Of a stretch of 64,000 nucleotides of DNA, positions 1-64,000 are shown in pieces. How positions within the stretch are numbered: the first letter of the stretch is position 1; every line of letters begins with the position of its first letter. The position numbers and the translations under genes are program-made. The notes below the pieces were generated by a model. That model made no database searches. It saw only the letters and a program-made list of their open reading frames with translations, and was not told where the DNA came from. Source of the stretch: Oleomonas cavernae (GTDB lineage: Bacteria > Pseudomonadota > Alphaproteobacteria > Zavarziniales > Zavarziniaceae); NCBI RefSeq assembly GCF_003590945.1, contig NZ_QYUK01000011.1, forward strand, positions 2,570,001 to 2,634,000, read 5' to 3'.

Positions 1-2
1 AC

Positions 3-920
3 CGCCTGCGCGCAGGCGAGATCAAGGTCTGGGACCTGATCAACGTGAACAATCCCTGGGCGCGCAAGGTCATGTACCCGGAAAAGCTGATCAAGCCGCT
101 GGACAAGGCCCGGTTCGAGCCGTTCTTCGAGAAGATGATGCCCGACTTCAAGCCGCCCTATAAATGGGCCATGAGCGACGACGGCAAGGAGTTGCTCGGC
201 ATGTGTCAGCGCTTCGGGCCCTACAGCTTCGTGGTGAACACCGACAAGGTCAGCCGCAAGAGCGCCGAGGATGTGGGCTGGGACCTGTTCAACGACAAGG
301 CGCTGGAAGGCAAGTACGGCATCCTGGAATCGGACGACTGGAACGTCTTCAATATCTTCGTGATCGCCGGGATGGACCCGTTCAAGGTGCATACGGCCGA
401 AGAGCTTACCCTGTTCGAGACCACCGCCAAGAAGGTCTTCAAGGGCGCCAAGCTGATCGGCGACATCGCCACCATGAACCAGGCGCTGATCTCGGGAGAG
501 ATCGACCTGCACCTGACCGGTGGCACCTATTCGGTCTCGCCGGCCCGGGCCGACGGGCATCCCAATCTTCGTGGCATCACGCCCGCCAAGGGCCCGATGG
601 GGGGCAAGGGCGGCATTTCCTGGATCGAGGTCACCTCGACCGTGAACAATCCGGAACTGTCGCCCCGGGCCGCCGACTTCCTGGCCTATGTCCAGGCCCC
701 CGATGTCGCCCACACCGTCGCCTTCGCCGAGGGCACCTTCAACCCGGTGGCCCAGATGGGCAATCCCGAGTGCTTCAAGCTGTTCACCAAGGAAGAGCTC
801 GATGCCATCCAGTGGGACAGCCTGGAAGAGGAAATGGCCCGGTCGATCGAATACGACATCGTGCCCGACTACGACAAGGCCCTGGACCTGATGACTGCCG
901 CCAAGCGGGCGCGGGGGTAA
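3..920 (+). CDS. ABC transporter substrate-binding protein (PotD-like), 5' end outside window
   Basis: The reading frame is open from the first bases of the window, so the gene begins upstream; the GTG at 45 is internal. About 305 C-terminal residues are visible. The pattern resembles periplasmic spermidine/putrescine-type solute-binding proteins (family 1/8): a WDLIN stretch near the left edge, a YSFVVN strand and a NNPELSPRAADF segment in the C-terminal lobe. It should bind the substrate in the periplasm and deliver it to the permease pair encoded downstream. The ATPase, two permeases and an aminotransferase follow on the same strand, so it belongs to that import operon. Ligand is not deducible; polyamine or a related cation is an inference from family and context. 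Confidence 0.82.
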   Translation, partial: RLRAGEIKVWDLINVNNPWARKVMYPEKLIKPLDKARFEPFFEKMMPDFKPPYKWAMSDDGKELLGMCQRFGPYSFVVNTDKVSRKSAEDVGWDLFNDKALEGKYGILESDDWNVFNIFVIAGMDPFKVHTAEELTLFETTAKKVFKGAKLIGDIATMNQALISGEIDLHLTGGTYSVSPARADGHPNLRGITPAKGPMGGKGGISWIEVTSTVNNPELSPRAADFLAYVQAPDVAHTVAFAEGTFNPVAQMGNPECFKLFTKEELDAIQWDSLEEEMARSIEYDIVPDYDKALDLMTAAKRARG

Positions 921-931
921 CACCCCCCAAC

Positions 932-1038
932 CGTCATGCCCGGGCTTGTCCCGGGCATCCACGTCGGGACGAGCCAAGCCCGTCGATGTTTAGGCAGCTT
1001 GCCGACGTGGATGGCCGGGACTTCGCCCGGCCATGACG
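932..1038. repeat. Palindromic intergenic repeat (CGTCATG family)
   Basis: Outer arms read CGTCATG at 932 and CATGACG ending at 1038. Inside are two hairpins, GCCCGGG/CCCGGGC on the left and GGCCGGG/CCCGGCC on the right, and the two CCACGTCGG/CCGACGTGG segments also pair. It lies between the binding-protein gene and the ATPase gene, where it may lower distal expression or stabilise the upstream message. Confidence 0.75.
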
Positions 1039-1088
1039 AATTAGGGTAGTGTATCTGAGTAGCGAGGCAGGCCTATGCGAGGTTGGGC

Positions 1089-2186
1089 ATGAACGCGGTG
1101 TTTTCGGAAAAGGCGATCGATGCCGCGTCCCGGCCACGCAGCGAACTCCTCCTCGAACTGATCGGTGTCACCAAGGTCTTCGAGAATTTCGTCGCGGTGG
1201 CGCCGACCGACCTGCGCGTCATGGCCGGCGAATTCTTCACCATCGTCGGCCCGTCGGGCTCGGGCAAGACCACCCTGCTGCGCATGCTGGCGGGCATGGA
1301 GGTGCCCAGTGGCGGCGACATCCTGCTGCGCGGCGAACGGCTCAACGACATGCCGGCCAATCGCCGGCCGACCTGTCTGGTATTCCAGTCCCTGGCCCTG
1401 TTCCCGCACAAATCGGTCGGCCAGAACATCGAGTTCGCCCTGAAGATGAAGGGCATCGATGCCGCCACCCGCAAGGCCCGGGCGCTCGATCTGATGCGCA
1501 TGGTGCGCCTGCCCGAGAGCTACTACGGCAAGAACGTGATGAAGTGTTCGGGTGGCGAGCGCCAGCGCGTGGCCCTGGCCCGGGCCTTCGCCTACGACCC
1601 GGAAATCCTGCTGTTCGACGAGCCCCTGTCGGCGATCGACTACAAGCTGCGCAAGACCCTGGAGAAGGAGTTGAAGGACCTGCACCGGGAAACCGGCAAG
1701 ACCTTCCTCTACATCACCCACAGCCTGGAGGAGGCGATGGTGATGTCCGACCGGATCGGCGTGATGCGTGCCGGCTCGGTGGTCCAGGTCGGCACGCCTG
1801 AGGAAATCTACAGCCGGCCCAGCAATCGCTTCGTCGCCGAATTCATGGGCGAGGTGAACACGATCGACGTCAACCCCATCGGCCCCGGCCTGTTCCAGGG
1901 GGTCGACCTGCCGGGCATCTTCAAGGCCCCGCCCGGTGCGCCCCAGGTGCCCGGCACCCTGGTCATCCGCCCGGAGTTCCTGCGCCTGATCGCCACCGCC
2001 GGCGAGACCGACAACCACGTAACCGGTACCGTCTACAACGAGTATTCCCTGGGCTCGCGCATGCAGTACCAGGTGCGCACCCAGACCAAGACCCTGCTGG
2101 TCGAGCAGCCGCGGCGGCGCTTGCCCGCGCAGGGCATGGCGCTGGTCGGCTGGAACGCGGCCGATGCCATCTTCGTGACGGACTGA
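1089..2186 (+). CDS. ABC transporter ATP-binding protein (PotA-like)
   Basis: A 365-residue ATPase that should power the adjoining importer from the cytoplasmic face. Walker A is GPSGSGKTT at residues 54-62, the Q-loop is Gln100, Walker B is ILLFDEP near 173-179, and the switch histidine is His211. The signature motif reads CSGGERQR (153-160) rather than the canonical LSGGQ, an unusual but tolerated variant. The C-terminal third is a TOBE-type regulatory domain, as in PotA/CysA/MalK-type ATPases. I chose ATG at 1089 over an in-frame TTG at 1083 because GAGG lies just upstream. It is separated from the binding protein by a palindromic repeat and from the first permease by four bases. Confidence 0.9.
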   Translation: MNAVFSEKAIDAASRPRSELLLELIGVTKVFENFVAVAPTDLRVMAGEFFTIVGPSGSGKTTLLRMLAGMEVPSGGDILLRGERLNDMPANRRPTCLVFQSLALFPHKSVGQNIEFALKMKGIDAATRKARALDLMRMVRLPESYYGKNVMKCSGGERQRVALARAFAYDPEILLFDEPLSAIDYKLRKTLEKELKDLHRETGKTFLYITHSLEEAMVMSDRIGVMRAGSVVQVGTPEEIYSRPSNRFVAEFMGEVNTIDVNPIGPGLFQGVDLPGIFKAPPGAPQVPGTLVIRPEFLRLIATAGETDNHVTGTVYNEYSLGSRMQYQVRTQTKTLLVEQPRRRLPAQGMALVGWNAADAIFVTD

Positions 2187-2190
2187 GGCG

Positions 2191-3087
2191 ATGGCGGTCC
2201 AGGCCCTCGCCCCCGCTCGCCCCCGCCACGAGCGCCGGCTGTGGCTGCTGTCGCTGGGTGCCCGCTGTTCGCTGCCGGTGCTGATCCTGCTGCTTGTCGG
2301 CTTTGCCGCGCCCCTGCTGTCGGTCGTCGGCTTCTCCCTGGCCAGCCCCCGCAGCTTCGATGCCTTCACCAGCTTCTCGATCGAGAACTACGCAGCGATC
2401 TTCGATCCGGCCAACACGGTGTGGATGTCCTTTGCCTGGTCCCTGGCCTTCGCCTTCTTCACCGTCGCGGTGCTGGCCCTGGTCTGCTATCCCATCGCCT
2501 ATGGCCTGGTGCATGTCTTCGGCCGCTGGTCGGGCCTGGTCTCGATCGCCTTCGTCTTCCCGCTGTTCATCTCCGAGAATGTCCGCCTCTACGGCTGGGT
2601 GCTGTTCTTCATCAAGAACGGTGTGCTGGACGGCAGCCTGAAGGTCCTGGGCGGTGGCGGGCCCGATGTCCTGTTCACGCCCGGCATGATCATGTTCGGC
2701 ATGGTCTACAGCTACTTGCCGTTCATGCTGTTTCCCATGGTACTGGGCCTGTCGCTGGTGCCGCGTGACGTCATGGATGCCGCCAAGGACCTGGGCGCCA
2801 GCCGCTTCCAGGTCTGGCGCGAGGTCGAACTGCCGCTGGCCATGCCGGGCCTGCTCATCGGCATGCTGCTGACCTTCGTGCTGGCGGTCGGCGCCGTGGC
2901 CGAGGCCAAGGTGCTGGGCGGCCAGTCGATCATCGTCGTCACCCACGATATCGAGATCGCCTTCACCTATTCGCAGAATTGGCCGCTGGGCTCGGCGCTG
3001 GCCGTCATCCTGATGGTCATCATCGGCGCCGTGACCTTGTTCGCGCTCTCCAAGCTCGACCTCGACCGCATCCTGGGGCGCAAGTGA
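2191..3087 (+). CDS. ABC transporter permease (PotB-like)
   Basis: A 298-residue integral membrane protein with about six hydrophobic segments; the first spans about residues 27-50 after an Arg-rich cytoplasmic N-terminus. The EAA coupling loop that docks to the ATPase is visible as DAAKDLGASRFQVWREVELP near residue 195. It should form the transmembrane channel together with the next gene product. It starts four bases after the ATPase stop, and its stop overlaps the next start (ATGA), so the two permeases are translationally coupled. Confidence 0.9.
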   Translation: MAVQALAPARPRHERRLWLLSLGARCSLPVLILLLVGFAAPLLSVVGFSLASPRSFDAFTSFSIENYAAIFDPANTVWMSFAWSLAFAFFTVAVLALVCYPIAYGLVHVFGRWSGLVSIAFVFPLFISENVRLYGWVLFFIKNGVLDGSLKVLGGGGPDVLFTPGMIMFGMVYSYLPFMLFPMVLGLSLVPRDVMDAAKDLGASRFQVWREVELPLAMPGLLIGMLLTFVLAVGAVAEAKVLGGQSIIVVTHDIEIAFTYSQNWPLGSALAVILMVIIGAVTLFALSKLDLDRILGRK

Positions 3088-3896
3088 TGGGCGCCCTGCG
3101 CCAGGCCCGCCGCCGCCGCGACGGCCTGATCTGGGCCTGGACCCTGTTCGTCGCCGTGGTCATCTACCTGCCGGTCGCCTGCGGCGTCTTCGCTTCGTTC
3201 TCCAAATCGCGCTACTTCCAGTTCCCGGTGCGCGAATGGTCGCTCGACTGGTGGCAGAAGACCCTCGATTCGATCGAGATCGGCATGCTGGTGCAAACCT
3301 CCGTCGCGGTGGCGCTGTGCGTGACCGCGGTCGCCGTGGTGCTGGGCTTCTTCGGGGCGCTGGCCTTCGCCCGCTACAACTGGCGCGGCCGCCGGCTCTA
3401 CCAGAAGATCGTGCTGCTGCCGATCTTCTTTCCCCAGCCGGTGCTGGGCCTCGCCCTGCTGCTGTGGTTCAACGCCGTCGGCCTGCCCATGAGCTGGCAC
3501 ACCGCGATCATCGCCCATCTGGTGTGGATCGTGCCGGTGGTGACGCTGGTGATGGCGATCCAGGTCTATGGCTTCGATGCGACGGTCGAGGAGGCCGCCT
3601 TCGACCTGGGCGCCACCCGCCTCCAGGTGCTGCGCGAGGTAACCTTGCCGATCCTGTGGCCGGGCATCTGGTCGGGCGGGCTGTTCGCCTTCCTGCTGTC
3701 CTGGGGCAATTTCCCGCTCTCGCTCTATACCACCGGCGCCGATTCGACCGTGCCCGAATGGCTCTACGCCAAGATGGTCGCCGGCTACACGCCCATGGTG
3801 CCCACGCTCGGCACCATGAGCACGCTGGGCGCCGTCTGCGTCCTGGGCCTGGGCGGCCTCGTCATGCTGATCGTCAGGCGGCGCCGCGCCGCCTAG
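3087..3896 (+). CDS. ABC transporter permease (PotC-like)
   Basis: A 269-residue membrane protein, second permease of the heterodimer. The ATG at 3087 overlaps the TGA of the previous gene and is the preferred start; the frame is open further upstream but that stretch is antisense-like Arg-rich sequence. About six membrane segments are evident, starting with WAWTLFVAVVIYLPVACGVF. The EAA loop reads EEAAFDLGATRLQVLREVTL near residue 170. Twelve bases separate it from the aminotransferase gene, so transport and metabolism of the same compound are probably co-expressed. Confidence 0.9.
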   Translation: MGALRQARRRRDGLIWAWTLFVAVVIYLPVACGVFASFSKSRYFQFPVREWSLDWWQKTLDSIEIGMLVQTSVAVALCVTAVAVVLGFFGALAFARYNWRGRRLYQKIVLLPIFFPQPVLGLALLLWFNAVGLPMSWHTAIIAHLVWIVPVVTLVMAIQVYGFDATVEEAAFDLGATRLQVLREVTLPILWPGIWSGGLFAFLLSWGNFPLSLYTTGADSTVPEWLYAKMVAGYTPMVPTLGTMSTLGAVCVLGLGGLVMLIVRRRRAA

Positions 3897-3907
3897 GAGA
3901 CCTCGAG

Positions 3908-5191
3908 ATGTTCGACTACGGCTTCTTCAAATACGCCTCCAAGGCGGAAATGATCGAGAAGTCCAAGACCTACTGGAACCCGGGCAAGACCCAGTTCTGG
4001 CAGGACCTGGGCGTCGACCTGGTGATCGACAAGCGCGAGGACTATTTCCTGTGGGACATGTCGGGCCACCGCCTGATCGACGTGCACCTGAACGGCGGCA
4101 CCTATAACCTGGGCCATCGCAATGCCGAGCTGGTTGCCACCCTGAAGGCCGGCCTCGACCATTTCGACATGGGCAACCATCATTTCCCCGCACTCGCCCG
4201 CACCGCCCTGGCCGAGGTGCTGGCGGGTACCGTGCCCTTCTCGCCCTGCCACACCATCTATGGCTCGGGCGGTGGCGAGGCGATCGACATCGCCCTGAAG
4301 ACCGCCCGCCACGCCACAAAGCGGCGCAAGATCGTCAGCGTGATCAAGGCCTATCACGGCCACACGGGTCTTGCCGTCTGCACCGGCGACGACCGCTTCT
4401 CCAAGATCTTCCTGGCCGACCGGCCGGACGAGTTCATCCAGGTGCCGTTCAACGACCTGGGCGCCATGGAAGCGGCCCTGGCGGGCGGCGACGTGGCCGC
4501 GGTGATCATGGAGACGATCCCGGCGACCTATGGCTTCCCCATGCCGGCGCAGGGCTACCTACCCGCCGTGAAGGCCTTGTGCGAGCGTTTCGGCAGCCTC
4601 TATATCTGCGACGAGGTGCAGACCGGCCTGATGCGCACCGGCACCCTGTGGGGCATCACCGGTTACGGTGTCGAGCCGGACATCCTGGTCTCGGCCAAGG
4701 GTATCGGCGGCGGGCTTTACCCGCTGGGCGTGGTGCTGGTGTCGGACAAGGCCGGCGGCTGGCTGAACGAGGACGGCTTTGCCCATATGTCGACCGGCGG
4801 CGGCGGCGAGATCGGCTGCATCGTGGCGCTGAAGGTGCTGGAGATCTGCCAGCGGCCGGAAGTGGTCGCCAATGTCGCGGCGGCCTCGGCCGCCTTCGAC
4901 GCAGGGCTTGCCGATATCCGCACCCGCCACGGCGATTTCTTCACCGGCATCCGCAAGCGCGGCCTGATCATGGGCCTGGAGTTCGACCATCCCGAAGGCG
5001 CCAAGTTCGTCTCGCGCGCGCTCTACGAGAACGGCATCTGGGCGATCTTCTCCTCGCTCGACCCGCGCGTGCTGCAGTTCAAGCCCGGCGTGCTGGCCTC
5101 CCCCGGCCTGGTCACCGAGATCCTGGAGCGCTTCGAGGCGGCCATGCCCCGCGCCAAGGAGATCATGCAGGCGGCGAAGAAGGCAGCGTAA
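3908..5191 (+). CDS. Class III pyridoxal-phosphate aminotransferase
   Basis: A 427-residue fold-type I, class III aminotransferase, of full family length. The PLP phosphate site is GSGGGEAID near 119-127, the ring-stacking region YHGHTG near 149-154, the conserved acid is in CDEVQTG (Asp235), and the Schiff-base lysine is Lys264 in SAKGIGGG. It transfers an amino group from an omega-amino compound or polyamine to a keto acid. It is the last gene of the importer operon, which supports an amine or polyamine-derived substrate, but exact specificity cannot be read. A palindromic repeat follows directly after the stop. AGGAGACCTCGAG before the ATG provides the ribosome site. Confidence 0.88.
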   Translation: MFDYGFFKYASKAEMIEKSKTYWNPGKTQFWQDLGVDLVIDKREDYFLWDMSGHRLIDVHLNGGTYNLGHRNAELVATLKAGLDHFDMGNHHFPALARTALAEVLAGTVPFSPCHTIYGSGGGEAIDIALKTARHATKRRKIVSVIKAYHGHTGLAVCTGDDRFSKIFLADRPDEFIQVPFNDLGAMEAALAGGDVAAVIMETIPATYGFPMPAQGYLPAVKALCERFGSLYICDEVQTGLMRTGTLWGITGYGVEPDILVSAKGIGGGLYPLGVVLVSDKAGGWLNEDGFAHMSTGGGGEIGCIVALKVLEICQRPEVVANVAAASAAFDAGLADIRTRHGDFFTGIRKRGLIMGLEFDHPEGAKFVSRALYENGIWAIFSSLDPRVLQFKPGVLASPGLVTEILERFEAAMPRAKEIMQAAKKAA

Positions 5192-5198
5192 CCACGAT

Positions 5199-5278
5199 CG
5201 TCATCCCGGCGAAGGCCGGGATCCATTCTGGGGCAGCGCGCGATGTCGCAATGGATCCCGGCCTTCGCCGGGATGACG
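5199..5278. repeat. Palindromic intergenic repeat (CGTCATCCCGGCGAAGG family)
   Basis: Near-perfect inverted arms: CGTCATCCCGGCGAAGGCCG from 5199 and its complement ending at 5278, with a loop of about 25 bases. It lies between the convergent aminotransferase and cysteine-hydrolase genes and can act as a bidirectional transcription barrier. Close copies occur at 55065-55158 and, as a C-rich variant, at 55956-56050. Confidence 0.85.
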
Positions 5279-5291
5279 CCGGAGGTATCCA

Positions 5292-5998
5292 TCAGGGCAG
5301 ATACCCGATCAGCTCATCCGCGCTCATCACGTGGCAGTAGATCATGTTGATGATCTCGAGTTCCGCCGTGTGCAGCGCCTCGCTGGCGGCGGCGCAGCCA
5401 TCCTCGACCACGATCACGTCGAAGCTTTCGTCGGCCAGGCTGCGCACGGTCGAGGAGATGCACTGATCGGTGAAGATGCCGGCGCAGACGACGTGGACAA
5501 TGCCCAGGTTGTTCAGGATCAGGCGCAGGTTGGTGCCGGTCAGGGCGCTGTCGGTGGTCTTGGTCACCACGATCTCGTCGCCGAGGGGGGCCAGTGCCGG
5601 CACGATCTGCGACGCAAGCGCGTCCTTGGGCAGCAGCAGATTGTTCCAGCCGGGCTTCTTCTGGCTGAGCGAGCGGTCGCGACCATCGGTGCCCAGACAG
5701 GCGATGCGGGCGAACAGCACCTCGTGGCCCCCTCGCGAAAGCGGGCGATCAAGCGGGCGATGGCGGGAATCGCGACCCCCTGCATACGTTCGTGAAACGG
5801 TGTCCAGGCGTGATAGCGGTCCAGTTCCTCACCACTCAAACCGCTGGGGTCCGGCCGCTCCAGATAGGTGTTCTGGACGTCGATCACCAGCAGGGCGAGT
5901 TTGCCCTGCTCCAGCACCGGATCATCCGGTGCCGGCGCCCCCTGGTAATAGAGCGAGCGATAGGCGGTCTTCCAGGAGGGCATGGGCAGCTCCAACAT
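5292..5998 (-). CDS. Isochorismatase-like cysteine hydrolase, frameshifted in this sequence
   Basis: The two halves of one protein lie in different frames. Residues 1-90 run from the ATG at 5998 and contain the catalytic aspartate (ALLVIDVQNTY, Asp40). The rest, with the catalytic lysine (VVTKTTDSAL) and nucleophile (GIFTDQCISST), ends at 5292. Adding one C to the five-C run at 5728-5732 restores RFREGGHEVLFAR and a protein of about 235 residues of normal family length. The Asp-Lys-Cys triad is complete, so it is probably an active amide/ester hydrolase of unknown substrate. It is transcribed divergently from the kinase operon. The lesion matches four others in the window and is probably a sequence error. 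An alternative start is ATG at 5983. Confidence 0.75.
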
Positions 5999-6103
5999 TC
6001 ATTTGTGGTATTTGCCAACCAAAATGTTGACGATCCAACATTCGGTTTTTAACTTACAACATATAACGGCGGCAACGCGCCAACGGCCCCAGGATTCGCG
6101 CCA
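5992..6103. promoter_or_regulatory. Divergent control region with AATGTTG/CAACATT operator-like repeats
   Basis: An AT-rich gap in a GC-rich context between two divergent genes. It holds CCAACATTC at 5992-6000 and again at 6035-6043, and an inverted repeat AATGTTG (6023-6029), six-base spacer, CAACATT (6036-6042). A TATAAC box at 6062-6067 could serve as a -10 element for the rightward operon. The repeats are good candidates for binding by the DeoR-family protein encoded at the end of that operon; this assignment is inferred. Confidence 0.5.
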
Positions 6104-6817
6104 ATGGATTTCATCTTCATGCTGACCCGCCAGGACCGTACGGTCGAGGACTGCCTGGCGCTGGCCGAGGAGATCCGGCCGCTGGGCCTGCGCCACGTCG
6201 GCTTCAAGGATGTGGGGGTGGAACCCGCCATCCTGGCCAAGCTGACACAGCGCCTGAAGGCCGACGGCGCCACCGTCTATCTCGAGGTGGTCAGCACCAC
6301 GCCCGAGGCCTGCCTGGCATCGGCACGCAATGCGGTGAGCCTGGGCATCGACTGCCTGCTGGGCGGGACCGATGTCGAGGCGATCATGGCGATCATCGCG
6401 CCATCGGGCATGGCCTATTACCCCTTCCCCGGCCGCCCGCACGGGCACCCGACCAGGCTGGACGGGACACCTGACCTCGTCGCCACCCATTGCGCCGGCT
6501 TCGTCGCCCGGGGCTGTGCCGGGGCCGACCTGCTGGCCTACCGCGCGACCGAGGCCGATCCCCTGGCCCTGATCACCGCCGCCCGCCAGGGGCTGGGCGC
6601 GAACGGCCGGCTGATCGTCGCCGGCAATGTCGATTCCGCCGCGCGCATCCGTGACATCGCCGCCGCCGGGGCCGATGCCTTCACGGTCGGCACCGCCGCC
6701 TTCAACGGCGGCTATGCCCCGACCATGGGCTCGCTGCTGTCGCAGCTGCGCGCGATCGAGGCCGATTGCCGGGCCGTCGCCCAAGGCACGCCGCAACGGG
6801 CCGGGGGCCGGCGGTGA
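6104..6817 (+). CDS. TIM-barrel protein of unknown function, first gene of a putative polyol operon
   Basis: A 237-residue soluble protein. Alternating beta/alpha pattern with phosphate-site-like glycine turns (GGTDVEAI near 87, VAGNVDSAARIRDIAAAGADAFTVGTAAF near 173-201) suggests a (beta/alpha)8 barrel of the phosphate-binding type (HisA/HisF or aldolase-like). It begins MDFIFMLTRQDRTVEDC. I do not recognise a characterised orthologue. The start has AGGA upstream. The stop overlaps the next start (GTGA), implying coupled translation with the kinase; its role is likely the isomerisation or cleavage of the phosphorylated product. Confidence 0.7.
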   Translation: MDFIFMLTRQDRTVEDCLALAEEIRPLGLRHVGFKDVGVEPAILAKLTQRLKADGATVYLEVVSTTPEACLASARNAVSLGIDCLLGGTDVEAIMAIIAPSGMAYYPFPGRPHGHPTRLDGTPDLVATHCAGFVARGCAGADLLAYRATEADPLALITAARQGLGANGRLIVAGNVDSAARIRDIAAAGADAFTVGTAAFNGGYAPTMGSLLSQLRAIEADCRAVAQGTPQRAGGRR

Positions 6818-8280
6818 TCCTGCTCGGGATCGATCTTGGAACCCAAAGCCTGAAGGTTGCGGCGGTCGACGCCACCAGCCTGCGCCTGCGGGCAACCGCG
6901 GCCGTCCCCTATCCCACCTTCCACCCCGGCCCCGCCGCGGCCGAACAGAATCCCGAGGACTGGCTGGCCGCCCTGGCACCCGCGATCGCCGCCGCGCTGA
7001 ACCAGGCCGGGGCCATGCCCGCGGACGTCCTCGCCCTGGCCGTGACCGGCCAGCTCGACGGCTGCGTCGGCGTCGACCGTGCCGGCGAGCCCCTGGGCCG
7101 GGCGATGATCTGGATGGATCGCCGGGCGACCGATGCCCTGGGCGGCATCGACGGCGAGATGGTGCGTCGGCGTGCCGGCGTGGTCGCCGATCCCGGCCAC
7201 ATGGCGGCCAAGATCCGCCACATGAAGCGTCACGCGCCGGGTCACCGCCTGGCCCGCTTCCACCAGCCGGTCAGCTTCCTGGTCGAACAGCTCACCGGCC
7301 GGGCGGTGATGGATCACGCCCTGGCCTCCACCTCCATGGTCTATGGCCTGGAGAGCCGGGCCTGGGACGACGACCTGCTGCGGGCCTTTGCGATCGAGGC
7401 GGCCGCCCTGCCCGCGCTGGACGACGCCGCTGCCCTGGCCGGTCACCTCACCGCCCGCGGTGCCGCCCTGTGCGGCCTGGCCCAGGGCCTGCCCGTGGCG
7501 GTGGGTACGGGCGACGACTTCGCCAACCCGATCGGCGCCGGCGCGGTCACGCCCGGCACCGTCGTGGTCTGCATCGGCACGGCCGAGGTGGTGGGTGCCA
7601 TCGCCGACCGGCCGGTGCTGGACGACGCCGCCATGGTCGAGACCCACGGCTTTCCGGGCGGGCGCTATTTCATCGAGAATCCCGGCTGGCTGTCGGGCGG
7701 CGCCATCCTGTGGGCGTGCGATCTCTTAGGCTTCGCCGACGGCGAGGGGCTGGATATCGCCGCTGCCCTGGTGCCGCCGGGCAGCGAGGGGGTCGTCGTC
7801 CTGCCCACGCTGTCGGGCGCCATGACGCCGCGCTGGCTGCCCGAGGCGCGCGGCGCCATCTATGGCCTGGCCCCCATGCACGGCCGCGGCCACCTGGCCC
7901 GCGCCACCCTCGAAGGCATCGCCTTTGCCATGGCCGATGTGGTCGACCGCCTGGATGCCCTGGGCGTGCCCACCGGCCGCATCCGCCTGGCCGGCGGCGG
8001 GGCCAGGTCGCGGCTGTGGGCGCAGATCCGCGCCACCGTCGCCAACCGCCCGGTCGATCTGGTGGCGGAGGTCGAGTGCGCCGCCCTGGGCGCCGCTGTC
8101 CTGGCCGGCGTCGCCTGCGGGGCCCTGCCCTCGATCGAGGCCGGCGCCCGGCTGGTCAACCGGGTGGTCGAGACCGTCCAGCCCGTCGCGGCCGATGTCC
8201 CCGCCTACCGCGCCGCCCGGGCCCGGGCTCGGCGCCTGTTCGATCACCTGGATCCGCTGTTTAAGGCGCGTTGGCCATGA
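6814..8280 (+). CDS. FGGY-family carbohydrate kinase (xylulokinase-like)
   Basis: A 488-residue sugar/polyol kinase with the actin-like ATPase fold. The N-terminal phosphate loop is GIDLGTQSLK near residues 4-13, the substrate region contains TGQLDGCVGVD and IWMDRRA, and the C-terminal adenosine motif is RLAGGGARSRLWAQI. It should phosphorylate a sugar or polyol with ATP in the cytoplasm. The GTG start at 6814 overlaps the preceding TGA and is preferred over in-frame upstream starts. Its stop overlaps the next ATG. Substrate specificity is not readable; xylulose, ribulose or a polyol are possible. Confidence 0.87.
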   Translation: MILLGIDLGTQSLKVAAVDATSLRLRATAAVPYPTFHPGPAAAEQNPEDWLAALAPAIAAALNQAGAMPADVLALAVTGQLDGCVGVDRAGEPLGRAMIWMDRRATDALGGIDGEMVRRRAGVVADPGHMAAKIRHMKRHAPGHRLARFHQPVSFLVEQLTGRAVMDHALASTSMVYGLESRAWDDDLLRAFAIEAAALPALDDAAALAGHLTARGAALCGLAQGLPVAVGTGDDFANPIGAGAVTPGTVVVCIGTAEVVGAIADRPVLDDAAMVETHGFPGGRYFIENPGWLSGGAILWACDLLGFADGEGLDIAAALVPPGSEGVVVLPTLSGAMTPRWLPEARGAIYGLAPMHGRGHLARATLEGIAFAMADVVDRLDALGVPTGRIRLAGGGARSRLWAQIRATVANRPVDLVAEVECAALGAAVLAGVACGALPSIEAGARLVNRVVETVQPVAADVPAYRAARARARRLFDHLDPLFKARWP

Positions 8281-9581
8281 CCCTCTCCGTCCTCGACCGC
8301 CTGCTCGACGGCCGGCTCAGCGACCCGGACGGCCCCGGCACCCTGTCGGTCTCCACCCGCCAGGTGCTCATCGCCAGCGGCCTGGGCGTCTATGCCGCGT
8401 CCCTCCTCGAGCGTGCCGGCATGCCGCGCGACTTGTGCCTCGTCAGCGATGCCAATTGCTGGGCCGCCATGGGCCAGAAGGTTGCGGGCAGGCTGGAGGC
8501 GGCGGGTTACACGCTGCGCCCGGTGATCTTCGACGCCCCACCCCATGCCGACGAGGCCGCCGTGGCCCGGGTCGAGGCCGGCGCCGCCGGTGCCGCCGGC
8601 CTGATCGCCGTGGGCGGCGGCACCGTCAGCGACCTGGCCAAGCATGTCGCCCATCACAGCGCCCGGCCCTATGCCGTGTTCGGCACCGCTTTGTCGATGA
8701 ACGGCTATGGTTCCGCCAATGCCGCCATCACCGTCCATGGCCACAAGAAGAGCCTGCCCTCGACCGCGCCGGTGGCGATCTTCCTCGACCTCGACGTGCT
8801 GGCCGCGGCACCACCGCGCCTGGCCCGCGCGGGCCTGGGCGATTCCGTGTGCCGGGCGACCGCGCAATTCGACTGGCTGCTGAGCCACCTGCTGCTCGAC
8901 CGGCCCTATCGCCAGGCCCCCTTCGCCCTGCTGGCGCAGGACGAGCCGCCGCTGTTCGACAAGGCGGCGGGCATCGGCGCTGGCGACCGCGCGGCGCTGG
9001 CCGCCCTGGCCCGCACCCTGGTGCTGTCGGGCTTCGGCATGGTCATCGCCGGCTCCTCCAACCCGGCCAGCCAGGGCGAGCACCTGATCAGCCACTATAT
9101 CGACATGCTGGGCGATCCGGCCTGGGGCGAGAGCCTGCACGGCGAGCACATCGCCGTTACCACCCTGACCATCGCCGGCCTGCAGGAACGCCTGCTGGCG
9201 GGCGACGCGCCGGTCCTGCGCCCGTCGACCGAGACCCGGGCCGATTTCATCCACCGCTATGGCGAGGCCCTGGGCGCCAGTTGCTGGGCCGAATACCAGG
9301 GCAAGCAGGTGGACGCGGCAAAGGCCCAGGCGCTCAATGCCCGCCTGGGGTCCGACTGGCCCGAGATCCGCGCCAGGCTGGCCGCGGTGGCACGGCCCCG
9401 GGCGGAGATCGACCGCGCCCTGCAGGCGGCCGGCGCCCCGCGCGTGCCATCGGCGATCCATGTCCCCGACGCCTTCTATGCCCGGGCGGTTCACGACGCG
9501 CGCGACATCCGCGATCGCTATACCATCCTCGATATCGCCCGCGATTCGGGGCTGCTCCAGGGGGCAGGTGATGGAAGATGA
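8277..9581 (+). CDS. Glycerol-1-phosphate dehydrogenase-like (iron-containing alcohol dehydrogenase superfamily) protein
   Basis: A 434-residue NAD(P)-dependent dehydrogenase of the AraM/sn-glycerol-1-phosphate dehydrogenase branch. The nucleotide site is VGGGTVSDLAKH near 116-127. Metal ligands are likely in GDSVCR, NPASQGEHLISHY and LHGEHIAV, the pattern of this family. It would oxidise or reduce a phosphorylated polyol, consistent with the kinase just upstream. The ATG at 8277 overlaps the kinase stop, and its own end overlaps the regulator start by eleven bases. Confidence 0.82.
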   Translation: MTLSVLDRLLDGRLSDPDGPGTLSVSTRQVLIASGLGVYAASLLERAGMPRDLCLVSDANCWAAMGQKVAGRLEAAGYTLRPVIFDAPPHADEAAVARVEAGAAGAAGLIAVGGGTVSDLAKHVAHHSARPYAVFGTALSMNGYGSANAAITVHGHKKSLPSTAPVAIFLDLDVLAAAPPRLARAGLGDSVCRATAQFDWLLSHLLLDRPYRQAPFALLAQDEPPLFDKAAGIGAGDRAALAALARTLVLSGFGMVIAGSSNPASQGEHLISHYIDMLGDPAWGESLHGEHIAVTTLTIAGLQERLLAGDAPVLRPSTETRADFIHRYGEALGASCWAEYQGKQVDAAKAQALNARLGSDWPEIRARLAAVARPRAEIDRALQAAGAPRVPSAIHVPDAFYARAVHDARDIRDRYTILDIARDSGLLQGAGDGR

Positions 9582-10368
9582 TGCGCCGCTGACCAGGGTG
9601 CGCCTGTCCAAGGCGGCGCGGCAGGAGCGGATCGTCGCCGAACTGCGCGCCACCCCCACCCTGCGCGTCTCGGAACTGGCCGAGGACCTGTCGGTCTCGA
9701 CCGAGACCATCCGCCGCGACCTGGACGAACTCGAGGCCCGCGGCCTGATCAACCGCACCTATGGCGGCGCCGTGCGCGGCTTCGAGCCGGAACCGGCGAT
9801 TGCCGAGCGGCACCGCCTGATGGTGGCGGAACGCGAGTCGATCGCCGCCGCCACCGCCCGCCATGTCGCCCATGCCGATGCCCTGCTGATCGGCGGCGGC
9901 GCCACCACCACCCATGTCGCCCGCCGCCTGGCGGCCGAGCGCAAGGACCTGGTGGTGATCACCCATTCCTTCGGCGTGGCCACGGTGCTGGCCGCCAACC
10001 CGACCATCACCGTGATCATGTGCCCCGGCCGTTACAACGGCCGCGAGGGCTGCGTCTTCGGGGCCGAGACGCTGGACTATCTGCGCGGCTTCCACGCCAA
10101 CCACGCCATCCTGGGCGCCACCGGCCTGACCGTCGACGGCCCCAACGACGCCGATGTCGATGCGGCGGCGGTCTACCACGCCATGGTCGACCGCGCGGCC
10201 GAGGTAACCATCGTCGCCGACCACACCAAGTTCGACCGCACGGCCCTGTCGATCTATGCCGGCTGGTCGCAGATCTCGCGCCTTATCACCGATGCCCCGC
10301 CCGAGGGCCCCCTGGCCCGCGCCCTGGACCGCGCCCGGGTGACCGTGGACATCGCCGGCCGGCGCTAG
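9571..10368 (+). CDS. DeoR/GlpR-family transcriptional regulator
   Basis: A 265-residue regulator. The N-terminal winged helix-turn-helix (about residues 10-68) carries the family signature RVSELAEDLSVSTETIRRDLDEL, given here in two parts: RVSELAEDLSVS then TETIRRDLDEL. The C-terminal DeoRC sensor domain resembles phosphosugar isomerases (GGGATTTHVARRL; VADHTKFDRTALS). It starts inside the dehydrogenase gene, so it is the last gene of a four-gene operon and probably an autoregulating repressor relieved by a phosphorylated intermediate. The inverted repeats at 5992-6043 are the likely target. Confidence 0.88.
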   Translation: MEDDAPLTRVRLSKAARQERIVAELRATPTLRVSELAEDLSVSTETIRRDLDELEARGLINRTYGGAVRGFEPEPAIAERHRLMVAERESIAAATARHVAHADALLIGGGATTTHVARRLAAERKDLVVITHSFGVATVLAANPTITVIMCPGRYNGREGCVFGAETLDYLRGFHANHAILGATGLTVDGPNDADVDAAAVYHAMVDRAAEVTIVADHTKFDRTALSIYAGWSQISRLITDAPPEGPLARALDRARVTVDIAGRR

Positions 10369-10459
10369 AACGGCCCGCTTTTGCCCGCGCAGCCGGGCCT
10401 GATCGGCGTTATGCTGGACCGTGCCGTTCGCGGCCACCATTCAACCGGAGCATACCGTC

Positions 10460-10588
10460 ATGGCCAAAGGTCAGATGCGCAGCAACAAAGAAGTGAAGAA
10501 GCCCAAGAAGGAAAAGGCCAAGGAAGCGGCGGCCCCGTCGCCCTTCGCCAAGGCGGCTGCCGCCCCTGCAGGGCCAAAGAAGAAGTAA
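10460..10588 (+). CDS. Small lysine-rich conserved protein
   Basis: A 42-residue basic protein starting MAKGQMRSNKEVKKPKKEK and ending in KKK, with an Ala/Pro-rich middle. Proteins of this type (MAKGQMRSN at the N-terminus) are found in many proteobacteria without known function. The composition suggests nucleic acid or ribosome contact, which is inference only. It has GGAG ten bases before the ATG and is followed immediately by a strong hairpin, supporting a short monocistronic message. Confidence 0.75.
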   Translation: MAKGQMRSNKEVKKPKKEKAKEAAAPSPFAKAAAAPAGPKKK

Positions 10589-10595
10589 CCCGAAC

Positions 10596-10624
10596 CTACC
10601 CCGGCCCAGCCGCGGCCGGGGTAG
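10596..10624. terminator. Terminator-like hairpin between convergent genes
   Basis: An 11-bp perfect stem, CTACCCCGGCC and GGCCGGGGTAG, with a seven-base loop. There is no T tract on either side, so it may be Rho-assisted. It lies between the small Lys-rich gene (+) and the DUF899 gene (-). Confidence 0.6.
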
Positions 10625-10631
10625 CACCACC

Positions 10632-11423
10632 TTAGGCGCCGCAGCAGGACGCGCCTTCGTCAGCATATTTGTCGTGATGCCGGGTCCAGGCCATGCCGTG
10701 GTTCTCGGCATCGGGCATCCCGTCGAAGCCTTCCTGCCGGCCCAGCGGCGTGAGATCCAGCCAGTTATAGGTGCCCAGCAGCAGGTCCAGGCCGCGGCCA
10801 TAGCTTGAATAGGCGTGGAAGACGCGCGTGCCGTCGCGCAGGAAGGCACTGACGCCCGGCTGCTCGCCGGCCAGGTGATAGGTCTCGCCCTTGGCGACCA
10901 GGGTCGCCTTGTCCTGGAAATTATACTCGACCGGGGCCACCGCCTCGTCGGTGGTGACGTGGAAATCGTAGTTGAAATCGCTGCCGAAGGACGAGACCCA
11001 GGGCACGCCCCAGCCCATGCGCGCTTTGAACGGGGCGATCTTGGCCAGTGGCGCCCGCGACACCAGCACCAGGGACGTGTCGCGCGCATGCAGGTGCGAC
11101 AGATGGCCGATGCTGTCGGCGAGGTAGGAGCAGCTGGGACAGCCCTCGTCCCAGGGCGCGCCTGACCGGCCGGCCGGCGGCGGCCCCGGATCGAACATGA
11201 AATGATAGGTGATGAGCTGCCGGCGGCCGTCGAACAGGTCGAGCAGCCGCACCGGCCCCCGGGGCCCGTCGAAGATGTAATCCTTGTCGATCTCGACCAC
11301 GGGCAGCTTGCGCCGCGCAGAATTCAGCGCGTCGCGCTGCCGGGTCAGTTCTTTTTCCCTGGCCAGCAGCTCCCGGCGCGCGGTGAGCCAGGCATCGCGC
11401 GAGACGATCCGATGCGTTTCCAT
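10632..11423 (-). CDS. DUF899 family (thioredoxin-like) protein
   Basis: A 263-residue protein of the DUF899 family, which has a thioredoxin-like fold. Visible marks are the dyad-containing DEGCPSCSYLADS (Cys95, Cys98), the aromatic ITYHFMFDP segment and the C-terminal pattern in YNWLDLTPLGR. A Cys pair sits at the extreme C-terminus (SCCGA). I chose METHRIV at 11423, preceded by AGGAAACC, over a longer frame to 11504. It is divergent from an ArsR-type regulator and may share its operator. Biochemical role is not established. Confidence 0.82.
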   Translation of the reverse strand: METHRIVSRDAWLTARRELLAREKELTRQRDALNSARRKLPVVEIDKDYIFDGPRGPVRLLDLFDGRRQLITYHFMFDPGPPPAGRSGAPWDEGCPSCSYLADSIGHLSHLHARDTSLVLVSRAPLAKIAPFKARMGWGVPWVSSFGSDFNYDFHVTTDEAVAPVEYNFQDKATLVAKGETYHLAGEQPGVSAFLRDGTRVFHAYSSYGRGLDLLLGTYNWLDLTPLGRQEGFDGMPDAENHGMAWTRHHDKYADEGASCCGA

Positions 11424-11470
11424 GGGTTTCCTCCGTGGTCGATAATCTGCCTCACCTGGACACGCCGGGC

Positions 11471-11526
11471 TTGACCATGGCTTGGCGTTGCCGTATTTAG
11501 CCAACAGGTTAGTTAACCGAACGGTT
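11471..11526 (+). promoter_or_regulatory. arsR-type promoter and palindromic operator
   Basis: A -35 TTGACC (11471-11476), 17-bp spacer and -10 TATTTA (11494-11499) point at the regulator gene starting at 11536. Directly downstream, where transcription should start, is the palindrome AACCG-AA-CGGTT (11515-11526), well placed for autorepression. The same site also lies upstream of the divergent DUF899 gene. Confidence 0.6.
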
Positions 11527-11535
11527 TATTGCAAC

Positions 11536-11883
11536 ATGTCTGTCGACCGCCTCAGCACCACCCTCTCGGCCCTCGCCGATCCCACGCGGCGCGCGATCCT
11601 GGCGCGTCTCGCCCAGGGCGAGACCACCGTGACGGAATTGGCGGGGCCCTTCGAGATGAGCCTGCCGGCGATCTCGAAGCACCTGAAGGTGCTCGAGCGG
11701 GCCGGCCTGATCACCAGGGGCCGGGCGGCGCAATGGCGCCCCTGCCGCCTGCAGGCCGGCCCCCTGCGCGACGTCGCCGGCTGGCTGGAGCATTATCGCC
11801 GCTTCTGGGAGCAGAGCTTCGATCGCCTCGACGACTACCTGCTGGACCTGCAAAAGGGCGAGCCCGGCAGCAGCGGCAACTGA
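11536..11883 (+). CDS. ArsR/SmtB-family transcriptional regulator
   Basis: A 115-residue winged-helix repressor. The helix-turn-helix covers VTELAGPFEMSLPAISKHLK (about residues 36-55), preceded by LADPTRRAILARL, both typical of the family. No metal-binding ELCV-type cysteine motif is present, so it is of the non-metal class commonly paired with SRPBCC (AHSA1) genes. It is followed by VOC and SRPBCC genes on the same strand, fitting that pairing. ATG at 11536 follows the palindromic operator. Confidence 0.88.
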   Translation: MSVDRLSTTLSALADPTRRAILARLAQGETTVTELAGPFEMSLPAISKHLKVLERAGLITRGRAAQWRPCRLQAGPLRDVAGWLEHYRRFWEQSFDRLDDYLLDLQKGEPGSSGN

Positions 11884-11912
11884 ACCCGAGCCAGAAATCA
11901 AGGGAGACAGTC

Positions 11913-12323
11913 ATGAAGATCAACCCATACCTGAGCTTCGGCGGCGACTGCAAAGCGGCCTTCGAATTCTACGAGAAGGCCCTGGGCGGCAAGATCGAGA
12001 TGATGATGACCCACGGCGCCTCGCCCATGGCCGATCAGACCGCGCCCGGCTGGCGCGACAAGATCATGCATGTCGCCCTGTCGGTGGGTGATTTCGTGCT
12101 GATGGGCTCCGATGCCCCGCCCGAATATTTCAAGCCCATGCAGGGCTTCTCGGTCTCGCTGACGATCGACAAGGCGGCGGAAGCCGAGCGGGTGTTCGCC
12201 GAGCTGGCGCAGGACGGCAACGTGGGCATGCCGCTGCAACAAACCTTCTGGGCGTTCCGCTTCGGCATGGTGACCGACCGCTTCGGCACGCCCTGGATGA
12301 TCAACTGCGAGAAAGACGCCTGA
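11913..12323 (+). CDS. VOC family protein (PhnB-like)
   Basis: A 136-residue protein of the vicinal-oxygen-chelate fold, PhnB/DUF1338-like branch. It begins KINPYLSFGGDCKAAFEFY, followed by the usual second half with HVALSVGDFVLMGSD and ending with RFGTPWMINCE. Function of these stand-alone VOC proteins is mostly unknown. AGGGAG precedes the ATG by seven bases. It lies between ArsR and SRPBCC genes and is probably co-transcribed with both. Confidence 0.85.
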   Translation: MKINPYLSFGGDCKAAFEFYEKALGGKIEMMMTHGASPMADQTAPGWRDKIMHVALSVGDFVLMGSDAPPEYFKPMQGFSVSLTIDKAAEAERVFAELAQDGNVGMPLQQTFWAFRFGMVTDRFGTPWMINCEKDA

Positions 12324-12339
12324 ACAAGGATCGCGTGCC

Positions 12340-12822
12340 ATGACCGCCTCGTCTTCCCGCCCCGCACCCGCGCCGACGTCCGACCGTGAACTGGTCATGG
12401 AGCGCACCTTCGCCGCCCCTCGGGCCCTGGTTTTCAAGCTGTGGACCGATCCGGCCCATGCCGTGCGCTGGTGGGGGCCGGTCGACTACCCGGCCACCCA
12501 CCTGGAACTGGATGTGCGGCCCGGCGGCGCCTGGCGCTGCTGCCTGCGCTCCACCGCCGACGGGCGAGAACTGTGGCAACACGGCCTGTTCCACGAGGTG
12601 AAGCCCCCCGAACGCCTGGTTTTCAGCTTCGTCTGGGAGGAGGAAGGCGAGCGCGGCCTGGAAACCCAGGTGACCGTGACCTTCACCGAACAGGACGGCA
12701 AGACCCACATGCACTTCCGCCAGGTGCCGTTCCAGTCGATCGGCGAACGCGACGGCCACCGGGGCGGCTGGGGCAGCACCTTCGACCGACTCGACGCCTA
12801 CCTTGTCCAATCGGCGCAATGA
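12340..12822 (+). CDS. SRPBCC domain protein (AHSA1-like)
   Basis: A 160-residue START/Bet v1-like ligand-binding protein. The family motifs are visible: VMERTFAAPRALVFKLWTDP near residue 23, WWGPVDYP, and the C-terminal GWGSTFDRLDAYL. It may bind a hydrophobic ligand or modify a partner; role unknown. Its last codons overlap an alternative ATG (12819) for the next gene, so it probably shares the message with the YceI gene. Confidence 0.85.
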   Translation: MTASSSRPAPAPTSDRELVMERTFAAPRALVFKLWTDPAHAVRWWGPVDYPATHLELDVRPGGAWRCCLRSTADGRELWQHGLFHEVKPPERLVFSFVWEEEGERGLETQVTVTFTEQDGKTHMHFRQVPFQSIGERDGHRGGWGSTFDRLDAYLVQSAQ

Positions 12823-12836
12823 CAGGAAGCAAGCAG

Positions 12837-13487
12837 ATGTTGATTTCGAGCAACCGCCTCCGCACCGCCCTGCTGGCCCTGGCCCTGGTACAATCCCTTG
12901 CCGGCGGCGCCCTCGCGCAGACCGATGCCCCGCAACCGCCGCCCGGCCCCCTGCCCCATGGCGAGAAGGACGGTACCCTCGCGGTGGCCGGCACCTATGC
13001 CCTGGATCCCGCCCATGCGGGCGTCATGGCCTATGTTTCGCACCTGGGTTTCTCCCGCAGCGTCTTTCGCTTCGACCGGGTGAAGGGAACCCTGAACTGG
13101 GATCCCAAGGCGGTCGCCAAGTCGACCCTGTCGATTGCGGTCGAGACCGCCTCGATCACCAGCAATGTCGAAGGCTTCGCCAAGGAACTGGCCGGCGAAA
13201 AATACCTGAACGCGCAGGCCCACCCGCAAGCCACCTTCGTCGCCACCGCCTTCCGCCAGACCGACGCCGCCCACGGCCAGGTCGACGGCAATTTCACCCT
13301 GATGGGCAAGACCAGGCCGGTCACCTTCGATGTCACCCTGATCGGCGCCGGCCCCTGGTTCGGCGGCGCCTATCGCATGGGCGTGCAGGCGCGGGCGACG
13401 ATCAACCCGCAGGACTATGGCCTCAACCAATTCTTCGTCGACCCGATCGAGATCGTGGTCGACACGGAATTCGAAAAGGCGCCCTGA
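12837..13487 (+). CDS. YceI family exported protein
   Basis: A 216-residue protein with a signal peptide (RLRTALLALALVQSLAGGALAQ, cleavage likely after ALA near residue 28) and a YceI lipocalin-like domain. Family marks include YALDPAHAGVMAYVSHLGFS, the ITSNVEGFAKELAGEKYLNA segment given in part, and NFTLMGKTRPVTFDVTL. These periplasmic proteins bind isoprenoid-like lipids. I prefer ATG at 12837, ten bases after AGGA, over ATG at 12819, which overlaps the previous gene. Confidence 0.87.
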   Translation: MLISSNRLRTALLALALVQSLAGGALAQTDAPQPPPGPLPHGEKDGTLAVAGTYALDPAHAGVMAYVSHLGFSRSVFRFDRVKGTLNWDPKAVAKSTLSIAVETASITSNVEGFAKELAGEKYLNAQAHPQATFVATAFRQTDAAHGQVDGNFTLMGKTRPVTFDVTLIGAGPWFGGAYRMGVQARATINPQDYGLNQFFVDPIEIVVDTEFEKAP

Positions 13488-13557
13488 TCGCCCGAGGCGG
13501 CGGAGCCCGTCGCGGGAGGCTGTTGAAGGCACCCCGCGCTTGCGGTAATGCTGGAAG

Positions 13558-13908
13558 ATGGCCGTCGCACTTTTCAAACGCCTGCTGACCCTGGTCTGTG
13601 TCGTCTCGTTCCTGGGCGGAACGATGGCCCAGGCGATGCCGCTCGCCATGTCCGCGGCCGCGCCTTGCGACATGGCGATGAGCATGCCGGCCACGGGCGA
13701 CGGGATGCCGTGCCGGCAAGGCAAGGCCGACATGGCCCTGTGCGTGCCGCTGCTCGGCTGCGCCCTGGCGCCGGCGTCCCTGCCGGTGCCGGTCACGGCC
13801 GCCGTGGCGAATGTTGCCTGGTCCCGGGCCTGGTTCGCCGACCTTCAGGCAACCATGGCGGGGCGCGCCATCGAGCCCGCGATCTTTCCGCCCATCCACC
13901 TCGCCTGA
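13558..13908 (+). CDS. Small exported Met/Cys-rich hypothetical protein
   Basis: A 116-residue protein with a clear signal peptide (LFKRLLTLVCVVSFLGGTMAQA). The mature part has a cluster of methionines and cysteines (CDMAMSMPATGDGMPC, then MALCVPLLGC), a composition seen in periplasmic copper/silver-binding proteins. It lies just upstream of CusBA-like efflux genes, so a metal-related role is plausible but unproven. I recognise no characterised family. Confidence 0.6.
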   Translation: MAVALFKRLLTLVCVVSFLGGTMAQAMPLAMSAAAPCDMAMSMPATGDGMPCRQGKADMALCVPLLGCALAPASLPVPVTAAVANVAWSRAWFADLQATMAGRAIEPAIFPPIHLA

Positions 13909-14098
13909 GAGCGAGCGCCTGCAATTGCAGGTGCTCCCGGCCCCTCTCGAGGGGCATGCAGCCGGACGGCTTCTTCTTGGGGGCGCCGTTCGCGGGTGAA
14001 GCCTGAGCGCCCGGCCACGGCCGGCACTCCCGGTGAGGAAAAGGCGATGTTTACCGCAATGGGCCGCATGACGCGGTCATCTGTCATGGCTGCGCGCC

Positions 14099-15388
14099 AT
14101 GCGTAAGTTCCTGCTCGTTCCGGGCGCCGCGGTGCTCGCCGCTGTAAGTGTGGCCGGCGGCTTCTGGGCCGGCGCCGGCAAGCCGGACCTGCCCGCGTTC
14201 CTGGCCCTCGGCCGGGTGGCCCTGCTCGACGAACCGGCCGGCGTCGAGGTCGCGCTCGGCGGTCCCCCTGCGCCAGGCGAGCGCAAGATCCTCTACTACC
14301 GCAACCCCATGGGCCTGCCCGACATCTCCTACGAGCCCAAGAAGGACTCGATGGGCATGGATTACCTGCCGGTCTATGCCGACGAGGCGAACGATGCCGG
14401 CAGCGTCACGGTCAGCCCGGCCCGGATCCAGACCCTGGGGGTTCGCACCGAGCCCGTGGTGCGTCGGCCGATGGTGCGGACCATCCGGTCGGTCGCGACT
14501 ATCGAGCCCGACGAGCGGCGCATGGCCATGGTGACCCCCAGGGTCGAGGGCTGGGTCGAACGGCTCCATGTCAACGAGACCGGCCGCGATGTCGCCCAGG
14601 GCGAGCCGCTGATGGACGTCTACAGTCCCGAACTGCAGCGGGCACAGGCCAACTACCTGCTGGCGATCACGGGCGACCGGCCGGAAGACCTCGACGGCGG
14701 CCGCCTGCGGCTGATCAGCCTGGGGCTGTCGGAGGCGCAGGTCGAACGGCTGCGGATCTCCGGCCGCATCCAGCGGACGATCACCATCCCGGCGCCGGCG
14801 TCAGGCACGGTGCTGGAGAAGGCCGCGCTGGAAGGCATGATGTTCCGCCCGGGCGATCCCCTCTTCACCATCGCCGATCTGTCTGTCGTCACGGTGATGA
14901 TCGACGTCTTCGAACAGGATATCTCGGTCCTGCGCGAGGGGGCCGATGCCACCATCGCCGTCACCGCCTATCCCGGCGAGGCCTTCAAGGGCCGGGTCGA
15001 CCGCATCTATCCGGCACTCGACAGCGAAACCCGAACCGTGCGGGTTCGCATCACCCTCGACAACCAGCAAGGCCGCCTGCGCGGCGGCATGCTGGCAACC
15101 GCGGAGATCACGGCGATCCTGGGCGGCGACGCTGTTGCCGTGCCGGATTCAGCAGTCATCGACAGCGGCCGGCGCAAGCTGGTCTTCGTCGAGACCGGCC
15201 CCGGCAGCTTCCGCCCGACCGAGATCCGCACCGGCCGGCGCAGCGAGGGTTACATCGAGGTTCTTACCGGCCTCGCCGGCGGGGAGCGCGTGGTCGTCGG
15301 CGCCAACTTCCTGATCGATGCCGAGAGCAACATCAAGGCGGCGCTGGCGGCCTTCTCCGCCGGCAGCGCGCCGGAGGCCAGGCCATGA
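14099..15388 (+). CDS. Efflux RND transporter periplasmic adaptor (CusB-like)
   Basis: A 429-residue membrane fusion protein. An N-terminal anchor (about residues 5-27) is followed by a heavy-metal-binding segment ILYYRNPMGLP...DSMGMDYLPVY (64-93), characteristic of CusB-type adaptors. Then come the barrel-sandwich/lipoyl and hairpin domains (VEGWVERLHVNETGRDV; ELQRAQANYLLAI) and a beta-barrel region. It bridges the inner-membrane pump and an outer-membrane channel; no outer-membrane factor gene is visible here. Its stop overlaps the ATG of the pump gene. Substrate is probably Cu(I)/Ag(I). Confidence 0.9.
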   Translation: MRKFLLVPGAAVLAAVSVAGGFWAGAGKPDLPAFLALGRVALLDEPAGVEVALGGPPAPGERKILYYRNPMGLPDISYEPKKDSMGMDYLPVYADEANDAGSVTVSPARIQTLGVRTEPVVRRPMVRTIRSVATIEPDERRMAMVTPRVEGWVERLHVNETGRDVAQGEPLMDVYSPELQRAQANYLLAITGDRPEDLDGGRLRLISLGLSEAQVERLRISGRIQRTITIPAPASGTVLEKAALEGMMFRPGDPLFTIADLSVVTVMIDVFEQDISVLREGADATIAVTAYPGEAFKGRVDRIYPALDSETRTVRVRITLDNQQGRLRGGMLATAEITAILGGDAVAVPDSAVIDSGRRKLVFVETGPGSFRPTEIRTGRRSEGYIEVLTGLAGGERVVVGANFLIDAESNIKAALAAFSAGSAPEARP

Positions 15389-18300
15389 TCGCCCGCCTGG
15401 TCGCCTGGTCCAGCCGCAACCTGTTCCTGGTGCTGTTCGTCACCGCCTTTGCCGTCGGCGCCGGCATCTGGGCGGTGCGCTCGACACCGCTCGACGCCAT
15501 TCCCGACCTCTCCGACACCCAGGTCATCGTCTATACCGAGATGCCGGGCCAATCGCCCCAGGTGATCGAAGACCAGGTCACCTATCCCCTGACCACGGCG
15601 CTGCTCAGCGTGCCCAGATCCAAGGCGGTGCGCGGCTTCTCCTATTTCGGCGTGTCCTTCGTCTATATCGTCTTCGAGGACGGCACCGACATCTATTGGG
15701 CGCGCAGCCGGGTGCTCGAATACCTCAACGGCGTGGCCGCGAAGCTGCCCGCCGACGTGACGCCGACGCTGGGCCCGGATGCCACCGGGGTGGGCTGGAT
15801 CTATCAGTATGTCGTCCAGAGCGACCGGGAATCGCTGGTCGAGCTGCGTGCCTTGCAGGATTGGGACCTGCGCTACCGCCTCGCCGCCACGCCGGGCGTT
15901 GCCGAAGTGGCGAGCGTGGGCGGTTACGTCCGCCAGTATCAGATCGTGGTCGATCCCGTGCGCCTGCGCAGCTATGGCCTGACCCTGGCCGAGGTGCGCG
16001 ATGCGGTGCGTGCCAGCAGCAACGAGACCGGCGGCCGTGTAATCGAGATGGCCGAGACCGAATTCATCCTGCGCGGGCGCGGCTATGTCACCGGCCTGGC
16101 CGACCTCGAACGGGTGATGCTCAAGGCGGTGAACGGCACGCCGGTGTTTGTGCGGGATGTCGCGCGGGTCGAACTGGGCCCCGACGAGCGCCGCGGCGTC
16201 GCCGAGTTGAACGGCCAGGGCGAAGCGGTCAGCGGCATCGTGATCCAGCGCGACGGCGAGAACGCACTCGACGTCATCAGGCGGGTGAAGGCCAAGCTCG
16301 AAGATGCCAAGGCGAGCCTCCCGCCGGGGACGGTAATCACCCCGGTCTACGACCGCTCGGAACTGATCGAGCGGGCGATCGACACCCTGCGGCGGACCCT
16401 GATCGAGGAAAGCGCCGTGGTGGCGCTGGTCTGCCTGATCTTCCTGCTGCATGTCCGAAGCGCCCTGGTGGCGATCCTGATGCTGCCGGTGGGGGTGCTG
16501 ATCGCCTTCCTGGTCATGCGCCTGCTGGGGGTGAGTTCGAACATCATGAGCCTGGGCGGCATTGCGATCGCCATCGGCGCCATGGTGGATGCGGCGATCG
16601 TGATGATCGAGAATGCCCACAAGCAGCTCGAGCGCAGCCCGGACGAGCCCCGTCTCCAGGTCCTGGTCCGCGCCGCGGCGGAAGTGGGCCCGGCCCTGTT
16701 CTTCAGCCTGCTCATCATCACCGTCTCGTTCCTGCCGGTGTTTACGCTCGAAGCCCAGGAGGGCCGGCTATTCCGCCCGCTCGCCTTCACCAAGACCTTC
16801 GCCATGGCGGCGGCGGCCTTCCTGTCGGTGACCCTGGTCCCCGCCCTCATGGTGCTGTTCGTGCGCGGGCGCATCCTTCCCGAACGGCGCAACCCGATCA
16901 ACCGGGCCCTGATCTGGCTCTACCGGCCGATCATCGCCACGGTGCTGCGCGTCAAGGGGCTGACGATCGTGCTCGCCCTGCTGGTCATGGCAACCGCCAT
17001 CGTGCCGCTGCGCCAGATCGGCAGCGAGTTCATGCCCAAGCTGAACGAAGGCACCCTCCTGTTCATGCCGGTAACCTTGCCGGGCATCTCGATCACCGCG
17101 GCGAGCCAGTTGCTGCAAACCCAGGACCGTATCCTGGCGGGTTTCCCCGAGGTCGCCTCGGTCCTCGGCAAGGCCGGCCGGGCCAATACCGCCACCGACC
17201 CGGCGCCCATGGAGATGACCGAGACCGTGATCACCCTGAAACCGGAAAGCGAATGGCGGCCGGGCATGACCCTGGACGCCCTGATCGACGAAATGAACCG
17301 GGCTGTCACCTTCCCGGGCGTGAGCAATGCCTGGACCATGCCGATCAGCGCCCGCATCGACATGCTTTCGACCGGCATCCGCACGCCGGTGGGGGTGAAG
17401 ATCTATGGCCAGGACCTGGGCGAGATCGAACGCCTGGCCGGCCAAGTCGAGGCGATCGTGCGCGAGGTGCCGGGCACCACCAGCGCCTTTGCCGAACGGG
17501 TCACCGGCGCCTATTACCTCGACATCGTGCCCGACCGCGAGGCGCTGGCACGCTACGGCGTGTCCATCGAACAGTTCCAGGACACGATCCGCTCGGCCCT
17601 GGGGGGCGAGACCGTGGCGACCACGGTAGAAGGGCGACGGCGCTTCACCGTCAATGTCCGCTACCCCCGCGACCTGCGCTCGGACCCGTCGGCCATCGCT
17701 ACCGAGGTGCTGGTCGAAGGCGCGTCGGGGTTGAAGATCCCGCTGGGGGCCGTGGCACGCCTGGAAACCGCTCAGGGGCCTTCGACCATCCGTACCGAGA
17801 ATGCCCAGCTCGCCGCCTATGTCTTTATCGACATGCGCGGGCGCGATATCGGCGGCTATGTGCGGGAAGCCCGCCGGGCGGTGGCGGACCGCCTGCACCT
17901 GCCGCCGGGGTACCGGATCGAGTGGAGCGGCCAGTTCGAGTATCTCGAACGGGCACAAGCCCGCCTGACGATCGTGGTGCCGGTCACCCTGGCGATCATT
18001 TTCGTGCTGCTGTACCTCAATTTCGGGCGCCTGACCGAGACGCTGATCGTCATGCTCTCGGTGCCCTTCTCGCTGGTCGGCGGGTTGTGGCTGATGGCCT
18101 GGCTGGGCTTCAACATGAGCGTCGCGGTGGCGGTCGGCTTCATCGCCCTGGCCGGCGTTGCGGCGCAGACCGGCGTGGTCATGCTGATCTACCTGGACAA
18201 TGCGCTGGGCGCCATCCGCGAACGGCGCCAGGCCGAGGGCATGCGGCTGACGCGCGAGGATGTCCATGCCGCCGTGATCGAGGGCGCGGTCGAACGGGTC

Positions 18301-18567
18301 AGGCCGAAAGCCATGACCGTCGCCGCGATCCTCGCCGGTCTCCTGCCGCTGCTGTGGGCGCACGGCACCGGTTCAAAGGTGATGCAACGCATCGCGGTGC
18401 CGATGATCGGGGGCATGGCGTCGTCCGTCGTGCTTACCCTGGTGGTGATCCCGGCGATCTACGCCCTGGTCAAATCCTGGGGCGTCGGGGCGGCCGGCGT
18501 CAGGCCGTCGGCACCTGCTGGAAGCCCGGCCCCGCCGGGGCGTCGGCCGGGACCTGGTCGATCCTGA
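15385..18567 (+). CDS. Heavy-metal efflux RND pump (CusA/CzcA family)
   Basis: A 1060-residue inner-membrane proton-driven pump of the HME-RND family. The N-terminus shows the first transmembrane helix and the DAIPDLSDTQVIVYTE motif of CzcA/CusA proteins; AIAIGAMVDAAIVMIENAHK is the helix-4 proton-relay signature of the heavy-metal class. Two large periplasmic loops flank two sets of transmembrane helices. The CusB partner precedes it with a four-base overlap. The last 25 or so residues are Pro/Gly/Arg-rich, lie beyond the usual family end, and are encoded by DNA shared with the convergent acylphosphatase gene. Confidence 0.92.
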   Translation: MIARLVAWSSRNLFLVLFVTAFAVGAGIWAVRSTPLDAIPDLSDTQVIVYTEMPGQSPQVIEDQVTYPLTTALLSVPRSKAVRGFSYFGVSFVYIVFEDGTDIYWARSRVLEYLNGVAAKLPADVTPTLGPDATGVGWIYQYVVQSDRESLVELRALQDWDLRYRLAATPGVAEVASVGGYVRQYQIVVDPVRLRSYGLTLAEVRDAVRASSNETGGRVIEMAETEFILRGRGYVTGLADLERVMLKAVNGTPVFVRDVARVELGPDERRGVAELNGQGEAVSGIVIQRDGENALDVIRRVKAKLEDAKASLPPGTVITPVYDRSELIERAIDTLRRTLIEESAVVALVCLIFLLHVRSALVAILMLPVGVLIAFLVMRLLGVSSNIMSLGGIAIAIGAMVDAAIVMIENAHKQLERSPDEPRLQVLVRAAAEVGPALFFSLLIITVSFLPVFTLEAQEGRLFRPLAFTKTFAMAAAAFLSVTLVPALMVLFVRGRILPERRNPINRALIWLYRPIIATVLRVKGLTIVLALLVMATAIVPLRQIGSEFMPKLNEGTLLFMPVTLPGISITAASQLLQTQDRILAGFPEVASVLGKAGRANTATDPAPMEMTETVITLKPESEWRPGMTLDALIDEMNRAVTFPGVSNAWTMPISARIDMLSTGIRTPVGVKIYGQDLGEIERLAGQVEAIVREVPGTTSAFAERVTGAYYLDIVPDREALARYGVSIEQFQDTIRSALGGETVATTVEGRRRFTVNVRYPRDLRSDPSAIATEVLVEGASGLKIPLGAVARLETAQGPSTIRTENAQLAAYVFIDMRGRDIGGYVREARRAVADRLHLPPGYRIEWSGQFEYLERAQARLTIVVPVTLAIIFVLLYLNFGRLTETLIVMLSVPFSLVGGLWLMAWLGFNMSVAVAVGFIALAGVAAQTGVVMLIYLDNALGAIRERRQAEGMRLTREDVHAAVIEGAVERVRPKAMTVAAILAGLLPLLWAHGTGSKVMQRIAVPMIGGMASSVVLTLVVIPAIYALVKSWGVGAAGVRPSAPAGSPAPPGRRPGPGRS

Positions 18568-18775
18568 TCACGTCGGCAAAGGCAGGCCCGTGGCGGCAAC
18601 GTTCGACGAGCGTCGCCACGGCCTCGGCCGGGCCGCTGGCCAGCAGTTCGACCGTGCCGTCGCGCCGGTTGCGGACCCAGCCGGCCAGCCCCAGGCGCCT
18701 TGCCTCGCCCACCGCCCAGGCGCGGTAGCCGACACCCTGCACGCGGCCGTGGATGATCAGGCGTAGCGTTTCCAT
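18500..18775 (-). CDS. acyP: Acylphosphatase
   Basis: A 91-residue enzyme hydrolysing acyl phosphates. The phosphate loop is GRVQGVGYRAW with the catalytic Arg18; the catalytic Asn36 is in GWVRNRRDG. Length and motifs match the family. Its 3' end overlaps the 3' end of the cusA-like gene by 68 bases on the opposite strand. The gene starts 56 bases beyond the pccA stop on the same strand, with a hairpin between them. Confidence 0.9.
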   Translation of the reverse strand: METLRLIIHGRVQGVGYRAWAVGEARRLGLAGWVRNRRDGTVELLASGPAEAVATLVERCRHGPAFADVIRIDQVPADAPAGPGFQQVPTA

Positions 18776-18793
18776 GCTATCACCCCATCGGTT

Positions 18794-18823
18794 ACCCTCT
18801 CCACCCTTCAGGGCGGAGAGGGT
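18794..18823. terminator. Hairpin after pccA, partial copy of the CCCTCTCC repeat
   Basis: ACCCTCTCC (18794-18802) pairs with GGAGAGGGT (18815-18823) around a short GC-rich loop. It lies eight bases beyond the pccA stop and before acyP. The arms match the terminal hairpin of the larger repeats at 27616-28006 and 30813-30952, so it appears to be a fragment of that family now positioned as a terminator. Confidence 0.6.
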
Positions 18824-18830
18824 TCCGGGT

Positions 18831-20831
<2,001 letters not shown>

Positions 20832-20852
20832 CTGTTTACTCACCAGCCGTCG

Positions 20853-22385
<1,533 letters not shown>

Positions 22386-22440
22386 CAGACCCCCTGGAGC
22401 CGCACCGCGACGGCAGCGGCGACTCGGTCCAATTAAATGA

Positions 22441-22457
22441 CGTCTTAAAACAAGACG
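22441..22457. promoter_or_regulatory. Inverted repeat upstream of pccB
   Basis: CGTCTT, five-base AAAAC spacer, AAGACG, in an AT-rich pocket (ATTAAATGACGTC...) of the 246-bp gap between pccB and the ATP12 gene. The position about 55 bases before the pccB ATG fits an operator or promoter element. Nothing else is recognisable in this gap. Confidence 0.4.
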
Positions 22458-22631
22458 GTGTGAACCTGCGGCAGGCGGCCCAAGCCTTCTACCGCAGACG
22501 CGAAGGACCGGGGTCTCCTATCACCATTCCGCGCGAGGTTCCAGTCCATCGGATAGGGGTATTGGACGCGATTTGGCGCCGCCCGGGCGCGCGCGATCTG
22601 CCGCACTCAGGAAAACGCGGCTTCCACGGGC

Positions 22632-23327
22632 TCAGGCGGCCGCCAGGATCAGGAAGCGATGGGCCGCCTCCAGCTCCGCCTTCATCTTGGCGGTACGGGC
22701 TTCGGCCTCGCTGTCGGCCCCCCACTGGGCGGCCTGGTGGTCTTCGTCCACCCGGCTCGCCGTCCAGGCGTCCTCGAGGCTCAGGAACCCTTCCGCCACG
22801 GCCAGGCCCAGCAGCAGCGAGCCCAGCATGCTGACCATGGTGTGCAGGGCCGCCAGATCGGCATCCGGGCGCCAGGCCAGGGCCGCGCGCAGGCGTTCGG
22901 CCACCTCGTCTGGCTGGCGCACGGGCATCAGGCCGGTCGTCACCTTCAGGTGAATGTCGAAGCGGCCCCGCGCCCATTCGATCACCGGGTCCCAGCACGC
23001 GGCCTGGCGCCGCGCCAATTCGAGCGGCACCTCGACGCGGTAGCAGACAAGGTCGGAACCGCCCCAGCCGGTCAGTTCCTCCACGACCTCGTCACGCAGG
23101 TCCTGCACCCGGTCGATCGCGGTATTGGCAAAGCGGGTCAGGATCAGCACCTGGGGGTCGAATTCCGGCCCCAGCGCATCCCATTCACCGGCGATCGCCT
23201 CGGCCAGCGGCCGCTTGGGCACGATCAGCAAGCGCTTGGCCGGGGTGCGCATGGGCTTGCCATCCAGGGCCACCGCGAACCCGTCCGCCTGCTCGACCAC
23301 CACCGCCTGCTTCCAGAAGCGTTTCAT
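22632..23327 (-). CDS. ATP12 family F1-ATPase assembly chaperone
   Basis: A 231-residue protein of the ATP12 family, which in alphaproteobacteria and mitochondria helps assemble the F1 alpha subunit. Typical marks are the N-terminal WKQAVVVEQADGFAVALDGKP segment given in part, the RFANTAIDRV motif and SDLVCYRVEVP with the WDP that follows. Its ATG overlaps the stop of the pseudouridine synthase gene (ATGA), so the two are translationally coupled. Presence of this family supports an alphaproteobacterial host. Confidence 0.88.
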   Translation of the reverse strand: MKRFWKQAVVVEQADGFAVALDGKPMRTPAKRLLIVPKRPLAEAIAGEWDALGPEFDPQVLILTRFANTAIDRVQDLRDEVVEELTGWGGSDLVCYRVEVPLELARRQAACWDPVIEWARGRFDIHLKVTTGLMPVRQPDEVAERLRAALAWRPDADLAALHTMVSMLGSLLLGLAVAEGFLSLEDAWTASRVDEDHQAAQWGADSEAEARTAKMKAELEAAHRFLILAAA

Positions 23328-24343
23328 TCATCCAATTCCGCGAACACGTCGTCGCCGTCCCGCTCCTCGAAGCCGAACATCTTGAAACTCTCGGCCATGT
23401 GGGGCGCCAGGGGTGCCTTCACCCGCAGCCGGCCGCCGGCGGGATGGGCGATGTCGATCGACCGGGCATGGAGATGCAGCTTGCGGCTGACCCCGCCGGT
23501 CAGGAACGCCTCGGCCCCGCCATACTTGCCGTCGCCCACGATCGGGGTGCCCAGGAACGCCGCATGGGCGCGCAGCTGGTGGGTGCGCCCGGTCAGCGGC
23601 CGCATGGCTATCCAGGCCACCTTCTGGGCGGCATGTTCGACCACGGCGTAATAGGTTACCGCCTTCTTGGCGTCGTCATCTTCCTCGCGGTCCTGCGCCA
23701 ACACCGTGCGCATCTTCTCATGCCCCGACGGGCCGTCCTTCATCAGGGCCAGGTCGATCTTGCCGCGCATCGGCTTAGGGGTGCCGGCGGTCAGTGCCCA
23801 ATAGGTCTTGACCGCGTCGCGCGCCCGAAACGACTTGGTCAGGGCCGCCGCGGCCAGGCGGGTGCGCGCCAGCACCAGCACGCCCGAGGTATCCTTGTCG
23901 AGACGATGGACGATGCGCGGCCGCTCGGTCCCGTCGAAGATCAGGCCATCGAGGGCCGCATCGAGATGGGCATCGTCCAGGCCGCTGCCGCCCTGCACGG
24001 CAAGGCCGGCCGGCTTGTTGACGACGATGACGTCCTGGTCGCGGTGGATGATCGCCCGGCGCAGCGCCTCGGCAATCTCCAGCACCTTGGGCGACATGCC
24101 CTTGGCGGCGGCGGTCTCCCTGCCGGGCTTGGGCGCCTCGCCCAGGGGCGGCACGCGAATCTCGTCGCCGGTCGCGACGTGATCGGCCGCCTTCACCCGC
24201 CCGCCGTTGACCCGGATCTGGCCGGTCCGCAACAATTTCTCCAGACGGCCATGGCTCAAGGCGGGGAAGTGCCGCTTGAACCAGCGGTCCAGCCGCATTT
24301 CGGTGTCGGCCGCTTCGACCTTGCGAATCTCGACGCTGCTCAT
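23324..24343 (-). CDS. RluA-family rRNA pseudouridine synthase
   Basis: A 339-residue enzyme with an N-terminal S4 RNA-binding domain (MRLDRWFKRHFPALSHGRLEK, in part) and the catalytic RluA domain with HRLDKDTSGVL, whose Asp attacks uridine. GRTHQLRAHAAFLGTPIVGD is the second family motif. It isomerises specific uridines, probably in 23S rRNA like RluC. Start: MSSVEIRK at 24343; ATG at 24355, which overlaps the crcB stop, is an alternative. It sits in a crcB-rluA-ATP12 operon. Confidence 0.88.
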   Translation of the reverse strand: MSSVEIRKVEAADTEMRLDRWFKRHFPALSHGRLEKLLRTGQIRVNGGRVKAADHVATGDEIRVPPLGEAPKPGRETAAAKGMSPKVLEIAEALRRAIIHRDQDVIVVNKPAGLAVQGGSGLDDAHLDAALDGLIFDGTERPRIVHRLDKDTSGVLVLARTRLAAAALTKSFRARDAVKTYWALTAGTPKPMRGKIDLALMKDGPSGHEKMRTVLAQDREEDDDAKKAVTYYAVVEHAAQKVAWIAMRPLTGRTHQLRAHAAFLGTPIVGDGKYGGAEAFLTGGVSRKLHLHARSIDIAHPAGGRLRVKAPLAPHMAESFKMFGFEERDGDDVFAELDE

Positions 24344-24347
24344 GCCG

Positions 24348-24722
24348 CTACCCATGGCCGGCTGAGGACGAACCCGCGACGACCCCAACCAGAGAAAGAA
24401 ATACCGACCCCAGGACATAGCCTGCTGCGGCCATGGTTTCACCCCGGGTCCACAGGCTGTAGGCATCGAGCGAGAAGGCCGAAAAGGTGGTGAAGCCGCC
24501 CAGGATGCCGGTCAGCAGGAACAGCCGCCAGGGATCGTCGGCCGGCCGCTCGACCAGCAGGCCGGCCAGCACGCCCATGGCGGTACAGCCCAGCAGATTC
24601 ACGGCAAAGGTGCCCCACGGAAACCCCGCCCCGAACAAGGCCTGGCACAGCCGCGTGACACCCAGGCGCGCCACCGATCCGATCGCGCCACCGACCGCCA
24701 CGGCGACATAGCTACCCCACAT
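24348..24722 (-). CDS. crcB: Fluoride exporter CrcB
   Basis: A 124-residue four-helix membrane protein of typical CrcB/Fluc length. Motifs include [10 protein letters not shown] near the N-terminus, [11 protein letters not shown] and the [11 protein letters not shown] segment that lines the fluoride pathway. It lowers cytoplasmic fluoride as a dual-topology dimer. MWGSYVAV at 24722 is the best start by length; ATG at 24743 is possible. The upstream gap to the divergent chemoreceptor shows no fluoride riboswitch that I can recognise. Confidence 0.88.
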
Positions 24723-24822
24723 CAAAAGAAACCTCGCCGCCATCCCAAACAGGAGGACCAAGGTTACCCGAAATTTACTCTTGGACGGCAACCTTGCCCA
24801 AACGCAGGGAAGAAAGCGCCCC

Positions 24823-26997
24823 ATGTCCATTCAGCGCAAGTTGATTTTGCTTCTGTCCGCCTTCGGGCTCGTGCCGGCAGCCGTGCTGTTCGCGATCTAT
24901 CTTTCCGGCGAAGGCGATTCCCGCGCCGCCCTCTACGGCCGCTTCCGCAACCTGGCCAGCGAGATGACCGACGCGGTCGATCGCACCCTGGCCGAGCGCT
25001 ATGGCGACGTCCAGGCCTTCGGCCTCAACACCGCCGCCTATGATGCCGACAACTGGGGCAATGCCGAGATGGGCAACCCGCTGACCGACGCCATCAATGG
25101 CTATGTCCAGGCCTACGGCATCTACGACCTGATGCTGCTGGTCGATACCGAAGGCACGGTGATCGGGGTCAACACCCGCAACGCCAAGGGTGAGGACATC
25201 GACACGCTGGGCCTGCTGGGCAAGAGTTTCGCCGAGGCGAGCTGGTTCAAGGGCGTGACCCAGCGCCGGTTCCTGGAAGGGCGCGACGGCCTGACCGGCA
25301 CCTATGTCGAAGGCCCCGCCTTCGTGCCGGAAGTCGCCGCCGTCACCAAGGGCGACGGCTATTCCCTGATCTTCGCCGCCCCGTTCCGGCCGCCGGGCAC
25401 GCCGATCATCGGCGCCTGGATCAACTTCGCCAACCTGTCCTTCGTCGAAGGCTCGGTCGAGGAATTCTACAAGCATCTGGCCCAGGACGGCCTGCCGTCG
25501 GCCGAGCTGACCATGGTCGACGCTCAAGGCCGCGTCATCATCGACTATACCCCTGCCCGCACCGGCGGCACCTACGTCCGCGACCCCGCGGTGGTGGGCA
25601 AGCGCGATCTGTCGGGTGACGCGGCCGTGGCGCGGGCGATCGGCGGCGAAGGCGGTGCCGTCGTGGACAGCGGGCAAATCGTCGGCTTTGCCCATGCCGA
25701 AGGCGCCAACCGCTTTCCGGGGCTGGGCTGGTCGTCGATGATCCGGGTCGATGCGACCCAGGTCTTCGCCAGCCTGGACCGCTTGAAACTGCTGATGATT
25801 CTTGCCCTGGCGGCTTCCACCCTGCTGATCCTGGGGGCGGGCCTGTGGACCGGGCGCGGTGTCGCCGGGCCGCTGCGCCGCATGGTCGCGGTCATGGGAC
25901 GCCTGGCGACCGGCGACCATGCGGTCGAGATCCCCTCGCGCGAGCGCCGGGACGAGATCGGCGACATGGCCAAGGCGGTCCAGGTCTTCAAGGAGGCCGG
26001 CCTCCAGAACACCCGCCTGGCCGCGGAAAGCGAGCGCCTGCGTCTGGCCGCCGAGGCCGAGCGCGAGCGCCAGCGCGAGGCCGAACATGCCGCCGAGGCT
26101 GCCCGCCATGACGCCGAGACCCGCCAGCGCCAGCAGGCCGAACGGCAGCGACGGCATGAAATGGAAGCTTTGGCCCAGGCCTTCGAAGCGACGGTGAAGG
26201 GTGTGGTCGACGCCGTCTCGTCCGCGGCCGGCGAATTGCAGGCCAGTGCCGCACAGATGTCCGACACCGCCGACGGCACCAGCCATCAGGCCAGCATCGT
26301 TGCCGCGGCGGCCGAACAGGCGACGGTCAATGTCCAGACCGTGGCCACCGCGGCCGAGGAACTGTCAGCCTCGGTGCGCGAAATCGCCCGGCGCGTGTCA
26401 CAGTCCGCGCAGACCGCGTCGCTGGCTGTGCGCGAGGCCGACAGCACCAACGAGACGGTGCGCAGCCTGGCCCTGTCGGCCAACGAGATCGGCGCCGTGG
26501 TGCAGTTGATCACCGCGATCGCCAACCAGACCAACCTGCTGGCGCTCAACGCGACGATCGAGGCCGCCCGGGCGGGCGAGGCCGGCAAGGGCTTCGCCGT
26601 GGTCGCCGCCGAGGTGAAGAACCTGGCCAACCAGACCGCCAAGGCGACCGAGGAGATCGGCGCCAAGGTCCAGATGATCCAGGCCCAGACCGACCAGGCC
26701 GTCACCGCCATCGGCAGCATCAGCCGCACCATCGGCACCATCAGCGAGATCGCCACCGGCATCGCCGGCGCGGTCGAACAGCAAGGTGCCGCCACGGCCG
26801 AAATCGCCCGCAACGTCGCCGAGGCCGCCCAGGGCACCGCCCAGGTTTCGGGCACCATCGTCACGGTTCAGACCGCCGCGACCGAGACCGGCCACAGCGC
26901 CGGCGGGGTCCTGGACGCCGCCGCCGACCTCGCCCGCCAATCGGCCATGCTGGAACAGGAAGTCGACCGCTTCATCACCCGCGTCCGCGCGGCATAA
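24823..26997 (+). CDS. Methyl-accepting chemotaxis protein
   Basis: A 724-residue transmembrane receptor. TM1 is [21 protein letters not shown] (near 7-27), followed by a periplasmic sensor of about 300 residues that looks Cache-like, TM2 ([20 protein letters not shown], near 325-345), a HAMP domain, a highly charged Glu/Arg/Gln coiled coil, and the cytoplasmic signalling domain with the hairpin tip [18 protein letters not shown]. It should signal through CheA/CheW to the flagella. ATG at 24823 follows AGGGA. Ligand is unknown. Located between crcB and rarA, genes usually close together in relatives, so it looks like an insertion. Confidence 0.92.
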
Positions 26998-27024
26998 TCG
27001 GCGGCCCTATCGCCTCGAAGCGCT

Positions 27025-27369
27025 GTGTCGGATAACTTCCAGGGAGGCGCATTTGCGTTACCCGAGAGGCCGGTCATGCGTGAAATCCCGCCATTCAGGC
27101 TCAAGCCCCTCCCGCTCGATGCGGAGGCCGGTGCGCTACCGCCCTTCAAATGGGCAGGCAAAGATATCGGTCATCGCCACCAACTCGGCGGCAAGCCCCA
27201 ATTCTTGCAGGCAGACGAAGTACCGAAATGCACCTGCGGGAAAAGGATGACCTTCTATGCCCAGTTGGACTCAATCAACGATGAGTTCGTGATTGCCGAT
27301 TGCGGCATGATCTACGTCTTCCTTTGCTTCGACTGCTTCGAGACAAAATCCATTGTTCAATCATATTGA
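27025..27369 (+). CDS. Hypothetical cysteine-containing protein (possibly DUF1963/YwqG-related)
   Basis: A 114-residue soluble protein. The segment GHRHQLGGKPQFLQADEVP followed by CTCG (Cys69, Cys71), FYAQLDSINDEF, DCGM (Cys93) and CFDC (Cys101, Cys104) resembles the C-terminal half of DUF1963/YwqG proteins, and the cysteines could bind zinc. If so it is a short version. GTG at 27025 or ATG at 27076 could be the start. GC content drops relative to neighbours by eye. It stands between the chemoreceptor gene and a repeat array. Confidence 0.55.
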   Translation: MSDNFQGGAFALPERPVMREIPPFRLKPLPLDAEAGALPPFKWAGKDIGHRHQLGGKPQFLQADEVPKCTCGKRMTFYAQLDSINDEFVIADCGMIYVFLCFDCFETKSIVQSY

Positions 27370-27615
27370 CGTGGTGAGGCTGTCGGAGGGACAGGTCTCA
27401 TCCTATGCCGGTTCCTGTCCACCGCACCCCCAGAAGGGCGGCGAGAGCTACATGGGATCAACCATGTTGCGTGGTTCGACAGGCTCACCATGAGGAGAAT
27501 CTTTTTGCCAAAAAGACTCGCCTCATGGTGAGCATGTCGAAGGACGCACAGCACCTGTGCCAGCGGCTGCTGATCGGCTTTCGCTGGGATGACGACAACA
27601 GAGCAGCTTTGCTTC

Positions 27616-27752
27616 CCCTCTCCGCCGCTTGGCGTCGGAGAGGGAGGCCCGTTGTGCCAGCAATGGGAGGGTGAGGTGGTCGATGGAAAAGATCACGCTT
27701 TATGCCGACCACCCACCTCACCCAACCCTCTCCCCCTGAAGGGCGGAGAGGG
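27616..27752 (+). repeat. R-type palindromic repeat, copy 1
   Basis: 137 bp bounded by CCCTCTCCGCC and GGCGGAGAGGG. Three nested stems: a left hairpin (CCCTCTCC/GGAGAGGG), a long central stem (GGGTGAGGTGG/CCACCTCACCC) and a right hairpin. Nearly identical in layout to copy 2 and to the copy inside the htrA-like gene. Confidence 0.8.
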
Positions 27753-27868
27753 CTACTTGGGACGAAATTGGTTGCGTGGTTCGACAGGCTCACCATGAGG
27801 AAAGCCTTTCTGCCACAAAGACTCGCCTCATCCTGAGCCTGTCGAAGGACGCACAGCGCCTTTGCTTC

Positions 27869-28006
27869 CCCTCTCCGCCGCTTGCGGGGGAGAGGGAGGG
27901 GCCCGCCGCGAAGCGGTGGGAGGGTGAGGTGGTCGATGGAAAAGATCCCGCTTTATGCCGACCACCCACCTCACCCAACCCTCTCCCCCCTGAAGGGCGG
28001 AGAGGG
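27869..28006 (+). repeat. R-type palindromic repeat, copy 2
   Basis: 138 bp, same ends and same three-stem layout as copy 1; the central segment GAGGTGGTCGATGGAAAAGA and TTTATGCCGACCACCC is shared with copy 1, so these two arose by tandem duplication with flanking D elements. Confidence 0.8.
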
Positions 28007-28080
28007 CTACTTGGGACGAAGCTGGTTGCGTGGTTCGACAGGCTCACCATGTGGAAAGCCTTTGTGCCCGCCCAATACGC

Positions 28081-29430
28081 CTACTTCTCTTCCCGGCGTT
28101 TGCGGCGCAGGTCGGCCCAGCGCTCCAGGCGGCGGTTGATTTCGGATTCGAAACCCAGCCCCTTGGGATCATAGAACTTTTGGCGTTCCATCGATTCCGG
28201 GAAATAGTCCTGGCCGGAGAAATTGTCGGCGGTGTCGTGGTCATAGGCATAGCCGGCGCCATAGCCCATGTCCTTCATCATCCGGGTCGGCGCATTCAGG
28301 ATGTGCTTGGGCGGCATCAGGCTGCCGGTCTCGCGCGCCGCCGCCACGGCCCCCTTGTAGGCGGTATAGGCCGCATTCGATTTGGGTGCCGTCGCCAGGT
28401 AGATCACGGCATTGGCGATGGCCAGTTCGCCCTCGGGACTGCCGAGGAAGTCGTAGGCGTCCTTGGCGGCATTGGCGACCACCAGGGCCTGGGGGTCGGC
28501 GATGCCAATATCCTCCACCGCGAAGCGCACCAGGCGCCTGGCGATATAGAGCGGCCCCTCGCCGCCCGCCAGCATGCGCGCATACCAGTAGAGGGCGGCA
28601 TCGACGTCCGAACCGCGCATCGATTTGTGCAGGGCCGAGATGAGGTTGTAGTGGCCTTCCTGTGCCTTGTCGTAGAGCGGCGCGCGGCGCTGGACGATCT
28701 CGGTCAGGCCTTCGATGTCGAGGGCATCGGTAACCTCCAGGGTCAGCAGTTCCTCGGCCAGGTTCAACAGGTAGCGGCCATCGCCGTCGGCCATGTCGAG
28801 CAGGGCGGCGCGGGCCGGCGGCGTCAGCGGCAACGGCTTGCCCAGCAAGGCTTCGGCCCGGGCCAGCAGCAGTTCCAGGGCCGGCGCTTCCAGGCGGTTG
28901 AGGACCAGCACCTGGGCGCGGGAGAGCAGCGCTGCATTCAGCTCGAAGGACGGATTCTCGGTCGTCGCCCCCACCAGCACCACGGTACCGTCCTCGACGA
29001 AAGGCAGGAAGCCGTCCTGCTGGGCCCGGTTGAAACGATGGATCTCGTCGACGAACAGCAGGGTGCGCCGGCCCATGCGCCGGCGCTGGCGGGCGGCCTC
29101 GAACACCTTCTTGAGGTCGGCGACGCCGGAGAAGATCGCCGAGATCTGCTCGTAGTCGTAACCCGCCGCGGCCGCCAGCAGGCGCGCGATGGTGGTCTTG
29201 CCGGTGCCGGGCGGCCCCCACAGGATCAGGGACGACAGGCGTCCCGCGCGGATCATCCGGCCCAGCGGGCTGTCGGGCCCGACCAGGTGATCCTGGCCGA
29301 CGACATCCTCGAGGCGGGCCGGGCGCAGGCGGTCGGCCAGCGGCCGGGCGCGGTCGTCGACCGCCGCCGGTTCGCCGGCCGCACCCTTGGGTTTGGGACC
29401 CAGGCCGGCCGCCTCGAACAGGTCGCTCAT
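28081..29430 (-). CDS. rarA: Replication-associated recombination protein RarA (MgsA-type AAA+ ATPase)
   Basis: A 449-residue AAA+ clamp-loader-like ATPase acting at stalled replication forks. Walker A is GPPGTGKTT (72-80), Walker B LLFVDEIHRF (124-133), sensor 1 VGATTENPSF, and the C-terminal tetramerisation region contains SMRGSDVDAALYWYARML. ATG at 29430 overlaps the stop of the htrA-like gene (ATGA), so the pair is coupled; the frame is open far upstream but that is the htrA gene in another frame. Downstream lies the repeat array. Confidence 0.93.
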   Translation of the reverse strand: MSDLFEAAGLGPKPKGAAGEPAAVDDRARPLADRLRPARLEDVVGQDHLVGPDSPLGRMIRAGRLSSLILWGPPGTGKTTIARLLAAAAGYDYEQISAIFSGVADLKKVFEAARQRRRMGRRTLLFVDEIHRFNRAQQDGFLPFVEDGTVVLVGATTENPSFELNAALLSRAQVLVLNRLEAPALELLLARAEALLGKPLPLTPPARAALLDMADGDGRYLLNLAEELLTLEVTDALDIEGLTEIVQRRAPLYDKAQEGHYNLISALHKSMRGSDVDAALYWYARMLAGGEGPLYIARRLVRFAVEDIGIADPQALVVANAAKDAYDFLGSPEGELAIANAVIYLATAPKSNAAYTAYKGAVAAARETGSLMPPKHILNAPTRMMKDMGYGAGYAYDHDTADNFSGQDYFPESMERQKFYDPKGLGFESEINRRLERWADLRRKRREEK

Positions 29431-30980
29431 CGGGGCAGGACGGTCGAGATTTCGCGGCCGCCGCGCTCGATCGTGATGCGCCAGGCGCGCGACGGCGCCG
29501 CGATCACCTCGGCCAGTTCCTTGGTGCTGTTGATGTCGACATCGTTGAGCTTCAGGATGTGGTCGCCCACCTTGAAGCCGACGCGGTCGGCCGGGGCGCC
29601 GCCGGCGATCTCGGCGATGACCACCCCGGTTCCGCTGAAGATGCGGCCCAGTTCCTCCGCCACCGCCGGCGACAGGTTGACCACGGTGGCCCCGGTGAAG
29701 GGATTGCGCCCCTCGATCACGCGGGTGTCGCGGGCCGGCTTCTCGGGCGGCGCTTCCAGGGGCACCGTGACGTCCAGCGCCTTGCCCTTGCGCCAAATCC
29801 CCAGGGTGATGTTGCCGCCGACGTCGTGGGTCGCCAAGCGGAAGGCCAGGGCATCCTCGTCGGTTACCGCGTGGCCGTCGATCTGCAGGATGACGTCGCC
29901 CACCTGGATGCCGCCCTTGGCGGCCGGGCCGCCGTCGACGATGCTGTTGATCAGGACGCCGCGCGGCCGGTCAAGGCCCAGGCCGGTCGCGAGATCAGGG
30001 GTGACGGGCTGGCCGCCGGCGCCCAGCCACGGCCGGATGATGCGGCCGCCGCTGCGCGCCGCCGCGATCACGCTCTTCACCATGGCCGAGGGGATGGCGA
30101 AGCCGATGCCCAGCGAGCCGCCGTCACGCGAATAGATCGAGGAATTGATGCCGACCAGCCGGCCCTTGAGGTCGACCAGCGCACCGCCCGAATTGCCCGG
30201 GTTGATGGCGGCATCGGTCTGGATGAAGAAGCGATAGTCGGATACGCCGACCTGGGTCCGCGCCACGGCCGAGACGATGCCGGAGGTTACCGTCTGGCCG
30301 ACACCGAAGGGGTTGCCGATGGCCAGCACAAGGTCGCCCACTTCGACCGCGTCGGAGTCCGCCAGGGTCAGGATCGGCAGGCTCTCCTTGCCCGAGTCGA
30401 TCTTCAGCACGGCCAAGTCGGTGCGCGGATCGGCTATCTGCAGCTTGGCTTCGTATTCCCGGCCGTCAGACAGGGCGACGGTGATCTCGTCGGCGCCTTC
30501 GATGACATGGTTGTTGGTGACGATGGTGCCGTCGCTGCCGACGATCACGCCCGAGCCCAGCGAATTCTCGACCCGCTCGCGCGGCACGCCCATGCCGCGA
30601 TCGCCGAAGAACCGGCGCAGCAGCGGATCGTCCATCATCGGGTTGCGCACACTGACGGTCTTGCGGGTGAAGATGTTCACCACCGCCGGGGTTACCCCCT
30701 TCACCACGGGGGCGAAGCTGAGCTGGACCTGTTCCTGCGACGAGGGCACGGCGACTTCCTCGGCCACTGCCGGTGCCGTGAACAGACAGGCCGCGACCAG
30801 CGCCGCGGCAAGCCCTCTCCGCCCTTCAGGGGGGAGAGGGTTGGGTGAGGTGGGTCGGCGGCGAAGGGCGGCGGCAGTCCCTGCCACCACCTCACCCTCC
30901 CCATCGCTTCGCGACGGGTCCCCTCCCTCTCCCCCGCAAGCGGCGGAGAGGGCATTTGTTCTGCGCAAGGCCATCAGCAC
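29427..30980 (-). CDS. HtrA/DegP-family periplasmic serine protease with repeat-derived N-terminus
   Basis: A 517-codon frame. The catalytic triad is His158 (NNHVIEGAD), Asp188 (TDLAVLKID) and Ser264 (GNSGGAL), followed by two PDZ domains (near 300-390 and 425-510). The export signal is [18 protein letters not shown] (56-73). Residues about 9-55 are encoded by a 140-bp palindromic repeat (30813-30952) of the family found at 27616-28006. Translation could start at the GTG of 30980 or the ATG of 30974 before the repeat, or at the tandem GTG codons 30885-30890 inside it, which follow a strong GGGGAGGG sequence. It degrades or refolds envelope proteins. Directly downstream of rplQ on the same strand. 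Confidence 0.88.
30813..30952 (-). repeat. R-type palindromic repeat within the htrA-like coding sequence
   Basis: 140 bp with the terminal CCCTCTCCGCC/GGCGGAGAGGG arms and the GGGTGAGGTGG/CCACC central stem of the R family, in the orientation opposite to copies 1 and 2 on the + strand. It stays open in the protease frame and encodes an Arg/Gly/Pro-rich stretch just ahead of the signal peptide. Confidence 0.85.
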
Positions 30981-30996
30981 GATCGATCCCCAAATG

Positions 30997-31028
30997 AAAA
31001 GAGGGCAGCCGAAAGGCTGCCCTCAATC
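30997..31028 (-). terminator. Rho-independent terminator after rplQ
   Basis: On the minus strand GAGGGCAGCC, TTTC loop, GGCTGCCCTC, then TTTT. It lies about 40 bases past the rplQ stop and marks the end of the ribosomal block, just before the htrA-like gene. Confidence 0.85.
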
Positions 31029-31061
31029 CGTGTCGAAACTATGCCCAAGGGGCAAGCCCGT

Positions 31062-31478
31062 TTATTCCTCGGTGTCGTCGGCGACCTGCACCGGGCCCGA
31101 GTCCAGGCCCTTGGCCGAGATGTCGCGGTCGACCAGTTCGATCACCGCCAGCGCCGCGGCATCGCCCCGGCGGAAGCCGGCCTTCAGCACGCGGGTATAG
31201 CCGCCGGCGCGGTTGGCGTAGCGCGGCCCGATGACCTCGAACAGCTTGCCGACCGTCTTCTCGTCGTACAGATGGGCCAGCGCCTGGCGCTTGGCATGCA
31301 GGCCACCGCGCTTGCCGAGCGTGATCAGCTTCTCGACATACGGCCGCAGCGCCTTGGCGCGCGGCAGCGTCGTGGTGATCTGCTCGTGCTTGAGCAACGA
31401 CGCAGCCATGTTCGCAAACACGGCGCGGCGGTGCGAATTGTCCATGCCGAGCTTCACTCGGGCAACGCGATGACGCAT
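31062..31478 (-). CDS. rplQ: 50S ribosomal protein L17
   Basis: A 138-residue large-subunit protein, N-terminus [19 protein letters not shown] and the [16 protein letters not shown] motif diagnostic of L17. The C-terminus carries a family-variable acidic tail (DDTEE). Last gene of the alpha operon; it is followed by a strong terminator. RpoA precedes it by 50 bases. Confidence 0.96.
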
Positions 31479-31528
31479 GGGACCTCTCCCGTTTCTCTAT
31501 CCAGTAGGGCGAGCCTTGTGGGCCAGCC

Positions 31529-32587
31529 TCAGAAATTGTTCTCTTCGAGGCGCTTGGCGAGCTCCTCGATGTTCTCAGGCGGCCAGTCGGGCACTTCCAT
31601 GCCCAGGTGCAGGCCCATCTGCGCCAGAACTTCCTTGATCTCGTTCAGCGACTTGCGGCCGAAGTTCGGGGTGCGGAGCATTTCCGCCTCGGACTTCTGG
31701 ATCAGGTCACCGATGTAGACGATGTTGTCGTTCTTCAGGCAGTTCGCCGAACGGACGCTGAGTTCCAGCTCGTCGACCTTGCGCAGCAGGTTGCGGTTGA
31801 ACTTGGGCTCGAGCGGGGTCGACTCGCGGATCTCCTGGCGCGGCTCCTCGAAGGAGATGAAGCGCTGGAGCTGGTCCTGCAGGATGCGGGCGGCGATCGC
31901 GACCGCGCGGTCGGGCTCGATCGCGCCATTGGTCTCGACCTGCATCACCAGCTTGTCGAGTTCGAGGTTCTGGCCCTCGCGGGTGTTCTCGACCCGGTAG
32001 GCGACCTTGCGGACGGGGCTATAGAGGCTGTCGACCGGGATCAGGCCGATCGGGGCGTCCTCGGGACGGTTGCGGTCGGCCGGGACGTAACCCTTGCCAT
32101 TCTGCACCGTGAATTCCATGTGGATCTTGGCGCCGTCGTCGAGCGAGCACAGCACCAGGTCGGGGTTCAGGATCTCGATGTCCGACGGCACGGTGATCTG
32201 GCCGGCGGTCACCTCGCCCGGGCCCTGGGCCTTCAGGGTCATGCGGCGCGCGCCTTCGACATGCATGCGCAGGGCGATCTGCTTGATGTTCAGGATGATG
32301 TCGGTCACGTCCTCGCGAACGCCCGGGATCGACGAGAACTCGTGCAAAACGCCGTCGATCTTCACCGCGGTCACGGCAGCACCCTGCAGCGACGACAGCA
32401 GGATCCGGCGCAGCGAGTTGCCCAGCGTCAGGCCGAAGCCGCGCTCCAGCGGCTGCGCGACGACAGTCGCGAACCGCTTGGGATCATCGCCGCCGACCAC
32501 TTCGATCTCGGCCTTCTTGAGGTTCTTCCAGTTGTCCTGAATCACGTCTTCGACCTCATCCTTGGCTTGCCGGCGGCGTCGGATCAT
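31529..32587 (-). CDS. rpoA: DNA-directed RNA polymerase subunit alpha
   Basis: A 352-residue alpha subunit. The N-terminal assembly domain shows [20 protein letters not shown]; the C-terminal domain (from about residue 265) has the helix-hairpin-helix region [15 protein letters not shown] and [14 protein letters not shown] that contacts UP elements and activators. [11 protein letters not shown] at 32587 is preceded at five bases by AGGGGA; ATG at 32605 is an alternative. Located between rpsK and rplQ as in other bacteria. Confidence 0.95.
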
Positions 32588-32699
32588 CGGATCCCCTGAC
32601 ACCATCGGCAAAATAGGGTGCCCTACCCCACGCCCCGGCCAGTCCATACCGGCGGGGCGGAATGCCGTGCCGCCACGAGCGGCACGGGCTCAATGCTAT

Positions 32700-33089
32700 T
32701 CAGACGCGGCGACGCTTGGGCGGACGGCAGCCGTTGTGCGGGATCGGGGTCACGTCGCGGATCGACGTGATCTGGAAACCGACCGCCTGCAAGGCGCGCA
32801 GGGCCGACTCGCGGCCCGAACCCGGACCGGTCACCTCGACCTCGAGGATGCGCACGCCGTGTTCCTGCGCCTTGCGGCCAGCGTCTTCGGCGGCGACCTG
32901 CGCGGCATAGGGGGTCGACTTGCGGCTGCCCTTGAAGCCCATCGTCCCGGCCGAGGACCACGAAATCGCGTTGCCCTGCGCGTCGGTGATGGTGATCATC
33001 GTGTTGTTGAAGCTGGCGTTCACATGCGCCACGCCCGAGGTGATGTTCTTGCGCTCGCGGCGCTTCACCCGTGCCTTTTCAACCGCCAT
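32700..33089 (-). CDS. rpsK: 30S ribosomal protein S11
   Basis: 129 residues, ending with the very conserved [20 protein letters not shown] tail that binds 16S rRNA in the platform. The central [18 protein letters not shown] segment also matches S11. It follows rpsM and precedes rpoA in the alpha operon, with a 112-bp gap before rpoA that shows no obvious element. Confidence 0.97.
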
Positions 33090-33165
33090 CTCAATAACCT
33101 CTCCAGGGCGCCCGGCGCCCGTGTTGTCTCAGGGGACGGGGCGCGACCGGCGCGCCCCACCCGAA

Positions 33166-33534
33166 TTACTTCTTCTTGCCCGCGATCGGCTTCGCCGGGC
33201 CCTTGCGGGTCCGCGCGTTGGTGTGGGTGCGCTGGCCATGCACCGGCAGCCCACGGCGGTGACGCAGGCCGCGGTAGCAGCCCAGGTCCATCAACCGCTT
33301 GATGTTCATCGCCACTTCGCGCCGCAGATCGCCCTCGACCAGATAGTCGCGATCGATCACTTCACGGATCTGGCTGACCTCGGATTCAGAAAGCTGGTTG
33401 ACCCGGCGGCCGTCGGCGATGCCGACCTTCGTCACGATCTCCTTGGCCTTCTGCTGACCAATGCCATGGATATAGGTCAAAGCAATCTCGACCCGCTTAT
33501 TGGTCGGAATGTTGACGCCTGCGATACGAGCCAC
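33166..33534 (-). CDS. rpsM: 30S ribosomal protein S13
   Basis: 122 residues beginning (M)[19 protein letters not shown], with the [10 protein letters not shown] helix-two-turn-helix and the C-terminal [20 protein letters not shown], in part. The start is GTG at 33534, seven bases after AGAGG; the frame remains open upstream but that portion lies in the leader. First gene of the alpha operon, with its own consensus promoter just upstream. Confidence 0.95.
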
Positions 33535-33634
33535 CGCTAACCTCTTCGTGCCAAACGTTTCGTCGAAACCAGAACTTGTTCGCCCGACGCCTGCCAGGCG
33601 GACGCGCAAACGACAAGCGCGCCGCAGAGCATGC

Positions 33635-33682
33635 CCTGCCGACGAGAAGGGCGGATTATATGAGTCGGCAGGTCCATGTCAA
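33635..33682 (-). promoter_or_regulatory. Consensus sigma-70-type promoter of the rpsM operon, with overlapping inverted repeat
   Basis: On the minus strand TTGACA (33682-33677), 16-bp spacer, TATAAT (33660-33655), both perfect consensus hexamers and rare in this GC-rich genome. Transcription would start near 33648, giving a leader of about 115 bases. A 9-bp inverted repeat (GTCGGCAGG at 33664-33672, CCTGCCGAC at 33635-33643) brackets the -10 box and could be an operator or part of a structured leader. Confidence 0.75.
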
Positions 33683-33686
33683 TCAC

Positions 33687-34339
33687 TCAAGCCGCCACGA
33701 CGTCGAGTTCTCGCTCGATTTGGCGAGTCACGTCGTCGATGGGGGCCATGCCGTCGACCGTGCGCAGCACGCCGCGCGCCCGGTAGTAGGGCAGCAGCGG
33801 CGCCGTCTGGGCGTGGAAGGCTTCCAGGCGGCTGCGCACCGTCTCGGCATTGTCGTCGGCCCGGCGCTTGAAGTTGGTCGAGCCGCAGATGTCGCAAACC
33901 CCGGCCACCTTGGGCTGCTGGAACTTGTCGTGATAGCCGGCATTGCACTTGGCGCAGGTGTAGCGGCCCGACACGCGCTCGACCAGGACCTCGTCGTCGA
34001 CCTGCATTTCGATGACGGCGTCGAGCGCCAAGCCGCGCGTGGCCAGCATGCTGTCCAGGGCTTCGGCCTGGGCCACGGTGCGCGGGAAGCCGTCCAGGAT
34101 GAAGCCACCCTTGCAATCGTCCTGGGCAATCCGGTCGGCGATGATGCCGACCACGATATCGTCGGAAACGAGTTGGCCCGCCTCCATCACCGCCTTGGCC
34201 TTACGGCCCACGTCGGTACCGGCAGCAACGGCCGCGCGCAGCATGTCGCCGGTCGAAAGCTGTACCAGCCCCCTGGCACGCTCCAGACGCTGTGCCTGGG
34301 TGCCCTTGCCGGCCCCTGGCGGCCCCAGCAGAATCAGAT

Positions 34340-34343
<4 letters not shown>
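33687..34343 (-). CDS. adk: Adenylate kinase
   Basis: A 218-residue long-form enzyme interconverting AMP+ATP and 2 ADP. P-loop [10 protein letters not shown] (7-16), AMP-site STGDMLR, and DGFPRT near 84-89. The LID domain has four cysteines (CAKC and CDIC), so it should bind structural zinc. ATG overlaps the secY stop (ATGA). The position between secY and rpsM is typical of alphaproteobacteria. Confidence 0.95.
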
Positions 34344-35683
<1,340 letters not shown>

Positions 35684-35818
35684 CGCAGTTCTCCTAAAAG
35701 CCGCCGTCAGGGCTGCGCCCGAGGCCGGACTTTACGCATACGAGGGACGAAAACCCGCGTGACCAAACGCCTCGCCACTAAAGGCCAAGGTGCCTGGTCC
35801 GCGGGTTCGGTTTCGTCG

Positions 35819-36370
35819 TCAGGCGCGCGCCGCTTCCCGGGCTTCGCGCTTCGCGATCTGCGCCTTGCGGCGCGCGACCTTCTTGCCTTCCTTGCGCGGC
35901 ACTTCGCGCTTGGCAATGATGGCAACCTTGCCGCCGGCGGCTTCCACCGCTTCGACCGCCTTGGCCGACGCCGCGTCGACTTCGATCGTCAGGTTGGTGG
36001 TCAGGGTGCCCTGCGCCAGCAGGCGCACGGGCATGCCGCGACGGGTGCCCAGCACGCCGGCTTCCGCCAGGCGCGCCACGGTCACGGTCTCGCCAGCAGC
36101 CAGGCGGCCGGCCTCGACCGCGGCCTGGATCTTGCCCAGGTTGACCGCCAGGTATTCCGTGCGGAACAGGTTCACGAACCCGCCCTTGGGCAACCGGCGA
36201 TGGATCGGCATCTGGCCGCCCTCGAAGCCCTTGATGGCCACGCCGGAGCGCGCCTTCTGGCCCTTCACGCCACGGCCGGAGGTCTTGCCCTTGCCCGAAC
36301 CGATACCGCGGCCGACGCGCATCCGCGCAGGACGCGACCCGGGATTGTCGGCAATGTCTGTCAGTTTCAT
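35819..36370 (-). CDS. rplO: 50S ribosomal protein L15
   Basis: A 183-residue protein; N-terminus contains [20 protein letters not shown], the L15 hallmark that threads into 23S rRNA. The C-terminal tail is long and Lys/Arg/Ala-rich (about 35 extra residues over the common 145-150), a variable feature in alphaproteobacteria. Follows rpmD. Confidence 0.95.
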
Positions 36371-36407
36371 TTCGAAATCCTCAACCTCTGCGGTTTCGAA
36401 ACGGCCG

Positions 36408-36593
36408 TTATTCGGCCGCTTCGACCTTCACGAGATGCTTGACCTTCTCGATCATGCCGCGGACCGAAGGGGTATCCTCCAGCACGCTCACACGATGCAG
36501 CTTGTTCAGGCCCAGACCGATCAGCGTCGCTTCCTGGTACTTCGGGCGGCGGATCGGGCTGTTGATCTGAGTAAGCTTGACCTTGGCGCTCAT
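36408..36593 (-). CDS. rpmD: 50S ribosomal protein L30
   Basis: 61 residues, with [20 protein letters not shown] and [19 protein letters not shown], typical L30 motifs. The ATG at 36593 is seven bases beyond the rpsE stop (36600). Confidence 0.95.
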
Positions 36594-36599
36594 CTTACA

Positions 36600-37159
36600 T
36601 CACTCCGGCTGGGCTTCGGCCGCGTCGGCATCGCCGCGACGGCCCTGGCCGACGAGGTCGGCGACGCGCTTGCCGCGCTTCGCCGCCACCGAACGGGGCG
36701 ACAGGCTGTTCTGCAGGGCGTCGAACGTGGCGCGCACCATGTTGTGCGGGTTCGACGAACCCAGCGACTTGGTGACCACGTCATGCACGCCCAGGGTCTC
36801 GAAGACGGCGCGCATCGGGCCGCCGGCGATGATGCCGGTGCCCGGGGGGCGGCGCGCAGCACCACGCGACCGGCGCCGTGACGGCCCTCGATGTCGTGAT
36901 GCAGGGTGCGGCCCTCGCGCAGGTGGACGCGGATCAGCTTGCGCTTGGCCGCTTCCGTCGCCTTGCGGATCGCCTCGGGAACCTCGCGCGCCTTGCCGTG
37001 GCCGAAGCCGACCCGGCCCTTGCGGTCGCCGACGACGACGAGCGCCGCGAAACCGAAGCGCCGGCCGCCCTTCACCACCTTGGCGACGCGGTTGATGTGG
37101 ACCAGCTTGTCGACGAGTTCGTCAGCCTGCTGGCGATCGCCTTCATTGTGCCGTGCCAT
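36600..37159 (-). CDS. rpsE: 30S ribosomal protein S5, frameshifted in this sequence
   Basis: The first part (from 37159; [20 protein letters not shown]) and the second ([20 protein letters not shown], in part, ending at 36600) are both clear S5 but lie in different frames. Inserting one G in the six-G run 36844-36849 restores [14 protein letters not shown] and an expected 186 residues. S5 is essential for decoding accuracy and assembly, and no second copy is visible, so a sequence error is far more likely than a real mutation. Left uncorrected, the first frame would run into rpmD. Confidence 0.9.
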
Positions 37160-37182
37160 GTCTTATGTCCTTCCTTCGGCGC

Positions 37183-37542
37183 TCAGAACTCGAGGCCGCC
37201 CTCGCGGGCTCCGTCGGCAAGCGCCTTTACACGGCCGTGATAGAGGTAGCCGCCGCGGTCGAACACGACCTGGCCGATACCCGCTTCCTTGGCGCGCTTG
37301 GCGACCAGAAGACCGACCGCCTTGGCCGCTTCCTGGTCCGCGCCGGTCTTGAGCTGACCCTTCAGCTCCTTGTCGATCGTCGACGCCGCCGCGACGGTCT
37401 TGCCCGAGGCGTCGTCGATGATCTGCGCATAGATGTGCTGCGAGGAGCGGAACACGCTGAGGCGTGGCCGGCCGCTCGACAGTTTGCGCAGGCGGATGCG
37501 GGTCCGCTCCTTGCGCCGCTCGAAGGTGTCCTTCATGGCCAT
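37183..37542 (-). CDS. rplR: 50S ribosomal protein L18
   Basis: 119 residues, with [20 protein letters not shown] and [18 protein letters not shown], and the C-terminal [20 protein letters not shown] typical of L18, the 5S rRNA-binding protein. The ATG shares bases with the end of rplF (last base 37542). Confidence 0.95.
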
Positions 37543-38075
37543 TACTTCTTCTTACCTTCCTTGCGGAAGATGGTTTCGGTCGAATACTTGATGCCCTTGC
37601 CCTTGTAGGGCTCCGGCCGTCGCCACTCGCGGATTTCCGCCGCGACCTGGCCGACCTGCTGGGCATCGATGCCCGAGATGGCGATCAGGGTCGGCTTCTC
37701 GCACTTGATGTCGATGCCGTCGGGAATCGGGAACACCACGTCATGGCTGTAGCCGAGGTTCAGGTTCAGATTGCGACCCTGAACCGCGGCGCGATAGCCG
37801 ACGCCGTTGATCTCGAGATTGACCTTGAAGCCCTCGGTCACGCCCTTGACCATGTTGGACACGAGCGTGCGGCTCATGCCCCACATCATCCGCGCGCGCT
37901 TGGTATCCTCGCGCGGCTTCAGGCTGATGTGGCCGTCCTCAAACTTGACCACGATGTCCTCGACGACGCGCAGCGCGAGCTGCCCCTTCGTCCCCTTCAC
38001 TGCAACGTCCTGACCATCGACGGTGACATTCACCCCCGACGGTACGGACACTGCCTTTTTGCCGATGCGCGACAT
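37542..38075 (-). CDS. rplF: 50S ribosomal protein L6
   Basis: 177 residues, starting [19 protein letters not shown] and ending with the [20 protein letters not shown] segment that defines L6. Two tandem L6 folds are of normal length. It lies between rpsH and rplR. Confidence 0.96.
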
Positions 38076-38098
38076 GATCTATCGTCCTTCGCGTCAGG

Positions 38099-38497
38099 TC
38101 AGAATACGCGGCACAGCACTTCGCCACCAACATTGGCAGCGCGTGCAGCGGCATCCGACATCACGCCACGCGGCGTCGACAGGATCTGGATGCCGAGACC
38201 GTTACGGAACGTCGGCAGATCCTTGATCGACGAATAAACGCGGCGACCGGGGCGGGAAATACGGTCAATCGACTGAATGACCGGAAGCCCCTCATGATAC
38301 TTGAGTTCGATCTCGATTTCCGCGCCGCCGCCTTCGCTGGGCGTGTCGTGCCAGCCGCGGATGTAACCTTCGGCAGCCAGAACATCAAGAACGCGGGAAC
38401 GCAACTTCGACGCGGGGCTTCGCACGGTGGCCTTGCCGGCCGACTGTCCGTTGCGGATGCGCGTCAGCATATCGCCGAGCGGGTCGCTCAGTGCCAT
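38099..38497 (-). CDS. rpsH: 30S ribosomal protein S8
   Basis: 132 residues, [18 protein letters not shown] at the N-terminus and [18 protein letters not shown] at the C-terminus, which contacts helix 21 of 16S rRNA. In many bacteria S8 represses the spc operon; no binding structure was searched for here. Confidence 0.96.
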
Positions 38498-38508
38498 CGC
38501 GGTTCTCC

Positions 38509-38814
38509 TTACCAGCTCGACTTGACCATGCCGGGAATCTGGCCACTCGAGGCCAGATCACGCAGCGCGATCCGGGACAGCTTCAGCTTGCGATAGTTGC
38601 CGCGGGACCGCCCCGAGACTTCGCAACGCAGCCGCACGCGGGTCTTTGCCCCGTTGCGCGGCATTTCAGTCAGTTTCAACGTCGCCGCAAAACGCTCCTC
38701 GTCGGAGACGCTCTGATCCATCACGATCGCCTTCAGCCGGGCACGCTTGGGAGCGTGCTGCGCGGCCAGCTTGGCGCGGCGGTTGTTCTTTTCGATGGCA
38801 CTCGTCTTCGCCAT
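38509..38814 (-). CDS. rpsN: 30S ribosomal protein S14
   Basis: 101 residues, the zinc-free long form: [19 protein letters not shown] at the start and [19 protein letters not shown] with no CXXC motifs. ATG at 38814 is chosen; the upstream open stretch overlaps rplE. Confidence 0.95.
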
Positions 38815-38824
38815 GTGCCTGTCC

Positions 38825-39382
38825 TCAGTTGATGAACGGCAGCTCGAAGGCGGCGAGAAGCGCTTTGGCTTCGTCGTCCTTCTTGGCCGTCGTGCAGATG
38901 ACAATGTCCATGCCGCGAACGGTGTCGACCTTGTCGTAGTTGATTTCCGGGAAAATGATCTGCTCCTTCAGGCCCATGGCGTAGTTGCCACGGCCGTCGA
39001 AGCTCTTCCCGTTGAGACCGCGGAAGTCACGAACGCGCGGCAGCGCGATGGTGACCAGGCGATCGAGGAATTCGTACATGCGCTCGCCGCGCAGGGTGAC
39101 CTTCACGCCCACCGGGGCCCCTTCGCGCAGCTTGAAGCCGGCGATCGCCTTGGTGGAACGGGTGATCACCGGCTTCTGGCCGGCGATCGCGGTCATGTTT
39201 TCGACAGCGCCCTGGATCTTCTTGCCATCGGTCGCGGCTTCGCCGACGCCCATGTTGATGACGATCTTTTCCAGGCGCGGTACCTGCATGATGTTGCCGT
39301 AACCGAACTGCTCTTTCAGCTTGGCCCGGATGACGTCGTTGTACTGCCGCTTCAGGCGCGGCTGGAGCTCGGTATCAGCCAT
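38825..39382 (-). CDS. rplE: 50S ribosomal protein L5
   Basis: 185 residues with [20 protein letters not shown] and [20 protein letters not shown], standard L5 motifs; it binds 5S rRNA and the P-site tRNA. The start overlaps the rplX stop by eight bases. Confidence 0.96.
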
Positions 39383-39716
39383 CGATCAAATCTCCCGAAC
39401 GCTTGGCCACACGGACCTTGCGGCCGTCTTCCAGCACCTTGAAGCCGACGCGGGTCGGCTTGCCGTCGCGCGGATCCTCGATACCGAGGTTCGACACGTG
39501 GATCGGCGCGGGCTTCTCGACGATGCCGCCCTGGGTGGTCTGGGTCTGGCGGGTGTGACGCTTGACGATATTCACGCCGGCGACGACGACGCGCGCATCG
39601 GCCGGCAGAACAGCCACGACTTCGCCGCGCTTGCCCTTGTCCTTGCCGGTCAGCACGACGACCTTGTCGCCCTTGCGGATCCGCAGCTTCTGATGATCGG
39701 GATTAACGTTCGTCAT
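39375..39716 (-). CDS. rplX: 50S ribosomal protein L24
   Basis: 113 residues with a KOW motif ([20 protein letters not shown]) and [23 protein letters not shown] at 39716 touches the rplN stop (TGATG). It initiates large-subunit assembly. Confidence 0.95.
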
Positions 39717-40083
39717 CACAGCACCTCCGGCGCGAGGCTGATGATCTTCATGTGATTGCGGGCGCGCAATTCGCGCACGACCGGCCCGAAGATACGGGTG
39801 CCGATCGGCTCGTTCTGCTTGTTGATCAGAACGGCCGCATTGTGGTCAAAGCGGATCGCCGTGCCATCGGCCCGACGCACTTCCTTGGCCGTGCGAACGA
39901 CGACGGCGCGATGCACGTCACCCTTCTTCACGCGGCCGCGGGGATCGCTTCCTTGACCGAAACGACGATGATGTCACCGACGCTCGCGTACCGGCGCTTG
40001 GCACCGCCCAGCACCTTGATGCACATCACCCGACGCGCGCCTGAATTATCGGCCACGTCCAGGTTCGTCTGCATCTGGATCAT
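39716..40083 (-). CDS. rplN: 50S ribosomal protein L14, frameshifted in this sequence
   Basis: From 40083 the frame gives [20 protein letters not shown] to SVKEAIP and then hits a stop; the remainder ([20 protein letters not shown]... ending at 39716) is in another frame. One extra G in the four-G run 39940-39943 restores [12 protein letters not shown] and the usual 122 residues. L14 is essential, so this is most likely a base-calling deletion. Confidence 0.9.
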
Positions 40084-40110
40084 GTTTCGCTACTCCTCAA
40101 TCGCCCGGGT

Positions 40111-40380
40111 TCAGGCTTCGGCCTGAACGATGGGCTTGCCATCCCGACCGACGGCGCCGACGACTTCCCAAGTCTTCAGCTTCGACAGCGGACGGCATTC
40201 CTGGATGGTCACGACATCGCCGACCTTGAACCGGTTGGCTTCGTCATGGGCGTGGTACTTCTTCGACCGGCGTACCACCTTCTTGAGCACCGGGTGCAGC
40301 ACGCGGCGTTCGACCTTCACGACGACAGTCTTGTCGTTCTTGTCGCTGACCACGACGCCCTGCAACAGTCGCTTCGGCAT
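40111..40380 (-). CDS. rpsQ: 30S ribosomal protein S17
   Basis: 89 residues, [20 protein letters not shown] and [20 protein letters not shown], an OB-fold primary rRNA-binding protein. It has a slightly extended C-terminus ([15 protein letters not shown]) as is common in alphaproteobacteria. Confidence 0.95.
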
Positions 40381-40410
40381 CTTGCTTCTCCTAAGGCGCG
40401 TTCCTCGGCA

Positions 40411-40617
40411 TCAGGCCGAGGCAGCCGCCTTTTCCTTCAAAACGGTCAGGATCTGGGCGATCTCGCGACGCACAGTACCCTGACGCGCGGTGTTCTCGAG
40501 CTGGCCGGTGGCCTTCTGGAAGCGCAGGTTGAACTGCTCCTTCTTCAGAACCGCCAGACGGTCGCCGAGCTCGTCGGCCGTCTTCAGCCGCAGGTCCGCG
40601 GGCTTAACGCTCGCCAT
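40411..40617 (-). CDS. rpmC: 50S ribosomal protein L29
   Basis: 68 residues; the two-helix L29 pattern [20 protein letters not shown] and [14 protein letters not shown] is clear. ATG at 40617 is two bases from the rplP stop, so the pair is coupled. Confidence 0.95.
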
Positions 40618-40619
40618 GA

Positions 40620-41039
40620 TCAGGCTCCTTCGCCCAGACGGGTCACGACCTTGGTCAGGATGGGCAGCTTGGCCGCGCCGAGCTGGAACGCTTCGCGCGC
40701 CAGATCGGCCGGGACGCCGTCCATCTCGAACATGATGCGACCAGGCTTCACACGGGCGACCCACAATTCAGGGGCGCCCTTACCTTTACCCATGCGCACT
40801 TCGGTCGGCTTCTTCGACACCGGCACGTCCGGGAAAATGCGGATCCAGACACGGCCGGCGCGCTTGATGTGGCGGGTGATCGCGCGGCGGGCCGCCTCGA
40901 TCTGCCGCGCCGTCACGCGTGCCGGTTCCATCGCCTTCAGGCCGTAGGCGCCGAAGTTCAGCGCCGTGCCGCCCTTGGCATTGCCATGGATCCGGCCCTT
41001 GAAGGCCTTGCGGAACTTAGTACGTTTCGGCTGCAACAT
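40620..41039 (-). CDS. rplP: 50S ribosomal protein L16
   Basis: 139 residues: [20 protein letters not shown], then [20 protein letters not shown] and [20 protein letters not shown]. It sits near the A site. It lies between rpsC and rpmC. Confidence 0.96.
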
Positions 41040-41045
41040 GGTGGA

Positions 41046-41822
41046 TTACTCCGCCTGATCGCGCGGGGGAGCGTCGCGGCCGCCACGGTCGCCACGGCGA
41101 TCACGACGATCGCCACGGTTCTCGCGCGGCTCGCGCTCGGGGCGCGCCTGGTTGGCTTGCTCGGCCAGGCGCTTGTCCTGGGCCATCGGATCGTGGGCCA
41201 GGATCTCGCCCTTGAACACCCACACCTTCACGCCACAGGTCCCCATGGCGGTGTGTGCGGTGCCGCGGCCGAAATCGATGTCCGCACGCAGGGTGTGCAG
41301 GGGCACGCGGCCCTCGCGGTACCATTCGATACGGGCGATTTCCGCGCCGCCCAGACGGCCGCCGCAGTTGATGCGGATGCCGCCGGCGCCCAGACGCATG
41401 GCCGACTGCACGCTGCGCTTCATGGCGCGGCGGAAGGCGACGCGGCGCTCGAGCTGCTGCGCGATGTTCTCGGCGATCAGCTTGGCGTCGATCTCGGGCT
41501 TGCGGATTTCGACGATGTTCAGCGAAACCTCGGACTTGGTCATCTTGGCGAGCTCGGAGCGGAGCTTCTCGATGTCCGCGCCCTTCTTGCCGATGACCAC
41601 GCCCGGACGGGCGGTGTGGATCGTCACCCGGCACTTCTTGGCCGGACGCTCGATCACCACCTTCGCGATGCCGGCCGAGGCGAGCTTCTTCTCCAGGAAG
41701 GCACGGATCTTCAGATCCTCGTGCAGCAGCCCGGCGAAGTCCTTCTTGTCGGCATACCAGCGCGAATCCCAGGTGCGGTTGATACCCAGGCGCAGGCCGA
41801 TTGGATTAACCTTCTGACCCAT
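41046..41822 (-). CDS. rpsC: 30S ribosomal protein S3
   Basis: 258 residues with the KH domain ([20 protein letters not shown]) and [20 protein letters not shown] at the start. The tail after about residue 215 is a long low-complexity Arg/Asp/Gly extension (repeats of RRGDRGG type), longer than in most S3 proteins and probably disordered. Start overlaps the rplV stop by one base. Confidence 0.95.
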
Positions 41823-42211
41823 CAGGCCTTCTCCTCAGCCTCTTCACGGGCGCGAACCACGACCGTGATGTTCGAGAATTCCTTGACGATGCCGGCCGCC
41901 CGGCCACGCGCACGGGCGTGGAAGCGGCGCATCGTCAGGGCCCGGCCGACGGCCGCCTGCTGCACGAACAGGGTGTCGACGTCGAGCTGGTGATTGTTCT
42001 CGGCGTTGGCGATCGCGCTCTCCAGGACCTTCTTCACATCGCGGGCGATGTGCTTCTTGGAAAAGGCGAGCTCGGCCAGCGCGGTCGAGACCGGCTTGCC
42101 GCGGATCTGCTCGGCGACGAGGTTCAGCTTGCGCTGCGACGAGCGCAGCATGCGGCCGATCGCAACCGCTTCGTTTTCGCCCACGCGACGAGAATTCTTA
42201 GGCTTCGACAT
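41822..42211 (-). CDS. rplV: 50S ribosomal protein L22
   Basis: 129 residues; [20 protein letters not shown] and the exit-tunnel loop region [14 protein letters not shown] are characteristic. ATG at 42211, four bases past the rpsS stop. Confidence 0.95.
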
Positions 42212-42215
42212 CGCC

Positions 42216-42494
42216 TTACTTCCTCTTCGCCTTCTTGTCGGCAGCGTGGCCATAGAAGGTCCGCGTCGGCGCGAATTCGCCGAGCTTGTGACCAACCATG
42301 TCCTCGTTCACCAACACGGGGATGAACTTGTGGCCGTTGTGCACGCCGAACGTCAGCCCCAGGAACTGGGGCAGAATGGTCGAGCGGCGCGACCAGGTCT
42401 TGATGACTTCCTTGCGGCCCGACGCGCGAGTGGTCTCTGCCTTCTTGAGCAGATAACCGTCGACGAACGGACCTTTCCATACTGAACGAGTCAC
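42216..42494 (-). CDS. rpsS: 30S ribosomal protein S19
   Basis: 92 residues: [20 protein letters not shown] and [20 protein letters not shown], standard S19, forming the head with S13. Confidence 0.97.
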
Positions 42495-42505
42495 GGCGGT
42501 CTCCG

Positions 42506-43336
42506 TTACTTCTTGGCGTGACGCGAGCGCAGGATGAAGGCATCAGTCCGCTTGTTAGAGCGGGTCTTGTTGCCTTTGGTTCCCTTGCCCCACGGCGTCA
42601 CGGGATGACGACCACCGGAAGTCCGGCCTTCGCCACCACCATGCGGGTGATCGATCGGGTTCATGGCGACGCCGCGCACCGACGGGCGGATGCCCAGCCA
42701 GCGGTTACGGCCTGCCTTGCCGACCTTGGTGTTCTGATTGTCGGGGTTCGAAACCGCGCCGACCGAAGCGATGCACTCGCCACGGACCAGACGCTGTTCA
42801 CCCGACGACAGACGCAGAATGCAATAGGCGCCGTCGCGACCGACGATCTGAGCGTAGGTCCCGGCCGAACGGGCAATCGCGCCGCCCTTGCCGATCTTCA
42901 GCTCGACGTTGTGCACGATGGTGCCGATCGGCAGGTTCTTCATGGGCGCGGCATTGCCGGGCTTCACGTCGACCTTTTCGCCGGCGACGACGCTGTCGCC
43001 CACCCCTAAGCGCTGCGGCGCCAGGATGTACGACTGCTCGCCGTCCTCATAGCGGATCAGCGCGATGAAGGCAGTGCGGTTGGGATCGTATTCGATCCGC
43101 TCGACCGTCGCCGGGACATCGAACTTGCGCCGCTGGAAGTCGACCAGACGGTAGGCCTTCTTGTGGCCGCCACCCACGCGCCGCATGGTGATGCGGCCGT
43201 GATTGTTGCGCCCGGCGTTCTTGTTCAAGCCTTCGGTCAAAGTCTTGACCGGCTTGCCTTTGTAGAGGCCGGAACGATCGATCAGCACCGTGCCGCGAAG
43301 CGACGGCGTGATCGGACGGAATGTCTTCAACGCCAT
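42506..43336 (-). CDS. rplB: 50S ribosomal protein L2
   Basis: 276 residues. The peptidyl-transferase-proximal motif [20 protein letters not shown] is present, and the N-terminal RNA-binding domain has [20 protein letters not shown]. Full family length. Confidence 0.97.
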
Positions 43337-43339
43337 GGA

Positions 43340-43633
43340 TCAGATCCCCGTCGTCACGTCGATGGTCTGGCCGTCGGCCAGGGAGACGACTGCCTTCTTG
43401 AAATCGGACCGCTTGCCCAGCCGGCCGCGGAAGCGCTTTTCCTTGCCTTCCACGCGGATGGTGTTGACGGCCGTCACCTTGACCCGGAACAGCGACTCGA
43501 CCGCCGCCCGGATCTCGGGCTTGGTCGCCGTCAGCGGCACCTTGAAGGTAACCTGGTTGAATTCCGAACCGCGGGTCGACTTCTCAGTGATGACCGGCGA
43601 CAGGATGATGTCGTAATGCTTCAGCGAGCTCAT
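43340..43633 (-). CDS. rplW: 50S ribosomal protein L23
   Basis: 97 residues: [20 protein letters not shown] and [20 protein letters not shown]. It surrounds the exit tunnel and docks trigger factor and SRP. Start overlaps the rplD stop. Confidence 0.95.
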
Positions 43634-44247
43634 TTCAGGCGCGCCTCCAGGCTTTCGACGGCGGCCTTGGTGAGCACCAGCTTCTCGCGACGCAGGATGT
43701 CGTAGACGTTGGCACCGACCGTCGGCAGGACGTCGACGTGCGGAATGTTACGGGCCGCCAGGGCGAAACCTTCGTTCAGCACGGTGTCGACCACCAGCAC
43801 TGAAGTCCAGCCCAGGGTGGCGAACTTGGCCTTCAGCGCGCCGGTCTTCGCCTGCTCGAAAGCGGCGGAGTCGAGGACGACGAGTTGGCCGGCCTTGGCC
43901 TTGGCCGAGAGGGCGCTGCGCAACGCGAGCTGGCGAACCTTCTTGGGCAGGTCAAAGGCATGGCTGCGGACAACCGGGCCCATGGTCTTGGCACCGCCAC
44001 GGAACTGGCCCACTTTCTTGGAGCCGTGACGGGCATGACCCGTCCCCTTCTGGCGGTACATCTTCTTGGTCGTGGCGGTAACCTCGCTCACCGTCTTGAT
44101 CCGGTGATTGCCCGACTGGCGCTTGGCAAGCTGCCAAAGCACCATGCGGTGCAGGATATCCGCACGCGGCTCGAGACCGAACACCTCGTCAGCGAGTTCA
44201 ATCGAACCCGCTGCAGTGGCGTCGAGCGTAGTGACGTCGGCCTTCAT
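43630..44247 (-). CDS. rplD: 50S ribosomal protein L4
   Basis: 205 residues with the extended loop [20 protein letters not shown] that lines the exit tunnel. In gammaproteobacteria L4 represses the S10 operon; not assessed here. The start is five bases beyond the reconstructed rplC stop (44253). Confidence 0.95.
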
Positions 44248-44252
44248 CTCAA

Positions 44253-44959
44253 TCAGCCCTCCGACGACGCAGCGGCTTCAGCCGCCGGCGCCTGCTTTAC
44301 CCCACCCGGCAGGGGCAGGCCGTCCTGCTTCACCTTGATGGCGTCGCGGACCAGCACATAAGAGCCCTTGGCGCGGGGATGGCACCCTTCACCAGGATGA
44401 GGCCGCGACCGCTATCGATCTTGGCGACCTCGAGGTTCTGAACGGTGACCCGTTCGGCACCCAGGTGACCGGCCATCTTCTTGCCCTTGAACACCTTGCC
44501 GGGGTCCTGGCGCTGGCCAGTCGACCCGTGGCTGCGGTGCGAGACCGAGACGCCGTGGGTGGCGCGCAGGCCGGCGAAGTTCCAGCGCTTCATGACGCCC
44601 TGGAAGCCCTTGCCCTTGCTCTCGCCGGTCACGTCGATCTTCTGGCCGGGCACGAAGTGCTCGACCGATAGCTCGTCGCCGACGTTCAGCAGGGCATCTT
44701 CCGTTACGCGGAATTCGACCAGCTTCAGCTTCGGCTCGACACCTGCCTTGGCATAGTGACCGCGCTGCGGCTTGGTCACATTCTTCACCTTCGCCTTGCC
44801 CGAACCGAGCTGGAGGGCCGTGTAGCCTTCCTTCTCGACCGAGCGGGTCGCGACGACCTGCAGATTGTCGATCTGCAGCACCGTCACCGGCACATGGGCA
44901 CCGTCGGCTGCAAAGAGCCGAGTCATCCCGATTTTCTTGGCGATCACACCGGAACGCAT
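44253..44959 (-). CDS. rplC: 50S ribosomal protein L3, frameshifted near its 3' end in this sequence
   Basis: From 44959 the frame reads [20 protein letters not shown] through [20 protein letters not shown] to LILVKGAIP, then diverges. One extra C near 44374 (GCGCGGGG to GCGCCGGGG) restores [20 protein letters not shown] and ends at TGA 44253-44255, directly before rplD. As written, the frame stops near 44330 with an unrelated tail. L3 is essential for peptidyl-transferase-centre assembly, so a sequence error is likely. Confidence 0.9.
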
Positions 44960-44969
44960 GGCATCACCC

Positions 44970-45278
44970 TCAGAGCTTGATCTCGACGTCGACGCCCGCG
45001 GCGAGGTCGAGCTTCATCAGCGCGTCCACGGTCTGCGGCGTCGGGTCGACGATGTCGAGGAGACGCTTGTGAGTCCGAATTTCGAACTGCTCGCGGCTCT
45101 TCTTGTCGATGTGCGGACCCCGCAACACCGTGTACTTTTCAATGTGCGTCGGCAGGGGGATGGGACCCCGAACGCGCGCGCCGGTCCGCTTTGCGGTGTT
45201 CACGATCTCACTCGTCGACTGGTCGAGCACGCGATGATCGAACGCCTTGAGGCGGATGCGGATGTTTTGGCTGTCCAT
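44970..45278 (-). CDS. rpsJ: 30S ribosomal protein S10
   Basis: 102 residues: [20 protein letters not shown] and [20 protein letters not shown], the classical S10/NusE sequence; it also acts in antitermination. It lies between tuf and rplC. Confidence 0.97.
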
Positions 45279-45307
45279 TTGCGTAAATCCTCGAACGCTT
45301 CCGCGTC

Positions 45308-46498
<1,191 letters not shown>

Positions 46499-46530
46499 CT
46501 CGGCTCTCCGTAACGCTAGCGGTGACTGAC

Positions 46531-48606
<2,076 letters not shown>

Positions 48607-48621
48607 GTCTGCGCGCTCCCC

Positions 48622-49475
<854 letters not shown>

Positions 49476-49598
49476 CAGTCCTGCCTTCTCTTCCCTCGTT
49501 CAAGCCACGCAAGTCCGCTGACAATGTCAAAGAGCGGCCCCACGCAACAAAGCCGGCCAACAGCGCACCCGGCGCTGCCGCCGACCAAATCTCGTGGC

Positions 49599-49614
49599 CA
49601 ATGGCGAACCATTG
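49599..49614 (-). promoter_or_regulatory. UUCG-loop hairpin in the rpsL leader
   Basis: In the minus-strand RNA, CAAUGG-UUCG-CCAUUG forms a 6-bp stem closed by a UUCG tetraloop. It lies about 125 bases before the rpsL start, inside the leader expected from the promoter at 49695-49723. A regulatory role is inferred only. Confidence 0.4.
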
Positions 49615-49694
49615 ACCGATGTAACAGGTACTCGATACTCGTCGACGCCGCGTTTAGGTTGAACCCCTACCACCGCCGTCCGAGTGAGGGGCGC

Positions 49695-49723
49695 ACCATA
49701 TTGGCGAGGGTTCGAGTCGTCAA
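49695..49723 (-). promoter_or_regulatory. Putative promoter of the rpsL (str) operon
   Basis: On the minus strand TTGACG (49723-49718), 17-bp spacer, TATGGT (49700-49695). It would give a leader of about 210 bases to rpsL. The 309-bp gap between rpsL and the amidase gene (49476-49784) otherwise contains only the hairpin above and a TTGACATTGTCA palindrome near 49520-49530 without a good -10. Confidence 0.55.
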
Positions 49724-49784
49724 GGGGAAAGGGACCCCCCTTCCTGATTTCAGACCGCCCAGGCCATGCGCCCCGCGCAGAGCG

Positions 49785-51185
49785 CTATAGCACGGGAATC
49801 GGGGCCCCTGCCACGCCCCGGGCCTCCAGGAAAGCCGCCGCGCGCAGGGCCAGATCCTCGCGCCAGGGGGCGGCAATCACCTGCACCCCGATCGGCAGGC
49901 CGCCGGGATCGGCCCCCGGCACCGGCACCGCGCAGACCGGCAGGCCGATGGCCGAGATCGGCTGGGTGAACAGGCCGAACATCGGCCGGACGGGTACCGT
50001 CCGGCCACGCAGTTCCATGGTTTTCTGCCCGATCCGGGGCGCCTGCATGGGCGTCGAGGGGGCGATCAGCAGGTCGAAGTCCTTGAATAGCCGGGCGGCC
50101 TGGGCGGCGTACCAGCGCCGCACCGCCTGGGCCTTGACCAGCCAGGGCGCGGGCAGCATGGCCCCGGCCAGGAAGCGGTCGCGGGTTTCGGGATCGAAAT
50201 CGTTGGCCCGGGTGCGCAGGCGGTCCAGGTGCAGGGTGGCGCCTTCGGCATTGGTAATAAGGAAGGCGGCCGCCCGCCCCGCCTCGGCCCCCGGCAGGTC
50301 GACGGTGGTGCCGGCGCCCAGGGCCGCGGCGACCAGGGCGACGGCCTTGGCCGCCACCGGCATGCCGTCGGTCGAGAAATGCCCGCCCAGCACGCCGATG
50401 CGCAAGCCGTCGATGCCCTGCCCCAGGCCGGGCAGCGTCGGCTCGACCGGGCGCTCGGCACAGGCGTGATCCTGCGGGTCGTGGCCCTGCATCAGGTCAT
50501 AGGCCAGCGCCAGGTCGCGGGCTGAGCGGGCGAAGGGGCCCAGGTGATCGAGGCTGTCGCAGAAGGGAAAGCTGCGGCTGCGCGGCAGGCGGCCATAGGT
50601 CGGCTTCAGGCCGAAGGTGCCGCACAGGGAGGACGGCACCCGGATCGAGCCGTTGGTGTCGGAGCCCAGGGAAATGGGCGCCAGGCCGCCCCCGGTCGCC
50701 GCGCCGCAGCCCGACGAGGAGCCGCCGGCCATATGGTCCGGCGCATGAGGGTTGCGGCAGGCCCCGTCATGGACATTCTCGCCGGTGAAGTCATAGGCGT
50801 ATTCGCCCATGTTCAAGGCGCCGATCAGCACGGCGTCGGCCGCGGCCAGGCGTTCGATCAGCACGGCATCCCTGGTCGCCGGCGCCCGCGCGCGGTTGAT
50901 CAGGCTGCCCGCCCGGGTCGGCAGGCCTTCCACATCGAACAGGTTCTTGACCGCGAAGGGCACGCCCGCCAGCGGCCCCAGCGCCTCGCCCCGCGCCTTG
51001 CGTTCGTCGATCGCCCGGGCAGTCTCCAGCGCCCGCGCCGCCAGAACGTCGGTGAAGGCGTTCAGCTTGCCGTTGGCGGCCGCGATGCGGTCAAGGAACA
51101 GGCGGGTCACGGCGCTGGCGGTGACATGGCCACGGCGAACCTGGTCGGCGATCGCGTGCGCCGGCGCGAAAGGGTCGATGCTCAC
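49785..51185 (-). CDS. AtzE-type amidase (amidase signature family)
   Basis: A 466-residue amidase signature enzyme. The catalytic Lys is in GVPFAVKNLFDVEG (near residue 79), and the Ser-cisSer pair lies in AGGSSSGCGAATGGG and LGSDTNGSIRVP. Length and wording (GENVHDGACRNPHAPDHMAG, in part) match AtzE/1-carboxybiuret hydrolase-type enzymes, which act with the small AtzG subunit. That subunit is encoded immediately upstream. GTG at 51185 lies six bases past the atzG stop. Probable role: hydrolysis of an amide-N compound such as carboxybiuret; substrate is inferred. Confidence 0.87.
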   Translation of the reverse strand: MSIDPFAPAHAIADQVRRGHVTASAVTRLFLDRIAAANGKLNAFTDVLAARALETARAIDERKARGEALGPLAGVPFAVKNLFDVEGLPTRAGSLINRARAPATRDAVLIERLAAADAVLIGALNMGEYAYDFTGENVHDGACRNPHAPDHMAGGSSSGCGAATGGGLAPISLGSDTNGSIRVPSSLCGTFGLKPTYGRLPRSRSFPFCDSLDHLGPFARSARDLALAYDLMQGHDPQDHACAERPVEPTLPGLGQGIDGLRIGVLGGHFSTDGMPVAAKAVALVAAALGAGTTVDLPGAEAGRAAAFLITNAEGATLHLDRLRTRANDFDPETRDRFLAGAMLPAPWLVKAQAVRRWYAAQAARLFKDFDLLIAPSTPMQAPRIGQKTMELRGRTVPVRPMFGLFTQPISAIGLPVCAVPVPGADPGGLPIGVQVIAAPWREDLALRAAAFLEARGVAGAPIPVL

Positions 51186-51190
51186 GATGC

Positions 51191-51390
51191 TCAGGCCGGG
51201 GTGATGGGCGAGAAGATGCCGGCAAGGTCGAGGACATCATCGCCCAGGGGCGCCGCCTCGACCAGGGCGGCCATGGCGGCCGCAAGCGTCAGGAACTGCG
51301 ATACCCGGGGCGCTGTTCGGCCGTAATGGTCAGGCCGAGCAGCGCCGCGCAGGCATCGATGTGGCGCGCGGGATCGAAATCCGCCGTCAT
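51191..51390 (-). CDS. AtzG-like small subunit (DUF4089), frameshifted in this sequence
   Basis: From ATG 51390 the frame gives ADFDPARHIDACAALLGLTI and EQRPG, then stops early. The remainder in the next frame reads VSQFLTLAAAMAALVEAAPL and ends DLAGIFSPITPA before TGA 51191-51193. One extra C in the CCC run at 51304-51306 joins them into a protein of about 66 residues with the DUF4089/AtzG pattern. AtzG is an obligate partner that stabilises AtzE. The lesion type matches four others in the window. Too short to be obvious in gene finding; it fills the gap between permease and amidase. Confidence 0.75.
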
Positions 51391-51406
51391 TCTTACTCCG
51401 TCACTC

Positions 51407-52984
51407 TCACTCCGCCGGCTCCGGCACCGCGTGATGGCTGCCCATCGGCACCGCACTTGGCACGACCCGGCGGGCGGCCAAGGCCAGGGCACCCGCGAAC
51501 AGCAGGTAGCCTACCACCACCGCCGGGCTCTGCGCGATGCCGATGGCCTCGCCATGCATAAAGCCGAAGAAGCTCAGGACCGCGCCGGCGATGGCGAAGA
51601 ACGACGCCTTCATGAACTGGCGCTCGACGATGAAGACGCCGATCGCCCCCAGGACCAGGCCGCCCAGGATGGCACCGCCGCCCAGCACTTCCAGGCCGTG
51701 GTAGAGCACGCCGTTGGTCCCCAGCTTGTCGAAGCCGACCGCCGCCGCCGTGGTGCCAGCCGCGCCCAGTGCCGAGTCGATCTGCAGCTTGCCCCAGGCC
51801 GCCAGGTGCGGGGTCAGGGCCAGCACCACCGCCGGGGCGTGGGACTTGGGGGTTTCCTGGAACGCCTGGGCCCCGATCAGCATGCCGATATAGAGCAGGA
51901 TGGGCGAGATCGCGACCACCGGCACCACGGCCAGCAGCAGGGCGATCACCCCGAACCACGACAGGGCGATGACCATCAGGCCGGTCGCCGCCGAATAGCC
52001 GATGCGCCCGCCCATGGCCTTCCAGCCGGGATGGCCGATATAGACCGCATTGATGAAGGGATTGCCCATCATGCAGCCGATCAGGCTGACCACGCCATCG
52101 GCGGTGAGCACGCGGGTGGTGGGGTAGACGTCACCCGCCACCTCGGCGCTCTCCACGTTGTCCATGGCCTCGACCAGGTCGTAGATGCCGAAGGGGATGG
52201 CCGTGACCAGGATGACGCCCAGGAACTCGAAGCCGCCGAAGACGTGATCGAAGGCCGGCAGCGGCACCGAGAAGCCGAAGTTGGCGAAGGAGCCCAGGAA
52301 GCCCTCGCCGGTCAGCCCGCCGAAATTGAAGCCGAACAGGGTCGAGCCCCAGGCGATGATCATGCCCACGATGATCGCGACTAGGCCGGCCGGGATGCCC
52401 TTGGGATATTTCAGGCCGCCGAACCAGCTCATCAGGATGACGCCGAAACAGGCCAGGCCGATCACCGGGGTCATGAACATCTCGAGTGCCGGCTTCATCG
52501 AGATGAAGGCGACCGAGACGCCGGCGAGCGTGCCAAGCAGGGCGGCGCGCGGCGTGATCTTGCGGATGATGGGGGCGACGAAGCCGCCGGCCATCAACAC
52601 GAAGCTCTGGATGAAGACCCAGGTCAGGCCCGCTTCCCAGCCCTTGACCGGGTCGCCGGTGGTGAGCGCGATGGGCAGCATGATCACGAAGGTGACCACG
52701 AACATGTGCGGCACGCTGATGCCCGAGGGCAGCGCGCAAACATCGCTCCGCCCGGTCTTCAGGGCCAGGCGATAGGCCAGCCAGGCATAGTAGCCGGTCG
52801 ACAGGCACATCATCAGGCCCATGGCGGGCAGGATGCGACCGAAAACGATGTCGTCGGGCATCTTCAGGACGAAGCGCAGCAGCCCGGTCAGCACCAGCAT
52901 GTTGACCAGGATATTGGTGCCGAAGCCGAAAAAGGCGTTCCAGTCGCCCGGTGTCCAGATCTTGGGTTTAGTCGTCGCCGTCAT
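51407..52984 (-). CDS. NCS2-family nucleobase-type permease
   Basis: A 525-residue membrane protein with 12 to 14 hydrophobic segments. The NCS2 core motifs appear as ALPSGISVPHMFVVTFVIML, in part, and AEVAGDVYPTTRVLTADGVV, GCMMGNPFINAVYIGHPGWK in part. The family imports purines, pyrimidines and related ring or ureido compounds with protons. ATG at 52984 has AGGGGAGA upstream. It lies between the BiuH-like hydrolase and atzG, all on one strand with short gaps, so it is probably the importer for the compound they degrade. Confidence 0.85.
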   Translation of the reverse strand: MTATTKPKIWTPGDWNAFFGFGTNILVNMLVLTGLLRFVLKMPDDIVFGRILPAMGLMMCLSTGYYAWLAYRLALKTGRSDVCALPSGISVPHMFVVTFVIMLPIALTTGDPVKGWEAGLTWVFIQSFVLMAGGFVAPIIRKITPRAALLGTLAGVSVAFISMKPALEMFMTPVIGLACFGVILMSWFGGLKYPKGIPAGLVAIIVGMIIAWGSTLFGFNFGGLTGEGFLGSFANFGFSVPLPAFDHVFGGFEFLGVILVTAIPFGIYDLVEAMDNVESAEVAGDVYPTTRVLTADGVVSLIGCMMGNPFINAVYIGHPGWKAMGGRIGYSAATGLMVIALSWFGVIALLLAVVPVVAISPILLYIGMLIGAQAFQETPKSHAPAVVLALTPHLAAWGKLQIDSALGAAGTTAAAVGFDKLGTNGVLYHGLEVLGGGAILGGLVLGAIGVFIVERQFMKASFFAIAGAVLSFFGFMHGEAIGIAQSPAVVVGYLLFAGALALAARRVVPSAVPMGSHHAVPEPAE

Positions 52985-53004
52985 CTGTGTGGTCTCCCCT
53001 CGCC

Positions 53005-53697
53005 CTATTCCGCCGCCACGGCGTCGGCCGGCGCCAGCGCACCCGCCACCTTCGCCGAATCGCTGACCCACCCGAAGATCCCGCCCTGGGCCTTGACCAT
53101 GCGCAGGCCAACCTCGTGGAATTCGGGGAAATAGGAGCCGCAGGCATCGCCGACGACGACACAGCGGAAGCCCCGGTCGTTGCCCTCGCGCACCGTGGTA
53201 TGGACGCAGACCTCGGTGGTCACGCCGCACACCAGCAGGGTGTCGATGTCCTTGTTCTGGAGCACGAGCCCCAAGTCGGTTGCGTAGAAGGCGCCCTTGC
53301 CCGGCTTGTCGATCACGACCTCGCCGGCGATGGGGTAAAGTTCGGGGATGATGTCCTGGCCGGGCTCGCCGCGGATCAGGATGCGCCCCATGGGCCCCGG
53401 CGCACCGATGCGGTGGCTGGGGCTGCCGCGGTTGACCTTGGCCGGCGGCGCATCCGACAGGTCGGGCCGGTGGCCTTCCCGCGTGTGGATGACCAGCATC
53501 CCCGCGGCCCGCGCCGCCGAGAGCACCGCCTTGCACGGCCCGATCGCCTTGGCCAGCAGCGAGACGTCGTTGCCCAGAGTCTCGCCGAAGCCGCCGGGTT
53601 CGAGGAAGTCGCGCTGCATGTCGATGATGACGAGGGCCGTGCGCCCCACATCGATCCGGATCGCGCCCGGCTCCGCCTCAATGACCGCCATCGTCAT
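53005..53697 (-). CDS. Isochorismatase-family cysteine hydrolase (biuret hydrolase-like)
   Basis: A 230-residue hydrolase. The Asp-Lys-Cys triad is in ALVIIDMQRDFLEPGGFG (Asp), VIDKPGKGAFYATDLG (Lys) and CGVTTEVCVHTTVREGNDRG (Cys). These segments and the C-terminal SYFPEFHEVGLRMVKAQGGIFGW (in part) resemble BiuH and RutB-type ureido hydrolases. With AtzE/AtzG/AtzH homologues and an NCS2 permease in the cluster, biuret or a close analogue is a sensible substrate, but this is inference. ATG at 53697 is preceded by AGGGGG. Confidence 0.82.
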   Translation of the reverse strand: MTMAVIEAEPGAIRIDVGRTALVIIDMQRDFLEPGGFGETLGNDVSLLAKAIGPCKAVLSAARAAGMLVIHTREGHRPDLSDAPPAKVNRGSPSHRIGAPGPMGRILIRGEPGQDIIPELYPIAGEVVIDKPGKGAFYATDLGLVLQNKDIDTLLVCGVTTEVCVHTTVREGNDRGFRCVVVGDACGSYFPEFHEVGLRMVKAQGGIFGWVSDSAKVAGALAPADAVAAE

Positions 53698-53720
53698 ACC
53701 CGGCCCCCTGTCTCTGTCCC

Positions 53721-53743
53721 GCCTTGTATGCACTGCAAAAGGC
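53721..53743. promoter_or_regulatory. GntR-like operator candidate upstream of the BiuH-like gene
   Basis: GCCTTGTATGCA-C-TGCAAAAGGC is an imperfect palindrome resembling FCD-type GntR sites, 24 bases before the hydrolase ATG. The rest of the 232-bp divergent gap (53698-53929) is markedly AT-rich (ATCTATTTGTTAATATTCGG) and must hold both promoters. No regulator gene lies nearby. Confidence 0.35.
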
Positions 53744-53929
53744 GGACCAACTGCAACGCCCACGGTTCTAGTAGGCTATCTATTTGTTAATATTCGGTTT
53801 TGGTGGGAAAGTGCGGTGCAGCAACAGACATCGGCGGATCGATTTTCTGCCTGTTTTTTACGCATGCACGCAATTTTCAATCACGTATGCTGGCGAAATG
53901 TGCAGCATGATCCTGGTAGGAGCTTTCCC

Positions 53930-54328
53930 ATGTCCACCGCGACCGCGGACGACCTTTGGATCGACCACCCCAATGCCGTGGCCGAGATCAAGGCCGCCTT
54001 CGAGGCCTATGAACGGGCCTTGATGACCAATGACACGGCGGCCCTGGGCGCCTTCTTCTGGAACGACCCGCGGGTCTTGCGCTTTGGCCCGACGGAAAAC
54101 CTCTACGGCCCGGAGGCGATCGCCAACTACCGCAGCGCGCGCGACGTGTCCGACCTGGCCCGCCGCCTGGAAAACACCCGCATCACCGCCTTCGGCCCGG
54201 ACCTCGGCGTCGCCAACACCGAATACGTCCGCCTGAAATCCGGCAAGCGCGGCCGCCAGACCCAGGTCTGGGCCCGCCTCCCCGACGGCTGGCGCGTGGT
54301 ATCGGCCCATGTGAGCCTGCTGGAGTGA
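53930..54328 (+). CDS. AtzH/HpxZ-like protein (DUF3225, SnoaL fold)
   Basis: A 132-residue small NTF2/SnoaL-like protein of the AtzH-like family, often encoded with AtzE/AtzG or in oxalurate (hpx) clusters. Marks: AFEAYERALMTNDTAALGAF, WNDPRVLRFGPTENLYG and the C-terminal RLPDGWRVVSAHVSLLE. It starts ATG at 53930 with TAGGAG upstream and is divergent from the hydrolase. Its last 168 bases recur at 55265-55432. Role in the pathway is not firmly known. Confidence 0.85.
   Translation: MSTATADDLWIDHPNAVAEIKAAFEAYERALMTNDTAALGAFFWNDPRVLRFGPTENLYGPEAIANYRSARDVSDLARRLENTRITAFGPDLGVANTEYVRLKSGKRGRQTQVWARLPDGWRVVSAHVSLLE
54158..54325 (+). repeat. 168-bp direct repeat, original copy (3' end of AtzH-like gene)
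   Basis: Matches 55265-55432 with three mismatches that I can see (TAC/TAT, CGC/CAC and CCC/CGG contexts). This copy is part of the intact gene. Confidence 0.9.
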
Positions 54329-54359
54329 CCTAGGAGATACGACAAGAAGGAGGCGCGGG

Positions 54360-54989
54360 ATGGCACAGATTGCGCGCTGGGCCTACCGACTTGGCGGAGT
54401 CGCAGCGCTTCTTGGGCTTTTGTTTGTCGTGGCCGGTCCGTTTGGCGCGAATTTTTATGTTGAGCACCTCGATGCCCCCTCTATCGCCGGCGGCTACGAC
54501 GAATTCCGCTCTTGGACCAAGAAAGCTGACTTTGCCCGCCGCATCATCGCGCCCTTTCGTGATGGCACGAACCCCGCCTACGAAGTCGGGTCGATCAGGC
54601 AGGCTCAGGACATTGCCGACCAATATAAGGAGTCGATCGCCCTCGCACTCCTCGATGACGACCTCGATGAGAAGGCTCAGGAAGTCGCCCTTATCGTCGC
54701 GGAATGCCTATCGCTGGACGACTACCTGGCATTAGTCGCCCGCCTTCAGCGCGAAGGCCGAACAATACGCGCGGCCGGTACCCTGATCCGGACGATATTA
54801 TCGACCTCGCAGTGGCCGCCGATGGATCGCAACTACCAAGACCTTCGGGTTAAGTCGATGCTGGAAGCCCTACGGGACTCGCCCGCCGCCAATAAAGAGA
54901 TTCGTGAACGGGCAGAGCGCGTGCTCTCGGGAGAAGCAGCGAGTTTCATCCAAGGCAACTACGCTGAATACGGTTGTCAACTCGAATAG
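54360..54989 (+). CDS. Hypothetical membrane-anchored protein
   Basis: A 209-residue protein with one N-terminal membrane segment (LGGVAALLGLLFVVAGPFGA, about residues 11-30), probably a signal anchor with an extracytoplasmic domain. The rest is predominantly helical and charged (ADQYKESIALALLDDDLDEK; LALVARLQREGRTIRAAGTL). AAGAAGGAGG precedes the ATG, a strong ribosome site. GC appears lower than in neighbours. It is bracketed by the 168-bp direct repeats, suggesting acquisition or rearrangement. I recognise no family. Confidence 0.65.
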   Translation: MAQIARWAYRLGGVAALLGLLFVVAGPFGANFYVEHLDAPSIAGGYDEFRSWTKKADFARRIIAPFRDGTNPAYEVGSIRQAQDIADQYKESIALALLDDDLDEKAQEVALIVAECLSLDDYLALVARLQREGRTIRAAGTLIRTILSTSQWPPMDRNYQDLRVKSMLEALRDSPAANKEIRERAERVLSGEAASFIQGNYAEYGCQLE

Positions 54990-55064
54990 CCTTCTCTGCC
55001 TTCAGGTGGTAGGCGAAGTCACTTTCCGCGCGGCGCCATAGCGCACTTTGGACGAAACCTCATG

Positions 55065-55158
55065 CGTCATCCCGGCGAAGGCCGGGATCCACCGGTCTGG
55101 CGATACGGGTAGACCCTACCTAGCCTCAGAGTGGATCCCGGCCTTCGCCGGGATGACG
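55065..55158. repeat. Palindromic intergenic repeat (CGTCATCCCGGCGAAGG family)
   Basis: Arms CGTCATCCCGGCGAAGGCCG from 55065 and the complement ending at 55158, same arms as the element at 5199-5278 with a different loop of about 40 bases. It follows the hypothetical membrane-protein gene. Confidence 0.85.
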
Positions 55159-55191
55159 ATGGGTGGGTGACGCTACGACGCTGCCGGATAG

Positions 55192-55245
55192 AAAAGGCCC
55201 GGGGCGTTGCCGTTCCGGGCTTTTCCTTGACCGATCAGGCGGCGC
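55192..55245. repeat. Degenerate copy of the rpoC terminator and 3' tail
   Basis: GCCCGGGGCG-TTGC-CGTTCCGGGC-TTTTCCTTGA followed by CCGATCAGGCGGCG corresponds to the rpoC terminator and the DNA over the rpoC stop codon at 56071-56127, with an 8-base deletion (TTGTGCAG) and several changes. Its stem is imperfect, so function as a terminator is doubtful. Confidence 0.65.
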
Positions 55246-55264
55246 TGGATGCGTGGCAGATCTC

Positions 55265-55435
55265 GCCCGCCGCCTGGAAAACACCCGCATCACCGCCTTC
55301 GGCCCGGACCTCGGCGTCGCCAACACCGAATATGTCCGCCTGAAATCCGGCAAGCGCGGCCGCCAGACCCAGGTCTGGGCCCACCTCCCGGACGGCTGGC
55401 GCGTGGTATCGGCCCATGTGAGCCTGCTGGACTAG
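55265..55435 (+). pseudogene. Duplicated 3' fragment of the AtzH-like gene
   Basis: The last 56 or so codons of the AtzH-like gene repeated at about 98 percent identity, ending LLD-stop. No start codon or N-terminal half is present; the open frame extending back to 55163 is made of a palindromic repeat and terminator-like DNA, so it should not be taken as a real gene. Preserved sequence implies a recent event. Confidence 0.85.
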
Positions 55436-55509
55436 CACGACAGGTAATCCGAGTGTCATCCACGGCGGATAGGGTCGACAGGGCGATCAGGGCCTGAGGA
55501 GCAAGGCGC

Positions 55510-55923
55510 ATGGACATCATTCAACTGGGCATCAAGCTGCTGCAGGAGCATTTCGGCAGCCAGGTCAATGCCGACGCCATCGGCGGCGCACTGGGCAAGC
55601 TGCTTGGCGGCGGCGACGGCAAGCTTGACCTCGCCGGGCTGGTCAGCCGGTTTTCCGGCAATGGCGGCCTTCAGGGGCTGGTCGGCTCCTGGCTGGGCGA
55701 CGGGCCTAACCAGGGCATCGACGCGTCCCAGATCCTGTCGATCTTCGGCGGCGACAAGGTCGGCAGCTTCGCCCAGGAAGTTGGCGTCAGCACCGATGCA
55801 GCGGCAGGCGGTCTGGCCGCGGCGATCCCGCAGATGATCGACAAGTTCAGCAGCAGCGGAAACCTGCTCGAGTCCACCGGCGGCCTGGCTGGCGTTCTGG
55901 ACGTGGCCAAGAAACTGTTCTAG
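55510..55923 (+). CDS. DUF937/YidB-family protein
   Basis: A 137-residue Gly/Ala/Ser-rich protein, with ALGKLLGGGDGKLDLAGLVS and a C-terminal helix-rich part (LAAAIPQMIDKFSSSGNLLE; LAGVLDVAKKLF) typical of DUF937/YidB proteins. Function is unknown. GAGGAGCAAGGCGC precedes the ATG. It is convergent with rpoC and separated from it by a palindromic repeat and a shared terminator. Confidence 0.8.
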   Translation: MDIIQLGIKLLQEHFGSQVNADAIGGALGKLLGGGDGKLDLAGLVSRFSGNGGLQGLVGSWLGDGPNQGIDASQILSIFGGDKVGSFAQEVGVSTDAAAGGLAAAIPQMIDKFSSSGNLLESTGGLAGVLDVAKKLF

Positions 55924-55955
55924 ATCGCTTTCTCCCACAAGCTGAAACATCGATC

Positions 55956-56050
55956 CGTCATCCCCGCGAAGGCGGGGATCCACGGCTGTGACAGGCCGGG
56001 TCCGTTCGAGTATGCCCCGGCGGTGGATCCCCGCCTTCGCGGGGATGACG
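55956..56050. repeat. Palindromic intergenic repeat (CGTCATCCCCGCGAAGG variant)
   Basis: Arms CGTCATCCCCGCGAAGGCGG from 55956 and the complement ending at 56050, with a loop of about 45 bases. A variant of the elements at 5199 and 55065 with compensating changes in both arms, so pairing has been kept. Confidence 0.85.
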
Positions 56051-56064
56051 CCCTTCCAGCCAAC

Positions 56065-56098
56065 AAAAAAGCCCGGGACGTCGCCGTCCCGGGCTTTT
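56065..56098. terminator. Bidirectional terminator at the end of rpoC
   Basis: GCCCGGGACG (56071-56080), TCGC loop, CGTCCCGGGC (56085-56094), with six A on the left and TTTT on the right. On the minus strand it ends in a six-T tract and terminates rpoBC 19 bases after the rpoC stop; on the + strand it can stop yidB-like transcripts. Confidence 0.88.
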
Positions 56099-56116
56099 CC
56101 TTGATTGTGCAGCCGA

Positions 56117-60367
<4,251 letters not shown>

Positions 60368-60392
60368 TTACCGACGGGCAGGCAGGACGGGG

Positions 60393-64000
<3,608 letters not shown>

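Follow-up and report, generated by a model that had tools for sequence, protein, structure and literature searches.

The promoter that precedes rpsM-rpsK-rpoA-rplQ in Oleomonas cavernae is, as judged from its sequence, genuine and ordinary in kind, namely the standard promoter of the alpha operon. The observations taken together would be best explained (probability approximately 0.9) by a housekeeping sigma-70 alpha-operon promoter with a predicted start site and putative ppGpp/DksA control, on which a genus-level inverted repeat is overlaid.

The alpha-operon promoter

Positions 33682–33655 of the window (the whole 64,000-nucleotide stretch of DNA analysed here) read TTGACATGGACCTGCCGACTCATATAAT on the minus strand, i.e. 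TTGACA-N16-TATAAT with the spacer TGGACCTGCCGACTCA; the hexamers match the consensus in 12 of 12 positions, and the spacer lies within the 16–18 bp taken for sigma-70 promoters. The first-pass annotation had reported a perfect promoter at this place, and its coordinates and hexamers are correct; the strand, which it left unstated, is the minus strand. The promoter does follow immediately after adk, as claimed there, with 4 nt between the adk stop codon and the -35 box; the distance down to the GTG start codon of rpsM (33534) is 148 nt. The rarity of consensus hexamers asserted there was also borne out for this genome: perfect TTGACA-N15..19-TATAAT sequences occur at two sites in the whole 5.64-Mb genome (reversed-pattern control, 0), and 100 dinucleotide-shuffled versions of the window contained none. 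Scanning for TTGACA/TATAAT-like sites is biased toward the consensus, and shuffles were used as the control.

The other perfect TTGACA-N16-TATAAT of the genome lies outside the window (L002:1456-1528; G000:C8, 82718-82745, minus strand). It is divergent from a gene that, by eye, resembles trpF. Directly after it comes a palindrome, CAGTATGCGTTACCAAGCGTCC-TGA-GGACGCTTGGTAACGCATACTG, long and nearly perfect, in a position that would suit an operator or a 5' hairpin.

The identities of the four genes and the strong terminator-like hairpin after rplQ (Table 1) point to one unit, for which co-transcription is predicted. The genes upstream of the promoter are secY and adk; no terminator was found between adk and rpsM by the same scan that returned the one after rplQ, and according to the gene list rpsD is absent between rpsK and rpoA and elsewhere in the operon. 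The promoter would give rpsM-rpsK-rpoA-rplQ a separate transcription input downstream of secY-adk. In E. coli, an alpha-operon promoter uncoupling alpha from spc is the usual arrangement. The earlier suggestion of uncoupling from the upstream ribosomal genes therefore holds in so far as the promoter drives these four genes, but with its conservation at the adk–rpsM junction across the class (see below) this is the normal role of an alpha-operon promoter and not a special device.

Table 1 Features of the rpsM promoter region and alpha operon (positions in the window)
Feature	Position	Strand	Basis or remark
-35 hexamer TTGACA, alpha-operon promoter	33677..33682	-	sequence; orthologous TTGAC in 103/108 loci
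-10 hexamer TATAAT	33655..33660	-	16-nt spacer to -35
Upstream repeat arm CCTGCCGAC, in promoter spacer	33664..33672	-	invariant in six genus species, absent in G006
Downstream repeat arm GTCGGCAGG, in leader 5' end	33635..33643	-	sequence; invariant in six genus species
GC-rich discriminator and pyrimidine-rich predicted start region CCGCCCTT	33647..33654	-	class-wide profile
Predicted 114-nt rpsM leader; Shine-Dalgarno GAAGAGG at 33547-33541	33535..33648	-	
Conserved 5' leader block GTCGGCAGGGCATGCTCTGCGGCGCG	33618..33643	-	kept in sister genus, variable loop
CGACG, possible long-range partner of CGTCG at leader 5' end	33561..33565	-	5/5 pairs in 6/7 sequences
adk, last gene upstream of promoter	33687..34343	-	
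rpsM (uS13)	33166..33534	-	GTG start
rpsK (uS11)	32700..33089	-	gene identity
rpoA, RNA polymerase alpha subunit	31529..32590	-	start approximate
rplQ (bL17)	31062..31478	-	gene identity
Intrinsic-terminator-like hairpin GAGGGCAGCC-TTTC-GGCTGCCCTC then TTTT, operon end	31001..31024	-	

Conservation in Alphaproteobacteria

The sample comprised 108 alphaproteobacterial loci with rpsM and its upstream DNA. TTGAC was present within 250 nt upstream of rpsM in 103 of them, against 18 expected by shuffling, and promoters scoring at least 10/12 were found in 57 (0.7 expected), all but three of these (54/57) with a 16-bp spacer. Both counts represent the conservation at the orthologous position that is looked for in a sigma-70 promoter. 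An essential promoter can here be traced base by base through a bacterial class.

The last base of the -10 box was compared across loci by anchoring on TTGAC. T at -7 (TATAAT) was found in the genus of the window, Azospirillum, Reyranella, Rhizomicrobium and records labelled Rhodospirillales or Rhodospirillaceae (e.g. L004-L018), and TATAAG or TATAAC in Brevundimonas (e.g. L046, L051, L056, L071), Asticcacaulis, Caulobacter, Phenylobacterium, Marinicauda, Alkalicaulis and Hyphomonas. The split at -7 follows lineage: Rhodospirillales-like groups carry T, Caulobacterales carry G or C, and neither the spacing nor the rest of the -10 box differs between them; sampled Rhizobiales and sphingomonads had mostly a degenerate -10 box at 17 bp. 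In two Reyranella loci (L074 and L088), a second TTGACAAG is situated exactly 19 nt before the TTGACT of the rpsM promoter, possibly as an alternative -35 element.

In four alphaproteobacteria, most promoters have been described as lacking -7T, translation genes being overrepresented in that set, and promoters without -7T were proposed to depend on CarD (Myers et al. 2021, PMC8407463). CarD-family matches were detected in 57 of 60 relatives, the genome studied here included, where a short CarD-like ORF is located at G000:C11:1954224; many of the best matches were proteins of Mfd length. As nearly all relatives and this genome itself have such matches, absence of CarD was ruled out as the cause of -7T.

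Discriminator and predicted transcription start

The discriminator, CCGCCC, is GC-rich, a feature typical of E. coli promoters inhibited by ppGpp/DksA (PMC9304144). Class-wide, the six bases past the -10 box have a mean GC of 0.90 versus 0.60 in the spacer; the high value partly reflects high genomic GC, though it exceeds that of the spacer. A gene for DksA is present in the genome. The GC-rich discriminator may make the promoter a target of growth-rate control by ppGpp/DksA, as at E. coli ribosomal promoters, and stringent control is, by this analogy, what we infer. The 16S gene, sought for a comparison with rRNA promoters, was not found in the genome assembly.

Positions 7–11 past the -10 box of the class-wide rpsM promoter are almost purely pyrimidine (94–99% at positions 8–10), which is unusual, because most bacterial transcripts begin with a purine. 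In the window, transcription would start near 33648, 7 nt past the -10 box and at a pyrimidine, a plausible place by its position; no mapped start of rpsM in this group came to light in a search of the literature.

Inverted repeat around the -10 box

The first-pass annotation had also described a 9-bp inverted repeat enclosing the -10 box, and this repeat is indeed there, with 9 of 9 bp paired and a 20-nt loop that contains the -10 box and the presumed start. Repeats of 9 bp with a loop of up to 30 nt are common in the 64-kb window (66% GC), which has 51 of them, or 0.8 per kb. When the sequence was shuffled around the fixed hexamers, 0.1% of the shuffles had a repeat enclosing the -10 box and 2% a repeat anywhere in the 160-nt region; the level expected by chance is therefore approximately 0.1–1%, to which the conservation in six species comes as further evidence.

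A stretch of 40 nt spanning both arms, 12 consecutive spacer bases included, does not vary among the six species of the genus, whereas their rpsM genes are invariant at only 25 of 60 fourfold sites. In three species of Azospirillum the genes are far more alike, with 52 of 61 fourfold sites invariant, yet the spacer of the rpsM promoter has diverged. The genus has a further promoter, TTGACG-N17-TATGTT, approximately 250 nt upstream of rpsL in the str operon (L117-L121), with a conserved start region, CGCGCCTCCACTCGGACGGCGGTGG. Its spacer and start region are partly conserved (the rpsL locus of the window's own genome was not recovered by the start motif in this comparison), so the excess conservation of the repeat is real but moderate. 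In the sister genus (G006, L010) the hexamers, the GC-rich discriminator and the downstream block, GTCGcCAGGGC-NNN-CTCTGCGGCGCG, are kept and the upstream arm is missing. We consider the repeat to be real, genus-specific and, on the strength of these alignments, probably under constraint.

The constraint might come from a dimeric regulator for which the two arms form a DNA operator and which, once bound, keeps RNA polymerase from the -10 box and the start site. Such a role would suit arms that are perfectly symmetric, lie on either side of the -10 box and do not change between six species whose fourfold sites mostly vary, the more so with the upstream arm sitting in a spacer that varies freely in other genera, e.g. 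Azospirillum. The site, however, is present as one exact copy in the genome, no second copy with up to two mismatches was found in seven genomes of the order, and counts at three mismatches in these genomes were close to the reversed control. Class-wide, repeats enclosing the -10 box were no commoner at orthologous promoters than expected by chance. The generic operator is therefore left unsupported, and with the loss of the repeat in the sister genus the specific control proposed in the first-pass annotation stays a proposal. The arms are moreover 29 bp apart centre to centre, which is wide for one dimer, and no candidate regulator is adjacent. We regard an operator, of which a dedicated form confined to the genus would be conceivable, as improbable.

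Alternatively, the downstream arm would owe its conservation to the leader, its upstream complement having arisen by chance and being held in place by spacer constraint or limited divergence. This is the explanation we favour, at roughly even odds, over an operator and over the pairing in read-through RNA considered below, the weights being a matter of judgement. It is consistent with the abundance of 9-bp repeats in the window and with the partly conserved spacer and start region of the str-operon promoter; against it stand the run of 12 invariant spacer bases and the low odds that a repeat would enclose the -10 box by chance.

Leader of rpsM

The sister genus, which has no repeat, shares a conserved leader block at approximately +6 to +31, and this also favours a downstream arm maintained as leader sequence. 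The downstream arm belongs to this conserved 5' element. The block occurs once in the genome, and searches for other copies of leader elements in the genome or the order gave none above background. It contains a predicted hairpin, GCAGGG-CATG-CTCTGC (33639-33624). For the possible long-range pairing of CGACG with CGTCG, no two-sided covariation was observed in seven sequences. Among 25 leader pairs, 2 had two-sided changes, both in the poorly aligned middle and none in the relevant stems; the covariation term was 0.31 kcal/mol, or about 0 (only seven sequences), and the leader fold was no more stable than shuffles (z -0.71). The 'structured leader' offered earlier as an alternative to specific control is somewhat strengthened by the position of the downstream arm, with which the conserved leader block begins, but not by the covariation term or by fold stability. 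A leader fold common to the class was rejected, as leaders vary in length and fold (mean z of the first 50 nt -0.48, slightly below shuffles).

The two arms might also meet in RNA. In a transcript reading through from secY-adk, the upstream arm would pair with GUCGGCAGG and prevent the 5' leader hairpins from forming; RNA started at the promoter would lack the upstream arm, and the two transcripts would differ in translation or decay. The predicted leader stems have precisely the downstream arm as their 5' strand, a 78-nt read-through fragment is predicted in all six members of the genus to fold into a 9-bp stem replacing the leader hairpin, and no terminator stands between adk and rpsM. Against this, the leader structure has next to no covariation and no excess stability, and the sister genus does without the upstream arm. 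We consider such pairing unlikely, and still less likely its fullest form, in which the repeat would mark two transcripts and the anti-leader arm of the read-through spc RNA would disarm a leader regulator, RNA from the alpha operon's own promoter lacking that arm. Unless one of the regulatory roles is demonstrated, the genus-level repeat would be of little consequence.

No Rfam family matched the window at the gathering threshold. In a permissive Rfam search, the S4-binding alpha-operon leader of the E. coli type (Alpha_RBS, RF00140) gave a sub-threshold match of 28.3 bits (E 9e-5; gathering score 38). The alignment (33573-33502) relies on the coding start of rpsM, has one base in place of 37 model positions and lies outside the conserved 5' block, and the operon lacks rpsD. 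A leader of this type is highly improbable and was rejected, the weak match being driven by the rpsM coding start.

Comparison with known promoters and operons

As is generally known, the E. coli alpha operon (rpsM-rpsK-rpsD-rpoA-rplQ) has its own sigma-70 promoter directly upstream of rpsM, and the operon described here is likewise equipped. The gene order is equal except for rpsD, which is missing here, where the upstream gene is adk; unlike in E. coli, no S4-type leader is present at the Rfam threshold. The 16-bp spacing is the same as that of rrn P1. Promoters under stringent control of the rrn P1 type also have in common with the present one strong hexamers and a GC-rich discriminator (for the discriminator, PMC9304144), whereas the promoter here drives a ribosomal-protein operon. 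With respect to promoters without -7T (PMC8407463), Caulobacterales and other sampled orders match that description at the rpsM locus; the lineage of the window, in contrast, keeps -7T and with it a full -10 element, often missing from translation genes in that study. The orthologous series, straddling this divide, provides a natural test of the proposed CarD dependence of alphaproteobacterial promoters without -7T.
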